NCBI RefSeq assembly: GCF_029350975.1
Contig: NZ_JARKMR010000002.1
Location: 62,001 to 126,000 of the forward strand
Direction: 5' to 3'
From: Maribacter zhoushanensis
Lineage (GTDB): Bacteria > Bacteroidota > Bacteroidia > Flavobacteriales > Flavobacteriaceae
DNA length: 64,000 nt
Made by a program: the position numbers and the translations under genes. The notes under the pieces are model-generated. The model did no database searches. It saw only the letters and a list, made by a program, of their open reading frames with translations, and was not told where the DNA came from. Each line of letters begins with the position of its first letter. Position 1 is the stretch's first letter. Below, one piece after another: positions 1 to 64,000 of this stretch.

Positions 1-2
1 AT

Positions 3-1604
3 ACAAATATATTAATCACTACTTTCAAGTCTGGCAATGATCATTTTGAGATTCATGATTTTATGCCTAGATATCGTAAAGAAGAGAAGAAGTATCATTC
101 TCCACCAGAATTGGTACGTTATTTTAAGCATATATCGGGTAAACCCAGCTTTTCAGTATTATATGACCCAAAGTTAGAGTATGCAATGGGTACAACAGAA
201 ACCTTTATTAAAAAGGATTTTATTGCGAGTCTTACCCACGATGTAAAATTTGACACCGTTTTTTTATATACATCTTTTGATAAAAACGCCGTTGTAGAAA
301 GTACTACCATTACGCTTACGGAAGATGAGTTCATGATGATGGGTTATAATGAGAAATTGTTATTGCCAACAACAGATAGAGCTTATTTAGATTTGCAGAA
401 CACAAAAGTATATTGGTTGAATTGGGTAGACTTAACGCCTACATATAAAAAGTTCAACGAAGAAATTACCAGAAGTGCATTGACCTTAAAACTTTTAAGT
501 TATGATAAAACGGGTGCCGTACTAGCAGCAGCAACTACATCATTACCAGAGACTATTGGTGAAGTACGTAATTGGGATTATCGTTTCTGTTGGATTCGTG
601 ATGCCTCTATGGTAATTAAAGTAGTATCAGAACTAGGGCACAAGAATGTAGCAAGACGTTATTTACAATTCATCATAGATTTAATTCCTGATAAGGCAGA
701 GAAGCTACAAATCATGTACGGAATTAATAAGGAGAAAAAGTTAACGGAAGAAACACTAGAACATTTAGCAGGTTATAAAGGTTCAAAACCTGTACGTATA
801 GGTAATGCGGCATATCACCAAAAACAGAATGATATTTATGGTATTCTGATGGATGTGATATACGAGCAGATGGTGAAATTCAGCATTGATATAGAAAATG
901 GTGAGGATTTATGGGCGATAACGAAAGGAATCGTGTGGATTGTTAGCAATAATTGGAAAGATGCCGATAAGGGTATTTGGGAGTTTAGAGCAGAAGATAG
1001 GCATTTTACTTTCTCAAAGGTGTTATGTTGGACAGCCTTAGATCGTGCTATTAAGGTAGCAGAGATGTTAGGTAAAAAGCATAAAATTGAAAAATGGGAA
1101 CCTATTAGAGCTGAAATCTGGAAAGATATTTATGATAATGCATGGAATGATGAAGTAGGTGCGTACACGCAATCTTACGGTTCTAAAGAGCTAGATGCCT
1201 CTGTGTTATTGATGGAATCTTATGGTTGTGTGAATGCAAAAGATGAACGCTACATAAAAACAGTTAACGCCATAGGAGAGGAGCTAAGCAATGACGGATT
1301 GCTATATCGATATAAGAATGAAGATGATTTTGGTTTACCATCATCGTCGTTTACAGTATGTACATTCTGGTACATTAATAGCCTGTTCAAAATTGGAGAA
1401 CGCAAGAAAGCATTAGAGCATTTTGAAAGATTACTGAGTTATAGTAATCATTTAGGTCTCTTTAGTGAAGATATTGATTTTAAGACTAAAAGATTATTAG
1501 GAAACTTCCCTCAAGCGTATTCACATTTAGCACTGATAGAATGTGCTATAAACTTCTCTAAAAAAGAAAGTGAAGATGAAATGATGGAATCTCTAAGAGA
1601 ATAA
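3..1604 (+). CDS. GH15 family glycoside hydrolase (glucoamylase/trehalase-like), 5' end outside window
   Basis: Inverting alpha-glucosidase of family GH15, probably acting on alpha-glucan or trehalose. The (alpha/alpha)6-barrel is marked by RNWDYRFCWIRDAS early in the domain, the general-acid region KGIWEFRAEDRHFTFSK, and the C-terminal LFSEDID plus LLGNFPQAYSHLALIE signature. The first ATG in the window is at 63, but the frame is open to the left edge and the upstream codons read LITTFKSGNDHFEIHDFMPR, which resembles the beta-sandwich N-domain of this family (normally about 600 residues). The real start is therefore outside the window and 63 is an internal Met. The stop abuts the stop of the next gene on the opposite strand. 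In Flavobacteriia such genes often sit beside trehalose-phosphate synthase genes; that neighbour cannot be seen here. Substrate is inferred. Confidence 0.9.
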   Translation, partial: TNILITTFKSGNDHFEIHDFMPRYRKEEKKYHSPPELVRYFKHISGKPSFSVLYDPKLEYAMGTTETFIKKDFIASLTHDVKFDTVFLYTSFDKNAVVESTTITLTEDEFMMMGYNEKLLLPTTDRAYLDLQNTKVYWLNWVDLTPTYKKFNEEITRSALTLKLLSYDKTGAVLAAATTSLPETIGEVRNWDYRFCWIRDASMVIKVVSELGHKNVARRYLQFIIDLIPDKAEKLQIMYGINKEKKLTEETLEHLAGYKGSKPVRIGNAAYHQKQNDIYGILMDVIYEQMVKFSIDIENGEDLWAITKGIVWIVSNNWKDADKGIWEFRAEDRHFTFSKVLCWTALDRAIKVAEMLGKKHKIEKWEPIRAEIWKDIYDNAWNDEVGAYTQSYGSKELDASVLLMESYGCVNAKDERYIKTVNAIGEELSNDGLLYRYKNEDDFGLPSSSFTVCTFWYINSLFKIGERKKALEHFERLLSYSNHLGLFSEDIDFKTKRLLGNFPQAYSHLALIECAINFSKKESEDEMMESLRE

Positions 1605-3029
1605 TCAGCCAGTAACATAAGCCTTAATTTTAGCAATTAGGGCTTTAAAATGTTGCTCGGTCGTAAACGGATTCATAACGGTAATACGCAAATAATGTTT
1701 TCCTTTCAACTTCGTTTGTACAATATAAAATTCGCCATCTTCTAAAAGAAATTGGCGAATTTTTTCATTTAAGGCATTTAGACTTTCTGTATCTGAATCT
1801 GGCGTGCAGTATCTAAAACATACAATATTGGACATTGGTTGTAGTGCCAATTCAAAATTTAATTCTTGCTCAATCAAATTTGCAAATAGCGCACCCATAT
1901 CATAAAGTTGGGTGACATTGGCATCAAAAACTTCTTCACCGTAAAATTTTAAAAGCGTAAACCAGTGAATACTCATCATGTTTTTGGTACACTCAAATGT
2001 ACGTTTACCAGAGTTATACCAATCTTCATGTTCAGAGTCTGACAATAGATAATCTGCTTTTTGACTAAACGTTGTTTTAGCGTTTACTTCATCTTTAAAG
2101 AGTAGGGCAGTGGTCAATGCTGGCATCATCATCATTTTATGACCATCAATGACAACAGAATCAGCTTTATCAATACCGCTAAGGGTATGTTTATATTTTT
2201 TAGAAAATATTCCCGCTCCACCATGGGCACCGTCAACATGTAACCAAATATCATGCTTCTTTGCGAACTCACCTATAATTTTTAGATTATCGAATATTCC
2301 TGTTGCAGTGGAAGGTGCGCTACCAACAATGGCAAATACCTCAATACCATTTTCAGTTGCTTCTTTAAATTTCTTTTCTAGAATATCGGTATTCATGCTA
2401 AAACCTTCCGTAACAGGTACTTTAATGATGCCTTGTTCACCTAGTCCCATAATTCTAGCTGCACGATCAACGCAATAATGCGCTTCTTCACTCACCATAA
2501 TTCCCAATTTATTTTGGCTGCCTTCATTCCATATATCTTGTTTTGTAATGGCTTTTCTAGCGCTTAACAATGCAGTAAGATTGGCCAAGGTTCCTCCAGA
2601 AGTTAAAAATCCTCCCGAAAAATCATTGAAGCCAATTTTCTGGCATATAAGTTCTGTGATAATTCGCTCTATTGCATTTGAGGACATTCCCATTTCGTAA
2701 ACCGCTGTTCCATTATTTAACAAAGCGCTGATTAAACTCGTTAATGCGGTTATTGGAGCAGGCGGACTTACTTGATGACCAATATAATGTGGGTGGTGTA
2801 TATGTGTAGTTCTATTAGTAATTTCTTTGAACAAGTCTTTACTATCTCCGTTAGATAAAAAATTCCTCCAAAATTCTAGTTCATTATCAGGATTGTTCCA
2901 ATTAATGGCATTTCGGGAAGAATCATTTAGCTTATCCTCTAAATGTGAAGTCAATTGGTCAATTAAATGATGTCCGTTTGAATTAAAATCGGATGTATTA
3001 TAAACCTGTTCTAGTAATTTCTTGTTCAT
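1605..3029 (-). CDS. PLP-dependent group II amino-acid decarboxylase
   Basis: A 474-residue fold-type I PLP enzyme of the glutamate/aromatic-amino-acid/diaminobutyrate decarboxylase group. Visible marks are the substrate loop HHPHYIGHQVSPP, the phosphate-binding GGFLTSGGTLANLTAL, the PLP-ring Asp in WLHVDGAHGGAG and the Schiff-base Lys in VVIDGHKMMMMP. Length is normal for the family. The actual amino-acid substrate cannot be read from the sequence. It is transcribed alone: a terminator at about 3071-3094 separates it from the fatty-acid operon upstream, and its TGA stop at 1605-1607 directly touches the TAA stop of the convergent GH15 gene. Confidence 0.9.
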   Translation of the reverse strand: MNKKLLEQVYNTSDFNSNGHHLIDQLTSHLEDKLNDSSRNAINWNNPDNELEFWRNFLSNGDSKDLFKEITNRTTHIHHPHYIGHQVSPPAPITALTSLISALLNNGTAVYEMGMSSNAIERIITELICQKIGFNDFSGGFLTSGGTLANLTALLSARKAITKQDIWNEGSQNKLGIMVSEEAHYCVDRAARIMGLGEQGIIKVPVTEGFSMNTDILEKKFKEATENGIEVFAIVGSAPSTATGIFDNLKIIGEFAKKHDIWLHVDGAHGGAGIFSKKYKHTLSGIDKADSVVIDGHKMMMMPALTTALLFKDEVNAKTTFSQKADYLLSDSEHEDWYNSGKRTFECTKNMMSIHWFTLLKFYGEEVFDANVTQLYDMGALFANLIEQELNFELALQPMSNIVCFRYCTPDSDTESLNALNEKIRQFLLEDGEFYIVQTKLKGKHYLRITVMNPFTTEQHFKALIAKIKAYVTG

Positions 3030-3064
3030 GGTTTAAAAGTAGTCTCAATATGAATGTTTACCAA

Positions 3065-3094
3065 ACAAAAAAACCGCCCCAATTGGGACGGTTT
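3065..3094 (-). terminator. Rho-independent terminator of the fad operon
   Basis: Inverted repeat AAACCG(C)CCC-AATT-GGG(A)CGGTTT followed, on the minus strand, by a T-rich run (complement of 3061-3070). The single mismatch is C/A on the plus strand but becomes a U-G wobble in the minus-strand transcript, so the hairpin fits the minus strand best. It lies 37 bp after the acyl-CoA dehydrogenase stop. Confidence 0.85.
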
Positions 3095-3131
3095 AATATT
3101 CAAGTTACCAAACAACAAAAGGTAATCTGAA

Positions 3132-4943
3132 TTAGTCAAACGTATAACCGTTATCTGCAGCAACCTTATCCGCAATTTGTGTGCGTAAGGCAACTACATT
3201 AGGGTAGTTTGTATATTTCGTAAAACGTTTAAGTCCCATTAACATCATTCTTTGCTCATCACCTTCAGCAAAAGAAACAATAGCTTCTTTTCCTTTATTA
3301 ATGATAGTTTCAGTTGCATTGAATAAATATAATCTAGACATAGCTATTTGTGTAGCTTGTGCCTCTTCGCCAAAACGTTTTGCATTTTTCTCTGTACGTA
3401 ATAAAGCAGATTCTGCCATATATACTTCAATAAGAATATCAGATGCCGCCAACATTAATTGTTGGTGTTTTTCCAGTTCTGGTCCGTATTTTTGAACGGC
3501 AGAACCGGCAACCATTAAAAATACCTTTTTTAATCGTTTTAAGATGTCTTTTTCTTCAGCAAATAATTCTGAAAAATCTGGAGTATCAAAAGAAGGAATA
3601 CCCATTAACTCTTCACCAACAGCAGTAGCAGGGCCTAAAAGATCAACATGACCTTTCATAGCTTTTTTTACAAGCATACCTACCGCCAACATTCTGTTGA
3701 TTTCGTTGGTACCTTCATAAATACGAGCAATTCTTGAATCTCTCCATGCAGATTCCATAGGTGTATCTGCACTAAAGCCCATACCACCAAAAATTTGAAT
3801 TCCTTCATCTGTAGTATTCTGACAATCTTCAGAAACAGCTACTTTAAGAATAGAACATTCAATTGCATATTCTTCAACACCTTTTAATTCAGCTTCTTGG
3901 TGTGTATTACCCTCAGCTTCACGAATTGCAATACGGTCTTCAATATTTTTAGCAGCTCTATAACTCGCAGATTCATCAACATAAACACTGGTAGCCATAT
4001 CAGCGATTTTAGACTTAATAGCGCCAAAGTTCATAATAGGGGTTTTAAATTGAATACGCTCGTTAGCATATTTAGTAGCTTCACCAATTACTCTTCTTTG
4101 TGCATCTAAACATGCAGCCGCTAATTTAATACGACCAACATTTAAAGCGTTCATTGCAATTTTAAATCCGTTTCCTCTAGTAGAAAGCATATTCTCAACA
4201 GAAACTTTTGTTTCATTGAAGAATACCTGGCGAGTAGAAGAGGAGTGGATACCTAATTTCTTTTCCTCGTCACCTAAAGTGATTCCGTTACTTGGGTCAT
4301 TTTCAACAATAAAACCAGTAATGTTTTTATCATCTTCAATACGAGCAAATACAATAAACATGTTACAGAAACCTGCGTTTGAAATCCACATTTTCTGACC
4401 TGTAATACTATAAGACTTACCATCTTCAGAAAGAACAGCTTTGGTTTTTCCTGAGTTTGCATCAGAACCAGCACCTGGCTCGGTAAGGCAATAAGCGCCA
4501 AACCACTCTCCTGAAGCTAATTTTGGAACATATTTTTGCTTTTGTTCTTCTGATCCGTAAAGGGTAATTGGCATTGTACCAATACCTGTATGCGCACCAA
4601 AGGCAGTACTGAAAGAACCAGTAGCCCCAGAAATATAATCACATACCAACATAGTAGAAACAAAGCCCATGCCCATACCACCATATGATTCTGGTACAGC
4701 AACACTCAATAATCCTAACTCACCTGCTTTACGCATAGTTTCTTCAGTGAAAGCATAATCTTTATTCTCAAAACGCTCCCAATGTGCCCAAAGTTCTCTG
4801 TCAACAAATTCTTTGGTACTCTCACGCATCATGCGTTGCTCTTCGTTCAAATCTTCAAGTGTGAAAACGTCTTCACAATTGGTTTCTTTTACAAGGAACT
4901 GTCCTCCTCTAAGAATATCTTTTTTTGCTGTATCTGTACTCAT
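3132..4943 (-). CDS. fadE: acyl-CoA dehydrogenase (FadE-type, 603 aa)
   Basis: FAD-dependent acyl-CoA dehydrogenase for the first step of beta-oxidation. Residues about 30-400 form the ACAD core: the substrate/FAD segment AYCLTEPGAGSDANSGKTKA, the middle beta-domain GQKMWISNAGFCN, and the C-terminal helical domain with QIFGGMGFSADTPMESAWRDSRIARIYEGTNEI, which contains the family catalytic Glu region. A further roughly 180-residue C-terminal extension makes it about 600 residues, as in Bacillus FadE, rather than the usual 380-400. It is the last gene of the operon with the thiolase and FadN-type protein, and a terminator follows. Electron acceptor presumably ETF (inference). The 77-bp spacer to the thiolase contains heptad repeats. 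Confidence 0.93.
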   Translation of the reverse strand: MSTDTAKKDILRGGQFLVKETNCEDVFTLEDLNEEQRMMRESTKEFVDRELWAHWERFENKDYAFTEETMRKAGELGLLSVAVPESYGGMGMGFVSTMLVCDYISGATGSFSTAFGAHTGIGTMPITLYGSEEQKQKYVPKLASGEWFGAYCLTEPGAGSDANSGKTKAVLSEDGKSYSITGQKMWISNAGFCNMFIVFARIEDDKNITGFIVENDPSNGITLGDEEKKLGIHSSSTRQVFFNETKVSVENMLSTRGNGFKIAMNALNVGRIKLAAACLDAQRRVIGEATKYANERIQFKTPIMNFGAIKSKIADMATSVYVDESASYRAAKNIEDRIAIREAEGNTHQEAELKGVEEYAIECSILKVAVSEDCQNTTDEGIQIFGGMGFSADTPMESAWRDSRIARIYEGTNEINRMLAVGMLVKKAMKGHVDLLGPATAVGEELMGIPSFDTPDFSELFAEEKDILKRLKKVFLMVAGSAVQKYGPELEKHQQLMLAASDILIEVYMAESALLRTEKNAKRFGEEAQATQIAMSRLYLFNATETIINKGKEAIVSFAEGDEQRMMLMGLKRFTKYTNYPNVVALRTQIADKVAADNGYTFD

Positions 4944-4952
4944 GTTGTTAAT

Positions 4953-4987
4953 AGTATTTAGTATAAAGTAATTAGTATTATGTATTC
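4953..4987. repeat. heptad repeat in fadE-thiolase spacer
   Basis: Five successive 7-bp units in exact register: AGTATTT, AGTATAA, AGTAATT, AGTATTA, TGTATTC. They fill much of the 77-bp spacer between the thiolase and acyl-CoA dehydrogenase genes. Function unknown; a different 7-bp unit recurs in the next spacer of the same operon. Confidence 0.7.
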
Positions 4988-5020
4988 TATAAATACACTA
5001 ATAGTAATTGATAAAAGTTG

Positions 5021-6211
5021 TTAATTTAAAAATTCAAATATCCCTGCGGCACCTTGACCAGTACCTACACACATGGTAACCATACCATATTTGCCTTGCA
5101 TATCTCTCTTACGCATTTCATCAAATAATTGTACGGATAACTTAGCTCCTGTACACCCTAATGGATGACCAAGGGCAATAGCGCCACCATTTACGTTAAC
5201 GATATCTTGATTAATGTTCAATTCACGCATTACCGCTAAAGATTGAGAAGCGAAGGCTTCGTTCAATTCTATTAAATCAATATCGTTTAACTTCAATCCT
5301 GCTTGTTTTAATGCCTTTGGAATAGCGGCAATAGGTCCTATTCCCATAATTCTTGGTGGTACACCTGCAGCTGCATAATTAACCAATCTTGCAATAGGTT
5401 CAAGATTTAACTCTTTAACCATTTCCTCGCTCATGATTAAAACGAACGCAGCACCATCACTCATTTGAGATGAGTTACCAGCAGTTACACTACCACCGGC
5501 AGCAAAAACTGGGCGAAGCTTATTTAAAACCTCTACCGAAGTTCCTTTTCTAGGTCCTTCATCTTTGGTAACTGTATATTTACGATGTGCTTTCTTTCCA
5601 TTGGCATCTAAATATGTTTCCTCAACTTCAATAGGTGCTATCTGACTTTGAAAACGGTCTTCCGCTTGTGCTTTTAACGCTTTCATATGTGAATTGTAAG
5701 CAAAATTATCTTGATCTTCTCTAGATACTTTGTACTCATTTGCTACAGCTTCTGCGGTATTACCCATTCCCCAGTAGTAATCTTCATGACCAGAATTTGC
5801 CAAGTCATAGTTTAATTCTGGTTTATTACCTGTCATAGGAACAGAACTCATACTTTCAGCACCACCGGCGATAATACAATCGGCCATACCAGCTTGAATT
5901 TTAGCTGCGGCAACACCAATAGTCTCTAAGCCCGAAGCACAGAATCTATTTACGGTGACACCTGGTACATCAACAATATCCAATCCCATTAATGAAATTA
6001 GCCTTGCCATGTTTAAACCTTGAGAACCTTCTGGCATTGCGTTACCTACAATGACATCATCAATACGTTTTTTATCGAACTGCGGCAATTCCTTCATCAT
6101 ATATTCTATGGTTTCGGCAGCCAATTCATCGGTACGCTTAAAACGGAAAACACCTTTCGGAGCTTTTCCTACAGCAGTTCTATATCCTTTTACTATATAT
6201 GCAGTTTTCAT
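5021..6211 (-). CDS. fadA: acetyl-CoA C-acyltransferase (3-ketoacyl-CoA thiolase)
   Basis: A 396-residue thiolase that cleaves 3-ketoacyl-CoA with CoA to give acetyl-CoA and a shortened acyl-CoA. The nucleophilic Cys is Cys91 in VNRFCASGLETI; the C-terminal half carries NVNGGAIALGHPLGCTGAKL (active-site His) and MCVGTGQGAAGIFEF (second Cys). Length and motifs are complete. It sits between the FadN-type multifunctional enzyme and the acyl-CoA dehydrogenase on the minus strand, so the three consecutive chemistries of beta-oxidation are encoded together. Residues match degradative thiolase better than biosynthetic acetoacetyl-CoA thiolase because of this context, not because of a diagnostic residue. 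Confidence 0.93.
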   Translation of the reverse strand: MKTAYIVKGYRTAVGKAPKGVFRFKRTDELAAETIEYMMKELPQFDKKRIDDVIVGNAMPEGSQGLNMARLISLMGLDIVDVPGVTVNRFCASGLETIGVAAAKIQAGMADCIIAGGAESMSSVPMTGNKPELNYDLANSGHEDYYWGMGNTAEAVANEYKVSREDQDNFAYNSHMKALKAQAEDRFQSQIAPIEVEETYLDANGKKAHRKYTVTKDEGPRKGTSVEVLNKLRPVFAAGGSVTAGNSSQMSDGAAFVLIMSEEMVKELNLEPIARLVNYAAAGVPPRIMGIGPIAAIPKALKQAGLKLNDIDLIELNEAFASQSLAVMRELNINQDIVNVNGGAIALGHPLGCTGAKLSVQLFDEMRKRDMQGKYGMVTMCVGTGQGAAGIFEFLN

Positions 6212-6224
6212 TTTTTATGCTTTT

Positions 6225-6304
6225 GGCTATTAGCTTTAAGCTACTAGCATTTAATTGTTGTTTTAAAATAGCCTACTAGTTAATTGCTATAGGCTTACAG
6301 CTAC
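6225..6304. repeat. heptad repeat tracts in thiolase-fadN spacer
   Basis: Two tracts with 7-bp periodicity. The first, 6225-6252, reads GGCTATT, AGCTTTA, AGCTACT, AGCATTT. The second, about 6269-6304, reads AGCCTAC, TAGTTAA, TTGCTAT, AGGCTTA, CAGCTAC. They occupy nearly all of the 99-bp spacer. The unit is AGCnnnn rather than the AGTannn unit of the neighbouring spacer. Role unknown. Confidence 0.65.
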
Positions 6305-6310
6305 GTAATT

Positions 6311-8716
6311 TTAATTACGTAACGGCTTACCCGTTTTCAACATGTGCTGAATTCGTTCTAAAGTTTTTCTTTCCGTACATAATGATAAGAAAGCTTCACG
6401 TTCTATATCCAATAAATATTGTTCGGATACTCGAGTAGGTTCTGATAAATCACCACCTGCCATTACATATGCAAGTTTGTTGGCAATTTTCTTGTCATGT
6501 TCACTGATATAATGGCTAGCCTCCATAGAGTCAGTACCAACTACGAACATACCTAATGCTTGTTTACCCAATACTTTAACATCGTTTCGGGCTGCTGGTT
6601 GTGTATAACCAGATTCTGCCATTAAAATAGCGTGTGCTTTCGCAGTTGCTATTTGACGATCTTTGTTGACTACAACAACATCCTTACCTTTTTGAAGTAA
6701 TCCTAAATCAAACGCTTCATAAGCAGAAGTAGATACTTTTGCCATACCAATGGTTAAGAAATATTCTTGTAATACGTTTAATTCAACATCACCTTTCTTG
6801 AAAGTATCTTGTGCACGTAATGCCATTTCTTTAGAGCCACCTCCACCAGGAAGAACACCAACGCCAAATTCAACAAGACCCATATAGGTTTCTGCCGCAG
6901 CAACAACTTTGTCTGCATGTAATGAAATTTCACATCCACCACCTAAAGCCATACCATGTGGAGCAGAGATGGTAGGTATAGAAGAGTAACGCATGCGCAT
7001 CATCGTGTCTTGGAAGAATTTAATAGCCATATTAAGCTCATCATATTCCTGCTCAACGGCCATCATAAAGATCATACCAATATTTGCACCTACAGAGAAA
7101 TTGGCAGCTTGGTTACCAACAACCAAACCTCTATAATCTTTTTCGGCCATGTCTATAGCCTTGTTCAGGCCATTCAATACATCACCGCCAATGGTGTTCA
7201 TTTTAGATTGGAATTCTACATTTAAAATTCCTTCACCTAAATCTTCAACAACAATACCTGCATTTTTAAATACTTCTTTAGATTTTCTAATATTATCCAA
7301 TATGATAAATGAATCTTGTCCAGGAATTTTTTCCATAGACTTTTTCGGGATATCATAAAAGTAAGTACTTCCTTCTTTTACTGAATAAAAAGAGTCTACA
7401 CCGGCATCTTTCATCTCTTGTACCCAAGCAGCAGCTTCTAAACCTTCTGCTTTAATAAACTCAAGACCTTTGTCTAGACCAACAGCGTCCCAAATTTGGA
7501 AAGGACCATGTTCCCAACCAAAACCAGCTTTCATGGCATCATCTATCTTGTAAAACTCATCTGTAATTTCAGGTATTCTATGCGATACGTAAGCGAACAA
7601 CTGCCCAAAACTTTTACGGTAGAATTCACCTGCTTTATCTTTTCCTCCACAAAGAACAGCAAAGCGATCAACAACCTTGTCAATCGTTTTTGTTAACTCT
7701 AAGGTGGCAAATTTTGCGCTCTTTTTAGAACGATAATCCATCGTCTCTAAATCAAGCGTCAATATTTCAGTTTTACCTTTATCGTTTTTTGATTTCTTAT
7801 AAAAACCTTGTCCCGTTTTACTTCCTAACCATTTGTTTTCCATCATTGTATTGATGAAACCAGGTAGTTTGAATAAATCATGACGTTCGTCATCTTTACA
7901 GTTGTCATAAATACCATTGGCAACGTGTACCAATGTATCTAAACCAACAACATCAACAGTTCTAAATGTTGCAGACTTTGGTCTACCAATCACAGGACCT
8001 GTCAATTTATCTACTTCCTCAACGGTCATATCCATATCTTTTACCATATGGAAAAGACTTTGAATACTGAATATTCCAATTCTATTACCAATGAATGCTG
8101 GAGTATCTTTAGCTACAACAGAAGTTTTTCCTAAAAACTTTTCACCGTATCCATTTAAAAACTCAAGTACATCTGCATCTGTTTTTGGACCAGGAATTAT
8201 TTCAAAAAGTTTAAGGTAACGTGCCGGGTTAAAAAAGTGTGTACCACAGAAATGCTTTTGGAAATCTTCACTTCTGCCTTCAGACATAAATTTGATAGGA
8301 ATACCAGAGGTGTTAGAGGTAATAAGTGTACCAGGTGTGCGGTACTTCTCTAAGTTTTCAAACACTTGTTTTTTAATATCCAAACGTTCAACTACGACCT
8401 CAATAATCCAATCTACCTTAGATACCTTTGCAATATCATCTTCTAAGTTTCCTGTAGTAATACGATTTGCAAATTTTTGATGGTAAATAGGAGATGGTTT
8501 AGATTTTAACGCTGCTTTTAGAGCATCGTTCACCATTCTGTTACGAACTACCTTATCTTGTAAGGTTAAACCTTTCGCTTTTTCTTTGTCATTTAGTTCA
8601 CGAGGAACAATATCTAACAATAAAACCTCTACGCCAATATTTGCAAAATGACAGGCTATACCGCTACCCATTATTCCTGAGCCAATTACTGCTACTTTTT
8701 TAATGTGCTTGTTCAT
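6311..8716 (-). CDS. fadN: 3-hydroxyacyl-CoA dehydrogenase/enoyl-CoA hydratase (FadN-type)
   Basis: An 801-residue two-function enzyme. The N-terminal half is an NAD-binding 3-hydroxyacyl-CoA dehydrogenase (Rossmann motif VAVIGSGIMGSGIACHFA, then SNTSGIPIKFMSEG and HFFNPARYLKLFEII). The C-terminal half, from about residue 490, is a crotonase domain (LVVGNQAANFSVGANI, HGMALGGGCEISLHAD). The domain order is reversed relative to E. coli FadB and equals Bacillus FadN. It hydrates enoyl-CoA and oxidises 3-hydroxyacyl-CoA, feeding the thiolase next door. It follows the MarR gene by 33 bp and so is likely under its control. Confidence 0.93.
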   Translation of the reverse strand: MNKHIKKVAVIGSGIMGSGIACHFANIGVEVLLLDIVPRELNDKEKAKGLTLQDKVVRNRMVNDALKAALKSKPSPIYHQKFANRITTGNLEDDIAKVSKVDWIIEVVVERLDIKKQVFENLEKYRTPGTLITSNTSGIPIKFMSEGRSEDFQKHFCGTHFFNPARYLKLFEIIPGPKTDADVLEFLNGYGEKFLGKTSVVAKDTPAFIGNRIGIFSIQSLFHMVKDMDMTVEEVDKLTGPVIGRPKSATFRTVDVVGLDTLVHVANGIYDNCKDDERHDLFKLPGFINTMMENKWLGSKTGQGFYKKSKNDKGKTEILTLDLETMDYRSKKSAKFATLELTKTIDKVVDRFAVLCGGKDKAGEFYRKSFGQLFAYVSHRIPEITDEFYKIDDAMKAGFGWEHGPFQIWDAVGLDKGLEFIKAEGLEAAAWVQEMKDAGVDSFYSVKEGSTYFYDIPKKSMEKIPGQDSFIILDNIRKSKEVFKNAGIVVEDLGEGILNVEFQSKMNTIGGDVLNGLNKAIDMAEKDYRGLVVGNQAANFSVGANIGMIFMMAVEQEYDELNMAIKFFQDTMMRMRYSSIPTISAPHGMALGGGCEISLHADKVVAAAETYMGLVEFGVGVLPGGGGSKEMALRAQDTFKKGDVELNVLQEYFLTIGMAKVSTSAYEAFDLGLLQKGKDVVVVNKDRQIATAKAHAILMAESGYTQPAARNDVKVLGKQALGMFVVGTDSMEASHYISEHDKKIANKLAYVMAGGDLSEPTRVSEQYLLDIEREAFLSLCTERKTLERIQHMLKTGKPLRN

Positions 8717-8749
8717 GTACTTTATGCTGTATTAATTTGATAAGTTGTA

Positions 8750-9181
8750 TTAAAATAATTTTTTATCCGAAATGAGCTTGTTGATGACATCTGTTACTTC
8801 AAAAAAACTTTCTAGTTTTTCTTCCGTTACATTTTCCTTCACAGCTTCATTAAATCTAATAACGGTATTCTTAGAATCATTTCTTTTTTCTAAACCGAAA
8901 TCAGTTAAATAAATAAGAACACCTCTACCATCTTTTGGGTTGGGTTTTCTTAAAATAAGACCTTTTTGCTCCATGCTTTTCAAAATTCTTGAAAGGCTAG
9001 TGGCTTCCATTCCCATTTTTGGACCCAACGAAGTAGAAGGTGTACCCGTCTTTGGGTCAATGCTCAATAAAGTAAATCCAACAGCCATAGTAGAATCAAA
9101 ATTCTTTGCTTCTTCATTATACATTCTTGCTACTGCTTGCCATGTAGCTCTCAACGCATAATCTATCGTTGCTTCTCTCAT
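8750..9181 (-). CDS. MarR family transcriptional regulator of the fad operon
   Basis: A 143-residue winged-helix regulator. The recognition region is MEATSLSRILKSMEQKGLI, followed by the wing RKPNPKDGRGVLIYLTDFG, both classical for MarR. It is the first gene of a four-gene minus-strand set with fadN, fadA and fadE. A perfect 26-bp palindrome lies 30 bp upstream, beside a TATATTTG -7 element, so autoregulation and operon repression relieved by an acyl-CoA or fatty-acid ligand is the natural reading (inference; other bacteria use unrelated FadR proteins). AAAGGAG lies one base before the ATG, too close to be a normal Shine-Dalgarno site. Confidence 0.92.
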   Translation of the reverse strand: MREATIDYALRATWQAVARMYNEEAKNFDSTMAVGFTLLSIDPKTGTPSTSLGPKMGMEATSLSRILKSMEQKGLILRKPNPKDGRGVLIYLTDFGLEKRNDSKNTVIRFNEAVKENVTEEKLESFFEVTDVINKLISDKKLF

Positions 9182-9199
9182 ACTCCTTTAGTTGGTTCC

Positions 9200-9207
9200 C
9201 AAATATA
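9200..9207 (-). promoter_or_regulatory. -7 element of the marR-fad operon promoter
   Basis: On the minus strand this reads TATATTTG, a perfect match to the Bacteroidota -7 consensus TAnnTTTG, about 19 bp before the MarR start codon. No clear -33 TTG is seen at the usual distance; that region is occupied by the palindrome at 9212-9237. Confidence 0.75.
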
Positions 9208-9211
9208 AGAA

Positions 9212-9237
9212 AATTTATTATGCATGCATAATAAATT
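9212..9237. promoter_or_regulatory. 26-bp perfect palindrome, probable MarR operator
   Basis: Half-site AATTTATTATGCA followed directly by its exact reverse complement TGCATAATAAATT, with no spacer. It covers the -33 side of the promoter just upstream of the TATATTTG element, where a bound repressor would exclude RNA polymerase. I did not find a copy in front of the two acyl-CoA ligase genes in this window. Confidence 0.85.
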
Positions 9238-9488
9238 AGTTTAAATTTTAGATAATCGGGTGTCGCTAAAGTAATTTGGGTGTTACCTTTTAAGTTTTGT
9301 TTTTAGGTTGGTTCTATTTTTTACAAGTTTCTTTCTTAAGCAGATAGGTTTAAAAAATACTTAAGAATAGTTTGCATTTTATTTGAACTAGTAATTACCT
9401 ATTGCTAAAATCAATAACACCCAACTAAATATCATTTCTGAGCCTTAGTTGGGTGGTATAAATTAAAAGTATATTGTTTTATAAACTC
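9238..9488. other. intergenic region between marR and acyl-CoA ligase
   Basis: Together with 9182-9237 this is the only gap longer than 300 bp. Apart from the fad promoter and palindrome on its left and a hairpin at 9418-9455 on its right, I see no ORF, RNA gene or repeat. It is AT-rich. Confidence 0.6.
9418..9455 (-). terminator. probable terminator hairpin after acyl-CoA ligase
   Basis: Perfect 11-bp inverted repeat CACCCAACTAA / TTAGTTGGGTG with a 16-nt loop, 34 bp after the ligase stop on the minus strand. The following minus-strand sequence is T-rich but not a clean U-run, so termination strength is uncertain. Confidence 0.55.
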
Positions 9489-11261
9489 TTAATGCTCATA
9501 AATATCATTATAAAGAGTCATGTATTTCTCTTTAATAATCTTCCTTTTCAATTTCATAGTAGGGGTAAGGTGTCCGCCTTCCATACTCCAAATATCAGGG
9601 GTAAGTCTAAATTGTTTTACTTTCTCCCATTTCGCAAATTTTTCATTTGCTTCGTTAATCTCTTGTTGGTATCGTTCCAGAACTTTTTCGTTCGTTATTA
9701 AGTTAGCATTGTCAGTAACACTGATATTGTGTAAAGCAGCCCAATCTTTTAAGAATTCAAAATCTGGCTGAATCAATGCAGCAGGCATTTTTTCACCTTC
9801 ACCAACAACCATAATCTGTTCTATAAACCTTGATTGCTTAAAACGATTTTCTAAAAGCTGGGGTGCTACATATTTACCGCCCGAGGTTTTGAACATTTCT
9901 TTTTTACGATCGGTAATTTTTAAGAAACCTTCGCTATCTAGTTCACCTATATCTCCTGTTAAGAAATAACCATCTACGATTACCTCTTTAGTTTTTTCTT
10001 CATCTTTATAATAGCCCAACATTACTTGTGGACCTTTAATACATATTTCACCGTCAGACGCAATCTTAACTTCGGTTTGTCCAATAGGTTTACCTACTGT
10101 TCCAATTTTAAAACCACCTTCACGCATATCGTTTACTGAAATAACAGGTGAAGTTTCAGACAATCCGTAACCTTCCATAAGTCCGAATTCGGCTGCATTG
10201 AAAATTCGAGATAAACGCGGTTGTAAAGCTGCGCTACCAGATGCTATTAATCCTAGGTTACCACCTAAACCCTCTTTCCATTTGCTGAAAATTAATTTTC
10301 TAGCAATAGATAATTTTTTTTCGTACCACCATCCGTTTTGTCCGTATGGTTCATATTTAAGTCCAAGATCAACTGCCCAAAAGAAAAGTTTCTTTTTAAT
10401 ACCGGTAAGTTCTGTTCCTTTGGCATAAATTTTATCATATACCTTTTCTAAAAGTCTTGGTACCGCTGTCATTACATGCGGACTGGTTTCTTTAAGGTTG
10501 TCACTAATTTTATCTAATGATTCTGCATAGTAAATAGATACACCTCTATATTGGTATAGATATATTAGCATACGCTCATACACATGGCAAAGTGGTAAGA
10601 AACTTAATGCCTTTGTTTTACCATCGTCTATAGGAAAGCGTTTAGAGCTTTCAATAGCATTGGTTACCAAATTATTGTGAGATAGCATAACACCTTTAGG
10701 TCTGCCGGTTGTACCAGAAGTATAAATTAATGTGGCCAAATCATTAGGTGTAACTGCATTCATTAGTTTTTCTACTTCATCTTGGTTAGATGTATCTGTA
10801 CCTAATTCAATGACCTTTTCCCAATTATCGCAATTAGAAAGTTCATCAAATGAAAAGACATTTTCTAAACTTTTGACTTGATCTTTAATTGCGGTTACTT
10901 TTTCATGTACTTCATTACAAGAAACAAAACAGAATTTTGCTTCAGAATGATTTAATACATAAGCATAATCATCTTCAGAAATAGTAGGGTAAATAGGAAC
11001 ATTTTGAGCACCAAGTTGAAGAATGCCAATATCCATAATATTCCACTCAGTTCTATTGGTGAGGGATATTACGGCAATCTTGTCATTAGGTTTTACACCC
11101 AGGCGTAAAAGCCCGCGACTAATAGCGTTTGCTTTATCTATATATTCTTGAGTAGATGTTTTTATCCACTCTCCATTTGTCTTCGAAACCAATGACTCTT
11201 TTAAAGAGTGCTTTTCAAGTTGGTAATATGGAAAATCAAAAAGACGTGTTACTTTATGCAT
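9489..11261 (-). CDS. long-chain fatty acid--CoA ligase (AMP-forming)
   Basis: A 590-residue member of the ANL superfamily that activates fatty acids to acyl-CoA via acyl-adenylate. The P-loop signature is LATLIYTSGTTGRPKGVMLSHNN, the adenine-binding block is MEGYGLSETSPVIS, and the hinge region is FLTGDIGELDSEGFLKITDRKKEMFKTSGGKYVAP. The size and the insertion pattern fit the eukaryote/FadD15-like long-chain branch. It lies just upstream (in genome order) of the fad operon and would supply its substrates. No copy of the 26-bp palindrome is seen before its start. Confidence 0.92.
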   Translation of the reverse strand: MHKVTRLFDFPYYQLEKHSLKESLVSKTNGEWIKTSTQEYIDKANAISRGLLRLGVKPNDKIAVISLTNRTEWNIMDIGILQLGAQNVPIYPTISEDDYAYVLNHSEAKFCFVSCNEVHEKVTAIKDQVKSLENVFSFDELSNCDNWEKVIELGTDTSNQDEVEKLMNAVTPNDLATLIYTSGTTGRPKGVMLSHNNLVTNAIESSKRFPIDDGKTKALSFLPLCHVYERMLIYLYQYRGVSIYYAESLDKISDNLKETSPHVMTAVPRLLEKVYDKIYAKGTELTGIKKKLFFWAVDLGLKYEPYGQNGWWYEKKLSIARKLIFSKWKEGLGGNLGLIASGSAALQPRLSRIFNAAEFGLMEGYGLSETSPVISVNDMREGGFKIGTVGKPIGQTEVKIASDGEICIKGPQVMLGYYKDEEKTKEVIVDGYFLTGDIGELDSEGFLKITDRKKEMFKTSGGKYVAPQLLENRFKQSRFIEQIMVVGEGEKMPAALIQPDFEFLKDWAALHNISVTDNANLITNEKVLERYQQEINEANEKFAKWEKVKQFRLTPDIWSMEGGHLTPTMKLKRKIIKEKYMTLYNDIYEH

Positions 11262-11475
11262 ACTTAAATTCTAATAAGAATTGCAAAATAGTGAAAGAAC
11301 TCGATATTTTAAAATTGTATTGTTAAATAAAATAGCATCTCATTACAATATTCTTAATTATAGACTTTTAGAGTGTAGTCCATCGAATTTTACCATTTAC
11401 CTACAATAAATTGTAATTGAGCGTGTTATCTATACATCTCAAATAAATGTAGGAAAATTCTGTAATTATATCTAT

Positions 11476-11483
11476 TATTTTTG
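11476..11483 (+). promoter_or_regulatory. -7 promoter element for the T9SS protein
   Basis: TATTTTTG matches TAnnTTTG and lies 32 bp before the ATG at 11516. I see no convincing -33 TTG. Confidence 0.5.
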
Positions 11484-11515
11484 AGAAAAATATTTTATCC
11501 CAAATTGTAGAAAAT

Positions 11516-14113
11516 ATGGAAAAAAATTACTTTACTAAATCTTTACTTTATCTAATTACAGTTATTTCGCTCACATTAACCTCTTGGAAAGTTAGTGCGC
11601 AATCAGAACCTTTTAATTGTGACTTTAATGCATATTTATTTCAGTACAACGATATCTATGCCTTGGATCTAGCTTCGGGCAGTTCTTATTTGGTTGCTGA
11701 AGATATAACTCCGGGTAACGTTAATGGCGTGGGTTATAATCCTGCAGATGGTTATTTATGGGGATACTTATCCACACCATCGAGTACTATTGTTAGAATA
11801 GGTAAAGACTATAGTGTAGACCAATATACAATACCTGAATTACCAACGGGAAATAAATATGTTGGAGACATATCTCCTGACGGTGTTTATTATTTTAAAG
11901 CTGGTGGTTCATCATATTATAAGGTAGATATTAATCCAGCTTCACCAACTTATTTAGAGTATATAGGTGCTTTTGAACTTAGTCAAAGTCTTAGTATTGC
12001 GGACTGGGCTTTTAACGCTGCCGATGGTATGTTGTATACGGTAGAGGGCGGAAGTAGAAAATTATATAAAATTGATCCTGAGACAGGTAAAGTCTACAAT
12101 TTAGGTGAAGTTCCTATTTTAGAGGGTTTACGATATACTTTTGGAGCGGTCTATTTTGATGTAGATGGCAACTTCTATATTTCTGCCAACCAAACAGGTT
12201 CCGTCTATAAAATTGAACAAGTACAGGATGTAGTAAGCGGAAATATGAAATCTAACATATTCGCATTTGGTCCTGCGGCATCAAGTAATGATGGTGCACG
12301 TTGTCCAACAGCTCCTGTACCACAAGAAGATTGTTTAAATGGAGTAGACGACGATGGCGACGGATTGGTAGATTGTGATGATCCATCTTGTTCAGGTGTT
12401 GCTGCATGTCCCGTAATCGTTACAACCTCTAGTGCCAATAAAGGCGGATTGGAAAGTAATGACAGGTTGGCTAATTTAATAAGTAAAAGAAATTTTAATA
12501 GAGCTAAGACCAATTACGTATTTGATAAGTTGAATGCAAAAAAACTAGTTAAAAACACCTATTACGGATTAAGTTCTAAAACAGATGTAAAAGAGATTCC
12601 TTTAAATAGCTTAGTACCACTAGGCGTTGTTGGAGAAACCAGTACAATAGAATCATCTCCAAGTGATTTGTTAGACTTGACAAATGCATCTGACATTTAT
12701 TCGGTAGATTATTTGAACGGGTCTGATAACTTAGGATCGTTAATGGTTATTAAGACAGAAAACAAAGTTTACGAACATAGTAAGTTCATTTGTGATCGTT
12801 TTCTTGGTGCAGAGTTGCTGTCCGTTACCAATATACAGTTAAGAGAAAAAGATTTTATCAAGTCTATCATAAAACAGCCAGACGGAAGTCTTGAGTTTGC
12901 TTTGACTTTTTCAGCTAGAGTAAATGCAGATGATAATTTTACTATTGAATCGCATTGGAATATTGATGCTTATGCAAGTGAAACTTCATATTATAATTTT
13001 CAAATCTGGTCAAACTCGGTAGATGATTTGTTATTGTTGGCAGATGAAATTTTAAATCTATTAGAAGTTAATGCTGATATTACCAAATATAACGGTTCAA
13101 CTCCGCCACCGGTGTTTGTGAAGTCTGCAAGTTATAAAAATGGTGAAGTGCTATTAAATATCGTAAATAACAATAATTCTGAAAGTATTAATCTAGAAGG
13201 TGGTTTAAAACTTACCGAAACTAGTGATACCGAAGTATTAGGAGTTTCTGCCGATATAGACGGGTATTTAGATTCCGTTGCTTTAAAAACAGGAACATTG
13301 TTTGATTTGGGCTTTAGGATAAGCGCAGGACTAGGTACTACACCAGATGACTTGTTCGTAGCAGATGCGCCTTGGGGATTAGATGATTCTGGAGAGCAAA
13401 CTAAAATGACAAGTTATGAGGTTTTACCTGCGGATGGACCATACGTTGGTGAAGGTTACCCAATAGAAAGAAATATAAAATTAGAAGGTTCTACTAGTAC
13501 TTATTTAGGCGCATACCGTGCTTTGAGCCCAAGATTTACGGCTGTAGATTTAAGTGATTACAGCAAAGTAAGTTTCGAGGCAAAAGGTACGGGTAGTTTA
13601 GACGTGCAGTTAATTAGAGGTGATGGTTCTATCTATAAAACGACTGTAAGCTTAGATAATGAAATGGATATGTATACATTATCTGAGACCGATTTTAAAA
13701 ATGATTCGGATGCAGGAACAGATTTTTCAGATATAAAAGTATTATCGTTCAATCTTGTGGCAGAGAACGGTTATGCAGAAGAGAAATCAATGGAGCTACA
13801 AAATATAGATTTTCATAATCGTGAGCCAGGTCAAGAATTCGTAGACTCAGACTTAAATAAGTCAGTAGTTTACCCGAATCCTATGATGGAGAGCGCCAGC
13901 TTATATTTCTATGAAGAGAACGCAGATACTTATCAGTTAGATATTTATTCTTTGAGCGGTAAACTTCTAGGAAATCATCACATGGAAGGTGAGAGTGTAG
14001 CCGGACAGAATGAAATAGTTGTAGAAAGAAAAGATTTAGCCCCAGGGTTATACCTCTATAAGTTGCAAAACTCCAATGAGAAAATATGGAGCGGAAGGCT
14101 TTTAGTTAGATAA
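11516..14113 (+). CDS. T9SS-secreted protein with DUF6923-like N-domain and type A sorting domain
   Basis: An 865-residue secreted protein. Residues 1-28 are a signal peptide ending in VSAQ. Residues about 30-260 form a propeller-like DUF6923-type region (YLFQYNDIYALDLASGSSY, repeated DG-type turns). Around residue 275 is a Ca-binding-like Asp run, NGVDDDGDGLVDCDDPSC, as found in MopE-type proteins. The middle is a predicted beta-rich carbohydrate-binding-like region (SFEAKGTGSLDVQLIRGDG). The last about 80 residues are a Por/T9SS type A sorting domain: VVYPNPMMESASLYFY, IYSLSGKLLG, LAPGLYLYKLQ. It is therefore exported and attached or released by T9SS. Biological role unknown. It stands alone, with a terminator after it. 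Confidence 0.85.
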   Translation: MEKNYFTKSLLYLITVISLTLTSWKVSAQSEPFNCDFNAYLFQYNDIYALDLASGSSYLVAEDITPGNVNGVGYNPADGYLWGYLSTPSSTIVRIGKDYSVDQYTIPELPTGNKYVGDISPDGVYYFKAGGSSYYKVDINPASPTYLEYIGAFELSQSLSIADWAFNAADGMLYTVEGGSRKLYKIDPETGKVYNLGEVPILEGLRYTFGAVYFDVDGNFYISANQTGSVYKIEQVQDVVSGNMKSNIFAFGPAASSNDGARCPTAPVPQEDCLNGVDDDGDGLVDCDDPSCSGVAACPVIVTTSSANKGGLESNDRLANLISKRNFNRAKTNYVFDKLNAKKLVKNTYYGLSSKTDVKEIPLNSLVPLGVVGETSTIESSPSDLLDLTNASDIYSVDYLNGSDNLGSLMVIKTENKVYEHSKFICDRFLGAELLSVTNIQLREKDFIKSIIKQPDGSLEFALTFSARVNADDNFTIESHWNIDAYASETSYYNFQIWSNSVDDLLLLADEILNLLEVNADITKYNGSTPPPVFVKSASYKNGEVLLNIVNNNNSESINLEGGLKLTETSDTEVLGVSADIDGYLDSVALKTGTLFDLGFRISAGLGTTPDDLFVADAPWGLDDSGEQTKMTSYEVLPADGPYVGEGYPIERNIKLEGSTSTYLGAYRALSPRFTAVDLSDYSKVSFEAKGTGSLDVQLIRGDGSIYKTTVSLDNEMDMYTLSETDFKNDSDAGTDFSDIKVLSFNLVAENGYAEEKSMELQNIDFHNREPGQEFVDSDLNKSVVYPNPMMESASLYFYEENADTYQLDIYSLSGKLLGNHHMEGESVAGQNEIVVERKDLAPGLYLYKLQNSNEKIWSGRLLVR

Positions 14114-14130
14114 TACGTTTTGGTTGTAAA

Positions 14131-14176
14131 AAAAGCTGTGTACCCCAGACATGGGAGTGCACAGCTTTTGCTTTTT
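14131..14176. terminator. bidirectional terminator between T9SS gene and purL
   Basis: AAAAGCTGTG (14131-14140) pairs with CACAGCTTTT (14160-14169), flanked by an A-run on the left and a T-run on the right, so it can serve both converging genes. Confidence 0.85.
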
Positions 14177-14191
14177 TATGAATTAAAAGTA

Positions 14192-17100
14192 TTATTTCTG
14201 ATTGTCTACCCAGGCTTTAGCGTTTTTGAAAGCTTCTAGCCAAGGTGATACTTCGTCATTTCTATCCGTTGGGTAATGTGCCCAGTTCCATGGAAAAATA
14301 GAACGCTCAATATGTGGCATGGTCACTAGGTGTCTACCGGTTTTATCACAAAGCATAGCAGTGTTGAAATCACTACCATTTGGGTTTGCCGGGTAACCTT
14401 CATAACCGTACTTGGCTACAATATCATAGTTGTCTTCTGATAGCGGTAAAGCAAATTTGCCTTCACCGTGAGAAATCCATACACCAAGTTTACTACCCTC
14501 TAAAGAAGAAAGCATAACAGAGTTGTTTTTCTGAATTTCTACGGAGGTAAAATTACTCTCATGCTTATGAGATTCATTGTAGGTCATTTTGCCGTGAGTT
14601 TCGTGTTCAGGGTTAATTAAATCTAACTCCATGAACAATTGGCATCCGTTACAAATACCTATTGATAAGGTGTCTGGTCTGGCAAAGAAGTTTTTAATGA
14701 CTGTATTAGCCTTTTCATTGTATTTAATAGCTCCTGCCCATCCTTTTGCGCTACCGAGTACATCTGAATTGGAGAAGCCGCCAACAGCCCCTAAAAATTG
14801 AATATCTTCAAGATTTTCTCGACCGGAGATTAAATCGGTCATGTGAACGTCTTTTACATCAAACCCTGCTAAATACATCGCATTAGCCATTTCACGTTCA
14901 GAGTTACTACCTTTTTCACGTAGAATAGCTGCTTTTGGTCTTCCGTTGCTTGAAGTTTTGGAGCGGTTTGCCAGAGTTATTGGTGTTGTACTTGGAAATT
15001 GATATTGTAAAGGTTGAATCTTATAGTTGTCAAATCTATCTTTTGCTAAATCATTTGCAGTTTGCTGATTGTCCAGTAAATAAGAAGTTTTAAACCAAGT
15101 ATCACGTAAGGTATCAATATTCAGCCCCATTTCCATACCATTATTTTTAACGGTAAGTGTAGCTTCTTTAGTAACTGTTCCTATTTTCTTGGCATCAATG
15201 TTCTTAAACTTCAATATAGCTTCAATACTATCATCACTGGCTTGAAAAACAATACCGGCATTTTCAGAGAACAATAGCTTAATGGTATCGGCTTCACCTA
15301 AACTTGTAAGGTCAAGATTTGCTCCTAATTCAGTATCTGCAAAACATAATTCTAACAGCGTAGTAATCAATCCGCCAGAAGCAACATCATGTCCGGCAAC
15401 AATTTTATCTTCTTTAATTAAAGATTGAATGGTGTTAAAAACAGTTTTAAAGTAAGCTGAGTCAGTAATAGTAGGAGTTTCATTACCAATACTATTCCTA
15501 GTTTGGGCAAAAGAAGATCCACCTAATTTAAAGTTGTCTTTAGATAAGTTGATGTAGTAGATTGCGTCCGCATTTTTTTGTAAAACTGGCTCAACTACCT
15601 TGGTGATATCGCTACAGTTACCAGCAGCGGAAATTACTACGGTACCTGGAGAGATCACATCACCATCTTTATATTTTTGTTTCATGGAAAGTGAATCCTT
15701 TCCTGTAGGGACATTGATTCCTAAATCAATAGCAAAATCAGAAACCGCCTGTACGGCTTTGTATAAACGCGCATCTTCACCTTCGTTTTTACAAGGCCAC
15801 ATCCAGTTGGCAGAAAGTGATACGGAAGCCAAGCCATCTTTTAGCGGTGCCCAAATCAAATTGGTCAACGATTCTGCAATACTATTTTTACTACCTGCAG
15901 CAGGGTCTATTAATGCAGAAATAGGGGAGTGCCCAATACTTGTAGCAATACCTTCTTTACCTTTAAAATCTAAGGCCATTACACCACAGTTGTTCAACGG
16001 CAATTGTAATGATCCAACACATTGTTGTTTTGCCACACGACCACCAACACAGCGGTCAACTTTATTTGTAAGCCAATCTTTACTGGCAACGGCTTCTAGC
16101 TGAAGAACGGCGTCCAAATAATCATGGAAAAATTCTAATGAATACTCTGCATTTTTATAATCACGTTTTACCGTAGAATCTGTCATTACCGTTTTAGGAG
16201 AACTACCGAACATATCAGATAATTCTAGGTCCATTGGCTTGGCGCCATTGGTTTTAGATTCAAATGTAAATCTGTCATCACCAGTAACATCACCCACTTC
16301 AAACATTGGTGAACGCTCACGGTCAGCAATACGTTGCAACAAGTCAATATCTTTCTTTCCGATAACAAGCCCCATACGTTCTTGAGATTCGTTACCGATT
16401 ATTTCTTTGGCAGAAAGGGTAGGATCACCAACAGGTAATTTGTCTAAATCTATTTTTCCACCGGTTTCTTCCACTAATTCAGATAAACAATTTAAATGTC
16501 CGCCGGCACCATGGTCATGAATAGATACAATAGTATTTTCATCACTTTCTACCATACCACGTATGGCATTGGCAGCTCTTTTTTGCATTTCAGGGTTAGA
16601 ACGCTGTACTGCATTTAATTCTATTGCAGAGCTAAATTCTCCGGTATCTGCACTAGAAACAGCGGCACCGCCCATACCAATTCGGTAATTATCACCACCT
16701 AGAATTACAATTTTATTATCTGTTTCAGGTTTGTCTTTTATGGCTTGCTCCACTTTACCGTAACCAATACCACCAGCTTGCATGATCACTTTATCATAAC
16801 CTAGTCTGCGATTATTGTTGGTGTTTGAAGCATCTTGTTCTGTTGAATCGAACGGAGTAGAAGCTTCATCATATTCAAATGTAAGCACCGATCCAGAGAT
16901 TAAAGGTTGTCCAAATTTGTTTCCAAAATCAGAAGCACCATTAGAAGCTTTTATAAGGATGTCCATAGGAGTTTGGTATAACCAATCTCTCTCTTGCATT
17001 CCCTTTTCCCAAGGTCTTTCTTTTTCTAAACGAGAATAAGCGGTCATGTAAACAGCTGTACCGGCTAGAGGTAAAGAACCTTTACCGCCAGCTAAACGAT

Positions 17101-17911
17101 CCCTTATTTCTCCACCAGCACCAGTTGCTGCTCCATTAAAAGGCTCTACTGTTGTAGGGAAATTGTGTGTTTCCGCTTTTATAGAAATTACTGAAGCAAA
17201 CTCTTTCTCTTGATAGAAATCTGGCTTATCGGCAGTTTTTGGAGCAAATTGCATTACTCTAGGTCCTTTTACAAAGGCAACATTGTCTTTATAGGCAGAT
17301 ACAATATCGTTAGGAAATTCTTGCGAAGTTTTCTTTATTAGTTTAAATAACGAGGAAGGCATTTCTTCACCATCAATAACAAAAGTGCCATTGAATATTT
17401 TGTGTCTACAATGTTCAGAGTTTACTTGACTGAACCCGAAAACCTCAGAATCAGTTAGTTTTCTACCAAGCTTTTTACTTAGGTTTTCCAAGTAATCAAC
17501 TTCTTCGTCATTCAGTGCTAGACCTTCTTGTTGGTTAAAGGCAGCTATATTTTCAATATTCAATATAGGTTTAGGTTCTACATGAACATCAAAAACCTCT
17601 TGATTTAGCGAACCGTATTTTTGAGAAATCATGGGGTCAAATCCTGTAAATTTTTCTTCTACAGCATTGAACTCCTCAATTCTAATAATGCTAGAAACGC
17701 CCATATTTTGAGTGATCTCAGTTGCATTGGTACTCCAAGGAGTAATCATTGCGGCTCTAGGACCAACAAAAAAGGCGTCAAGAGACGCCGCATTTATTTT
17801 AGGTTGGTTGCCGAACAACCATATAAGTTTACTTATATCTTCAGATGAAAGTTCCTTAGCGGTCTGTACCGCAAAAACCTTTTTGCTAGGTTCCCCAAAA
17901 AAGTGAATCAT
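14192..17911 (-). CDS. purL: phosphoribosylformylglycinamidine synthase, single-chain
   Basis: A 1239-residue FGAM synthase converting FGAR, glutamine and ATP to FGAM in purine synthesis. It is the long single-chain form: an N-terminal PurS-like part, two AIRS-type ATPase halves (SVISIKAETHNFPTTVEPFNG, GGAAVSSADTGEFSSA, SIHDHGAGGHLNCLSELVEE, GRVAKQQCVG) and a C-terminal class I glutamine amidotransferase from about residue 990 with the nucleophile in IGICNGCQLFMEL and the His region in HIERSIFPWNW. Length fits the family. It stands alone, converging on the T9SS gene. A -7 element lies 31 bp upstream. Confidence 0.96.
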   Translation of the reverse strand: MIHFFGEPSKKVFAVQTAKELSSEDISKLIWLFGNQPKINAASLDAFFVGPRAAMITPWSTNATEITQNMGVSSIIRIEEFNAVEEKFTGFDPMISQKYGSLNQEVFDVHVEPKPILNIENIAAFNQQEGLALNDEEVDYLENLSKKLGRKLTDSEVFGFSQVNSEHCRHKIFNGTFVIDGEEMPSSLFKLIKKTSQEFPNDIVSAYKDNVAFVKGPRVMQFAPKTADKPDFYQEKEFASVISIKAETHNFPTTVEPFNGAATGAGGEIRDRLAGGKGSLPLAGTAVYMTAYSRLEKERPWEKGMQERDWLYQTPMDILIKASNGASDFGNKFGQPLISGSVLTFEYDEASTPFDSTEQDASNTNNNRRLGYDKVIMQAGGIGYGKVEQAIKDKPETDNKIVILGGDNYRIGMGGAAVSSADTGEFSSAIELNAVQRSNPEMQKRAANAIRGMVESDENTIVSIHDHGAGGHLNCLSELVEETGGKIDLDKLPVGDPTLSAKEIIGNESQERMGLVIGKKDIDLLQRIADRERSPMFEVGDVTGDDRFTFESKTNGAKPMDLELSDMFGSSPKTVMTDSTVKRDYKNAEYSLEFFHDYLDAVLQLEAVASKDWLTNKVDRCVGGRVAKQQCVGSLQLPLNNCGVMALDFKGKEGIATSIGHSPISALIDPAAGSKNSIAESLTNLIWAPLKDGLASVSLSANWMWPCKNEGEDARLYKAVQAVSDFAIDLGINVPTGKDSLSMKQKYKDGDVISPGTVVISAAGNCSDITKVVEPVLQKNADAIYYINLSKDNFKLGGSSFAQTRNSIGNETPTITDSAYFKTVFNTIQSLIKEDKIVAGHDVASGGLITTLLELCFADTELGANLDLTSLGEADTIKLLFSENAGIVFQASDDSIEAILKFKNIDAKKIGTVTKEATLTVKNNGMEMGLNIDTLRDTWFKTSYLLDNQQTANDLAKDRFDNYKIQPLQYQFPSTTPITLANRSKTSSNGRPKAAILREKGSNSEREMANAMYLAGFDVKDVHMTDLISGRENLEDIQFLGAVGGFSNSDVLGSAKGWAGAIKYNEKANTVIKNFFARPDTLSIGICNGCQLFMELDLINPEHETHGKMTYNESHKHESNFTSVEIQKNNSVMLSSLEGSKLGVWISHGEGKFALPLSEDNYDIVAKYGYEGYPANPNGSDFNTAMLCDKTGRHLVTMPHIERSIFPWNWAHYPTDRNDEVSPWLEAFKNAKAWVDNQK

Positions 17912-17941
17912 TGTAGTGTGTCTGGTATTGATTTTGAATTA

Positions 17942-17949
17942 CAAAATTA
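17942..17949 (-). promoter_or_regulatory. -7 element for purL
   Basis: The minus strand reads TAATTTTG (TAnnTTTG) 30 bp before the purL start. No -33 TTG at standard distance. A 10-bp direct repeat GAAACACTTT occurs at 17981-17990 and 18064-18073 in the same divergent spacer. Confidence 0.5.
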
Positions 17950-18093
17950 AGACTTTACAAGTAACTATTTACGCTAATCTGAAACACTTTTAAACAGTAA
18001 TTGTTAATGAAATAAGTAAGATTTTGTTATACCTTTATTGTCTGGCTTTGTGGTGTTAATAAAGAAACACTTTAAAGTCTGAAAATTAGATTT

Positions 18094-18122
18094 TTGCAAT
18101 AAACATATAAATAGTATGTTTG
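18094..18122 (+). promoter_or_regulatory. HxlR promoter with overlapping inverted repeat
   Basis: TTG at 18094-18096 and TATGTTTG at 18115-18122 form a Bacteroidota -33/-7 pair with an 18-bp spacer. The inverted repeat AAACATA (18101-18107), N7, TATGTTT (18115-18121) overlaps the -7 element exactly. The N7 spacing is the same as in the known HxlR-family YodB site TACT-N7-AGTA, so this is a good candidate operator for autorepression (inference). Confidence 0.65.
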
Positions 18123-18184
18123 TTAGACTTTAATTAATTATAAAATTTACAGCAGATTTTGGTTGTTGTTAAAATGTAATATGC

Positions 18185-18685
18185 ATGGCGAAAGCAAATA
18201 ATGAGACTCAGGCACTTGACTATAGTATGGAAATGATAGGGGGTAAGTGGAAACCAATTATTCTATATCATGTCAATAAAGGTACGAACAGATTTAATAA
18301 GCTTTTTTCTGAAATAGAAAGCATCAATCGTCAAATGTTGAGCAAGCAATTAAAGTCATTAGAACGTTCAGGTATTTTGGATCGTACATTATATGGTGAA
18401 ATTCCGCCACGTGTAGAATATACATTGACACCGTTAGGTAAATCGCTACTTCCGGTGGTTCAGGCTATAACAGACTGGGGACAGAAGCAAATAGTTGAGA
18501 CCGTAGTAATTTCCGAAGTTGTAGAAGTCGAAAAAATTCCGGAAATAAAAGAAAAACCAGAAATAAAAGAAGTGCCTAAAGCACCAGAAATTTTAGAAGT
18601 TAAAAAAGATGTTGAAATTAAAAAAGAGGCAGAAGTTGAGGAAGCTCCAAAAGTTCCTCAAAATCAGCAGTTGCCACTTTTTTAG
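18185..18685 (+). CDS. HxlR family regulator with long charged tail ending QLPLF
   Basis: Residues about 8-105 are a standard HxlR winged helix: ALDYSMEMIGGKWKPIILYH, FNKLFSEIESINRQMLSKQL, EIPPRVEYTLTPLGKSL. Normal members stop near 110-130 residues. This one has 166, because residues about 113-160 form a low-complexity Lys/Glu/Pro/Val tail (KEKPEIKEVPKAPEILEVKK) ending in NQQLPLF. The terminal QLPLF matches the QLxLF consensus used by many proteins to bind the bacterial sliding clamp DnaN, which is not expected in a small regulator. No Cys is conserved as in redox-sensing YodB. It is transcribed alone from the promoter at 18094-18122. Target genes unknown; the divergent purL and the following amidohydrolase are candidates. 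Confidence 0.85.
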   Translation: MAKANNETQALDYSMEMIGGKWKPIILYHVNKGTNRFNKLFSEIESINRQMLSKQLKSLERSGILDRTLYGEIPPRVEYTLTPLGKSLLPVVQAITDWGQKQIVETVVISEVVEVEKIPEIKEKPEIKEVPKAPEILEVKKDVEIKKEAEVEEAPKVPQNQQLPLF

Positions 18686-18717
18686 TGTTTATTATAGAAT
18701 TTTATACGTTTTCAAAT

Positions 18718-18750
18718 ATGGATTTTATCGCCATGTAAAATCCATTTTAC
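18718..18750 (+). terminator. terminator after HxlR gene
   Basis: ATGGATTTTA (18718-18727) pairs with TAAAATCCAT (18736-18745), 8-nt loop, followed by TTTTACTTT. Confidence 0.7.
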
Positions 18751-18854
18751 TTTAAAATAGTTTACTTAGGTTTTGAATTAGACAAAAATTGATTGTTTGT
18801 GCATGTGTAATCATCAATTTGTGTAACTTCTAGCAACTAATTCAAAAAACCATC

Positions 18855-20447
18855 ATGAAACAAAGAACTACGCTATTGGCATTTGCATGCTGTTTATTCT
18901 CCTTAAGCTTTACGTATGCGAAGCAGAAAAAATCAAAAAAACAAATTGAAAAGTTAAAAACCGAGGTAGCAGGGTTGGTCGTTGACAACAAAAAGTTGGC
19001 TCAGGTAATGGTCGATAAGATTTTCAGCTTCTCGGAATTAGGATTTCAAGAAGTGGAATCTTCTAAATACTTAACTGGAATTTTAGCAGAAAACGGATTC
19101 GAAATAGAGAATTCAATTTCGGGAATTCCTACCGCTTGGTTCGCGACCTGGAGCAATGGAGAAGGACCAACAATTGCTTTAGGTAGTGATGTGGATTGTA
19201 TTCCTAAGGCGTCTCAATATCCTGGTGTTGCCTATCATAAGCCAATAGTTGAAGGAGCTCCGGGGCATGGTGAAGGTCATAACTCTGGTATTCCCATGAA
19301 TATAACTTCCGCCTTGGCGGTTAAAAAAATAATGGAACGCGAAAATATTGGCGGCACGTTAATGGTCTGGCCAGGTATTGCAGAGGAACTTGTTGCTGCT
19401 AAAGCTTGGTATGTAAGAGATGGTCGTTTTGATGATATTGATATGTGTATTTTTACTCATGTAGGTAATAATTTAGGTGTCTCTTATGGACCAACACGGG
19501 GTACGGGATTAATATCTGTAGAATACTCCTTTGACGGTGAGGCGGCCCACTCCGCAGGCTCTCCGTGGAGAGGTAAAAGTGCCTTAGATGCTGCAGAGTT
19601 AATGAATATAGCGTGGAATTATAAGCGTGAGCATTTACATCCTTTAAAGCGTTCTCATTCTATATTTACAGATGCTGGTGATCAGCCTAATGTAGTGCCG
19701 TCAAAAGCTGCAGTATGGTTCTATTTTAGAGATATTAAATATGAGGGGATTATGGAAATGTACGCTATGGCTAATGATATGGCTGAAGGCGCAGCATTAA
19801 TGACAGGAACTACAATGACTTCGAAAGTTTTAGGTACGGCTTGGCCCAGGCATTATAATAAGGTAATTGCTGAAACCATGTATTCCAATATCAAGGAAGT
19901 AGGTTTGCCAGATTGGTCTGAAGCAGATCAGCAACTGGCAAAAGCAGTGCAAAAAGAAGTGAACTCAGAAAAAATAGAAGGTTTGCCACTAGAACTGGCT
20001 GAATTAGGATTGCCGGTCTTAGAACCCATTAGTGGTGGATCGGATGATATTGGTGATATTTCTTGGAAGGTGCCAACGGTAACGTTGAGGTACCCATCTA
20101 ATATTCCAGGATTGCAGGGACATCATTGGAGTAACGCCATAACAATGGCAACGCCAATTGCCCATAAAGGGGTTGTAGCGGGAGCAAAAGTAGAGGCTAT
20201 GACCATAATAGACTTTTTATTGAAGCCTGATTTATTGGAAGGTGCTTGGGATTATTTTAATAACGAACAGCAAAAAGAAACAAAGTATCGACCTATGATT
20301 TCTGAAAGCGACTTACCTCCAATTTATTTGAATAAGGATAAGCAAGATCAGTTTAGATCAGAATTGGAAAAATATTATTATGATGAAACAAAGTATGATA
20401 CCTATTTGGAACAATTGGGTATTGAATACCCAACTTTAAAAGATTAG
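18855..20447 (+). CDS. secreted M20-family amidohydrolase (AbgB-like)
   Basis: A 530-residue M20/AbgB-type metallo-amidohydrolase with an N-terminal signal peptide (CCLFSLSFTYAKQ), so periplasmic. Metal-binding region: IALGSDVDCIPKASQ followed by GHGEGHNSGI; the dimerisation domain has FDGEAAHSAGSPWRGKSALDA; the C-terminal part has GGSDDIGDISWKVPT and LQGHHWSNAI. AbgB proteins hydrolyse p-aminobenzoyl-glutamate, but in secreted flavobacterial members the substrate is not established. It follows the HxlR gene after a terminator, and a strong hairpin ends it. Confidence 0.88.
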   Translation: MKQRTTLLAFACCLFSLSFTYAKQKKSKKQIEKLKTEVAGLVVDNKKLAQVMVDKIFSFSELGFQEVESSKYLTGILAENGFEIENSISGIPTAWFATWSNGEGPTIALGSDVDCIPKASQYPGVAYHKPIVEGAPGHGEGHNSGIPMNITSALAVKKIMERENIGGTLMVWPGIAEELVAAKAWYVRDGRFDDIDMCIFTHVGNNLGVSYGPTRGTGLISVEYSFDGEAAHSAGSPWRGKSALDAAELMNIAWNYKREHLHPLKRSHSIFTDAGDQPNVVPSKAAVWFYFRDIKYEGIMEMYAMANDMAEGAALMTGTTMTSKVLGTAWPRHYNKVIAETMYSNIKEVGLPDWSEADQQLAKAVQKEVNSEKIEGLPLELAELGLPVLEPISGGSDDIGDISWKVPTVTLRYPSNIPGLQGHHWSNAITMATPIAHKGVVAGAKVEAMTIIDFLLKPDLLEGAWDYFNNEQQKETKYRPMISESDLPPIYLNKDKQDQFRSELEKYYYDETKYDTYLEQLGIEYPTLKD

Positions 20448-20469
20448 CCGATTAAATACTACCCATCAA

Positions 20470-20512
20470 AAAAGCCTTTCAATTCTTAAAATTGAAAGGC
20501 TTTTAATTTTTT
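20470..20512. terminator. bidirectional terminator, 15-bp stem
   Basis: AAAAGCCTTTCAATT (20470-20484) and its perfect complement AATTGAAAGGCTTTT (20490-20504), 5-nt loop, with A-rich left and T-rich right flanks; it serves the two converging genes. Confidence 0.92.
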
Positions 20513-20522
20513 AGTAAATAAA

Positions 20523-21737
20523 TTACATGCTTTTCTCTAGTAAAGCCATATAAAAGCCGTCATAACCACTTTTAGAAGCGTATATCTTTTTGTCTCTTAC
20601 CAAAGTAAAATCTTTTCCTTCTTCAGACTTCAAGAAAGACTGCACTTGGTGGCTGTTTTCTTGCGGTAGAATAGAACAAGTAGCATAAACCATTTTACCA
20701 CCTGGTTTAACTATTTTACTATAGTTTCTAATGATTTCATGTTGTGTTTTTACAATTTTATGAAGAAACTCCGGTTTCATTTTCCATTTAGAATCTGGGT
20801 TTCTTCTTAAAACGCCAAGTCCTGTACAAGGTGCATCAATAAGAACTCTATCGGCACTACCATAAAGCTTCTTGTAAACTTTAGTTGAATCTATTTCACG
20901 AACTTCAATATTGTGTGCTCCATTACGTCTGGCGCGTCTCTTAAGTTCTTTCAATTTACTACCGTAAATATCCATAGAAATCAATTGACCTTTGTTTTCC
21001 ATTAGTGCCGCTAAGTGTAATGATTTACCACCGGCACCGGCACAAGTATCAACAACACGTTGCCCAGGTTCCACATCTAAGAACTCTGCAACCAGTTGTG
21101 AAGAAGCATCTTGTACTTCAAACATTCCGTTTTTAAATGCTTGAGTAACAAAAACGTTTGCTCTTTCAACCAATTTTAGGGCAGAGGCATATCCTCTAAT
21201 TGGCTCGGCAACAATATTTTCGTTCAATAATGCTTTGCGTAATTCTTCTTTGTTAGTTCTTAAAGTATTGGTACGTAGAATTACTTCTGCAGGCTGATTA
21301 AGTTTGGCAAGCTCTTCGGTCCATAATTTTTCACCTAAAGCTTTTTCGCATAATTCATCTATCCAATCTGGCACAGCTTCTCTAAACTTTCTAATTTGCG
21401 AAAGTTCGTCGAATTTACCTTTTATTCTTCGCTCAGGTGTAGGTTCGATCTGTTTCCAGTCTGGCAGTTTAATACCTTTTAAAACTGCCCAAACAGCCCA
21501 CATACGAAAAAGATCAGGTCTGCTAAAAGGTGCTTTTACCTCTGCTATTTCAGTATATAAACGCTTATAGCGTACCATTTCATAGGTAGTCTCGGCAATA
21601 AAACCACGGTCTCTAGAACCCCACCGTTTATCGTATCGTAATACTTTTTGAACTACCTTATCGGCATATTCGTTTTCGTTGAAGATGAGGTTTAGGGCGT
21701 CTATCACGGCAAACACCAAATTTCTGTGTAATTTCAT
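20523..21737 (-). CDS. RsmB/NOP-family RNA m5C methyltransferase
   Basis: A 404-residue SAM-dependent RNA (cytosine-5) methyltransferase. N-terminal NusB-like segment (about 1-130), then the Rossmann methyltransferase: SAM site VVDTCAGAGGKSLHLAA, acidic ISMDIYGSKL, and two catalytic Cys motifs VLIDAPCTGLGVLRRNP and MVYATCSILPQEN. The double-Cys arrangement is that of RsmB/RsmF/NSUN enzymes acting on rRNA. The exact target base is not readable; RsmB-like (16S C967) is the usual assignment for such proteins. It stands alone on the minus strand, divergent from the BNR lipoprotein. Confidence 0.9.
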   Translation of the reverse strand: MKLHRNLVFAVIDALNLIFNENEYADKVVQKVLRYDKRWGSRDRGFIAETTYEMVRYKRLYTEIAEVKAPFSRPDLFRMWAVWAVLKGIKLPDWKQIEPTPERRIKGKFDELSQIRKFREAVPDWIDELCEKALGEKLWTEELAKLNQPAEVILRTNTLRTNKEELRKALLNENIVAEPIRGYASALKLVERANVFVTQAFKNGMFEVQDASSQLVAEFLDVEPGQRVVDTCAGAGGKSLHLAALMENKGQLISMDIYGSKLKELKRRARRNGAHNIEVREIDSTKVYKKLYGSADRVLIDAPCTGLGVLRRNPDSKWKMKPEFLHKIVKTQHEIIRNYSKIVKPGGKMVYATCSILPQENSHQVQSFLKSEEGKDFTLVRDKKIYASKSGYDGFYMALLEKSM

Positions 21738-21861
21738 TAGAATAGCTATTATTACTTTGTCAGAAGGTTTAAGCCGTCATTGTATTGATTATCGATTAGA
21801 TAGGCTTTTGTTCTCCAAAAATTTATGGCTGCAAAGGTATTGTTTTAGAAGCGATTCCATT

Positions 21862-21869
21862 TATTTTTG
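21862..21869 (+). promoter_or_regulatory. -7 element for BNR lipoprotein gene
   Basis: TATTTTTG (TAnnTTTG), 22 bp before the ATG at 21892. Confidence 0.5.
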
Positions 21870-21891
21870 ATGAACTTTATACCAGATTACT

Positions 21892-22914
21892 ATGCGTTAC
21901 ACCTTTCTTTTGATTGTTTTGATGATTTCATGTGCTAAAAGTGTTCCAAAATCTCCCTTCAATTCTGTAGAAATTGAAACGTTATATACAGATTCATTAA
22001 GTATTAGGGCAGTTGAGTTGATGGGTAATAGTTTGGCTTTTGCTGCAAACAATGGCACATTTGGTACGGTTGATTTAACTACAGGGAAAGTTCGTGCCAA
22101 TGTTGAAAAATACCATACAAGTATACCAGCTTTCAGGGCGGTAGCGCATACGAGCACCGATTTTTTTATGCTTTCAATTGAGTCGCCGGCACTTCTTTAT
22201 AAAACAGGGGAAAATGGACGAATGGAACTGGTCTATAAAGAGGAGGGAGAAGGAGTATTTTATGATGCCATGACGTTTTTAAATGATAAAGACGGAATTG
22301 CAATAGGAGATTCTGTAAACGGATGTTTAAGTATCATTATAACTTCAGATGGAGGAAAAACATGGTCTAAATTGCCTTGTTCGCAATTACCGGATGGAAT
22401 TGAAGGTGAAGGTGCATTTGCAGCTAGTAACACAAATATTGAAACACTTAATGATAACATTTGGGTAGCGACTACATCTGGTAGAATTCTTTTTTCCTCT
22501 GATAAGGGAAAATCATGGGAAGTTTTTAAAACTCCTATGAAAAATAATGAACCAACTGAGGGTATTTATTCAATTGATTTTTTTGATGAAAACTTAGGAT
22601 TTGCAATTGGTGGCGATTATACCAAACCAGATGACTCTAAAGCTAACAAAGCAATTACTAAAGATGGTGGAAAAACTTGGGATTTAATTGCAGACGGAAA
22701 AGAGCCGGGTTATAAAAGTTGCGTTCAGTTTGTTCCAGGGTCAAACGGAACGGGCTTAGTTGCTTTAGGGTTTAAGGGAATATCGTATTCTTCGGATATG
22801 GGTGCTACTTGGAAAGAATTATCAAAAGAATCTTTCTATACCCTACGATTTAAAAATGATTCTGTAGCTTATGTAGCAGGTAAAAACCGCATTTCTAAAT
22901 TAACGTTCAAGTAG
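21892..22914 (+). CDS. BNR/YCF48-type beta-propeller lipoprotein
   Basis: A 340-residue lipoprotein: signal peptide with lipobox at LMISC (Cys14). The rest is a beta-propeller with recurrent Asp-box/BNR motifs: SDGGKTWSKL, SDKGKSWEVF, KDGGKTWDLI, SDMGATWKEL, one per blade. YCF48/Hcf136-type proteins share these repeats; in Flavobacteriia such proteins are often labelled oxidoreductase without evidence. Role unknown, probably periplasmic or outer-membrane bound. Its TAG stop at 22912-22914 directly abuts the stop of the convergent ECF-sensor gene. Confidence 0.8.
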   Translation: MRYTFLLIVLMISCAKSVPKSPFNSVEIETLYTDSLSIRAVELMGNSLAFAANNGTFGTVDLTTGKVRANVEKYHTSIPAFRAVAHTSTDFFMLSIESPALLYKTGENGRMELVYKEEGEGVFYDAMTFLNDKDGIAIGDSVNGCLSIIITSDGGKTWSKLPCSQLPDGIEGEGAFAASNTNIETLNDNIWVATTSGRILFSSDKGKSWEVFKTPMKNNEPTEGIYSIDFFDENLGFAIGGDYTKPDDSKANKAITKDGGKTWDLIADGKEPGYKSCVQFVPGSNGTGLVALGFKGISYSSDMGATWKELSKESFYTLRFKNDSVAYVAGKNRISKLTFK

Positions 22915-23361
22915 TTATTTACCGCCTTTATTCTGGCGATATTGTTTCATTAGCTGTCGTTTAAATTCTTCTTCTGAACGTAATAACAAAAGTGTTTTTT
23001 TAGCAGTTATCACTTTGCTGATTTTATTTAAAAAACTAGTGTCTAGAGCTTCTTCTTCCTCTTCAATTTGAATGTGTAATGCCAAAAGATTTTCGGCTTC
23101 TTTCTCTGTTAGAGCATCCGCATCTTTTATTTTACCTCTTATCTGGTTATGACTTTTTCTGCGTAGTACATTTCTCTTTTCTTGGTACTCATTATAAACT
23201 GGCCAAAAATCTTGAGCTTCTTTAGTGTTTAAAGAAAGCTTTTCTGTTATGAAAGCTACTTTTAAAGTGTTTATTTTTTCCCAGTCTTGCTTTTTTTGAG
23301 CAAAAGAGAAGCTGGTTGCACAAAGGCATATGATTATTATTAATTTATTCATTGTCTTCAA
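22915..23361 (-). CDS. periplasmic Spy-like 'sensor' of ECF cluster
   Basis: A 148-residue protein with a signal peptide (IIICLCATSFSFAQ) and a helical, charged body (EKINTLKVAFITEKLSLNTKEAQDFWPVYNEYQEKR, a long acidic helix, then LLLLRSEEEFKRQLMKQYRQ). The layout resembles the CpxP/Spy/Zra helical-hairpin family, and homologues beside ECF sigma genes in Flavobacteriia are called sensor of ECF sigma factor. It overlaps the upstream anti-sigma-like gene by 17 bp, so the three genes from 24427 leftward are one transcription unit. Sensing role is inferred from context. Confidence 0.75.
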   Translation of the reverse strand: MKTMNKLIIIICLCATSFSFAQKKQDWEKINTLKVAFITEKLSLNTKEAQDFWPVYNEYQEKRNVLRRKSHNQIRGKIKDADALTEKEAENLLALHIQIEEEEEALDTSFLNKISKVITAKKTLLLLRSEEEFKRQLMKQYRQNKGGK

Positions 23362-23851
23362 AATTTAATTCATCAAAATCGCTCACATTTTCGTTTAAGT
23401 AGTCTAGAAGGTTGTCACTTTCTATAGGTGAGCTTAAAAAATCTGAATATTCGGTATTCGTTACTGGTAATACTTCTGCAATTTCATACGGAGATAAACC
23501 AAAATCATTATTTTCAAAATAAGCTTCAATATCAGTATTTGCAAGGTCTTCAAAACTTAAGTCGTTAGAAGAATTCCAATCATAATTTAAAGCAATGACT
23601 GCTATGGCAGCAATAGATGCGGCTACAGCAAAAACTTTCTTTATAGAAAAAAGAGGTATAACCTTGGGTTCGTTATTTAACTGCTTTTTTAAGGTCTCAT
23701 TGAACGATTTAAAATAATTATCAGGTACATTGAATGCGCTATCTTTTGGGAAAGTGCTTTCTGGTTTAGATAACTTGTCCATTAGTTTATCCTCAAAACT
23801 ATTGAAATAGCTTTCTGGAGTTTTAAACGGATTATTTTTGTTTTTGTTCAT
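23345..23851 (-). CDS. anti-sigma-factor-like membrane protein
   Basis: A 168-residue protein with one transmembrane helix at about 70-88 (VFAVAASIAAIAVIALNY). The cytoplasmic side has two copies of a short motif, FKTPESYFNSFEDKLMDKL and FNVPDNYFKSFNETLKKQL (consensus F..P..YF.SF...L...L), which could be the sigma-binding part. The periplasmic side is strongly acidic (ending FDELNFEDNE). No recognised zinc anti-sigma motif is present. Position between an ECF sigma gene and the Spy-like gene gives the function; direct evidence is lacking. Confidence 0.7.
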   Translation of the reverse strand: MNKNKNNPFKTPESYFNSFEDKLMDKLSKPESTFPKDSAFNVPDNYFKSFNETLKKQLNNEPKVIPLFSIKKVFAVAASIAAIAVIALNYDWNSSNDLSFEDLANTDIEAYFENNDFGLSPYEIAEVLPVTNTEYSDFLSSPIESDNLLDYLNENVSDFDELNFEDNE

Positions 23852-23884
23852 GATACTAGTTTGACAATCAATTATATAAAAGGT

Positions 23885-24427
23885 TTAATCTTCTTTCAAA
23901 TACTGCTCTAGTTTTTTAACAGCTAGATGGTAAGAAGCTTTGAGCCCGCCAACAGAGGTGTCTAATATTTCTGAAATTTCTTCATATTTTAATTCCTGAA
24001 AGTATTTCATATTAAAAACTAACTTTTGTTTTTCAGGGAGCGTAGCAATAGCTTTTTGCAGTTGTAGTTGAATTTCATCTCCTTCAAAATATACATCTGC
24101 TTCTAAATTAGATACCAATTTATCTTGATAATCCGTATCGGAAATCCCTTGCAGTTTAGCTCGTTTTTTTATGAAATTTAGCGCTTCGTTAGTTGCAATA
24201 CGGTACATCCAAGAAAAGAGTTTACTGTCTCCTTTAAATCCGTCTATATTTTTATAAACCTTAATGAAGGTGTTTTGTAAAACATCATCTGCATCTTGGT
24301 GATTTAATACAATACTTCGTATTTGCCAATACAGTCGCTCTTTGTAGGTATTTACCAATACCTCAAAAGCTTGCGCTTGCTTGCTTTTTGTTTTTAAATC
24401 TAATACTAATGTTTCCTCTTCGATCAC
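23885..24427 (-). CDS. ECF RNA polymerase sigma factor
   Basis: A 180-residue sigma-70 family protein of the ECF type with only regions 2 and 4. Region 2: HQDADDVLQNTFIKVYKNID and SWMYRIATNEALNFIKK. Region 4: ATLPEKQKLVFNMKYFQELK followed by the HTH YEEISEILDTSVGGLKASYH. First gene of a three-gene unit with the anti-sigma-like and Spy-like proteins, which together would form an envelope-stress circuit. Confidence 0.93.
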   Translation of the reverse strand: MIEEETLVLDLKTKSKQAQAFEVLVNTYKERLYWQIRSIVLNHQDADDVLQNTFIKVYKNIDGFKGDSKLFSWMYRIATNEALNFIKKRAKLQGISDTDYQDKLVSNLEADVYFEGDEIQLQLQKAIATLPEKQKLVFNMKYFQELKYEEISEILDTSVGGLKASYHLAVKKLEQYLKED

Positions 24428-24525
24428 CTAGAAATGAGGTTTTGTTTATTCTTAGACTATTAAGTTAGGGAAAGGTTTAATCAACTAATGAATTAAACCG
24501 TTTTGTTTATAGTAATCTACAGTTA

Positions 24526-26352
24526 CTATGCCAATGATTGCATCTGTACTAATTTCTTGTATGTGCCATTTAACTCTAAAAGTTCAGCATGAGTACCTTG
24601 CTCAACAATTTTTCCTTTCTGAAGTACAACAATGGTATCTGCATTCTGAATGGTAGAAAGCCTGTGAGCAATGACAATAGACGTTCTGTTCATCATCATC
24701 TTTTCAAGTGCATCTTGTACCAAGCGTTCACTTTCGGTATCTAAAGCAGAAGTAGCTTCGTCCAAAATCATTATTGGCGGATTCTTTAATACCGCTCTTG
24801 AAATAGACAAACGTTGTTTTTGTCCGCCACTTAACTTATTACCGCTATCACCAATGTTGGTGTCATAACCTTTGGGTAAGTCCATTATAAAATCATGGGC
24901 ATTTGCAATCTTTGCAGCTTCTATGATTTCCTCATCTGTGGCATTCTCTTTTCCTAAGCCAATGTTGTTTTTAACCGTATCATTAAATAGGATAGAATCT
25001 TGAGTTACCAAACCTAATAAACCACGTAAAGACTTTTTACTAAGGTCTTTAATGTTGTTACCGTCAATGCTTATATCTCCTTCATTAACATCGTAAAAAC
25101 GCGTTACAAGATTAGCAATAGTACTTTTTCCGCTACCGGATTGACCTACTAACGCAACTGTTTTACCTTTTTCAACGGTTAGATTGAAATCCTTCAGCAC
25201 GTAATCGTCTTCATATTTAAATGAGATATTATTGATGTTGACAGCTGTATTAAATGCTTCTTGATGGATAGGATTTTCAATTTCAGAAATAGGATTTTCA
25301 GTTTCCAAAATCTCCATAACACGTTCTGCTGCAGCATTTCCTTTTTTAACGCTATAGGAGGCTTTGCTAATAGCCTTTGCGGGAGTTAATATTTGGTATG
25401 ACAATGTCATATAAGTTATAAACAAACCGCTTTCTAGAGTTTTTTCCACTAAAACCATTTGCCCGCCATACCATAAAATTACGCCAATAGCAGCAATCCC
25501 AAAAAATTCACTAGTAGGTGAAGCTAAATTTTGTCTATTAAGTAAACTATTGGAGAAATTAAAAAAACGTTTAGTTGAAGCTTGAAATTTTTTAGAAAAT
25601 ACCGATTCAGAATTAAATGCTTTTATAACTCGTAATCCTCCTAAGGTTTCTTCTAGAATGGACAAGAAGTAACCTTGTTCTTGTTGAACTTTATCAGATT
25701 TACGTTTTAACGATTTTCCAATCAATGAAATTAAAAATCCGGAAAGTGGAAGAAATAGAAATACAAACAAGGTTAATTTAGGACTAATAGAGAGCATGGC
25801 AATAATTGTAAAAATTATTGTCAAAGGTTCTCGTACAATTAATTCTAAAATAGATAGAAATGAATGTTGAATTTCTAAAACATCTGAGGTTATTCGGGCA
25901 ATTGTATCACCTTTTCTTTTTTCAGAGTAATAGGAGATGGGTAGCTCTACGGTTTTGTCATAAAGCTCATTACGTAAATCTTTAAGTACGCCATTACGTA
26001 AAAATGTAATGAAATACATGGCTAAGTAATTAAATAAATTTTTAAGTAAGAACATGGATATTATTAAAATAACCATAAACATTAGTACTTCGCCAGGATC
26101 ATTATCTTTACTTTTTTCCGTTACGAAATAGTTTAGATAATCTATACCATAATCCTTTAATTCAAAAAAACCTTTCCATTTCGGTTTAGTGTATACTTCT
26201 TCTGTTTTGTCAAATAACACTGTCAACATTGGAAATAATGAAATCATTGCCAATGTTGAAAACAGTGCGTAAAAGATATTAGATATAATGTTTAAAATTG
26301 CATATATCTTGTAAGGCTTCGCAAAGCGAAGAATCTTTTTGAAATAGTTCAT
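24526..26352 (-). CDS. ABC exporter, MsbA-like half transporter
   Basis: A 608-residue fused membrane/ATPase exporter. Residues 1-330 carry six transmembrane helices; the nucleotide-binding domain has Walker A VALVGQSGSGKSTIANLV, Q-loop LLGLVTQDSILFND, signature KLSGGQKQRLSISRAVL, Walker B PIMILDEATSALD and H-loop SIVIAHRLSTI. Family includes MsbA lipid flippases and multidrug exporters; the cargo is not readable. Its ATG shares one base with the TAA stop of the upstream phosphohexomutase (TAATG), indicating translational coupling. Confidence 0.9.
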   Translation of the reverse strand: MNYFKKILRFAKPYKIYAILNIISNIFYALFSTLAMISLFPMLTVLFDKTEEVYTKPKWKGFFELKDYGIDYLNYFVTEKSKDNDPGEVLMFMVILIISMFLLKNLFNYLAMYFITFLRNGVLKDLRNELYDKTVELPISYYSEKRKGDTIARITSDVLEIQHSFLSILELIVREPLTIIFTIIAMLSISPKLTLFVFLFLPLSGFLISLIGKSLKRKSDKVQQEQGYFLSILEETLGGLRVIKAFNSESVFSKKFQASTKRFFNFSNSLLNRQNLASPTSEFFGIAAIGVILWYGGQMVLVEKTLESGLFITYMTLSYQILTPAKAISKASYSVKKGNAAAERVMEILETENPISEIENPIHQEAFNTAVNINNISFKYEDDYVLKDFNLTVEKGKTVALVGQSGSGKSTIANLVTRFYDVNEGDISIDGNNIKDLSKKSLRGLLGLVTQDSILFNDTVKNNIGLGKENATDEEIIEAAKIANAHDFIMDLPKGYDTNIGDSGNKLSGGQKQRLSISRAVLKNPPIMILDEATSALDTESERLVQDALEKMMMNRTSIVIAHRLSTIQNADTIVVLQKGKIVEQGTHAELLELNGTYKKLVQMQSLA

Positions 26353-28061
26353 TAAGCTAAATTAAGCTCAGCAAGAATACTTTTGACTTTATTGTCAAGT
26401 TCTGCTGCCACTTTTTTATAATCTTCAGTTTTTTCCAATTTTGTATTGGTACTAATGTAAAACTTCACTTTAGGTTCTGTTCCACTTGGTCTAGCGGCAA
26501 TTCTTGTGCCATCTTCAGTTTCATAGATTAAAACGTTAGATTTTGGAATGTCAATAGTCTTCTCTTCACCTGTTAGTACATTTTTGGCAGTTGAAGTATT
26601 ATAATCTTCAATCCATTTCACTTTTGATCCAGCAACAGATGCTACAGGATTTTCCTTGAAATCCTTCAACATTTGCTTAATTTCTTCGGCACCACTAATA
26701 CCCTTTTTAGTAATAGAAACTAAGTGTTCTTTGTAGAAACCATAATCAACATAACATTGAATTAAATCTTTGTAGAAAGAGCTGCCGTTAGCTTTTGCTT
26801 GGCTAGCAATTTCACATGCCAATAGGGTAGAGGTAACCGCATCTTTATCGCGAACAAAATCACCAACCATGTAACCAAAGCTTTCTTCACCACCACCAAT
26901 AAAGTCAGATTCTGGAAAATCTTTGATCATTTTACCAATCCATTTAAATCCGGTAAGAGAGGTTTTGAATTCTACTCCGTATGCTTTCGCCATAGCCTCC
27001 ATCATTGGGGTAGATACTATTGTTGTCGCAATAAATTCATTGCCTTTAAATCCTTTTTCTTTTCTTTTTTCAAGAAGGAATTTTGTCATTAAAACCATAG
27101 CTTGGTTTCCGTTAACAATTTCCATTTCTCCATCAAGATTACGAACGGCAATACCTAAACGGTCACTGTCTGGATCTGTGCCCACAACCATATCCGCACC
27201 AATTTCTTCGGCTTTTTTTACAGCCATAGAAAGTGCTTCAGATTCTTCTGGGTTAGGAGACTTTACCGTTGGGAAATTTCCATCTGGTTTAGCTTGCTCC
27301 TCAATAATAGTTACATTTTCATACCCTCCTCGTTTCAATACTTCTGGAATAGCCGTAATCGATGTTCCGTGTAAAGAAGTGAAAACAATTTTGAAGTCAT
27401 CTTTTCCAGCAGCATTAAAATTACCTGCAGCAACAGATTGTGAAATAAAAGCCTCATCGACTTCTTTATCTATTACTTCAATTAAACTATCGTTGGGTGT
27501 AAATTTTATATCTTCAAAATCAAGGGAGTTTATTTCAGAAATAATCTCGCCGTCTTGTGGTGGTACAATTTGTCCGCCATCGGTCCAATACACTTTATAA
27601 CCATTATATTCTGGAGGGTTATGAGATGCCGTTAATACAATACCCGCATGACAATTTAAATGTCTTACCGCAAACGAAAGTTCTGGAGTGGTACGTAAAT
27701 CTGAAAATAAGTACACTTTAATATTGTTAGCGGAAAAGATTTCAGCCACGGTTCTTGCAAGCGTGTCACTGTTGTGACGGCAATCAAAAGCGATTACTAC
27801 TTTAATTTCCTCGCCTTTGTAAACTTTATTTAAATAGTTGCTTAGACCCTGTGTACTTTTACCCAAGGTATATTTGTTAATACGATTAGTGCCAACGCCC
27901 ATAACGCCTCTCATACCTCCGGTACCAAATTCCATATTCTTATAGAAACGGTCGTTCAGTTCTTCTTTATCGTTGGCAATAAGATGTTCAATTTCTTTTT
28001 TTACAGCTGGGTCGAAAAAATCGGTTAACCAGGTTTTAGCAGTATCAAGGATGTTATCCAT
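26352..28061 (-). CDS. phosphoglucomutase/phosphomannomutase
   Basis: A 569-residue alpha-D-phosphohexomutase interconverting hexose 1- and 6-phosphates. Phosphoserine loop VLTASHNPPEYNGYK (Ser146), Mg-binding loop GTDPDSDRLGIAV, sugar-binding loop GGGEESFGYM, and phosphate-binding RPSGTEPKVKFY: all four active-site loops are intact. The length is that of the PGM2/YbbT-like branch. It is upstream of and coupled to the ABC exporter; a role in cell-envelope sugar supply is plausible. Confidence 0.93.
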   Translation of the reverse strand: MDNILDTAKTWLTDFFDPAVKKEIEHLIANDKEELNDRFYKNMEFGTGGMRGVMGVGTNRINKYTLGKSTQGLSNYLNKVYKGEEIKVVIAFDCRHNSDTLARTVAEIFSANNIKVYLFSDLRTTPELSFAVRHLNCHAGIVLTASHNPPEYNGYKVYWTDGGQIVPPQDGEIISEINSLDFEDIKFTPNDSLIEVIDKEVDEAFISQSVAAGNFNAAGKDDFKIVFTSLHGTSITAIPEVLKRGGYENVTIIEEQAKPDGNFPTVKSPNPEESEALSMAVKKAEEIGADMVVGTDPDSDRLGIAVRNLDGEMEIVNGNQAMVLMTKFLLEKRKEKGFKGNEFIATTIVSTPMMEAMAKAYGVEFKTSLTGFKWIGKMIKDFPESDFIGGGEESFGYMVGDFVRDKDAVTSTLLACEIASQAKANGSSFYKDLIQCYVDYGFYKEHLVSITKKGISGAEEIKQMLKDFKENPVASVAGSKVKWIEDYNTSTAKNVLTGEEKTIDIPKSNVLIYETEDGTRIAARPSGTEPKVKFYISTNTKLEKTEDYKKVAAELDNKVKSILAELNLA

Positions 28062-28104
28062 TTGGTTTATAGTTTTATGTGCAATTAAGTTAGTAAGAAT
28101 TTTA

Positions 28105-29064
28105 CTATTCTAAAAGTGCTGTGTTTATTTCTTCTGAAACGATATATCTTTTTTCTTCTTTCTTTGAACGTATTAATATTTCCCCAATAAAACCGGCCAA
28201 GAACAACTGTGTTCCTATGACCATAGCTATCAGTGAAATATAAAATTGTGGACGGTCTGTAATTAGTCTTCCAAACTTGTTGATGAATAATTTATCTATA
28301 CCTAAATAGATGGCAAATCCAAAACCGATTAAAAACATTAAAACGCCCAATGCGCCAAATAAGTGCATAGGTCGTTTACCAAATCTAGATACGAACCAAA
28401 TGGTTAATAAATCTAGAAATCCATTAATGAAACGTTCCATTCCGAATTTTGTTTTACCGTATTTACGAGCTTGGTGTTTTACTACCTTTTCGCCAATATT
28501 TGAAAAGCCTGCATTTTTGGCAAGTACCGGTATGTATCTATGCATTTCACCAGATACTTCAATATTTTTCACAACGTCTTTTGCATATGCTTTTAAGCCA
28601 CAGTTAAAATCGTGAAGTCGCACACCAGATGTACGTCTTGCTGCCCAATTAAATAATTTAGAAGGTGTGTTTTTAAAGATGATAGAATCGTAGCGTTTCT
28701 TTTTCCAGCCAGAAACCAATTCATAACCTTCATTGGTAATCATATTATATAACTCCGGAATTTCCTCAGGGTTATCTTGTAAATCTGCATCCATAGTAAT
28801 GATGACGTCACCACTTACGGCTTTAAACCCAGCATGTAGTGCTTGTGATTTACCGAAGTTGCGTAAAAAGTGAATACCTTTTACTGAAGGATTTTGATTG
28901 GATAATTCTGAAATTATCTTCCAAGAATTGTCCGTACTACCATCATCAACGAATAGTATTTCATATGTATAATGATTGGATTGCATTACAGACACAATCC
29001 AATCATGAAGTTCTTTAAGTGACTCTTCTTCGTTAAGTAAAGGAATTACTATTGATAATTGCAT
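28105..29064 (-). CDS. family 2 glycosyltransferase, polyprenyl-phosphate type
   Basis: A 319-residue GT2 enzyme of the dolichol/undecaprenyl-phosphate sugar transferase type (ArnC/GtrB/DPM1-like). GT-A domain: SIVIPLLNEEESL, FVDDGSTDNSW, FGKSQALHAGF and the metal site ITMDADLQDNPEEI. Two C-terminal transmembrane helices (about 230-252, 265-290) anchor it, as in GtrB. It would load a sugar onto a lipid carrier at the inner membrane. The neighbouring phosphohexomutase on the same strand could feed its sugar nucleotide. Sugar identity unknown. Confidence 0.88.
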   Translation of the reverse strand: MQLSIVIPLLNEEESLKELHDWIVSVMQSNHYTYEILFVDDGSTDNSWKIISELSNQNPSVKGIHFLRNFGKSQALHAGFKAVSGDVIITMDADLQDNPEEIPELYNMITNEGYELVSGWKKKRYDSIIFKNTPSKLFNWAARRTSGVRLHDFNCGLKAYAKDVVKNIEVSGEMHRYIPVLAKNAGFSNIGEKVVKHQARKYGKTKFGMERFINGFLDLLTIWFVSRFGKRPMHLFGALGVLMFLIGFGFAIYLGIDKLFINKFGRLITDRPQFYISLIAMVIGTQLFLAGFIGEILIRSKKEEKRYIVSEEINTALLE

Positions 29065-29110
29065 GCGCGACTTCTGGTATTGTCTCCAAAAATACTACAA
29101 TTACTTAGCA

Positions 29111-29638
29111 TTAATAAGCAGCTTCTTCTTTTTTCAATATTAAGCCACTCAAAAGGGAAATTATGAGACCAAAAAATAAAGCGCTGATCAAACCAATTGC
29201 AGCACTTAAAAATGGTCCGGAAAAGTTTTCCATCATTTTGACGGCTGCGTCAATTTCATCTTGGGTCATGCCAGGGTTTTGGGAAATCATTTCGGCTTTT
29301 TGAGCAGCCATCATATTGGTCATAAAATCAGGTTCAATAATATTGATAAAAATCATTTGATAAATGATTCCTATAATTGCTCCAATTAAAGCAATGCCTA
29401 TCCCTACTTTTATTGCTTCACTTATTGTTAGTAAATTGTTGTTAGCCTCTCTAAACTTGTAAATGCCAAAAACAATTACCCCTATCATTATGCTTATATT
29501 TACAGCGAATAGGGCAAGACTTTGTTCGTATTGTAAGCCGGCTATGTATAGCATTAAGGCAAAGGTGATGGTAAGTATACCTAATACTAAGCCGTAAACT
29601 CTAGCAAATTTTCCTGTTTTTGGTTGATTTTCTTCCAT
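29111..29638 (-). CDS. DUF4199 family membrane protein
   Basis: A 175-residue protein with about four transmembrane helices (about 10-30, 38-58, 75-97, 140-165) and a Met-rich amphipathic stretch FMTNMMAAQKAEMISQNPGMT between helices 3 and 4. This layout is typical of DUF4199, a Bacteroidota family of unknown function commonly found directly upstream of a GT2 gene, as here (46-bp gap). Confidence 0.75.
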   Translation of the reverse strand: MEENQPKTGKFARVYGLVLGILTITFALMLYIAGLQYEQSLALFAVNISIMIGVIVFGIYKFREANNNLLTISEAIKVGIGIALIGAIIGIIYQMIFINIIEPDFMTNMMAAQKAEMISQNPGMTQDEIDAAVKMMENFSGPFLSAAIGLISALFFGLIISLLSGLILKKEEAAY

Positions 29639-29761
29639 TATATAGTGATTATAGGTTGTTTTGTATATTAGTATAGTATCGATATGTATTGTTACAAAAG
29701 TGATAAAATTTATTTTTAATATTTTTTTTGATTTTGTAATAGTCTGTTAATAGAATTTCAC

Positions 29762-29769
29762 TATTTTTG
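29762..29769 (+). promoter_or_regulatory. -7 element of rpmE2 promoter
   Basis: TATTTTTG (TAnnTTTG), 49 bp before the rpmE2 start. Transcription would begin near 29775 and leave a roughly 45-nt leader. Confidence 0.6.
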
Positions 29770-29783
29770 CAGCCTTAAAATGA

Positions 29784-29803
29784 GTGCCCGTCGGAATGGG
29801 TGC
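29784..29803 (+). promoter_or_regulatory. small leader hairpin before rpmE2
   Basis: GTGCCC (29784-29789) can pair with GGGTGC (29798-29803) using two G-U pairs, with the 8-nt loop GTCGGAAT, 15 bp before the start codon. In this AT-rich leader the GC-rich block stands out. Ribosomal protein leaders often bind their own product; this is only a candidate. Confidence 0.35.
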
Positions 29804-29818
29804 GTTAAAGTTTTTAAA

Positions 29819-30088
29819 ATGAAAAAAGACATACACCCAGAAAATTATAGAATCGTGGCCTTTAAGGACATGTCTAACGAAGAAGTTTTTTTAACAAAAT
29901 CAACAGCTAATACTAAAGAAACTTTAGAAGTTGATGGAGTTGAATATCCATTGGTAAAATTAGAAATTTCAAGAACTTCTCACCCTTTTTACACAGGTAA
30001 ATCTAAATTGTTGGATACAGCAGGACGTATTGACAAGTTCAAGAACAAGTACAAGAAGTTTGTTAAAGAAGAGAAAAAAGAAGAGTAG
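29819..30088 (+). CDS. rpmE2: 50S ribosomal protein L31 type B
   Basis: The 89-residue zinc-free L31 paralogue: starts [19 protein letters not shown], with [20 protein letters not shown] and the basic end KFKNKYKKF. No Cys, so it is the C-minus (type B) form. The longer open frame from 29780 adds 13 residues that match no L31, and it would run through the leader hairpin; the ATG at 29819 is therefore chosen. Monocistronic, ended by a clear terminator. Confidence 0.96.
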
Positions 30089-30115
30089 TATTTTTATTTC
30101 TTCTAATAAATATAG

Positions 30116-30147
30116 CGCCTTCGAAATTTTCGAAGGCGTTTCTTTTT
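30116..30147 (+). terminator. terminator of rpmE2
   Basis: CGCCTTCGAAA / TTTCGAAGGCG inverted repeat (30116-30138) followed by TTTCTTTTT. Confidence 0.9.
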
Positions 30148-30234
30148 GCATTTAACTTTTAAAATAAGGAAGTTATCTATTATGTATAGATGCTCTGTGG
30201 ATATTTGTTAATTTTGAAAAAAAAATCATCTTGT

Positions 30235-31410
30235 ATGAACTTTATACTTTTTGATGGTCCACGTAGGAATCATCTTTTACCTTTTACCTTTACACGTCCC
30301 GTTTCTGAAATTCGTGTAGGTATAATGACCTTGAAAGAACGATGGGAGGCTTATTTAAAGGTTTCTGTAACTTCTTTGACAGAAGAGTATTTGAGTGTTA
30401 AGTATCCTGTTAAATTAGAGGACTCCAATATATTTATAGATGCATCTATTTTGCCATCTGATAGTTTAATAAAAACGGTCAATGCTTTAAAAGAAGGTGA
30501 AGTTATAAAGTCAGGTGATTTAGTGATAGCTTATTCAAGCCCATCGGTAAAAAGTTCTGATGAATTAAGCAGTTTTAATACTATAGAATTTAAAAGTAAT
30601 TTGGTGCAAATCAATAACACTTGGGATATTTTCGATAAAAATGCAGATATCTTACAGTCCGATTTCGATTTTATTACCAAAGGACGAGTAAGTCAACCTA
30701 TATCAGATACTAATCAATTAATACATCCAGAGCGTATATTCCTTGAAGAAGGGGCAAAGGTTGAATTTAGTATATTAAATGCTACCGACGGACCTATTTA
30801 CCTAGGGAAGAATTCTGAAATTTGGGAAGGTAGTCTTGTGCGTGGTGCTTTGGCGCTATGTGATAATGCTATTATTAAAATGGGAGGTAAGCTTTACGGA
30901 GCAACGACTATTGGTCCTTTCAGTAAAGTTTGTGGAGAAGTCAGTAACTCGGTAATATTTGGGTATTCAAGTAAAGGTCATGAAGGTTATTTAGGGAATG
31001 CCGTATTAGGAGAATGGTGTAATATTGGTGCAGATTCCAATAACTCTAATCTAAAAAATAATTATGCAAAAGTTCGTTTGTGGGATTACGCAACAGAGCG
31101 CTTTGAGCAAACGGGATTACAGTTTTGCGGACTAATGATGGGGGATCATAGTAAGACCGCTATTAATACCATGTTCAATACTGGGACGGTAATTGGGGTG
31201 AATTCTAACATATATGTACCTGGATTTCCTAGAAATTTTGTTCCAAGTTTTAGTTGGGGCGGTGCGTCTGGGTTTACGGCTTATCAACCTGCAAAAGCAT
31301 TTGATGCGGCAAAAGTAATGATGGCAAGAAGGGGAGTGGAGTTTAATGAAGTTGAAGCTGATATTCTGACCCACGTTTTCGAATTAACAAAAAAATGGAG
31401 AAAGTATTAA
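30235..31410 (+). CDS. GlmU-like sugar nucleotidyltransferase family protein
   Basis: A 391-residue protein starting MNFILFDGPRRNHLLPFTFT, a form typical of the Flavobacteriia GlmU family. The N-terminal half resembles a degenerate nucleotidyltransferase; the C-terminal half is a left-handed beta-helix with hexapeptide repeats (IYLGKNSEIWEGSLVRGALA, IGPFSKVCGEVSNSVIFG, GNAVLGEWCNIGADSNNSN). The open frame extends to 30190, but its extra residues are not conserved-looking, and the ATG at 30235 gives the usual start. Substrate unknown; the classical GGTAGLG-type pyrophosphorylase motif is absent, so activity as UDP-GlcNAc pyrophosphorylase is uncertain. Confidence 0.85.
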   Translation: MNFILFDGPRRNHLLPFTFTRPVSEIRVGIMTLKERWEAYLKVSVTSLTEEYLSVKYPVKLEDSNIFIDASILPSDSLIKTVNALKEGEVIKSGDLVIAYSSPSVKSSDELSSFNTIEFKSNLVQINNTWDIFDKNADILQSDFDFITKGRVSQPISDTNQLIHPERIFLEEGAKVEFSILNATDGPIYLGKNSEIWEGSLVRGALALCDNAIIKMGGKLYGATTIGPFSKVCGEVSNSVIFGYSSKGHEGYLGNAVLGEWCNIGADSNNSNLKNNYAKVRLWDYATERFEQTGLQFCGLMMGDHSKTAINTMFNTGTVIGVNSNIYVPGFPRNFVPSFSWGGASGFTAYQPAKAFDAAKVMMARRGVEFNEVEADILTHVFELTKKWRKY

Positions 31411-31465
31411 GTAGTTAAGTCTGAAATTCAGTTAATTGGAATTTTATGGCTGAGATTAGTTTAAG

Positions 31466-31473
31466 TATTTTTG
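31466..31473 (+). promoter_or_regulatory. -7 element for mtaB
   Basis: TATTTTTG (TAnnTTTG), 22 bp before the mtaB ATG. Confidence 0.5.
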
Positions 31474-31495
31474 CGCACTCAAATAGATTATTTAG

Positions 31496-32824
31496 ATGAA
31501 GAAGAAGGTGGCTTTTTACACTTTGGGGTGTAAGTTGAATTTTTCAGAAACCTCTACTATAGCTCGTAGTTTTGCGGACGAAGGGTTTGATAGGGTAGAT
31601 TTTTCAGAAGAAGCAGATATGTATGTAATTAATACATGTTCTGTAACCGATAATGCTGATAAGAAATTTAAAACTATAGTAAAAAAAGCGCAAAAGATAA
31701 ATCCTGATGCTTTTGTTGCGGCTGTTGGTTGTTATGCTCAACTGAAACCTGAAGAATTAGCAGATGTAGACGGTGTAGATTTGGTTCTAGGTGCTACCGA
31801 GAAATTCAAGATTACAGATTATATAAATGATTTAACCAAAAATGATCATGGTAAGGTTCATTCTTGTGAAATAGCAGATGCTGATTTTTATGTAGGTAGC
31901 TATGCTATTGGAGCTAGAACAAGGGCTTTCTTGAAAGTTCAAGACGGTTGTGATTATAAATGTACTTATTGTACCATTCCTTTAGCACGTGGTATATCTA
32001 GAAGTGATACTTTAGAAAATGTGCTGAAGAATGCGGCAGATATATCTGCCCAAGGAATTAAAGAAATTGTTTTAACCGGTGTAAATATAGGCGACTATGG
32101 TAAAGGCGAGTTCGGTAATAAAAAACACGAACATACTTTTTTAGAATTAGTTGAAGCATTAGATGATGTGGACGGTATTCATCGTTTACGAATTTCATCA
32201 ATAGAGCCTAATCTTTTAAAAAACGAGACAATAGAGTTTGTTTCTCAAAGTAAATCGTTCGTACCCCATTTTCATATTCCTTTGCAGAGTGGTAGTGATG
32301 ATCTTCTAAAATTAATGAAGCGTCGTTATATGACTAATCTTTATAAGGAACGGGTAGAAAAGATTAGAGAGGTAATGCCAAACTGCTGTATTGGTGTAGA
32401 TGTGATAGTAGGATTTCCAGGAGAAACCGAAGAACATTTTCTTGAGACATATCATTTTTTAAACGATTTGGATATTTCATATCTCCATGTTTTTACCTAT
32501 TCAGAAAGAGATAACACACCCGCAGCTACTATGGACGGCGTAGTATCTAATAAAGTAAGAAGCAAAAGAAGTAAAATGTTACGTGGACTATCAGTTAAGA
32601 AAAGACGTGCGTTTTACGAGAGTCAGCTAGAGAATGAGTTGACCGTATTGTTTGAAGGTGAAAACAAAGAAGGTTATATTCATGGATTTACCGAAAATTA
32701 CGTAAAAGTAAAATCTCCTTGGAATCCTGAATTAGTGAATACGCTGCATAAAGTAAAGCTGACCGAGATCGATAAGGATGGTCTGGTTAGATTTAATTTT
32801 GTGAACGAGAAAGTAGAAGCATAA
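31496..32824 (+). CDS. mtaB: tRNA t6A37 methylthiotransferase MtaB
   Basis: A 442-residue radical-SAM methylthiotransferase that turns t6A37 into ms2t6A37 in tRNAs reading ANN codons. The N-terminal UPF0004 domain has the three cluster Cys at 12, 48 and 79 (TLGCKLN, INTCSVT, AVGCYAQ). The radical-SAM cluster is CDYKCTYC at 152-159. A C-terminal TRAM-like region begins near residue 375. The order and spacing match MtaB/YqeV rather than MiaB (GCKLN variant). A strong terminator follows. Confidence 0.94.
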   Translation: MKKKVAFYTLGCKLNFSETSTIARSFADEGFDRVDFSEEADMYVINTCSVTDNADKKFKTIVKKAQKINPDAFVAAVGCYAQLKPEELADVDGVDLVLGATEKFKITDYINDLTKNDHGKVHSCEIADADFYVGSYAIGARTRAFLKVQDGCDYKCTYCTIPLARGISRSDTLENVLKNAADISAQGIKEIVLTGVNIGDYGKGEFGNKKHEHTFLELVEALDDVDGIHRLRISSIEPNLLKNETIEFVSQSKSFVPHFHIPLQSGSDDLLKLMKRRYMTNLYKERVEKIREVMPNCCIGVDVIVGFPGETEEHFLETYHFLNDLDISYLHVFTYSERDNTPAATMDGVVSNKVRSKRSKMLRGLSVKKRRAFYESQLENELTVLFEGENKEGYIHGFTENYVKVKSPWNPELVNTLHKVKLTEIDKDGLVRFNFVNEKVEA

Positions 32825-32826
32825 AA

Positions 32827-32859
32827 AAAAGCCTTTCATCTGAAAGGCTTTTAAATTTT
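32827..32859. terminator. bidirectional terminator after mtaB
   Basis: AAAAGCCTTT (32827-32836) and AAAGGCTTTT (32843-32852) around CATCTG, A-run before, T-run after. The stem sequence is nearly the same as the one at 20470-20504. Confidence 0.88.
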
Positions 32860-33186
32860 TTAGATTCGAATACCAATAGGTAACATCTCTTTGTACTGTC
32901 TTCTGTTCTTACGAAGAAATCCTGCTATATGAGGACTTGTTGGAACAACTCTAAGATTTCTTTCTTGAATAATACTTAGAACGGCTTTGATAAAGTTTTC
33001 TTTGAAATCTTCATCTGTAATTTCTTCTGGAACCACTAATTTGGTAAGGAATACCTTTCGTTCTTGAGAAGAATATTCAATTCTGGCTAAATGTCCATCT
33101 ACGGTAGTTTCGAATTGACGCAGAAAAGAATTGTCATTAATGATAACATCGTTCATATAGATAATTTTAGTGTTGTTATTAGACAA
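32860..33186 (-). CDS. small GNAT-like N-acetyltransferase (YjdJ/COG2388 type)
   Basis: A 108-residue single-domain protein of the short GNAT branch: FETTVDGHLARIEYSSQERKVFL (beta strands), TKLVVPEEI, a helix NFIKAVLSIIQERNLRVVPT, and SPHIAGFLRKNRRQYKEML. It lacks part of the usual GNAT N-terminus, as is typical for this group; substrate unknown. Initiation may be at the ATG 10 codons in (MNDVIINDN), since homologues usually start close to that point. Converges on mtaB across a shared terminator. Confidence 0.75.
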   Translation of the reverse strand: MSNNNTKIIYMNDVIINDNSFLRQFETTVDGHLARIEYSSQERKVFLTKLVVPEEITDEDFKENFIKAVLSIIQERNLRVVPTSPHIAGFLRKNRRQYKEMLPIGIRI

Positions 33187-33345
33187 AAAAATTACGACGT
33201 TCTCATATCGTAATTAGTCTTTGGTAAATGCTGTACAGAATATAACACATGAAAATTGTTGTGTTTTTCGCATTATCCTACAAAAGTAGTTAAAAATTAC
33301 TTAATTTCCTAGTTTTTACTACGTTTCGTGACTATACTAGCTATT

Positions 33346-33996
33346 ATGATTCATGTCTATTGTATGCCTGGCATGGCGGCAAGTCCTGCTATTTTTGAGT
33401 ATATAAAACTACCAAAAGAAAATTTTGAGCTTCATTTTTTAGAATGGAATATTCCTACAAAAGGTGTAACTTTTAAAGCCTATGCTAAAAATATGTGTAG
33501 CAAAATACAGCACGAAAATGTAGTATTGCTGGGGGTGTCTTTAGGAGGACTTCTTGTTCAAGAAATGACTAAGTTTATCGATGTTAGAAAGGTGATTATT
33601 ATTTCTAGTGTAAAAACGAGATATGAGTTGCCAAAACGTATGTTGTTTGCAAGATATACTAGTGTACATAAACTGCTGCCCACAGGTTTGGTCAACAATG
33701 TGGAATTACTCGCCAAATATGCTTTTGGAGAAAGTGTAACCAAGAGACTTTCGTTATATGAAAAGTATTTATCTGTAAGGGATAAAAGTTATATAGATTG
33801 GTCCATAAATGAGTTGGTAAATTGGAAGCAAGAGGTGCCATGCGATAAATTAATTCATATACAAGGTGAAAAGGATACTGTTTTTCCAATAGATAATATT
33901 AGTAACTATATTTCTGTACCTAACGGAACACATACAATGATAATACACAGGGCAAAGTGGTTTAACGAGAACTTGCCAACAATTATTTTGGAATAA
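33346..33996 (+). CDS. alpha/beta hydrolase
   Basis: A 216-residue alpha/beta-hydrolase fold protein: oxyanion region VYCMPGMAASPAIF, nucleophile elbow VVLLGVSLGGLLVQEM, acid region HIQGEKDTVFPI and catalytic His in NGTHTMIIHRA. All triad positions are present. The open frame starts with GTG at 33328, but the ATG at 33346 is a more normal start and keeps the first beta strand. Substrate not readable; it lies alone before the lytic transglycosylase. Confidence 0.8.
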   Translation: MIHVYCMPGMAASPAIFEYIKLPKENFELHFLEWNIPTKGVTFKAYAKNMCSKIQHENVVLLGVSLGGLLVQEMTKFIDVRKVIIISSVKTRYELPKRMLFARYTSVHKLLPTGLVNNVELLAKYAFGESVTKRLSLYEKYLSVRDKSYIDWSINELVNWKQEVPCDKLIHIQGEKDTVFPIDNISNYISVPNGTHTMIIHRAKWFNENLPTIILE

Positions 33997-34061
33997 AATA
34001 GTTCTATATATACCTTTGGAAGGCAAGAAAGTTTGTAGAAATAAAATAAAAGATAAAATAC

Positions 34062-35018
34062 ATGAAGGCTATTAAAAATATATTGATGTTGTTGGGTGTG
34101 GTATTCGTTGCAGGTACATTAATATTTGCTGTGGGAAATACTGATAGCGTTGCGAGTAATGATAAAGTTGTTGTAAATGACAGCGTTCAGAAAAATGTAT
34201 CTAAATCTTATAAAATTTCATCTATAGATATACCCGAGAACTTAAATTTTGCAGGAGAGGTGGTACCACAGTCAGATCCAGAAATATTGGAGCGTATAGA
34301 CCGTGAATTTTTGGTAAATACCTACTGGCAATCAAATGCAGTATTATTGATTAAAAGGGCAAATAAGTTTTTTCCCATTATAGAACCAATTTTGGCTAAA
34401 AATGGCATTCCTGATGATTTTAAATATCTAGCGGTGGCAGAAAGTGGTTTAACCAATGTGGTTTCTCCGGCAGGTGCAACCGGGTTCTGGCAAATAATGA
34501 GAGAAACGGGTAGGGAGTATGGTTTAGAAGTGAACTCAAATGTAGATGAACGCTATCATTTAGAAAAGTCTACAGAGGTTGCTTGTAAATATTTAAACAG
34601 ATGGAAAAATAAGTATGGTAGCTGGGCTTTGACTGCTGCAGCTTACAATGCAGGTCCTGGAGCAATTAATAAGTACATGGGCATTCAGCAGGTAGATAAT
34701 TATTGGGATCTTTTGTTAGGTAGTGAAACCGGTAGATATGTATTTAGAATTATGGCTATCAAAGAAATTCTTTCTAATCCAGAAAAGTATGGTTTTCATA
34801 TCGAAAAAGAAGATATGTACGAAGCTGTACCTACATTTAATGTTGAAATTGACAAACCGGTAAGTGATTTTGCTGATTTTGCACAAGAATATGAAATCAA
34901 CTACAAAATATTAAAGCGCCACAATCCTTGGTTGAGAGAGGCGCATTTAAATAATAGTTCTCGTAAAAAATATACTATAGAAATCCCTAATAAAGGATAT
35001 TATAGAGAAACTAAATAG
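34062..35018 (+). CDS. membrane-anchored lytic transglycosylase (MltD-like)
   Basis: A 318-residue peptidoglycan lytic transglycosylase. N-terminal signal/anchor (ILMLLGVVFVAGTLIFAV), then the SLT domain with catalytic Glu127 in FKYLAVAESGLTN, followed by SPAGATGFWQIMRETGREYG and WALTAAAYNAGPGAI. The last about 60 residues (YEINYKILKRHNPWLREAHL) look like one LysM-type unit. It cleaves murein chains to 1,6-anhydro products in the periplasm. Ends 2 bp from the convergent TPR gene. Confidence 0.9.
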   Translation: MKAIKNILMLLGVVFVAGTLIFAVGNTDSVASNDKVVVNDSVQKNVSKSYKISSIDIPENLNFAGEVVPQSDPEILERIDREFLVNTYWQSNAVLLIKRANKFFPIIEPILAKNGIPDDFKYLAVAESGLTNVVSPAGATGFWQIMRETGREYGLEVNSNVDERYHLEKSTEVACKYLNRWKNKYGSWALTAAAYNAGPGAINKYMGIQQVDNYWDLLLGSETGRYVFRIMAIKEILSNPEKYGFHIEKEDMYEAVPTFNVEIDKPVSDFADFAQEYEINYKILKRHNPWLREAHLNNSSRKKYTIEIPNKGYYRETK

Positions 35019-35020
35019 TA

Positions 35021-35536
35021 TTAGATTTTCTTCATTTGTTGTTGCATCATTTTTATTTGATCTGTCAACATATTGTTTTTGTCTAATTTCTTAGCCTCGT
35101 TAAGCAGCATAGTAGCTTCTCTCTTACGACGTTTCTGCATAGATATACCAGCTAAGCTTAATTTTGCCATAGCAACATCATAATCCATAGTTAATCCAAG
35201 TTTGAGAGCTTTTTTAAAGTATTTCTCTGCTTGGGTTAAATTGGTTTGAGAAAAAATGATACCGTGTAAGTAGTTGTAGTAGCCTTGTTGTTTAACAGTT
35301 AATGCAGCTTCAGGGCTTTTAATTTTGTCTAACCAGTTTTTAGTTCCGGTTAAATCTTGTTTTCTCATTCTTAAAAATGCCAAAAGAATAATTTCGTTTC
35401 TAAAATAAAGAAAGATAAAAATTAAGGATAACAATATTAGAAATATGCCATTTCCAATATTACCTTCTATAAATTGGTACACGGAATAGGCGATTATTAG
35501 TCCGGCTATGATTAATTTTAAATTTTTATTGAACAT
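35021..35536 (-). CDS. small membrane protein with TPR-like region
   Basis: A 171-residue protein: two N-terminal transmembrane helices (about 8-25 and 28-47), then helical hairpins of TPR type (GYYNYLHGIIFSQTNLTQAEKYFKKALKLG; AMAKLSLAGISMQKRRKREATMLLNEAKKL), and a basic/Met-rich end. Probably a protein-interaction scaffold at the inner membrane. No partner can be named. Confidence 0.7.
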   Translation of the reverse strand: MFNKNLKLIIAGLIIAYSVYQFIEGNIGNGIFLILLSLIFIFLYFRNEIILLAFLRMRKQDLTGTKNWLDKIKSPEAALTVKQQGYYNYLHGIIFSQTNLTQAEKYFKKALKLGLTMDYDVAMAKLSLAGISMQKRRKREATMLLNEAKKLDKNNMLTDQIKMMQQQMKKI

Positions 35537-35702
35537 ATTTTGAGTTTATTAATCTAGTTGATGGTTAAAAAGGTTTTTTAGTTTTTATTGAAACCCTATT
35601 AAAATAAAGCGATTACAGCGCTAAATTTCAATCCGGGCAAAATTAATCAAAAGCTTGGTTTTGTGACGTACGGATTTATAAAAATATTTTTTTTCATAAC
35701 CC

Positions 35703-35732
35703 TTGCTAAAGCAAAAACTCTTTGTATATTTG
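35703..35732 (+). promoter_or_regulatory. rpmH promoter (-33 TTG, -7 TATATTTG)
   Basis: TTG at 35703-35705, 19-bp spacer, TATATTTG at 35725-35732: the closest match in the window to the full Bacteroidota promoter consensus. The leader of about 65 nt contains a weak CCC/GGG hairpin (about 35742-35766). Confidence 0.8.
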
Positions 35733-35803
35733 CGCCCAGTTTTACCCGTTCAATAAGAAGGGCAAATTTCAAAATTAATACAAAGCATTTAATTATATAG
35801 GCG

Positions 35804-35965
35804 ATGAGCAAGAGAACGTTTCAACCATCAAAGAGAAAAAGAAAGAACAAACACGGTTTTCGTGAGCGTATGGCTTCCGTTAATGGAAGAAAAGTTCTTG
35901 CAAGAAGAAGAGCAAAAGGAAGAAAGAAATTAACTGTTTCCTCTGAACCAAGCCATAAAAAATAA
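35804..35965 (+). CDS. rpmH: 50S ribosomal protein L34
   Basis: A 53-codon gene beginning [20 protein letters not shown], with [20 protein letters not shown], the invariant L34 core. The last about ten residues ([11 protein letters not shown]) are a short extension beyond the usual 44-47. It has its own strong promoter and terminator. dnaA and rnpA, often near rpmH in other phyla, are not adjacent here. Confidence 0.97.
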
Positions 35966-35990
35966 TGATTTCATTGTTTTAAAAATATTT

Positions 35991-36025
35991 AGGTGTTACT
36001 TTTCTGAAAGTAGCACCTTTTTTTT
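35991..36025 (+). terminator. terminator of rpmH
   Basis: AGGTGTTACTTT / AAAGTAGCACCT (one T-G wobble), TCTG loop, then a run of nine T. It separates rpmH from carB. Confidence 0.92.
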
Positions 36026-36054
36026 GTCCAATTCCCATATTAAATTGTTATAAA

Positions 36055-38907
36055 ATGCCAAAAAGAAAAGATTTAAACTCCATTTTACTAATAGGATCAG
36101 GTCCTATAGTTATCGGTCAAGCATGTGAATTTGATTATGCAGGTAGTCAATCTCTACGTTCGTTACGTGAAGATGGTATAGAAACTATTTTGATAAATAG
36201 TAACCCTGCAACAATTATGACAGATCCTTCAATGGCGGATCATGTGTATTTAAAACCGTTAACTACAAAATCTATAATAGAGATTTTAAAAGCTCATCCT
36301 CAAATTGATGCAGTGTTACCTACTATGGGAGGGCAGACTGCATTAAACCTTTGTATCGAAGCAGATAAAAAAGGAATTTGGGAAGATTTTGGAGTAGAAT
36401 TAATAGGTGTTGATATCGATGCCATTAATATTACTGAAGATAGAGAACAATTTAGGGAGCTAATGTTGAAAATTGGTGTTGGTATGGCGCCGCAAGCAAC
36501 GGCAACATCTTTCTTAAAGGGTAAAGAGATTGCTCAAGAATTTGGTTTTCCATTGGTAATACGAGCTTCTTATACACTAGGTGGTGCGGGAGCATCAATT
36601 GTTTATAAGCCAGAAGATTTTGATGAACAGTTAAGTTATGGTCTAGAGATTTCGCCTATTCATGAGGTGATGATCGATAAAGCCCTTATGGGTTGGAAAG
36701 AATATGAGTTAGAGCTGCTTAGGGATAAAAACGACAATGTTGTTATCATATGTGCTATTGAGAATATGGATCCAATGGGTATACATACCGGTGATTCTAT
36801 AACCGTAGCGCCAGCAATGACGCTTTCTGATAGAACGTACCAGAAAATGCGTGATATGGCAATACATATGATGCGTAGTATTGGTGATTTTGAAGGTGGT
36901 TGTAACGTGCAGTTTGCTGTTAGTCCTGACGAAGAAGAGGAAATTATAGCAATTGAAATAAACCCAAGAGTATCTAGGTCTTCTGCATTAGCTTCTAAAG
37001 CTACTGGTTATCCTATTGCTAAAGTAGCTACCAAATTAGCTATTGGTTATACGCTTGATGAGTTAGATAATCAAATTACTAAATCTACGTCGGCATTGTT
37101 TGAGCCTACTTTAGATTATGTAATTGTAAAAATACCACGTTGGAATTTCGATAAATTTGAAGGTTCTGACCGTACTTTAGGTCTTCAGATGAAATCTGTA
37201 GGTGAAGTAATGGGAATAGGGCGTTCTTTTCAAGAAGCGCTTCACAAAGCAACGCAGTCTTTAGAGATAAAGCGCAATGGTCTAGGAGCGGATGGAAAAG
37301 GGTATAAGGATTATAATAAAATTATAAGTAAGCTTACTATTCCAAGTTGGGATAGGGTATTTGTAATATATGATGCTATACAAATAGGTATTCCGTTAAG
37401 TAGAATACATGAGATCACTAAAATTGATATGTGGTTCTTAAAGCAATATGAAGAACTGTATTTCTTAGAAAAAGAGATTTCTAAATATACGATTGCCACA
37501 CTTTCAAAAGACTTATTGTTAGAAGCGAAACAAAAAGGATTTGCCGATAGACAAATAGCTCATATGGTAGATTGTTATGAAAGTGAAGTGTATAATAAGC
37601 GTACCGAGCTAAATATAAATAGAGTTTATAAGTTGGTAGATACTTGTGCTGCAGAGTTTAAAGCAATGACACCGTACTATTATTCAACTTTTGAAGCAGA
37701 GATAGAGAAACCCGATGGTACCAGATATGTAGAAAATGATAGTGTGGTAACCGACAAAAAGAAAATTGTAGTTCTTGGCTCTGGACCAAACAGAATAGGG
37801 CAAGGTATTGAATTTGACTATTGCTGTGTACATGGTGTTTTGGCTGCTGCTGAGTGTGGTTATGAGACTATTATGATCAACTGTAATCCAGAAACGGTTT
37901 CTACAGATTTTGATACTGCAGATAAATTGTATTTTGAACCGGTATATTGGGAGCATATATATGATATTATACGCCATGAAAAACCTGAGGGAGTAATTGT
38001 TCAATTAGGTGGGCAAACTGCTCTTAAATTGGCAGAAAAGCTTTCTAAATATGGTGTTAAGATTATAGGAACTAGTTTTGAAGCATTGGATTTAGCGGAA
38101 GACAGAGGTAGTTTTTCCGATTTATTAAAAGTAAATGATATTCCTTTCCCACAATTTGGAGTGGCTGAAACTGCAGATGAAGCATTGGCGCTTTCAGATG
38201 AATTAGATTTTCCACTTTTAGTTAGGCCGTCATACGTTCTAGGTGGTCAGGGAATGAAAATTGTAATTAATAAACAAGAACTAGAAGAGCATGTAGTTGG
38301 TTTATTGCGTAAAATACCAAATAACAAATTATTATTAGATCATTATTTGGATGGAGCTATAGAGGCTGAAGCTGATGCAATATGTGATGGCGAAGATGTA
38401 TATATTATTGGTATAATGGAGCATATTGAGCCTTGTGGTATTCACTCTGGAGATTCTAATTCTACCTTACCGCCATTTAACCTTGGTGAATTTGTAATGC
38501 AGCAAATTAAAGATCATACCAAGAAGATTGCCTTGGCTTTAAATACCGTAGGTCTGATCAATATACAGTTCGCTATTAAAGATGATATTGTATACATTAT
38601 TGAGGCTAACCCTAGAGCATCTCGTACAGTTCCTTTTATAGCGAAAGCGTATAAAGAACCTTATGTAAATTATGCAACTAAGGTAATGTTAGGTGAGAAG
38701 AAAATTAAAGATTTCAATTTCAATCCACAATTAGAAGGGTTTGCAATTAAACAACCAGTATTCTCTTTCAACAAATTCCCTAATGTAAATAAGAATTTAG
38801 GTCCTGAAATGAAAAGTACGGGCGAAAGCATTTTGTTTATTGATAGCTTAAAAGATGATGATTTTTATAATCTTTATGCTAGACGTAAAATGTATTTGAG
38901 TAAATAG
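36055..38907 (+). CDS. carB: carbamoyl-phosphate synthase large subunit, short form
   Basis: A 950-residue synthetase making carbamoyl phosphate from bicarbonate, ammonia (from CarA) and two ATP for pyrimidine and arginine synthesis. Both ATP-grasp halves are seen: N-half with ILLIGSGPIVIGQACEFDYA and AIEINPRVSRSSALASKATGY; C-half with VVLGSGPNRIGQGIEFDYC and YIIEANPRASRTVPFIAKAY. The protein ends at about the position where the E. coli enzyme (1073 residues) begins its MGS-like allosteric domain, so UMP/ornithine control through that domain cannot occur as in E. coli. carA is not adjacent. Confidence 0.96.
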   Translation: MPKRKDLNSILLIGSGPIVIGQACEFDYAGSQSLRSLREDGIETILINSNPATIMTDPSMADHVYLKPLTTKSIIEILKAHPQIDAVLPTMGGQTALNLCIEADKKGIWEDFGVELIGVDIDAINITEDREQFRELMLKIGVGMAPQATATSFLKGKEIAQEFGFPLVIRASYTLGGAGASIVYKPEDFDEQLSYGLEISPIHEVMIDKALMGWKEYELELLRDKNDNVVIICAIENMDPMGIHTGDSITVAPAMTLSDRTYQKMRDMAIHMMRSIGDFEGGCNVQFAVSPDEEEEIIAIEINPRVSRSSALASKATGYPIAKVATKLAIGYTLDELDNQITKSTSALFEPTLDYVIVKIPRWNFDKFEGSDRTLGLQMKSVGEVMGIGRSFQEALHKATQSLEIKRNGLGADGKGYKDYNKIISKLTIPSWDRVFVIYDAIQIGIPLSRIHEITKIDMWFLKQYEELYFLEKEISKYTIATLSKDLLLEAKQKGFADRQIAHMVDCYESEVYNKRTELNINRVYKLVDTCAAEFKAMTPYYYSTFEAEIEKPDGTRYVENDSVVTDKKKIVVLGSGPNRIGQGIEFDYCCVHGVLAAAECGYETIMINCNPETVSTDFDTADKLYFEPVYWEHIYDIIRHEKPEGVIVQLGGQTALKLAEKLSKYGVKIIGTSFEALDLAEDRGSFSDLLKVNDIPFPQFGVAETADEALALSDELDFPLLVRPSYVLGGQGMKIVINKQELEEHVVGLLRKIPNNKLLLDHYLDGAIEAEADAICDGEDVYIIGIMEHIEPCGIHSGDSNSTLPPFNLGEFVMQQIKDHTKKIALALNTVGLINIQFAIKDDIVYIIEANPRASRTVPFIAKAYKEPYVNYATKVMLGEKKIKDFNFNPQLEGFAIKQPVFSFNKFPNVNKNLGPEMKSTGESILFIDSLKDDDFYNLYARRKMYLSK

Positions 38908-38955
38908 TCCAATAACAGGACTTAAGTTATAAGTAGGAGGGAGACTTTGATTATT

Positions 38956-40581
38956 TTAAAGTTTCCCTTCTGCGAATAATCTTCTTATTTCTTTCTTGTC
39001 AAATTTACCAACACTTGTTTTTGGCACTTCCTCAATGAACTTATAATTTTCTGGAATTTGATAGTTGGCAAAATCTTTACTTAAGTATTCTTTCAATTCT
39101 TCAACAGAAACATGATTATTGCTATCGGCCAAGACCAATGTAGCCAAAGGTCTTTCTGACCATTTTTTATCAGGTATGGCAATTACCGCAGCCTCTCTAA
39201 TTTTTGGGTGTGACATTAATGCCAATTCCAAAGCAACACTAGAAATCCATTCACCGCCACTTTTAATTAAGTCTTTAGTTCGATCAGTGATTTCCATGTA
39301 TCCATTTTCATCAATAGTACTCACGTCACCAGTTCTAAACCAACTGTCTTTTGTAAAGTTATCACGACTATTGGTCTTGAAATAAGACTTTATTACCCAA
39401 GCCCCTTTTACCTGTAATTCTCCCATGGTTTTGCCATCACGTGGAGCAACCTTTCCATCATCGCCGACAATACGCATTTCTATGCCTGGAAACTCTATTC
39501 CCTGCTTGGCACGTATTTTAATTTGCTCCTTGTTACTAAGGCTTTCGTGTTTTTTCTGAAGCCTACTGGCTGTGCCAAGTGGAGATGTTTCTGTCATACC
39601 CCAAGCTTGAACACCTTTTATACCAAAATCCTTTTCAAAATTTTCTATAAGACTTGCAGATAATGCAGAACCGCCAACTAAATATTCTTCTAAAGCTAAT
39701 TTTTTCTTTGGCGGATTTTGTTTCATTTCCTCATAAACACCTCTCCAAATAGAAGGTACCCCGTTAGCCTTATTTATATTCTCGCTTTCCAGAATTCTAA
39801 TAATAGCATCTGGTCTCAGGTGTAAAGAAGGCATTACCATATCTGAACCAGTTAAAAGGCACATGTATGGAAAACCCCAAGCCATAACATGAAACTGTGG
39901 TACAATGAGTAAAACAATGTCTTTATTGCTATAATTACCTGCATTAGGGGTGAGAATGGTCATAGCGTGCAAATACGTAGATCTGTGTGAGTATAATACA
40001 CCTTTGGGCATACCTGTAGTTCCACTGGTATAGCACATACCACTTGCATCGTTCTCATTTAGCTCAGGCCATTCAATAGTTTCTAATTGCTCTCCTATTA
40101 AGTCTTCATAATGTATTGTATTTGGTAAGGAGGTAGTGAAACCTTTGGGTGCGTTAATAATAATATACTTTTCTACGGTCTCTAATTTTGGTGCAATTTT
40201 TTCCAATAGAGGAACCAGGGTGGCATCTACAAAAATGACCTTATCCTCAGAATGGTTAATTATAAATTCTGTCTGTTGAGATGATAATCTAATATTTATA
40301 GTGTGGCATACCGCTCCAATACCAGGTATTCCATAATATAGTTCTACATGCTGATAATGGTTCCATGCAAAAGTGCCAACCATATCGCCTTTGGTAATAC
40401 CAAGCTTGTTTCTTAAGGCATTCGCCAATTGACAACATCTTTTGTATAGTTGACCGTAATTATATTCATGCCTACTACCATCTGGTAAGTAAGAGATTAG
40501 TTTTTTATCAGGAAAAGCACTTCTTGCATAATTTAATATGGTAGTTGTGGTTAGTGGGTAATCCATTATTAATCCATTCAT
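38956..40581 (-). CDS. fatty-acyl-CoA ligase, medium/long-chain (AlkK-like)
   Basis: A 541-residue ANL-superfamily ligase: P-loop ASGMCYTSGTTGMPKGVLYSH, adenine block QAWGMTETSPLGTAS, and hinge SWFRTGDVSTIDENGYMEITDRTKDLIKSGGEWIS, with a C-terminal lysine region PKTSVGKFDKKEIR. Closest in style to AlkK/FadK medium-chain ligases. A shorter start (MDYPLT, five codons in) is equally possible. Monocistronic on the minus strand, convergent with carB. Confidence 0.9.
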   Translation of the reverse strand: MNGLIMDYPLTTTTILNYARSAFPDKKLISYLPDGSRHEYNYGQLYKRCCQLANALRNKLGITKGDMVGTFAWNHYQHVELYYGIPGIGAVCHTINIRLSSQQTEFIINHSEDKVIFVDATLVPLLEKIAPKLETVEKYIIINAPKGFTTSLPNTIHYEDLIGEQLETIEWPELNENDASGMCYTSGTTGMPKGVLYSHRSTYLHAMTILTPNAGNYSNKDIVLLIVPQFHVMAWGFPYMCLLTGSDMVMPSLHLRPDAIIRILESENINKANGVPSIWRGVYEEMKQNPPKKKLALEEYLVGGSALSASLIENFEKDFGIKGVQAWGMTETSPLGTASRLQKKHESLSNKEQIKIRAKQGIEFPGIEMRIVGDDGKVAPRDGKTMGELQVKGAWVIKSYFKTNSRDNFTKDSWFRTGDVSTIDENGYMEITDRTKDLIKSGGEWISSVALELALMSHPKIREAAVIAIPDKKWSERPLATLVLADSNNHVSVEELKEYLSKDFANYQIPENYKFIEEVPKTSVGKFDKKEIRRLFAEGKL

Positions 40582-40800
40582 AAAAACACACTTTTAAGTT
40601 ATAATAATTGTTTGACCATTAAATTTAATGAATTTAAAATGAGAAATCATCACAATTTTAACATTATAAAATGTGAATTAATTATAGTTAGTTGATAATG
40701 TGATGTATACTTTTTTAAGATTAAAAAATAATTTTATTAGATAATTCAAGACTAGTGTTTATCAGTAAACTTGCTTAGTTGAAAAATAAATTATTAGAGA

Positions 40801-42078
40801 TTGAAAAGAGTACTATTAGTAGTGATTTTATTAATGTTGGTGTTTTTAGGGTTGACGTATTGGTCATTATCTAGCACGGATAAAACTTTTGATACCTGTG
40901 AGATTATTGGACTTTCTGATGTAGAGAAAATAGATTTTAAAGCGTATGATTCGGTATTGGTTGCTGCAAGTACTCTTTATGAGGGTAATAGTTTAAAAAA
41001 TGTAATGCAGGGAGAGCAATATAGAAAAGCATGGTCTACACCTGTAAAAGTTCCTATTTTATACTTAAGTGATATTGATGATGATTTAAAGGTGTTGGAA
41101 GAAGGTGGCGGAAAACAGACACATTCTTTAAAAGTTCAGAGAGGTGATGGTACTTTAATGACTTTACGTAGTGTTTCTAAAGATCCTTCGCCTTTAGTGC
41201 CAAAAGTGGCTAAGACATTGGGTATAGAAAATATAATTGTCGACGGTATTTCTGCTCAACATCCTTATGCGGCATTAGTGGTAGCAAAACTTTCTGAGAA
41301 AGCAAAAATCCTTAACACCAGGCCAAAGGTCGTATACGTGCCAAAACATGAACAGTTATCTAGTTATAATAACAAATACGGAAATAGACTATTTCTTTTG
41401 GAGTATGAAACAAAGGGTAATGCAAACTGGTTAGGACTTAAAAATGTAGATTCATTAGTGGACACTGATAATCTGCAAGAACTGAAAATAAACAATGCTA
41501 GCAGGGTTAGTATAGATGAAAAGTCTCTGGTTAAGGCACGTTTATTTGATTTGTTAATAGGTGATTGGGACCGTCATGCCAAACAATGGGGCTGGGCAAT
41601 TGAGAATATTGGCGATTCTATAAATGCAATTCCATTACCATGTGATAGAGATAATGCTTTTTTTAATTTAGAAGGTGTTTTGCCTACTATAATTTCTAAC
41701 AATAAATTTCTTCCAGAAGTGCAATCATTTGAAAAAGAAATTGATTTTTTATCAGGTCTCATTTCTCTATTTGATGTTTATTTTATGCGAGATATTCCGC
41801 CATCTGTATTTGAACAAGAAGCGAAGAAATTACAACAATTGTTAACTGATGAAGCTATTGAATCATCTTTCTCCGTTTGGCCTGAAGATATATTTGAACT
41901 GGATGGAAGAGAGCTCATCAGCAAAATCAAAAGCAGAAGAAATAATCTAGTAAACTATGCAAAGCTGTATCAGCAAGAATTGGTTAAAAGTGAAAAATTG
42001 ACCAAAGCTTTAAAAGGGTCTGAAGATGTGAAAATGACCAAAGCGCAAATGGCATGTTTTAATTGTGTGATAGATTAG
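40801..42078 (+). CDS. membrane-anchored protein with atypical-kinase-like motifs
   Basis: A 425-residue protein with one N-terminal transmembrane helix (VLLVVILLMLVFLGLTYW) and the rest outside or in the periplasm. Residues about 110-160 (RGDGTLMTLRSVSKDPSP, VDGISAQHPYAALVVAKL) and 245-290 (KARLFDLLIGDWDRHAKQWGW, PLPCDRDNAFFN) match a region that in many Bacteroidota is fused to metallophosphatases and outer-membrane barrels; GDWDRH..QW and DRD look like the catalytic loop and metal Asp of atypical kinases (HipA/PI3K/Fam20-like). Here it is free-standing. Starts with TTG. Ends MACFNCVID. It lies 38 bp before the HD/PycTM gene and is probably co-transcribed. Function unknown. Confidence 0.6.
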   Translation: MKRVLLVVILLMLVFLGLTYWSLSSTDKTFDTCEIIGLSDVEKIDFKAYDSVLVAASTLYEGNSLKNVMQGEQYRKAWSTPVKVPILYLSDIDDDLKVLEEGGGKQTHSLKVQRGDGTLMTLRSVSKDPSPLVPKVAKTLGIENIIVDGISAQHPYAALVVAKLSEKAKILNTRPKVVYVPKHEQLSSYNNKYGNRLFLLEYETKGNANWLGLKNVDSLVDTDNLQELKINNASRVSIDEKSLVKARLFDLLIGDWDRHAKQWGWAIENIGDSINAIPLPCDRDNAFFNLEGVLPTIISNNKFLPEVQSFEKEIDFLSGLISLFDVYFMRDIPPSVFEQEAKKLQQLLTDEAIESSFSVWPEDIFELDGRELISKIKSRRNNLVNYAKLYQQELVKSEKLTKALKGSEDVKMTKAQMACFNCVID

Positions 42079-42116
42079 TCTACGCATAGCATTTTATAAT
42101 CAATAAACTTGAAATT

Positions 42117-43337
42117 ATGACTGAAATTACAGTAACAAAAGCTGAAAAATATATAAAGAATTTGTTATCGGAACAGATGAACAAAAACTTTCTATTTCAT
42201 AGTCAAAGTTATGCCAGTAAAACTGTAAAAAAAGCAAATAAGATACTAGAATCTTCAGCAAATGAAAATATTGATCCGGATAGCGTGTTATTAGCTACGT
42301 GGTTTCTTCATGCTGGATTTTCAATAGATTATGATAATCATGTTCAAGAGAGTGTGTATTTGGCTACTAACTTTTTACAAGAAAATAGTTGTCCACAGAA
42401 TGAAATTACTTTTGTGGTTCAATTAATAGAGCGCGCATGGAAAAATGATAAACCTAAAAATGAAGCTGAAGCCATTGTGAAAGATGTTTGTACATGGTTT
42501 TATGCATCAGAAGATTTTGAAGAAATGCTTCAGTTATTGCGGTTAGAGTTAGAAAATTTCAATGGAACCAATCCTGATTTAGATACATGGAGGCTAAACT
42601 ATCTTGAAAAACTTAGAATAGAGCATAGATATTATACTGACTTTGCCAAAGAAAATTGGCAGGAACAGAAAGAAGAAAATATTTTATCGTTAATATCTAG
42701 ATTACAGAAAGCTGAAAAAACAGAAAAGAAAGAAATACTAAAAGCTAAATTAAAAGATGAGAGTCCGCAGCGGGCAATTCAATCTTTATACCGTATAGAA
42801 CTTAGAAATCATATTAAATTGAGTGATATAGCTGATACCAAAGCAAATATTCTATTGTCGGTCAATGCAATTATTATTTCGTTATTGTTAGCAAATCTAA
42901 TACCAAAACTAGATACACCATCTAATTCATATCTTATTTATCCAACGGTAATTTTTGTTCTTTTTAGTATAGCTTCCATGATTATGTCGGTACTGGCAAC
43001 AAGACCAAAAGTGGATAATACAAATGTGGTAGAAGAAGATATTAAGAAGAAGGATACCAATTTCTTATTCTTTGGAAATTTTCATGCTATGGAGTTGGGT
43101 GACTTTAAATCCAAATTAAGAGATATTATAAAAAGTAAAGAATCTATCTATGACTCTTTAAGTATGGATTTATACTATCTGGGTAAAGTATTGCAAGAGA
43201 AGTATAGATTGTTACGCTGGACGTATACTGTATTTATTATAGGTGTAATATTATCGGTTATTGCGTTTGGCTTTGCATTAAAATACTATGGTATGGAAGA
43301 TGAACTTTTAGATGCTGTAACGCCTGTACCGAAATAA
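42117..43337 (+). CDS. degenerate HD-domain protein with Pycsar-type TM effector domain
   Basis: A 406-residue protein. Residues about 1-190 look like an HD phosphohydrolase domain (FHSQSYASKTVKKANKIL, LLATWFLHAGFSIDYDNHVQ, ERAWKNDKPKNEAEAIVKDV), but the HD dyad appears replaced by Leu-His in WFLHAGF, so it is probably inactive. Residues about 220-395 match the PycTM effector type: RIELRNHIKLSDIADTKANI, helices near 243-262, 270-291 and 371-392, and LRWTYTVFIIG. PycTM proteins in Pycsar anti-phage systems respond to cCMP or cUMP and damage the membrane. No cyclase gene is visible nearby, so this is an orphan or a different signalling protein. Co-transcribed with the kinase-like gene upstream. 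Confidence 0.75.
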   Translation: MTEITVTKAEKYIKNLLSEQMNKNFLFHSQSYASKTVKKANKILESSANENIDPDSVLLATWFLHAGFSIDYDNHVQESVYLATNFLQENSCPQNEITFVVQLIERAWKNDKPKNEAEAIVKDVCTWFYASEDFEEMLQLLRLELENFNGTNPDLDTWRLNYLEKLRIEHRYYTDFAKENWQEQKEENILSLISRLQKAEKTEKKEILKAKLKDESPQRAIQSLYRIELRNHIKLSDIADTKANILLSVNAIIISLLLANLIPKLDTPSNSYLIYPTVIFVLFSIASMIMSVLATRPKVDNTNVVEEDIKKKDTNFLFFGNFHAMELGDFKSKLRDIIKSKESIYDSLSMDLYYLGKVLQEKYRLLRWTYTVFIIGVILSVIAFGFALKYYGMEDELLDAVTPVPK

Positions 43338-43348
43338 TCAATTAGTCA

Positions 43349-43687
43349 TTAATTAAACCAGACCGCATATTTTTTGCGTCTAAGTTCAAGTGCTAATTGC
43401 TCCTCCATTTTTAAAGCGTCTGTTCTTGATTTAATAGGGTCTATATGATTAAAGAGACTGCCACGTAAATACAAACCGTATTTCTGTACAATTGTAGAAG
43501 AAAGTTTATGTCCTTTTTTACTTAATGTGCCGTTCTTATGCTGGTCAAAACGTTCCTTTGGAGTCTTGCTGGTCATACCAACATAAAGACATTCTAATAC
43601 TCCGTTGAATTGTGGATTAGCTTCCCGAAATTTTCTGTTCTCGGAAAACACTTTTTTAGATAATTCAATAACGTAAATAAAATACAT
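43349..43687 (-). CDS. GIY-YIG nuclease superfamily protein
   Basis: A 112-residue single-domain protein with the GIY-YIG core split as YFIYVIEL and LECLYVGMTSKTPKERFDQHKNG, plus KKYGLYL-like region VQKYGLYLRGSLFNH and a late Glu (KMEEQLALELRRK) as metal ligand. Similar to UPF0213/YhbQ-like small members with an insertion between the two halves. No intron or mobile-element context. Convergent with the HD/PycTM gene, 11 bp apart. Confidence 0.8.
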   Translation of the reverse strand: MYFIYVIELSKKVFSENRKFREANPQFNGVLECLYVGMTSKTPKERFDQHKNGTLSKKGHKLSSTIVQKYGLYLRGSLFNHIDPIKSRTDALKMEEQLALELRRKKYAVWFN

Positions 43688-43735
43688 ATGAAGTAGTATG
43701 AAAAATAGACTTTAATATATTTTTATTGATTTAGG

Positions 43736-44275
43736 CTATTCTTCAGTAATCTCAATTCCTTCTGTGGTAAAAGAAAAAGCTTGCGCACCTAAGCCACCTA
43801 CCATCACTGCTTGAAATAACGGTTTTAATTGTTTTTTGGAGTACCAGTCAATTAAGAAATTAGCACCACTACCACCAGAGGTATCTTGTTGTTCAATAAC
43901 ATAATCAATAGATTCCATTGGGGTAAGGTAAATAGGGGAGTCTATGTAGCTCCTGACCAAATCACCTTCCGTATTGTAATAATCAATTTTACTAACGAAT
44001 AAACTGTCTTTTAAGCTGGTATTTCTAATGCTTAAAGTAGCGGTAAGTAGAGTTCTTGAATCTCTTGTCTGATTATAGATGTCAGAGTATATAGGAACAT
44101 ATACCTCTCTGGTAAGAGTATCGTTTAAAGTAGCATTTGCCGTTCTGTCTAAAGTATGGTTATCAAGTATTTCTACAGGAATTTCTTCTTTAGATGTTTG
44201 CTTACAAGATAATATTGTAGTGGCAAAAACAGCTATAAGGCAAATGCTACTAAAAGATATATTTAATTTTCTCAA
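43736..44275 (-). CDS. DUF3124 lipoprotein
   Basis: A lipoprotein of about 179 residues with DUF3124: VYVPIYSDIYNQTRDSRTLL, TATLSIRNTS, DYYNTEGDLVRSY, YLTPMESIDYVIEQQDTSGG and SGANFLIDWYSK. An ATG frame begins at 44320, inside the end of gnd, but the first 15 residues are charged and not signal-like. A TTG at 44275 gives MRKLNISFSSICLIAV and a normal lipobox ILSC, and removes the overlap; I prefer it. Function unknown. Confidence 0.72.
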   Translation of the reverse strand: MRKLNISFSSICLIAVFATTILSCKQTSKEEIPVEILDNHTLDRTANATLNDTLTREVYVPIYSDIYNQTRDSRTLLTATLSIRNTSLKDSLFVSKIDYYNTEGDLVRSYIDSPIYLTPMESIDYVIEQQDTSGGSGANFLIDWYSKKQLKPLFQAVMVGGLGAQAFSFTTEGIEITEE

Positions 44276-44285
44276 TTGATATTGT

Positions 44286-45686
44286 TTAATCTTCCCATTC
44301 TGTATGAAAAATACCTTCACGGTCTAAACGCTCATACGTATGAGAACCAAAGTAATCTCTTTGCGCTTGAATAAGGTTCAAAGGTAATTTGCTAGAAGTA
44401 TAGGCATCAAAATAAGTAAGTGAATTGGATAAACCAGGTAACGGAATTCCATTCTTTGCACCAAAAGCTACCAGCTCTCTTGCTGCGTCAACAGTTTCTT
44501 TTACTTTATCTACAAAATTTGATGAAAGTAACAAATTAGGTAGTGTTGGTTCAGCCTTAAATGCTTCTGTGATATCTGCTAATAAGCCAGCGCGTATAAT
44601 ACAGCCTGCTCTCCATATTTTAGCAATTTCAGAAATGTCTAAGTCGTAACCATATTCCCTAGAGGCATCTGCTAATTGATGTAAACCTTGAGAGTATGTG
44701 ATTATAAATGAGAAGTACAAAGCCTTTTCCGTTAATGCTTCTAGCTTCTCTTTGTCCATATGGGCTACCGTTGGTCTATCATAAAGAGCATCGGCTTTAA
44801 TTCTTTCGTCTTTTAGTGCAGAAAGTTCACGCATACTCACGGCAACATCTATAGAAGGAACAGGAATACCTAAATCCATCGCATTTTGACTTGTCCATTT
44901 ACCGGTACCTTTTTGCTTTGCCTTATCTAAGATTTGATCAACTAATCTCCCTTTTACCAATTCATCTTCTTGTTCAAAAATTGCAGAAGTTATTTCAACT
45001 AAGAAAGATTGTAACCTTCCTGAATTCCATTTTGCAAAAGTGCTGTGTAATTCATCATTATCATAATCTCCTCCTTTTTTAAGAACATCATAGATTTCAG
45101 AAGTTAATTGCATTAATCCATATTCTATACCGTTATGAACCATTTTTACGTAGTTTCCGGCAGATTTTGGACCTAAATATGCTACACAAGGTTCGCCATT
45201 ATATTTAGCCGATACAGCTTCAAAAATTGGTTTAATATGTTCGTAGGCAGATTTTGATCCACCCGGCATAATACTAGGTCCTTTACGTGCACCTTTAGCG
45301 CCACCAGAAACACCTGCGCCAAAAAAGTTGATATCTTTCTCTTGTAAATAAGCTTCTCTTCTGTCAGTATCTGTAAAGAAAGAGTTTCCTCCATCAATAA
45401 TTATATCTCCTTCATCAATATGTGGTAATAAGGATTCTATTACGCCATCTACAATTTTACCTGCAGGAACCAAAAGCATAATTTTACGTGGTTGCTTAAG
45501 GTTTTTTACAAACGTTTTTATGTTGCTAGAGGCACTTACTTTATCTAAATCTCCTCCTAAAGTCTTTAAAGCCTCTACTTTTTCGTCATCTAAATCATAT
45601 CCATAGGCAGAAAATCCGTTATCGGCTACATTAAGGATAAAATTTTGTCCCATTACTCCAAGACCTACTAAACCAAAATCGTACAT
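44286..45686 (-). CDS. gnd: 6-phosphogluconate dehydrogenase, decarboxylating
   Basis: A 466-residue NADP-dependent enzyme giving ribulose 5-phosphate and CO2. N-terminal Rossmann motif FGLVGLGVMGQNFILNVADN; substrate sites GAGVSGGAKGARKGPSIMPGG and MVHNGIEYGLMQL (catalytic Lys/His neighbourhood); C-terminal LIQAQRDYFGSHTYERLD. Full length. Divergent from zwf-pgl across a 184-bp region, together the oxidative pentose phosphate pathway. Confidence 0.96.
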   Translation of the reverse strand: MYDFGLVGLGVMGQNFILNVADNGFSAYGYDLDDEKVEALKTLGGDLDKVSASSNIKTFVKNLKQPRKIMLLVPAGKIVDGVIESLLPHIDEGDIIIDGGNSFFTDTDRREAYLQEKDINFFGAGVSGGAKGARKGPSIMPGGSKSAYEHIKPIFEAVSAKYNGEPCVAYLGPKSAGNYVKMVHNGIEYGLMQLTSEIYDVLKKGGDYDNDELHSTFAKWNSGRLQSFLVEITSAIFEQEDELVKGRLVDQILDKAKQKGTGKWTSQNAMDLGIPVPSIDVAVSMRELSALKDERIKADALYDRPTVAHMDKEKLEALTEKALYFSFIITYSQGLHQLADASREYGYDLDISEIAKIWRAGCIIRAGLLADITEAFKAEPTLPNLLLSSNFVDKVKETVDAARELVAFGAKNGIPLPGLSNSLTYFDAYTSSKLPLNLIQAQRDYFGSHTYERLDREGIFHTEWED

Positions 45687-45719
45687 AAATTGAATGTTTT
45701 ATAATTAGAATACATTATA

Positions 45720-45755
45720 ATGTTACAATTTTTAATTATTTATTGTTTGTAACAT
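45720..45755. promoter_or_regulatory. inverted repeat in gnd-zwf divergent region
   Basis: ATGTTACAA (45720-45728) and TTGTAACAT (45747-45755), perfect 9-bp arms with an 18-bp spacer. It sits just downstream of the gnd -7 element, over the expected transcription start, so it could be a regulator site. No known regulator is assigned. Confidence 0.45.
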
Positions 45756-45764
45756 AATGTGAAT

Positions 45765-45772
45765 CAAAAATA
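45765..45772 (-). promoter_or_regulatory. -7 element for gnd
   Basis: The minus strand reads TATTTTTG (TAnnTTTG), about 80 bp before the gnd start. Confidence 0.5.
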
Positions 45773-45870
45773 ATTTAAAATATTGACTTTAAATCCAAAT
45801 TGTATCTTAATAACGCCCGATAATGGCTTAGTTTTTAAGATATTTGAAGAATAAAGAATATCAACCTATA

Positions 45871-47403
45871 ATGAAAAAGACAGAAAATCAAATGCTCGTA
45901 ATTTTTGGGGCATCTGGAGATTTAACGGCAAGAAAACTTATACCAGCTATATTCAATTTATATAAGGGAAATGAGTTACCTGATAATTTTGTGGTGTTGG
46001 GTGTGAGTAGGAGTGATTTAGGCGATTTACAATTTAGAAGTAAGGTAGTTTTAGAAAGCCCATATTTAGAAAAAGAACGAGAAGAGTTTGATAATGATTT
46101 CATTGAAAAGTTCGCAAATAAACTTTTTTACGAAGATTTAGGTTCTGATTATGATACATCTTATGAGCGTTTAGAAAAACGTATTTCAGATTTAGATCAG
46201 AAATACGGTACGGACGGCAACCATATGTTCTACTTATCTACACCGCCAAGTCTATATCAGCCAATTGCAAAAAATTTATCTGACCAAGGTTTAAATAATG
46301 AAAAAAATGGTTGGAGAAGGTTGATTGTTGAGAAGCCATTTGGTTATAGTTTAGATTCTGCCAAAGAATTAAATGACGGTTTACATACTTATTTTAAGGA
46401 AGGTCAAATATTCAGAATAGATCATTATTTGGGTAAAGAAACAGTTCAGAATTTATTGGTAACACGTTTTGCCAATAGTATTTTTGAGCCACTTTGGAAC
46501 AGAAATTATATTCATCATGTAGAGATTACCAATGCAGAAAGTGTTGGTGTTGAAAAAAGAGGTGGATATTATGATAAATCTGGGGCATTGAGAGATATGT
46601 TTCAGAGTCATTTGTTACAGATAGTTGCTTTGATTGTAATGGAGCCGCCTTTAAGTGCAGATGCAGAAGAAATTCGTAATGAAAAGCTGAAAGCATTGAA
46701 GTCGCTTAGGATTATGAATGACGAGAAAACACTTTTTGAAAATACAATTAGAGCACAATATGTATCTTCTAAAATTGACGGGCAAGAAGTAAAAGGATAT
46801 AGAGAAGAAGAGGGGGTTGATGAAAATTCAACAACAGAAACCTTTGCGGCAGTTAAATTTTTTGTTGATAACTGGCGTTGGGCAGATGTTCCTTTTTACG
46901 TGAGAACGGCAAAACGTATGCCTACAAAAGTAACAGAGGTAGTTATACATTTTAAAACTCCGCATCATCAAATTTTTAAGGAATCTGGAATTAATAATAA
47001 GGATAACAAATTAGTTATTCGAATTCAGCCAGATGAAGGTATTCTAATTAAGTTTGGTGTAAAAGTACCGGGACAAGGATTTGAGGTAGAACGTGCAAAT
47101 ATGGATTTCTATTACTCTAGTTTGTCAGAAACAAATGTTATGGAAGCCTATGAGCGTCTATTATTAGATGCAATGCAAGGTGATGCTACATTATATGCAA
47201 GAGCAGATGAAGTTGAAGCGGCATGGGCTTTTGTAGATCCAATTCTTGAATATTGGAATAGTGGTAAGGATGTAAAAATGTACGGTTATGCAGCCGGTGT
47301 TTGGGGTCCAGAAAATGCCAATGAGCTTATTGAAGGTGTTGGGGAATGGAGAAACCCTAGTGAAAACTTAGCAGATGAATCTGGCTATTGTGTTATTTGC
47401 TAA
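45871..47403 (+). CDS. zwf: glucose-6-phosphate dehydrogenase
   Basis: A 510-residue enzyme oxidising glucose 6-phosphate to 6-phosphogluconolactone with NAD(P). Nucleotide-binding motif LVIFGASGDLTARKLIPAI, conserved substrate site RIDHYLGKETVQNLLVTRF, and late RIQPDEGI. The frame opens at a TTG at 45844, but the ATG at 45871 places the Rossmann motif at the normal distance and is chosen. Followed by pgl after 33 bp, same strand. Confidence 0.95.
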   Translation: MKKTENQMLVIFGASGDLTARKLIPAIFNLYKGNELPDNFVVLGVSRSDLGDLQFRSKVVLESPYLEKEREEFDNDFIEKFANKLFYEDLGSDYDTSYERLEKRISDLDQKYGTDGNHMFYLSTPPSLYQPIAKNLSDQGLNNEKNGWRRLIVEKPFGYSLDSAKELNDGLHTYFKEGQIFRIDHYLGKETVQNLLVTRFANSIFEPLWNRNYIHHVEITNAESVGVEKRGGYYDKSGALRDMFQSHLLQIVALIVMEPPLSADAEEIRNEKLKALKSLRIMNDEKTLFENTIRAQYVSSKIDGQEVKGYREEEGVDENSTTETFAAVKFFVDNWRWADVPFYVRTAKRMPTKVTEVVIHFKTPHHQIFKESGINNKDNKLVIRIQPDEGILIKFGVKVPGQGFEVERANMDFYYSSLSETNVMEAYERLLLDAMQGDATLYARADEVEAAWAFVDPILEYWNSGKDVKMYGYAAGVWGPENANELIEGVGEWRNPSENLADESGYCVIC

Positions 47404-47436
47404 TTAGTAGTCGTTACAATTAAAGTAAAAGTAAAA

Positions 47437-48162
47437 ATGGAATTAAAAGTTTATCAAAATAAAGTAAAGGTTGCAGAAGAGTTTTCTAAGTATTTAATTG
47501 AAAAATCAGGTACTCAAAAAGCTTTTCATATAGCCTTATCCGGCGGTAGTACCCCTAAAATTGTATTTGATGTTCTTGCAAAGGAATTTTCTGGTGATGT
47601 AGATTGGAAGAACATTCATTTATACTGGGGCGATGAAAGATGTGTAGCACCTACCGATGATGAGAGTAACTATAAAATGACAGTAGAACACCTTATTTCT
47701 AAAGTAGATATACCAGAAGAGAATATTCATAGAATTAAAGGCGAAGATGACCCAAAAACTGAAGCTAAGCGTTATGGTGAGTTGCTAGATAAAGAATTGC
47801 CAAAAGAATTAGGTTTACCTCAGTTTGATTTAGTGATACTTGGTATGGGAGATGATGGTCACACGGCATCAATTTTTCCTCATGAAATTAATCTTTGGGT
47901 TTCTCCAGATAATTGTGAGGTTGCTATACATCCAGAATCCGGTCAAAGACGAGTTTCGCTTACGGGTAGAATAATAAATAATGCCAAAACTGTTGCTTTC
48001 TTGGTAACTGGTGAGAGTAAGGCAGAAAAAGTGAAAATTATAGTGGATAGGGAAGAAGGCTATTTAGAATATCCTGCAAGTCACGTAGCACCTAAAACAA
48101 AAGACTTGGTGTGGTTTTTAGATGCTGCCGCGGCAAAGCTTCTTACTTCATTTCAATCTTAA
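47437..48162 (+). CDS. pgl: 6-phosphogluconolactonase
   Basis: A 241-residue DevB-type lactonase hydrolysing 6-phosphogluconolactone to 6-phosphogluconate, between Zwf and Gnd in the pathway. Motifs: FHIALSGGSTPKIVFDVLA, LYWGDERCVAPTDDESNYKM and DLVILGMGDDGHTASIFP. The 3' end overlaps the convergent thioesterase gene by 20 bp. Confidence 0.94.
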   Translation: MELKVYQNKVKVAEEFSKYLIEKSGTQKAFHIALSGGSTPKIVFDVLAKEFSGDVDWKNIHLYWGDERCVAPTDDESNYKMTVEHLISKVDIPEENIHRIKGEDDPKTEAKRYGELLDKELPKELGLPQFDLVILGMGDDGHTASIFPHEINLWVSPDNCEVAIHPESGQRRVSLTGRIINNAKTVAFLVTGESKAEKVKIIVDREEGYLEYPASHVAPKTKDLVWFLDAAAAKLLTSFQS

Positions 48163-48688
48163 TATTTTCAGATTGTAATTCTTTAATATATTCTTCTGAA
48201 TTAAAGGTTTTGGATTCAAATTTAGTGTCTCTTTCTTGAGCCTCTAATTTGCGGTATTTGCTACGTGCAAATCTTCTAATACCTTGGTCGTCAGAAATAA
48301 TTAAACCTGGTACGGGAACATTTTTACCATCTGTTCCCTTAGCCACCATGGTAAAGTAAGACGAGTTACAGTGTTTTTTAGTGCCAGATGTAATATTCTC
48401 CGATTCAACACGAACACCAACTACCATAGAAGTTCTACCTGTATAGTTTATACTTGCTTTTAAAGTCACTAGTTCACCAACTTCAATAGGGTTTAGAAAG
48501 TTTACACGGTTAACCGATGCTGTTACGCAATACTGTTGAGAGTGTTTAGATGCACATGCAAAAGCAATTTGATCCATAAGGTTCAAAATGTGGCCACCAT
48601 GCACTTTTCCTCCAAAGTTTGAATGGGAAGGTAACATCAACTCAGTTATAGAAACTCTAGACTCCCTTACACTTTTAAATTTTTCCAT
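48143..48688 (-). CDS. acyl-CoA thioesterase (hotdog fold)
   Basis: A 181-residue single hotdog-domain thioesterase of the YciA/BACH type: LMLPSHSNFGGKVHGGHIL with NLMDQIAFACASKHSQQYCV, then FLNPIEVGELVTLKASINYTG and VRVESENITSG. It hydrolyses acyl-CoA to free acid and CoA; chain length not readable. Overlaps pgl tail to tail by 20 bp. With two acyl-CoA ligases and the fad operon it completes a fatty-acyl-CoA turnover set in this window. Confidence 0.9.
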   Translation of the reverse strand: MEKFKSVRESRVSITELMLPSHSNFGGKVHGGHILNLMDQIAFACASKHSQQYCVTASVNRVNFLNPIEVGELVTLKASINYTGRTSMVVGVRVESENITSGTKKHCNSSYFTMVAKGTDGKNVPVPGLIISDDQGIRRFARSKYRKLEAQERDTKFESKTFNSEEYIKELQSENIKIEMK

Positions 48689-48705
48689 AGTCCTTGTGTT
48701 TCTTT

Positions 48706-49071
48706 TTAGTTTCTAAAATGTGGTGATTTTTCAGCATGTACCTCGGTTACAAAATATTTGGTGTCACCCAACCAAAAGAAAGTTGTGTAGCGTTCTACAT
48801 AACTTACTTTTACGTATTGACCTTGATACTCCTGTAATTTTTCAATGACTTCTTGGTCTTTGTCCAAAACTGAGAAAGAGAATATTTGAGCACCAGAAAT
48901 TCCTTGGCTTATTTCACCTTCCCAAGTTTTTACAACTACGCCCTTGTGGCTTATTTTAATAAGTTCTCCTGATCTTACACCTTCGCTAAAAGTTACAAAG
49001 TAAATAAAGGCATAATAAAGCGCGCCAATAACGACAACGCCTAATAAAAGTAATGATACTATTTTTTTCAT
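48706..49071 (-). CDS. small membrane-anchored protein of unknown function
   Basis: A 121-residue protein with one N-terminal transmembrane helix (VSLLLLGVVVIGALYYAFIYF) and a soluble domain (GELIKISHKGVVVKTWEGEI, IFSFSVLDKDQEVIEKL, GQYVKVSYVERYTTFFWLGD) that looks like a small beta-barrel. Homologues in Flavobacteriia have been labelled 6-phosphogluconate dehydrogenase, which this clearly is not. Downstream of rmuC (28 bp), same strand. Confidence 0.65.
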   Translation of the reverse strand: MKKIVSLLLLGVVVIGALYYAFIYFVTFSEGVRSGELIKISHKGVVVKTWEGEISQGISGAQIFSFSVLDKDQEVIEKLQEYQGQYVKVSYVERYTTFFWLGDTKYFVTEVHAEKSPHFRN

Positions 49072-49099
49072 GTGTTTAGTTTATATTTAATGGTTGGTA

Positions 49100-50449
49100 T
49101 TATAATTTTAATTTAGGTTCTTCTTCAAAATCATCATCATCAAGTGCTCTATTTATAAGTGATTCAGGGATTGATTTTTTCGCTTTCGCACCCATTTTTT
49201 TAAGTTTTTCAATACTGGTGATAATATTTCCACGACCCTCAACTAGTTTGTTCATTGCGCCACGGTATTCATCTTTAGCGTCGTCCATTTTTTTACCTAC
49301 TTTCATGAGGTCGCCTACAAAGCCTTCAAACTTGTCATAAAGTGCACCAGCTTGTCGTGCAATTTCAATGGCATTTCTTTGTTGCTTTTCATTATTCCAC
49401 ATGCTATCAATGGTCCGCAAGGTAGCAAGAAGAGTTGAAGGAGTAACAATAATAATATTTTGCTCAAAAGCTTTGTTATATAAAGTATTGTCTTGATTAA
49501 TAGCAATTGCAAAAGCAGGTTCTATAGGAACGAACATCAGAACAAAATCAGGACTCTCCATTTCATATAAATCCTCATATTTCTTGGCAGATAATTGATT
49601 TACGTGTCTTCTTAAGGAGTTTATATGGTCTTTTAAAAATTTCTCTCTTAGTTCATCTTCGGCATTTACATACCGCTCGTAATCGGTCAATGAAACTTTA
49701 GAATCTACCACCATTTTCTTACCATCAGGTAAGTTTATGATAACATCTGGTAGCACTCGGCTACCATCTTCACGAGTAAAACTTTGCTGAACAGTGTATT
49801 CTCTATCTTTCTCTAAACCTGATTTTTCTAATACGCGCTCCAAAACCAGCTCGCCCCAATTACCCTGCATTTTACTATCACCTTTTAGGGCTTTTGTCAA
49901 ATTCTCGGCCTCTTGGGTAATTTTTATATTTTGGGTTTGTAGGTTTAGTAATTGCTCTTTTAAAGCCGAATGAATACTGATGTTTTCTTTCTGACTTTCT
50001 TCAACTTTCTTTTCAAAAAGAAGTATTTTTTCATTTAACGGAGTAAGAATATTTTTAATGTTCTTCTCATTACGTTCGGTAAATTTTAAACTTTTTTCTT
50101 CTAATATTTTATTGGCAAGATTTTCAAACTCCTTCGTGAATTTCTCTTGAAGTTTTTCTACTTCTTCTTTCTGTTCCCTATTCTTTTGCTGTAAATTTTC
50201 TAAGTCTGCCTGGTAGCGAACAATCTGATTGCCTAATTGTTCTTTATCTAATTGTAGTTGTGATTTATAATTCTCACTCGCTTTTAATCGATCTTGAAAA
50301 ACAGAAAGGTTATTTAGCATTTGCTGCTCTCTTTCTTCTAAAATGCTTTGACGAGATTTTGTTTTTAGAAGCTGAATATAGTTACCCAAAAAATATCCAA
50401 TGGCAAGACAAAGGATAGCAATGATCAAATAAATATAAATTTCGTTCAT
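49100..50449 (-). CDS. rmuC: DNA recombination protein RmuC
   Basis: A 449-residue protein: one N-terminal transmembrane helix (IYLIIAILCLAIGYFLGNYI), a long coiled coil (about 30-190, many Glu/Gln/Lys), and the RmuC nuclease-like domain (SKMQGNWGELVLERVLEKSG, DVIINLPDGKKMVVDSKVSL, FVPIEPAFAIA, TPSTLLATLRTIDSMWNNEK). The DSK in VVDSKVS corresponds to the PD-(D/E)xK-like core. In E. coli it limits inversions between short repeats. Confidence 0.92.
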   Translation of the reverse strand: MNEIYIYLIIAILCLAIGYFLGNYIQLLKTKSRQSILEEREQQMLNNLSVFQDRLKASENYKSQLQLDKEQLGNQIVRYQADLENLQQKNREQKEEVEKLQEKFTKEFENLANKILEEKSLKFTERNEKNIKNILTPLNEKILLFEKKVEESQKENISIHSALKEQLLNLQTQNIKITQEAENLTKALKGDSKMQGNWGELVLERVLEKSGLEKDREYTVQQSFTREDGSRVLPDVIINLPDGKKMVVDSKVSLTDYERYVNAEDELREKFLKDHINSLRRHVNQLSAKKYEDLYEMESPDFVLMFVPIEPAFAIAINQDNTLYNKAFEQNIIIVTPSTLLATLRTIDSMWNNEKQQRNAIEIARQAGALYDKFEGFVGDLMKVGKKMDDAKDEYRGAMNKLVEGRGNIITSIEKLKKMGAKAKKSIPESLINRALDDDDFEEEPKLKL

Positions 50450-50561
50450 TATTAAATTAGAGTAATCTGGTAAAGATACTTGATTGGGTAATAAAGTTTA
50501 AATGAGCCGGTCTGTTTTTAATCAACATACTTAATTGAATATCTTATAAATGTAGAAATAT

Positions 50562-51353
50562 CTATTTATTTATTCTAAAAGAGCCAGTGTTGGCATCAAA
50601 AGAAATGGTGTCGGTAGGGAAGAGGGTGTTAAAATTATTGTTCTCGATTAATTTACATGGCTCATTGAATGCATTCTCTTTTCCGTCTAAAATAAGCATC
50701 TTATCACATAGCTGAATTGCAAGTTCAATTTCATGACTAGTGAACAATATCACTTTATTTGTTTTGTGCGCAATAGATTTCAGTAGTTTCAATATTTGAA
50801 CCTTGTGGTACAAATCTAAGTGAGTGGTTGGTTCATCTAATAATATGATATCGGTATCTTGAATTAAAGCTCTAGCAATAAGTACCCGTTGTAATTGACC
50901 GTCACTCAACTGAAAACATTTTTTATCTAAGAAAGGTTTCAATTCTAAAATGTCAATACTATTATTTATGATAGAAATATCTTTATCGGCTAATTTACCT
51001 AGCCAATTTGTGTATGGTTGTCTGCCTAGAGCCAATAGCTCATAAACAGATAAATTTTTAGATGCAATTGGTTCTGTAAGAACAACACTAATTTTAGATG
51101 CTATTTGTAATTCGCTATAGGTAGATAATTCTTTTCCTTCAATTGTTATTGCGCCAGAAATTTTTGGCTGAAAATTACCTAAGGTTCTTAACAATGTAGA
51201 TTTTCCTATTCCGTTAATACCAACAATAGCTGCAAGTTCTCCTTTATTTAATTCAAACGAAATATTAGACACAACAATTTTATCATCATACCCAACGGAT
51301 AAATTGTTAATAGAAAGGGTGCTATGTGCTATGTTTTTAGTGATGACGTCAGT
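50562..51353 (-). CDS. btuD: B12-type ABC importer ATPase (BtuD-like), start codon unclear
   Basis: ATPase of a FecCD/BtuCD-class importer: Walker A AIVGINGIGKSTLLRTLG, signature QLSDGQLQRVLIARALI, Walker B DIILLDEPTTHLDL, H-loop FTSHE. The first standard start, GTG at 51272, gives 236 residues but omits strand 1 and the A-loop Tyr. Upstream in the same frame the codons read STLSINNLSVGYDDKIVVS, the expected N-terminus, and stay open to 51353, yet contain no ATG, GTG or TTG. Either a rare start (ATC at 51344-51342 or ATA at 51332-51330) or a sequence error is involved. Same strand and frame as the permease, two stop codons between. Confidence 0.85.
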   Translation of the reverse strand, partial: TDVITKNIAHSTLSINNLSVGYDDKIVVSNISFELNKGELAAIVGINGIGKSTLLRTLGNFQPKISGAITIEGKELSTYSELQIASKISVVLTEPIASKNLSVYELLALGRQPYTNWLGKLADKDISIINNSIDILELKPFLDKKCFQLSDGQLQRVLIARALIQDTDIILLDEPTTHLDLYHKVQILKLLKSIAHKTNKVILFTSHEIELAIQLCDKMLILDGKENAFNEPCKLIENNNFNTLFPTDTISFDANTGSFRINK

Positions 51354-51359
51354 TTAAAA

Positions 51360-52388
51360 TTAAAATATCATTTTTCTTTTACGAACCAATAGCCAAATTA
51401 CGACCGGAGCTCCAAAAATACTAGTAATGGCATTTATTGGTAAGACACTAACTGAGCCTGGCAATTGCGCAATAGTGTCACAGAGCAGCATTAAAATGGC
51501 ACCACAGCAAAGTACTGCGGGAATTTGAATTTTATGATCTGTGGTATGAAATAGTTGCTTGGTAATGTGTGGTACAGCTAAGCCAACAAAGGCTATAGGA
51601 CCGGCAAATGCGGTAATGGATCCAGCAAGTAGCCCAGTGGCGACTATAATAAAGTACCGCGATTTTTGTAGACCAATACCTAAACTTTTGGCGTAATTTT
51701 CACCAAGTAAAAAAGCGTTTAATGGTTTAATGGATATGATGCTGAGAAAAATACCAATTATTGTGCATAGCGCGACTATTAGTAATTGCATCCAAGATAA
51801 ATTACCTAGACTACCAAAAGACCAAAATATATACTGCTGTAATTTTTCAGCTTTAGAGAAATAAGAAAGTACGCTGACAATGGCAGCAGTAATACTCCCG
51901 AACATGAGCCCAATAATCAAAAGAGCCATGGTGTCTTTTACTCTTGCTGCAACAACGAGAACTAACGATAAAACCAAAAAAGAACCAAGGCTAGATGCTA
52001 TAGCTAGTGTAATATCATTAAATGTGGAAAAAGTGAACACTCCGGAAAATAGCGATGTTCCCATGATTAAGAGCGCAGCACCTAAACTTGCACCAGAACT
52101 AATACCAAGTACGTAAGGACCTGCCAAGGGGTTTCTGAATAATGTCTGCATAAGTAATCCACTCAAGGACAATCCGCCACCCACCAATATAGCTGTTATC
52201 GCTTTTGGTAGTCTATATTCCCAAACAATGTAATAAGTAGAATTTTCAGTAGCTGTTCCAAACAAAGCTTTTAAGGTTTCAAGGACTGAAATGCTTACAG
52301 AGCCCAAACAAATATTAATAATAAAGCAAAGAAGCAGTATTACCAGCAAGGCTATAAAATGAAAGCTATATGTAGGTTGCTTTGACAA
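51360..52388 (-). CDS. btuC: B12-type ABC importer permease (BtuC-like)
   Basis: A 342-residue FecCD-family permease with about ten transmembrane helices. Family marks: YRLPKAITAILVGGGLSLSG, LMQTLFRNPLAGPYVLGISSG, FAGPIAFVGLAVPHITKQLF. It lies between the substrate-binding lipoprotein (adjacent, no gap) and the ATPase. B12 is proposed as cargo because the divergent operon is under a cobalamin riboswitch and encodes a B12 receptor set; from the protein alone heme or siderophore would be equally possible. Confidence 0.88.
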   Translation of the reverse strand: MSKQPTYSFHFIALLVILLLCFIINICLGSVSISVLETLKALFGTATENSTYYIVWEYRLPKAITAILVGGGLSLSGLLMQTLFRNPLAGPYVLGISSGASLGAALLIMGTSLFSGVFTFSTFNDITLAIASSLGSFLVLSLVLVVAARVKDTMALLIIGLMFGSITAAIVSVLSYFSKAEKLQQYIFWSFGSLGNLSWMQLLIVALCTIIGIFLSIISIKPLNAFLLGENYAKSLGIGLQKSRYFIIVATGLLAGSITAFAGPIAFVGLAVPHITKQLFHTTDHKIQIPAVLCCGAILMLLCDTIAQLPGSVSVLPINAITSIFGAPVVIWLLVRKRKMIF

Positions 52389-53537
52389 TTATAGTAATGG
52401 TTTAAAAAAGTAAGGTACATAGTCTGGTAATAAGCCAGGGTGTAAAATATGGATTAAATCTTTCAGTACAAGATCTGGTCTTTGTGGACCTAGTTCATAA
52501 TACAAGGTTCCACCAGTTTCACCTTTTGTATTTGCTGTGGTAAATATTTTTCTGTTCTTAAAAGCATCAAACTGTCTATAGTGCTGGCTAGATGCTTCCA
52601 TTTCTTGGTAAGTTGCCAATTGAGCAGGACCGATCCAGTACTCGGCGTGTTGACCTACATCAAGAACACTTTCCCAACTTAAGGAAAGACTCCCGTTTTC
52701 TTCTGTAAGATTCCAGAGATAGTTGGCATTGGCATCTTTTAGAAAATTCGCTGCCCAGCTTTTTCCACCAGGTAAGTACCAAACGTCATTGAACATGGCG
52801 CCACTAAGAACGGTTGGTTTATTTTTAGCTTCAGAAGCTAGTTTTTTGGCTTCTAGATATGATGTTTCAATTTTACTGAAAATAGCCTCGGCTTCTTTTG
52901 TTTTATTAAAAAAGGGAGCAAAGAATTTTATCCATTCCGCTTTTCCTAAAGGAGTTTCTTCTACCCAATCGCCATTATAAACTACGGGGATATTAGCGCG
53001 TTGTATGGTTTCATACGTGCTGTTACCATCATTAATGGAAAAGCCGAAAATAAGATCTGGTTTCAGAGCAAGAACAGCTTCGGTATTTATACTTTCATTG
53101 ACACCTAATTCTTTAATTTGCCCGGCATCAATTAATTTTCTTGCTGGTATTGAGGAAATATATTTGGTGTCTGGAAAACCAATAAGTTGATTTAAAACAC
53201 CCAATTCTTCTAAAGCGGGAATATGAGTGGTTGAGGTAACTACAAAATCTTCAACAGGTGTTGAAATAATGGCATCATATTCGTTACTGTTCAATGTTAC
53301 ACTTGCTTGAATTTCTTTAGGAACCAAGGCATAGGTATATGTAGTTTCAGCATTTGCCCAAGGTTTTAAGACTTTAACAATCGTAATTTCGTTGCTCTGA
53401 GTTTTTATTTCAAAACCATTGGCATATTGTACAGATGTACTACTAGTGGCTGTTTGGTTGGGGAATACATCTTTTTTATCCTGCTTGCATTCGCATAACA
53501 AAAAAAGGAAACTTATAAAAAGTAAGCGTTTGAACAT
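52389..53537 (-). CDS. btuF: substrate-binding lipoprotein of the B12-type ABC importer (BtuF-like)
   Basis: A 382-residue periplasmic-binding lipoprotein of the TroA/BtuF class: signal MFKRLLFISFLFLLC with the lipobox Cys, then AIISTPVEDFVVTSTTHIPA, ELGVLNQLIGFPDTKYIS, LKPDLIFGFSIND and the second lobe KPTVLSGAMFNDVWYLPGGKSW. A TTG at 53561 opens the frame, but the ATG at 53537 gives the proper signal peptide. First gene of btuFCD-like unit, divergent from the riboswitch-btuB unit. Confidence 0.88.
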   Translation of the reverse strand: MFKRLLFISFLFLLCECKQDKKDVFPNQTATSSTSVQYANGFEIKTQSNEITIVKVLKPWANAETTYTYALVPKEIQASVTLNSNEYDAIISTPVEDFVVTSTTHIPALEELGVLNQLIGFPDTKYISSIPARKLIDAGQIKELGVNESINTEAVLALKPDLIFGFSINDGNSTYETIQRANIPVVYNGDWVEETPLGKAEWIKFFAPFFNKTKEAEAIFSKIETSYLEAKKLASEAKNKPTVLSGAMFNDVWYLPGGKSWAANFLKDANANYLWNLTEENGSLSLSWESVLDVGQHAEYWIGPAQLATYQEMEASSQHYRQFDAFKNRKIFTTANTKGETGGTLYYELGPQRPDLVLKDLIHILHPGLLPDYVPYFFKPLL

Positions 53538-53558
53538 GTTCTTAAATGGTCTATTTTT

Positions 53559-53566
53559 CAAAAGTA
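53559..53566 (-). promoter_or_regulatory. -7 element for btuFCD-like operon
   Basis: The minus strand reads TACTTTTG (TAnnTTTG), 21 bp before the btuF-like ATG. The riboswitch is on the other strand, so this operon would not carry it in its leader. Confidence 0.5.
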
Positions 53567-53606
53567 GTATTATAAAAGTTTACTTAGAAAGATAAAACTA
53601 AATGTT

Positions 53607-53614
53607 TACTTTCG
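53607..53614 (+). promoter_or_regulatory. possible -7 element for riboswitch transcript
   Basis: TACTTTCG, one mismatch to TAnnTTTG, about 25 bp before the riboswitch core. Confidence 0.35.
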
Positions 53615-53629
53615 CCATGAATTTTGGTT

Positions 53630-53800
53630 TTCATTATTTTTTGTAATGAAATTAAAAGGGAATCTAGTGAAAATCTAGAGCTGTTCCCGCAACTGTAAGC
53701 TTAGTCTTTGTTATAAAGATGGCTACTATTTCTTCAATACCACTGTTATTAGTTTAATGGGAAGGTGAATAGTAGTACGTAAGTCAGGAGACCTGCCATG
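53630..53800 (+). promoter_or_regulatory. cobalamin (adenosylcobalamin) riboswitch
   Basis: The conserved core blocks are in order: AAAAGGGAA, then TCTAGTGAAAATCTAGA, GCTGTTCCCGCAACTGTAA, CCACTG, TGGGAAGGTGAATAGTA, and the 3' B12 box AAGTCAGGAGACCTGCC (53780-53797). This is the classical class-I cobalamin riboswitch that lowers expression when cofactor is abundant. A hairpin GACTTT/AAAGTC at 53821-53839 just before the receptor start may be the expression platform, acting on ribosome access. End points are approximate. Confidence 0.95.
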
Positions 53801-53848
53801 TTTTTAATATAGATTCGATGGACTTTCGGGTAAAAAGTCGTTGTAGTG

Positions 53849-55675
53849 ATGAAAAAGTTAATTTCAATAGTACTGGTATTTTGTGCTACAATAGGGTATG
53901 CACAACGAGATTCCATTTTAAAGTTGGATGAAGTTGTTGTATCTGATAGTAAAATTAAGCAGTATAATGAGGGGTATAAGGTAACGGTATTACAAGATAG
54001 TGTTATACAACGTACCAACGGACTTCTTACTACGTTACTGGCTTTTAATTCTAACATTTATTTTAAGGAAAATGGATTTGGAATGGTTTCTTCTCCTGCC
54101 TTTCGCGGAACCAATGCCTCGCATACCGCAGTTGTATGGAATGGTATTAATATAAACTCACAGTTAAACGGACAAGTAGATTTTAATACAATAAACCCTT
54201 TTAACTATAACTCAGTAAGTATTCGTAGTGGTGGTGGAAGTGTGCAGTATGGTTCAGGGGCTATAGGAGGTAGTATTCATTTAAATAATGATTTACTATT
54301 TAAAGAACACTTTGATAATCAGGTTTCTATTGGTTATGGAAGTTATGACACAAAAAAAATAAATTTTAATCAAACGTATGGGCGCCGATTAATTTCCTAC
54401 AGTTTAGGGGTTAATTATAATGCATCAGATAATAACTATAAGTATTTAAATACCAACGAAGAGAATAAGAATGGCGAGTTTAATAATCTAAATTTAAATT
54501 GGAATATAGGTTATGTTCTTTCCGAAAATCAAATGTTGAAATTATACCATCAGACTTTTATCGGTGATAGAAATTTGTCGGGAAACTTGGTGGTTTTAGG
54601 TAGAAGTAAGTATATAGATAACCATTACAGAACACAAGTAGAGTGGGGGCGTTTTGGAACCAAAGCGATATCTAAAGTAAAATTAGCCTACTTGCAAGAG
54701 GAATATAAATATTTTGAGAATAAAGATGCAGCTATTTTTTCTTTTGGGAAGGTGTCTAATTTTTTAGCGAGATATTCTCTGGATTATAAGCTTTCCAAAT
54801 TTTTTAGACTTAACTCTTTTCTGGAGTATAATAACTACAAAGGCGCGGGAGATAGTTTTGGAAATCCAAAAAGGGATGATTTTTCTGCAACAGCCCTATT
54901 AAAACATATTATTTCATCTAAAATAGCCTACAATGTGAGTGTTAGGCAAGACTTTTCTTCAGATTTCTCGAGTCCGTTGGTTTTTTCGTTCGATGGTAGT
55001 TATAGTCTTACGGACAGTTATGATATTAAGATAAATGCATCTAAAAATTTTAGGACGCCCACCTTTAATGATTTGTACTGGCAACCTGGTGGAAATTTAG
55101 AGCTTGTTCCTGAAAAATCATACCAGTTAGATTTTGGGAATGTTTTAAAAATTGGCGCTGTTTCTATGCAATATAACGGGTATTATATTTCAACAAAAGA
55201 TATGATTAAATGGTTACCTAATAATGAAGGGTTTTGGTCTCCTATAAATATAGACGATGTGGAAATTTACGGAGCGGAGGCCAAAATAGAAGCAAATTAT
55301 TCTTTAGGTAAAAACCAAGAACTAGGCATTAAGACAAATTATGCCTATACCGTCTCAGAAGATAAGAGTACTAATGAACAGTTAATTTATGTGCCATTCC
55401 ATACGGCAAACGGTTCATTAGAATATAGAATAGCGGACTTAAATTTGTTTTACCAGCATTTGTTTAATGGTTCTGTATCTATTGTTGGAGGTGAATTGAA
55501 AGAATATCAAGTAGCTAATTTTGGTGCGACTTATACAGCAGATATATTGAAAAAAGATTTAAAATATACCATAGGAGTTACTATTAACAATGTGTTTAAT
55601 ACATATTACGAAAACGTAGCATTACGTCCTATGCCCAACAGAAATATACAAACACAATTAATACTAAATTTTTAA
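53849..55675 (+). CDS. btuB: TonB-dependent B12 receptor (BtuB-like)
   Basis: A 608-residue outer-membrane receptor: signal peptide ending IGYAQ, TonB-box-like LKLDEVVVSDSKI, plug domain (AFRGTNASHTAVVWNGININ, SVSIRSGGGSVQYGSGAIGG), and a 22-strand barrel ending TQLILNF with terminal Phe. No CarboxypepD-like N-domain, unlike SusC. It starts at the ATG 53849 (a GTG precedes it in frame). Directly under the cobalamin riboswitch, so cobalamins are the likely substrate. Followed 2 bp later by the BtuG-like gene. Confidence 0.92.
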   Translation: MKKLISIVLVFCATIGYAQRDSILKLDEVVVSDSKIKQYNEGYKVTVLQDSVIQRTNGLLTTLLAFNSNIYFKENGFGMVSSPAFRGTNASHTAVVWNGININSQLNGQVDFNTINPFNYNSVSIRSGGGSVQYGSGAIGGSIHLNNDLLFKEHFDNQVSIGYGSYDTKKINFNQTYGRRLISYSLGVNYNASDNNYKYLNTNEENKNGEFNNLNLNWNIGYVLSENQMLKLYHQTFIGDRNLSGNLVVLGRSKYIDNHYRTQVEWGRFGTKAISKVKLAYLQEEYKYFENKDAAIFSFGKVSNFLARYSLDYKLSKFFRLNSFLEYNNYKGAGDSFGNPKRDDFSATALLKHIISSKIAYNVSVRQDFSSDFSSPLVFSFDGSYSLTDSYDIKINASKNFRTPTFNDLYWQPGGNLELVPEKSYQLDFGNVLKIGAVSMQYNGYYISTKDMIKWLPNNEGFWSPINIDDVEIYGAEAKIEANYSLGKNQELGIKTNYAYTVSEDKSTNEQLIYVPFHTANGSLEYRIADLNLFYQHLFNGSVSIVGGELKEYQVANFGATYTADILKKDLKYTIGVTINNVFNTYYENVALRPMPNRNIQTQLILNF

Positions 55676-55677
55676 AA

Positions 55678-57096
55678 ATGAAATTGAAACACTTTATGTT
55701 AACAGCGGCTTTCGCCTCATTTATACTTACATCTTGTAGTGATGATGATGATATGCCAACACCAGGAACAATAGCGATAGCTACAACAGAAGATAGCTAT
55801 GATGAGGGAGATGGAACAGTAGGAATAACCATAAGTACTACAAGCGTAAATGCTATGGATGTAACCATTAGTTATGAAGTAACAGGAACAGCCACAGAAG
55901 GGGAGGACTATCAATCATTATCAGGCTCTGTAGTTTTACCGGCAGGGGAAACATCAGTACAAGAGAGTTTAATTTTAATTGACGATACAGAGGTAGAATC
56001 TTCTGAAGAGGTAATTTTTACTATCACATCTACTAGTAATGAAGAGGATATTATAGGAGCTAATAGTTCTTTAATAGTAACAATTACGGATAATGATTCT
56101 TACCCATTTGAAAATGGGATATTGGTTTCTCATGAAGGTAATTTTATGCAAGGAAATGCTTCTATTTCTTTTGTTTCAGATGATTTAACGACAGTGGAAA
56201 ATAATATTTTTAAAACTGTAAATGATGCAGATGTATTAGGGGACAATGCACAGAGTATGTCTTTTTATGAAAATAGGGCTTACATAATAATGAATGGTTC
56301 CCAGAAGATAGAAGTTGTAAATCGTTATACTTTTGAATCTGTTGCAACAATTGGAGGACCAAGCGAGACAGATTTTTTAAACCCTCGTTATATGGCCATA
56401 GCTAACGGCAAAGGATATGTTACAAATTGGGGAGACGGTTCTAATCCTGATGATGATTATGTTGCCGTGATCGACCTAGAAACAAATACGGTTGAATCTA
56501 CTATTTCAGTAGCGGAAGGGCCAGAGAAAATTATAGCGAAGGATAATACCATTTATGTCGCGCTCCAAGGTGGGTTCAATCAAAATAACGGGGTTACTGT
56601 AATTGATGCTACTACGAATACGGTTACTACGACCATAACAGTTGGAGATCGCCCTAATTCAATGCAATTAGATGCTAGTGGAAATCTTTGGGTATTATCA
56701 AGTGGAAATCCATCTTGGACCGGAAATGAGACTGCCGGACAAATAGATAATATTAATACTACGGATAATACAGTTACAACAACCATAAATTATGCGGTTA
56801 CAGAACATCCAGGTAATTTAGAAATTGATGGAGCTACTCTTTATTATTACTTTGGTGGTTCTGTTTATGCTATGGATACTACAGCAAATGTATTGCCTAC
56901 AACAGCAGAAATTGAAGGTCTTAGTTTTTATGATATGGCTGTAATTGATGGTAAGCTTTATGGGGTAGATGCCAAAGATTTTGTCAGTAATGGTTCTTTG
57001 GAAGTTTATGATTTATCCGATAATACCTTATTGGCTTCTAAAACAGTTTCTATTATTCCAGGAGGTATATATTTAAATGAAACGGCAGCAAGATAA
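55678..57096 (+). CDS. btuG: BtuG-like beta-propeller surface lipoprotein with Calx-beta domain
   Basis: A 472-residue lipoprotein: lipobox ILTSC followed by SDDDD, the surface-export signal type S-(D/E)3 known from Flavobacterium. Residues about 30-140 form a Calx-beta-like domain (DEGDGTVGITISTTSVNAMD, TATEGEDYQSLSGSVVLPAG, VIFTIT). Residues about 145-470 form a YncE/DUF5074-type seven-blade propeller (VVNRYTFESVATIGG, VAVIDLETNTVESTISV, VIDATTNTVTTTITVGDRPN). In Bacteroides BtuG is such a propeller that caps BtuB and binds B12 very tightly; position next to a riboswitch-controlled btuB supports the same role. The Calx-beta part is an addition I do not recall from BtuG. Confidence 0.8.
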   Translation: MKLKHFMLTAAFASFILTSCSDDDDMPTPGTIAIATTEDSYDEGDGTVGITISTTSVNAMDVTISYEVTGTATEGEDYQSLSGSVVLPAGETSVQESLILIDDTEVESSEEVIFTITSTSNEEDIIGANSSLIVTITDNDSYPFENGILVSHEGNFMQGNASISFVSDDLTTVENNIFKTVNDADVLGDNAQSMSFYENRAYIIMNGSQKIEVVNRYTFESVATIGGPSETDFLNPRYMAIANGKGYVTNWGDGSNPDDDYVAVIDLETNTVESTISVAEGPEKIIAKDNTIYVALQGGFNQNNGVTVIDATTNTVTTTITVGDRPNSMQLDASGNLWVLSSGNPSWTGNETAGQIDNINTTDNTVTTTINYAVTEHPGNLEIDGATLYYYFGGSVYAMDTTANVLPTTAEIEGLSFYDMAVIDGKLYGVDAKDFVSNGSLEVYDLSDNTLLASKTVSIIPGGIYLNETAAR

Positions 57097-57161
57097 AATC
57101 TGATTAAAACATACAATTTTCAATAGTCTAAATAACAGATTATTGTAAAATATAATAATTA

Positions 57162-57200
57162 AAAAAGCTGGACAATGTTAAATTGTCCAGCTTTTTGTTT
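57162..57200. terminator. terminator of btuB-btuG
   Basis: AAAAAGCTGGACAAT (57162-57176) and ATTGTCCAGCTTTTT (57182-57196), perfect 15-bp stem, 5-nt loop, T-run on the right and A-run on the left. Confidence 0.92.
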
Positions 57201-57284
57201 GAATCGTTTTATGGCTTTAAGAAAACTTATTTTGATAAGTACAATATTGTAGCCTTCTTTCTAAATAATGAATTTAGTTTCAAT

Positions 57285-58754
57285 TTAAAACTCTAAGTCA
57301 TACACGGTATCATCTACCATTTTATCGCTCATAAGGCTATTTTCTTTAGAGCTACTCAAAATATTGATAGGGTAATGAACTGTAAAATCACGTTTACCTG
57401 TAGCACCTGTAATTACTTCAATTGCTTTTGCTAATAAAGGCTCGTTTTCTTCTCCTAAAATACCAAGGTTGCTATAATCTTCTTTTAGCTCATAATCTGG
57501 CTGTAGACCGCTTGTAAAGTCAAAGAAACCATCGGCATTTTCATTTCTACCTATTAGGGGTTGAATTGCCCATTGATTATCAGGATTAATATTGTTAACT
57601 CTTGATGGTGTATACAAATAAGAATTATCACGATCATCAACTAGGGTAGTGGAGAATTCATTTTTACCTCTTGTAACATCTCCTATTTGAATCACATCCA
57701 TGTAAGGTTCTAAACTATTGATCAACAATTCACTTGCAGAAGCTGAACTAGCGGAAGTAATTACGTATAGTTTTGTTAAGCCTAATGAGTTTATAGTTTC
57801 TCCGTTTACCTTATCTGCAAAATAGACCTCTAACTGGCTATCGTTAAACTGCTCTTGAAGTTTATCATTATATCTTTTTCTCAAAAACAAGTCAGACGTG
57901 TTGGTACCGTAAATCATGCTGGCCAATAGACGTGTAGTATTTACTGATCCACCTGGGTTATAGCGTAGGTCCATTACCAAATTAGTAATGCCTGCAGATT
58001 TTAAATCTTTAACAGCAGCATAAAGGTCGTCATCATACTCATTAGTAAATTGATTGTATAGGATATACCCAATGTTCTCACCACCAATTGTAAATGACTT
58101 AGAAAGTAAAACAGGATTTTCAGCTAAACCTTCTTCTTTGGTAAGCGTAATTTCTACATCATTAGGTGTAAAGCTACCATTATTAAAATCTGCCATATTT
58201 AAGGTGTAGGTATCATTTTCTCCAAAAAGTAAATTAATATAATTGGATGTAGTCAGTGTTTGTCCGTCAACGCCGGTAAAAAGGTCTCCACGTTGAATAT
58301 CAACCGTTGCAGCATTTGAGTTTGGTATAATATAACGAACAAAACCAAAAATATCTTCACTATCTTGAAACTGAACAAGCCCAAATTCTAATCCATTACT
58401 TTTTGAAATACCAGCTAATGAATTGGTTAGTTCACGGTAATCTTCGTTGTAGAAACTGAATCTATCTTGAGTATACTGTAGTTTGTTTTCAAAGAAAGCA
58501 GCAGGGTCATCTTCAGAATCCAAAAAAGCGGTATATTCAGCTTTACCTTCATCAGTATTTTCAAAACGGTCATCTGCCAAATCATCGACACTTGCTTGCC
58601 AGAAATACCAAAAGTTCATGGCTTTCCACATAAAGTCTTGGACTTCAACATCTGCGGAACCATCTGGGTCTACCGTATTAGGCAAAGTTAAATCATCATC
58701 TTTAGAGCACGAGAATGCTATTGCAGCAACAAATAATATAAATATCTTCTTCAT
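57285..58754 (-). CDS. S41 family protease lipoprotein (copy 1)
   Basis: A 489-residue lipoprotein (AFSC, then SKDDD) with N-terminal helical domain (FMWKAMNFWYFWQASVDDLA), a PDZ-like domain (IQRGDLFTGVDGQTLTTSNY) and the S41/tail-specific protease domain: KDLKSAGITNLVMDLRYNPG, nucleophile region YVITSASSASASELLINSLE, general-base Lys in IGDVTRGKNEF. The Ser/Lys dyad is intact. Homologous along its whole length to the gene upstream (27-bp gap), so a tandem duplication. Likely outer-surface protease; substrate unknown. Confidence 0.88.
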   Translation of the reverse strand: MKKIFILFVAAIAFSCSKDDDLTLPNTVDPDGSADVEVQDFMWKAMNFWYFWQASVDDLADDRFENTDEGKAEYTAFLDSEDDPAAFFENKLQYTQDRFSFYNEDYRELTNSLAGISKSNGLEFGLVQFQDSEDIFGFVRYIIPNSNAATVDIQRGDLFTGVDGQTLTTSNYINLLFGENDTYTLNMADFNNGSFTPNDVEITLTKEEGLAENPVLLSKSFTIGGENIGYILYNQFTNEYDDDLYAAVKDLKSAGITNLVMDLRYNPGGSVNTTRLLASMIYGTNTSDLFLRKRYNDKLQEQFNDSQLEVYFADKVNGETINSLGLTKLYVITSASSASASELLINSLEPYMDVIQIGDVTRGKNEFSTTLVDDRDNSYLYTPSRVNNINPDNQWAIQPLIGRNENADGFFDFTSGLQPDYELKEDYSNLGILGEENEPLLAKAIEVITGATGKRDFTVHYPINILSSSKENSLMSDKMVDDTVYDLEF

Positions 58755-58781
58755 AGTTAGGGAAACTGAAATGTTTTCAAT

Positions 58782-60296
58782 TTATTCTTTATCAGCTACA
58801 GGAATTTTGGTAACGGGAACACAATTGTTTAACAGTAACGTAGTGTTTCTTGGGTTAAAGAGTTTAGAGCTTGAAACTACATTTGCTGGTATTACCACAT
58901 CAAAGTTACTTTTTCCGCTAACTGCATTTATCTCTTGAATTGCCCTAGCAAGTAATGGTTCGTTAGCGTTACCCAGCACGCCTAAATTGGTTATATCTTC
59001 TGAAAGTTCAATATCTGGTATAAGACCATCTACATAATCAGAGAAACCAGCACTATTTTCAACTTGACTAATAATAGGTTGTAATCCCCATTGAACATTA
59101 GAGTTAATATTATCCACTCGCTCAGGGTCGTAAACATTTCCACCTTCTGGATCATCAACAAATAATACTGAACCTTGATTTTTACCAACAGTAGTGCCGC
59201 CAATGTGAATTACATTCATGTAAGGCTCTAAACCAACCATAACCAATTCGCTTGCAGAAGCAGAGCTTTCTGTAGCTATAATATAAACTGTACTAAGGTT
59301 TAAGGTGTTTAGGGGAGCATCAGAGTTTCCATCGAAAGTCCCTGTGGTACTAACAAAATAATTCTCTGTGGAACTAGCTTCGAACTGTGCCTGTAACTTT
59401 GCATTGTAAACTGTTTTGTATAGTAGGTCTGAAGTGTTTGTCCCTTTTATTAAACTTGCCAAAACAGCAGCTGTTGAACCTCTGCCACCAGGGTTATATC
59501 TTAAATCTAATACCATTTCATTTACACCTTGCGATAAAAAGTCGGCGAAAATAGCGTTCATGGCGTCTTCAGAGCCAGATACAAATTGATTATACATTAA
59601 ATAACCAATTTTTTTATCACCAGAAGTTATTACATTACTTACATGAATAGGGTTTTCAACCAAGCCTTCAGTTTTTGTCAAAGTAACTTTTTTATCACTT
59701 GGGCTAATACCTCCATTAACAATATCAGCCATATTCAATGCATAGGTGTCATTTTCACCAAAAAGTAATTCAATATAATTATCAACTGTTATTGTTTGTC
59801 CGTCAACACCAATGAACAAATCGCCTCTTTTTATATCTTGATTAGATGCATCAGAATCTTTAACAATATATTCCACAAAGCCAAATAAATCATCGGTACC
59901 ACTTATACGTCCCAAACCAAATTGTAATCCGTTACTTTTAGATACACCTGCAGAGTTATTTACTAATTCGGTATAATCATCGCTATAAAAGGTAAATCGG
60001 TCTTCAGAAAATAATAGTTTATTCTCTAAAAAAGCCTCGGGATCTTCATTTTCTGCTAGATATTCTTCATAAGCTGTTTGTGTATCAAAACGGTCATCTG
60101 CCAAATCTGGCACATCACCTTGCCAGAAATAATATAGATTTAAAGTCTGCCAAAAAAAGTTTTGGACCTCAATGTCAACTTCTGCGACTTCCTCTTCGGG
60201 GGTTTCAACTTCTTCTTCAATAATAGTATCATCATCGTTATTACAAGAGGTAACAACAAATCCTAAACAAAGAAGGGACAAGAAAAATTTTTTCAT
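58782..60296 (-). CDS. S41 family protease lipoprotein (copy 2)
   Basis: A 504-residue paralogue of the preceding gene, same domain order: lipobox VTSC with NNDDD, helical domain FFWQTLNLYYFWQGDVPDLA, PDZ-like IKRGDLFIGVDGQTITVDNY, protease core MVLDLRYNPGGRGSTAAVLA, YIIATESSASASELVMVGLE, GGTTVGKNQGS. An acidic linker (IEEEVETPEEEVAEVDIE) follows the lipid anchor. The frame opens at 60344, but the ATG at 60296 gives a proper signal peptide. The two copies differ enough to indicate an old duplication. Confidence 0.88.
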   Translation of the reverse strand: MKKFFLSLLCLGFVVTSCNNDDDTIIEEEVETPEEEVAEVDIEVQNFFWQTLNLYYFWQGDVPDLADDRFDTQTAYEEYLAENEDPEAFLENKLLFSEDRFTFYSDDYTELVNNSAGVSKSNGLQFGLGRISGTDDLFGFVEYIVKDSDASNQDIKRGDLFIGVDGQTITVDNYIELLFGENDTYALNMADIVNGGISPSDKKVTLTKTEGLVENPIHVSNVITSGDKKIGYLMYNQFVSGSEDAMNAIFADFLSQGVNEMVLDLRYNPGGRGSTAAVLASLIKGTNTSDLLYKTVYNAKLQAQFEASSTENYFVSTTGTFDGNSDAPLNTLNLSTVYIIATESSASASELVMVGLEPYMNVIHIGGTTVGKNQGSVLFVDDPEGGNVYDPERVDNINSNVQWGLQPIISQVENSAGFSDYVDGLIPDIELSEDITNLGVLGNANEPLLARAIQEINAVSGKSNFDVVIPANVVSSSKLFNPRNTTLLLNNCVPVTKIPVADKE

Positions 60297-60508
60297 AGCT
60301 TTTTTTAATTTTAATAATGAATATACAAATATTAGAACATTCATCTTTGTACCGAAAACAAACGTTTAAGTAAGTACGTATATAATTAGTATAAGGATGT
60401 TAAATTTACTTACAAGTCAATTAAATAAAAATTAATTGTAACAAAAATCGTTCACTATCGTCTTCTTTTTGTAAACCGTTAAGAAAGTTTACGAACAGCC
60501 AAACCAAA

Positions 60509-61018
60509 ATGAAACAAGCGGAGTTTTTAAATACTGTACTACCATTTAAGGATAAATTATTCCGTATGGCCAAAAGATTATTGGTTTCAACGGAAGAAGC
60601 CGAAGATGCAACACAAGAGATTTTAATTAAGTTGTGGTCCAAGAAAAATAAAATGGAGAGCTATAACAATGTAGAAGCATTTGCCATGACGATGACCAAG
60701 AATTTTTGTCTGGATAGGTTGAAGTCCAAGCAAGCCGGGAATTTAAAATTGGTACATACGAATTATACGGATACAAACACATCTTTACAAGGTCAGTTAG
60801 AAGCTAAAGATAGCATCAACTGGGTAGAGAAAATAATGGCAGAATTACCAGAGCAACAAAAAATGGTATTACAATTGCGAGATGTAGAACAGTATGAATA
60901 TGATGAAATAGAAAAATTGTTGGGTATGAAACCAACGGCCATACGGGTAGCTTTATCAAGAGCTAGAAAAACCGTTAGGGAAAAATTAATGGAAAAGCAT
61001 AATTATGGAATTGCATAA
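60509..61018 (+). CDS. ECF RNA polymerase sigma factor
   Basis: A 169-residue ECF sigma factor. Region 2: RLLVSTEEAEDATQEILIKL and FAMTMTKNFCLDRLKSKQ; region 4: MAELPEQQKMVLQLRDVEQY and HTH YDEIEKLLGMKPTAIRVALS. It overlaps the next gene by 14 bp. First gene of a five-gene unit with an anti-sigma-like protein and three DUF4252 proteins. Confidence 0.93.
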   Translation: MKQAEFLNTVLPFKDKLFRMAKRLLVSTEEAEDATQEILIKLWSKKNKMESYNNVEAFAMTMTKNFCLDRLKSKQAGNLKLVHTNYTDTNTSLQGQLEAKDSINWVEKIMAELPEQQKMVLQLRDVEQYEYDEIEKLLGMKPTAIRVALSRARKTVREKLMEKHNYGIA

Positions 61019-61442
61019 CATAGATAAATTAATAGAAAAATATTTTGAAGCAACTACAACGGTTGCAGAAGAAGAAACGCTTAGAACGTATTTTTCAGGG
61101 GATGACATTGCTCCTCATTTAGAACAGCATGCGCCCTTGTTTAATTACTTTACACAAGCAAAAGAAGAACGCTTTACAAAGCAGGTACCAATAAAACCTA
61201 GAAAAAATTATTTGAAATGGGTGTCCGTTGCTGCAATAGCAGTCTTTATGGTGGGTTTATATTTTTATCAACCTACACCGGCTCCGGTTACTTTAGCAGA
61301 TGAGTATACACCAGAGGAGATAGCATCTGCAAAAGAGGCATTAGCCTTATTAGCAATGAATTTCAATAAAGGTACAGAGCAATTAAACCATTTAGAGGAA
61401 TTTGAAAAAACAACGAATAAATTTTTAACGAAAAATAATTAA
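61005..61442 (+). CDS. anti-sigma-like single-pass membrane protein
   Basis: A 145-residue protein with a short helical N-terminus (LIEKYFEATTTVAEEETLRT, a form usual in Bacteroidota anti-sigma-related proteins), a basic stretch KPRKNYLKW, one transmembrane helix (VSVAAIAVFMVGLYFY) and a short outer tail. No zinc motif. Position after and overlapping the sigma gene suggests control of it; not shown by sequence. Confidence 0.72.
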   Translation: MELHNIDKLIEKYFEATTTVAEEETLRTYFSGDDIAPHLEQHAPLFNYFTQAKEERFTKQVPIKPRKNYLKWVSVAAIAVFMVGLYFYQPTPAPVTLADEYTPEEIASAKEALALLAMNFNKGTEQLNHLEEFEKTTNKFLTKNN

Positions 61443-61443
61443 A

Positions 61444-61998
61444 ATGAAAAAGATATTAGTATTGGCACTTTTGGTGTTAGCCCCTGTAATCACTAATGCT
61501 CAAGATATATTTGAGAAATATGAGGATAATGATAAGGTGACGTTTGTTGCCATGCAGCCAAAAATGTTTCAAATGTTGGGTAAAATGAGCGTAAGTTCAG
61601 ATGATCCAGAAGCAAAAGAATTTTTTGAGCTCGTGAACTCTATTACCAGTTTTAAAGTGATAACTACTGAAGATGCCGCAATATCTAAAGATGTAGATGG
61701 TTGGGTAACGAACAGACTAAAAAGCTCGTCGTTCGAAGAACTAATGAGGGTTCGTGACGGCAGTTCTAATGTAAAGTTTTACGTCAAAGAAGGTAAGGAT
61801 AGTGACCATGTAAAAGAACTTTTAATGTTCGTAACCGGATTAAAGGATATGGACATAGATGTTAATGGAAAAAAATTAGAAACCGTCTTGTTGTCCCTGA
61901 CCGGAGATATCAATTTAAGGTCTGTATCTAAGTTAACCGATAAAATGGATTTACCAGGTGGTGATCAATTAGGTAAAGCGGCACAAAAGGAAAACTAA
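61444..61998 (+). CDS. DUF4252 secreted protein (copy 1)
   Basis: A 184-residue protein with a signal peptide (LALLVLAPVITNAQ) and DUF4252: IFEKYEDNDKVTFVAMQPKM, SFEELMRVRDGSSNVKFYVK, HVKELLMFVTGLKDMDIDVN and LETVLLSLTGDINLRSVS. Clear paralogue of the next gene. Starts 1 bp after the anti-sigma-like stop, so it is co-expressed. Function unknown; probably periplasmic. Confidence 0.82.
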   Translation: MKKILVLALLVLAPVITNAQDIFEKYEDNDKVTFVAMQPKMFQMLGKMSVSSDDPEAKEFFELVNSITSFKVITTEDAAISKDVDGWVTNRLKSSSFEELMRVRDGSSNVKFYVKEGKDSDHVKELLMFVTGLKDMDIDVNGKKLETVLLSLTGDINLRSVSKLTDKMDLPGGDQLGKAAQKEN

Positions 61999-62004
61999 AT
62001 ATAT

Positions 62005-62030
62005 AAGTGTCGATTTTAATTTCGACACTT
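62005..62030 (+). other. hairpin between DUF4252 genes
   Basis: AAGTGTCGA (62005-62013) / TCGACACTT (62022-62030), 8-nt loop. The plus strand continues with A, not T, so it is not a standard terminator; it may protect mRNA ends or weaken read-through. Confidence 0.4.
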
Positions 62031-62098
62031 AAAAAAATAATTATTAATTCATCAATCGCCAAAACCTTAATTAGGTAGCGGCACTAAAATCAACAATC

Positions 62099-62641
62099 AT
62101 GAGAAAAGTAGCAGTAGTAATTTTAATGGCAATTTTACCCGCATTGGGTTTTTCACAATCTGTATTCGATAAATATGAAGATATGGATAACGTGGGGTCT
62201 GTAATCGTAAACAAAAGTATGATCGACCTTGTTTCTAAATTTGGCGGAATGAGTGACGATGCTGAGGCGCAAGAATTCATAGAAGTAGCCAGCGGATTAC
62301 GAAACGTAAAGGTCTTTATGACCGAAGATTCATCAGTTTCTGCAGATATGTCTTCAACAGTTAAGAAATACCTTAAGTCTTCTAAATTAGAGGAATTAAT
62401 GCGTGTAAAAGATGAAGATGTCAATGTAAAATTTTATGTAAAAGATGGTAAAAAGAAGGATCATGTATCAGAATTACTAATGTTTGTTAGTGGTTTGGAA
62501 AATGTAGAAGTAGGGCATAACGGAAGAAAGCTGGAAACAGTTTTAGTAAGTCTTACCGGTGATATCGATTTAAATAAAATTGGAACATTGACTAGTAAAA
62601 TGGATTTGCCTAAAGATTTGAACAAGGCATCAGGAAAGTAA
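62099..62641 (+). CDS. DUF4252 secreted protein (copy 2)
   Basis: A 180-residue paralogue of the previous protein: signal peptide ending GFSQ, VFDKYEDMDNVGSVIVNKSM, KLEELMRVKDEDVNVKFYVK, DHVSELLMFVSGLENVEVGH and LETVLVSLTGDIDLNKIG. The 100-bp spacer to copy 1 holds a hairpin and a GC-richer block but no clear promoter. A terminator follows. Confidence 0.82.
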   Translation: MRKVAVVILMAILPALGFSQSVFDKYEDMDNVGSVIVNKSMIDLVSKFGGMSDDAEAQEFIEVASGLRNVKVFMTEDSSVSADMSSTVKKYLKSSKLEELMRVKDEDVNVKFYVKDGKKKDHVSELLMFVSGLENVEVGHNGRKLETVLVSLTGDIDLNKIGTLTSKMDLPKDLNKASGK

Positions 62642-62652
62642 TAATGATATAT

Positions 62653-62690
62653 AAAGGTCTCCTTTAATTAGGAGACCTTTTTCTAATTTT
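62653..62690 (+). terminator. terminator after second DUF4252 gene
   Basis: AAAGGTCTCCT (62653-62663) / AGGAGACCTTT (62670-62680), 6-nt loop, then TTCTAATTTT. Confidence 0.85.
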
Positions 62691-62701
62691 AAAAACATAG
62701 T

Positions 62702-63241
62702 ATGAAAAATGTATATTGGGTAATAATGATGGTAATTGGTTTTACCATTACATCATGCTCATCAGAACAGAGTCTACAGCAATATTATATTGCAAATGCA
62801 GAGAACCCTAATTTTATGTCTTTTGATTTGCCCTCCAGTCTTTTAGATTTAGAAACCGCGAATTTGACAGAGTCTGAGAAAGAAGCTGCGTCGTCATTAA
62901 AAAAGCTAAATATTCTAGCATTTCAGAAAAAACCTGAGAACGAGGCAGATTATTTAGTTCAAAAAAATGCGATTAAATCAATACTAAAAGGCGATGATTT
63001 TAGTGAGTTAATGAAAATGAATACCCCTTTTGGAAAAGCGACTATACAATTAAAAGGTGATGATGATAGCATTGATGAACTTGTTATTTATGGGGACAAT
63101 GATGAAAAAGGCTTGGTTTTAGTTAGGGTGTTAGGAGATAATATGAATCCGGTTCATTTAATGAAATTAATTAAAACCATAGAAAAATCTGATTATAAAG
63201 GAAAAGGATTGGAACAACTTGGAGATTTAATAAAAGGTTGA
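62702..63241 (+). CDS. DUF4252-related lipoprotein (copy 3)
   Basis: A 179-residue lipoprotein (ITSCSSEQSLQQYYI) distantly like the two DUF4252 proteins upstream: same length, MSFDLPSSLLDLETANLTES, the SELMKMNTPFGKATIQLKGD segment that parallels EELMRV..NVKFYVK, and the end MNPVHLMKLIKTIEKSDYKG. Here the mature protein is lipid-anchored rather than free. A terminator lies between copy 2 and this gene, so it may be expressed partly by read-through. Confidence 0.75.
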   Translation: MKNVYWVIMMVIGFTITSCSSEQSLQQYYIANAENPNFMSFDLPSSLLDLETANLTESEKEAASSLKKLNILAFQKKPENEADYLVQKNAIKSILKGDDFSELMKMNTPFGKATIQLKGDDDSIDELVIYGDNDEKGLVLVRVLGDNMNPVHLMKLIKTIEKSDYKGKGLEQLGDLIKG

Positions 63242-63267
63242 GTTAAAGGTCTATCTAATTTAAATAC

Positions 63268-63300
63268 AGCCCGTTACGTAATTGTAACGGGCTTTTTGTT
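63268..63300 (+). terminator. terminator of ECF-DUF4252 cluster
   Basis: AGCCCGTTAC (63268-63277) / GTAACGGGCT (63284-63293) with 6-nt loop followed by TTTTTGTTT. Confidence 0.92.
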
Positions 63301-63401
63301 TATTGAAATTGTAGTATACCTCTTTTTTTATGTGACCAATCAAGAAAATAGGTGTCATAATAAGTGAGAATATATACAAACAACCTAAACAAAATTTAAA
63401 A

Positions 63402-64000
63402 ATGGAAAACGCAGAAGTATGGATTGACAAAGGGATTGACTTTGTTGTAGAATTTGGACCTAAAGTTATAGGTGCAATCTTAATTTACATTATTGGTTCA
63501 TGGATCATCAAGAAATTGATAGGAGTTGTTAATAAAAGCATGACCAAGCAAAATTATGACGAGTCGCTAAAAAAGTTTTTGCTGAACTTAGCAAAATGGG
63601 CACTTACAATCTTCCTGATTATAACGGTTATATCAACATTAGGTGTTGAAACTACAAGTTTTGCAGCAGTTATTGCAGCAGCAGGTTTGGCAATTGGTCT
63701 TGCATTGCAAGGGTCTTTATCTAATTTCGCAGGTGGTGTTTTACTTATCATATTCAAACCTTATAAAATAGGAGATTTAATTGAAGCTCAAGGGGTTCTT
63801 GGTAGTGTAAAAGAGATTGAGATTTTTACAACTAAATTGGTGACACCAGAAAATAAGTTAGCGATTGTTCCTAATGGTGCAATGGCGAACGGCAACATAG
63901 TAAACTATACTGCAGAAGGTAAAATTAGAGTTGATACTATTGTAGGTGTAGATTATGGTTCTGATCTTCAAAAAACAAAAGATGTGTTATTGGCAATGTT
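63402..64000 (+). CDS. mscS: small-conductance mechanosensitive channel (MscS family), 3' end outside window
   Basis: The first 199 codons of an MscS-type channel. Three transmembrane helices: about 20-38 (VIGAILIYIIGSWIIKKLIG), 62-82 (LAKWALTIFLIITVISTLGV) and the pore-lining TM3 with its Gly/Ala pattern (AAAGLAIGLALQGSLSNFAG, then GGVLLIIFKPYKIGDLIEA). The beta-domain follows (VLGSVKEIEIFTTKLVTPEN, AIVPNGAMANGNIVNYT). Continues past the window edge. Opens on hypo-osmotic shock to release solutes. Confidence 0.93.
   Translation, partial: MENAEVWIDKGIDFVVEFGPKVIGAILIYIIGSWIIKKLIGVVNKSMTKQNYDESLKKFLLNLAKWALTIFLIITVISTLGVETTSFAAVIAAAGLAIGLALQGSLSNFAGGVLLIIFKPYKIGDLIEAQGVLGSVKEIEIFTTKLVTPENKLAIVPNGAMANGNIVNYTAEGKIRVDTIVGVDYGSDLQKTKDVLLAM

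Follow-up and report, generated by a model that had tools for sequence, protein, structure and literature searches.

Pycsar is described in the relevant passage of PMC11224242 as PycC plus either PycTM or PycTIR, and the DUF2652 family is presented in a passage of PMC4886424 as predicted to be guanylate-cyclase-like. PycTM proteins are named and annotated after phage defense. The PycTM genes considered here are chromosomal and occur across much of the phylum Bacteroidota; they are linked to an outer-membrane protein with a kinase fold, and in some lineages a cyclase or PPK1 joins this linkage. A search of the open-access literature (titles and abstract openings) found no published account of HD-PycTM/kinase linkage, which is no proof of novelty.

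The window, meaning the whole stretch of DNA analyzed, is 64,000 nucleotides of a Maribacter zhoushanensis contig (NZ_JARKMR010000002.1, positions 62,001 to 126,000). As the initial annotation had described, the pair consists of two co-directional ORFs separated by 38 bp, with gene 1 at 40801-42078 and gene 2 at 42117-43337 on the + strand. Both genes are real, and the nearest relatives of both are Maribacter proteins; the TTG start of gene 1 is the choice of the ORF tool. Scanning for promoters and terminators returned sites no more numerous than in shuffled sequences. Features are listed below in window coordinates.

40801..42078, + strand: gene 1, predicted membrane-anchored PI4KII/CotH/CtkA/HipA-fold kinase-like protein, 425 aa (ORF, motifs, predicted fold)
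40810..40866, + strand: hydrophobic stretch near the N-terminus, residues 4-22 (hydropathy 2.55, with flanking charges of +2 and -2)
41104..41127, + strand: glycine-rich loop, residues 102-109 (G102-G104, Q106 and S109 invariant)
41560..41589, + strand: putative catalytic-loop motif GDWDRHAKQW, residues 254-263 (alignment; lines up with CtkA)
41644..41652, + strand: DRD motif, residues 282-284 (D282 and D284 invariant)
42055..42066, + strand: C-terminal CFNC, residues 419-422 (C..C conservation)
42117..43337, + strand: gene 2, 406 aa, a degenerate HD domain followed by PycTM (ORF, Pfam, predicted fold)
42117..42722, + strand: HD-fold domain, residues 1-202, YpgQ-like/class I phosphodiesterase fold (predicted structure; 1 of 4 metal ligands kept)
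42849..42905, + strand: hydrophobic segment 1, residues 245-263 (hydropathy; overlaps the near-invariant NHxxLSDIADTKANILLSVNA, 231-251)
42918..43244, + strand: PycTM Pfam match, residues 268-376 (PF18967, 5.1e-31)
42945..43001, + strand: hydrophobic segment 2, residues 277-295 (hydropathy)
43224..43280, + strand: hydrophobic segment 3, residues 370-388 (hydropathy; flank charges +3/-3)
43281..43325, + strand: tail KYYGMEDELLDAVTP at the C-terminus, residues 389-403, characteristic of the degenerate-HD clade to which gene 2 belongs (may contact gene 1 in the periplasm)

Gene 1 had been read as an anchored protein with an atypical kinase active site, on the strength of the motifs GDWDRH..QW and DRD, and both parts of that description are supported by prediction and conservation. 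The protein has a single hydrophobic segment (residues 4-22), with positive charge before it and negative charge after it, and G254, W256-H259, Q262, D282 and D284 are invariant in 63 aligned sequences. Hydropathy and charge point to an N-in topology with a periplasmic kinase domain. The structure model confidently predicts a kinase fold of the CotH/PI4KII/CtkA/HipA type, in which the glycine-rich loop, catalytic Asp and metal Asp, all present and invariant, would have their roles by analogy with the fold family. Foldseek TM-scores for the model were low (about 0.3-0.5 among the top ten), and identity in structural alignments with these kinases was about 9-16%. No curated kinase family in Pfam or NCBIfam matched gene 1 (Pfam E up to 1, with filters dropping most matches above 0.1), and membership in such a family, CotH in Pfam for example, was rejected; the sole weak Pfam match was DUF1598 at 0.055, under the family cut-off. 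Single-sequence searches of PDB sequences gave no match for gene 1 or gene 2, and a profile search with gene 1 returned CtkA only, with the DRH motifs aligned. Standalone gene 1 proteins carry C..C within the last 25 aa in 77 of 79 cases.

Gene 2 is a degenerate HD domain joined to a PycTM domain, as first proposed. With ligands numbered by the intact paralogue L067:8910-10124, H31, H63 and D64 of the HD domain are replaced by Y, L and H, and only D122 is kept. Across 74 family rows examined, all four metal ligands (H...HD...D) are present in 47 and not in 27. The C-terminal half is assigned to PycTM by its match to PF18967 and to the PADLOC PycTM model (1.8e-19). The whole model had a pLDDT of 81.2 and a pTM of 0.52, and no solved-structure match for the PycTM part appeared in match lists filled by the HD domain. 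Hydropathy and the charge pattern predict that the tail faces the periplasm, where the kinase is also predicted to lie, and suggest that the inner membrane probably separates the kinase from the HD domain.

The pair was found in Maribacter, Arenibacter, Pricia, Euzebyella and Pareuzebyella. Gene 2 was the next ORF in 14 of the 80 named loci fetched for gene 1 (13 downstream, one with the order swapped); some HD-PycTM gene lay in the flank in 20/80 and none in 60/80, certain flanks being short. Because these loci were chosen as gene 1 carriers, pairing rates taken from them are biased; a scan of Flavobacteriaceae for gene 2 is free of that bias. Among the matches listed in that family, five of the six rows of gene 2's own type (>55% identity) sit 40-121 bp from a standalone gene 1, and the sixth (genome G215) lies 16.6 kb from it. 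The 14/80 loci and these five rows indicate that the adjacency goes beyond coincidence. Standalone gene 1 rows, again among the matches listed, had no adjoining gene-2-family row in 34 of 39 cases, and gene 2 is missing beside gene 1 in one Arenibacter (L096) and one Pricia (L139) locus. Gene 2 is thus hardly seen without gene 1, while gene 1 occurs without gene 2 and, given the 34/39 rows and 60/80 loci, does not need it. Conservation of the pair across genomes, which the initial annotation had asked to check, therefore holds within one clade and does not extend to gene 1 at large, which is often alone.

In a tree of the PycTM halves of 64 HD-PycTM proteins, built after ten duplicate loci were dropped, the 19 degenerate proteins formed one group on a moderately supported branch (90/83). 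HD loss took one change on this tree, and one change too in 92% of bootstrap trees. Using a pattern written after the sequences had been seen, a tail like KYYGMEDELLDAVTP was found in 16/19 degenerate tree proteins versus 0/45 intact ones; those lacking it were the Algibacter and Winogradskyella proteins and one without a C-terminus. Among 118 full-length relatives, 81 had the tail and no HD motif, 18 the HD motif and no tail, none both and 19 neither. Twelve of these 19 have a near-variant tail, P0226 has an HD motif missed by the pattern, P0208 is without a C-terminus, and the remaining five (P0217, P0218, P0220, P0223, P0224) have a degenerate HD domain without the exact tail. Since these five lie outside the tree, a single HD loss holds for the 64 tree rows only. 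In the window's clade, HD loss goes with a C-terminal PycTM tail, which is a candidate kinase contact. Median dN/dS between the window and eight Maribacter loci was 0.086 for the kinase, 0.132 for HD and 0.032 for PycTM; comparisons in which synonymous sites were saturated were excluded, leaving 18-32 of 36, and the ratios are rough because dS of the kept pairs is high, with synonymous sites near saturation. Every tested part of both genes is under purifying selection.

The initial annotation had also related gene 1 to larger phosphatase/barrel fusions, and a homologous kinase domain is indeed found in them. The kinase family consists mostly of Omp85 fusions, many with a metallophosphatase domain. 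The kinase domain of gene 1 recurs in three other ORFs of the window genome (1201-1260 aa), which also encodes three more PycTM proteins, HD being present in two of them; on contig C12, a fusion (metallophosphatase by Pfam, plus a weak outer-membrane match) and an intact HD-PycTM gene are divergent and 42 bp apart. Gene-2-family matches occurred in 221 of 299 Flavobacteriaceae genomes. When the 150 gene-2-family matches listed were compared with the 153 listed for gene 1 (150 plus three from the window genome), the raw count was 66/150 lying within 15 kb of a gene-1-family row, with 59 divergent to a fusion, five in tandem with standalone gene 1 and two in other layouts. Conversely, 61 of 76 fusion rows were near a gene-2-family row, counting the matches listed in genomes with a listed gene 2 row.

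Kinase and HD/PycTM genes within 15 kb of each other were found, in a phylum sample of 247 genomes, in at least 25/26 same-family genomes and at least 42/65 other genomes with a kinase row; linkage was missing in 23/65 out-of-family genomes, and two of the 42 linked ones rest on an HD-only match. These figures are raw counts based on all 117 kinase matches listed and on the strongest 109 of the roughly 150 HD/PycTM matches listed, a restriction that can only lower linkage counts. Layouts were divergent, same-strand and convergent, and HD and PycTM were sometimes separate genes. The window pair is a derived paralogue of a Bacteroidota-wide linkage: the pair proposed as a new arrangement is real, but it is a derived copy of a wider association of both families.

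The pair had further been described as lacking any cyclase, and the whole window genome has no match to class III cyclases (PF00211), so a canonical partner of that class inside this genome was rejected. The statement is true for the window locus and not for the family: in related loci, PycTM has a class III cyclase next to it or within the same protein. In one out-of-family group, Balneolaceae by the names among protein matches, a TPR-containing class III cyclase (PF00211, 1.2e-11) comes after the fusion. Searching 27 records, picked for PycTM or kinase rows and with positions compared by eye, placed a close cyclase homologue (E<1e-200) after the fusion in 19 of the 19 genomes having one; adjacency was established from the ORFs at L173, L174, L183, L197 and L198 and, elsewhere, from spacing. 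This cyclase is immediately followed by PycTM in only 10/19 genomes, and L174 has a separate HD gene, motifs present, downstream of PycTM. Cyclase and PycTM form a single ORF in two genomes, and 55 of the 120 matches listed for relatives of this ORF carry both Pfam domains, Balneola sp. MJW-20 and Rhodohalobacter mucosus among them. DUF2652 matches were found in 71 of 299 Flavobacteriaceae genomes, with 228/299 giving none. Of the best 20 DUF2652 rows (19 genomes), ten had a member of the gene 1 or gene 2 family no more than 20 kb away, against about 0.5 expected, and the other ten had no such neighbor within that distance. One of the ten linked rows is the window genome's DUF2652 gene, 2.8 kb from another HD-PycTM paralogue on contig C10, not at the window locus.

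We tentatively favor, at a little below even confidence, the reading that the pair is a duplicated, specialized copy of a widespread Bacteroidota envelope module in which an inner-membrane nucleotide-responsive protein is coupled to an envelope kinase. The parental form would be an outer-membrane-tethered fusion, often ordered as metallophosphatase, PI4KII/CotH-fold kinase and Omp85 barrel, with an inner-membrane PycTM protein carrying an HD phosphohydrolase domain as the partner encoded beside it; some lineages would have added a class III nucleotide cyclase, and others PPK1 and SixA. The kinase of the window copy would be freed of phosphatase and barrel and anchored by one N-terminal helix. 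As the HD ligands are lost yet selection persists, the degenerate HD domain would most likely bind a nucleotide or partner rather than hydrolyze. The HD-PycTM protein may read a cytosolic nucleotide-type signal, and its membrane segments and clade-specific tail may relay this state to the kinase domain on the far side of the inner membrane; alternatively, the state of the kinase may be relayed inwards. The outcome would be tuned phosphorylation of an envelope substrate. No ATP pool is known in the periplasm, so an active kinase there would need another donor.

A defense role was considered in the form of a Pycsar-type cassette without its own cyclase, in which a sensing or modifying kinase is paired with a PycTM protein that kills the infected cell by perforating its membrane. 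The PADLOC match of gene 2 to PycTM, a weak candidate match of gene 1 to PDC-M03A (1.8e-06) and the class III cyclases that accompany PycTM in Balneolaceae relatives speak for it, against a genome devoid of PF00211 cyclases, a PycTM dN/dS of 0.03 and a gene 2 family whose presence in 221/299 genomes is very general for a patchy defense system. The setting bears on it too. Upstream of the pair lie what we take to be carB and an acyl-CoA synthetase gene; downstream are a GIY-YIG and a DUF3124 protein (Pfam) and, beyond them, presumably gnd and then zwf. Sulfoxide-reductase and antiporter labels were likewise assumed from the look of the sequences. These flanks look like housekeeping genes and are largely conserved over the nine Maribacter loci that contain the pair: seven retain all five of the families checked, an eighth retains four and the ninth two. 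None of eight neighbors (window 31496-47400) matched PADLOC at 1e-3. The suggested defense-island setting was rejected on these grounds, the phage defense reading of the pair is not supported, and the cassette is quite improbable; the evidence favors a core envelope-signaling or regulation module over phage defense. Among the competing themes the strongest is a role in phosphate or polyphosphate metabolism, a module in which PPK1-made polyphosphate, SixA, the HD phosphohydrolase and the phosphatase/kinase fusion would handle envelope phosphate. Comparing 150 PPK1 matches listed with 47 HD/PycTM rows, chosen by eye for a shared genome or contig, placed HD/PycTM, as a raw count, within 15 kb of PPK1 in at least 14 genomes of the phylum sample and under 1.3 kb in at least 11. 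At L175 and L176 an HD-PycTM gene is grouped with SixA, PPK1 and kinase-Omp85 genes, and L180 has this grouping without SixA; a PAP2 phosphatase gene is near standalone gene 1 in certain Arenibacter, Zobellia and Pareuzebyella loci. PPK1 is, however, present in 222/247 genomes of the sample, against 14 with the linkage among the matches listed, so that this layout is in the minority; both PPK1 genes of the window genome (C16:92394, C11:288890) lie elsewhere, and the cyclases are left unexplained. We regard this module as unlikely.

Two further explanations separate or relocate the partners. The genes could be functionally uncoupled neighbors, a kinase-like gene drifting in tandem with a decaying HD-PycTM paralogue, as the lost HD ligands and the prevalence of gene 1 without gene 2 would allow. 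Linkage of the two families that recurs in tandem, swapped, divergent, same-strand and convergent layouts, purifying selection on each part tested in both genes and a clade-specific tail accompanying HD loss all argue against drift, which we hold to be distinctly improbable. The kinase domain could also be cytosolic or catalytically dead, sharing a membrane face with gene 2 and serving it as a HipA-like regulator or scaffold. Cytosolic HipA has the same fold, and the periplasm is not known to have an ATP pool; yet the charges round the single helix (+2 before, -2 after) and the invariant catalytic motifs count against it, as do fusions that place the same domain ahead of an Omp85 barrel, with N-termini that are lipoprotein-like by eye in 13/16 (lipobox pattern in 8/16; one gene counted twice, as L083 and L135). 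This arrangement, too, is one to which we give little credence.

Beyond the favored reading of a specialized envelope-module copy, a bolder version, which we consider unlikely as a whole, would make the family a conserved non-defense trans-envelope signaling system in Bacteroidota. A cytosolic nucleotide signal made by a class III or DUF2652 cyclase and removed or sensed by HD would pass through PycTM to an outer-membrane-tethered PI4KII/CotH-fold kinase that phosphorylates envelope substrates, perhaps with polyphosphate as donor, a possibility raised because PPK1 adjoins HD-PycTM in some lineages. Pycsar PycTM proteins would be recruits or cousins, and the window pair a branch in which HD took on sensing and PycTM acquired a tail to reach the freed kinase in the periplasm. 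If housekeeping signaling is the true role, the label "Pycsar system effector family" is misleading for many Bacteroidota proteins, and gene deletion offers a direct test of an extracytoplasmic kinase system in the phylum.

The locus resembles Pycsar in that gene 2 carries the PycTM domain (PF18967, also DUF5706) and Balneolaceae relatives have a class III cyclase beside or fused to PycTM. It differs in having no adjacent cyclase, an attached HD domain and a partner kinase, and in its core-looking chromosomal setting without the defense-island or mobile context that is usual for, though not strictly defining of, Pycsar. DUF2652 cyclase-like proteins lie near the gene-1 or gene-2 family in 10 of the best 20 rows, yet not at the window locus. 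YpgQ-like HD phosphohydrolases have the predicted fold of gene 2 residues 1-202, from which gene 2 departs by the loss of three of four metal ligands. CotH, PI4KII, CtkA and HipA kinases have the predicted fold of gene 1, and the CtkA DRH motif aligns with it, whereas identity is about 9-16% and gene 1 has no Pfam match to them. A further comparison is with the metallophosphatase-kinase-Omp85 fusions of about 1200-1260 aa, for which we found no family name and of which the window genome has three paralogues. They contain the same kinase domain at 24-31% identity to gene 1, which has no phosphatase and no barrel (425 aa, no such Pfam match) and a conserved CxxC end.

Genes of the HD-PycTM family, which join an HD domain to the Pycsar-type effector domain PycTM (PF18967), were adjoined by PPK1 and a kinase-Omp85 protein at the loci L175 (3346-10149), L176 and L180, with SixA also present in the cluster at L175 and L176. 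At locus L074:6416-17540 (genome G054), the HD-PycTM gene is followed by three genes in tandem of the metallophosphatase/kinase domain/Omp85 barrel fusion family. In several genomes (L072, L073, L186, L188), HD-PycTM and the fusion are separated by genes resembling methionine sulfoxide reductases.

HD-PycTM is also repeatedly adjoined by a conserved protein of ~790 amino acids (family F3). For the example at L067:6546-8918, a Pfam search returned no match; weak GAF matches were found in one relative.

PycTM alone occurs in a paralogue of 212 amino acids in the M. zhoushanensis genome itself (contig C16, L069:7221-7856), beside a gene resembling cation/proton antiporters. In Balneolaceae, PycTM is fused to a class III cyclase domain in a single polypeptide (L195:6999-8069, L196:6349-7437), and both Pfam domains were present in 55 of 120 relatives among the matches listed.
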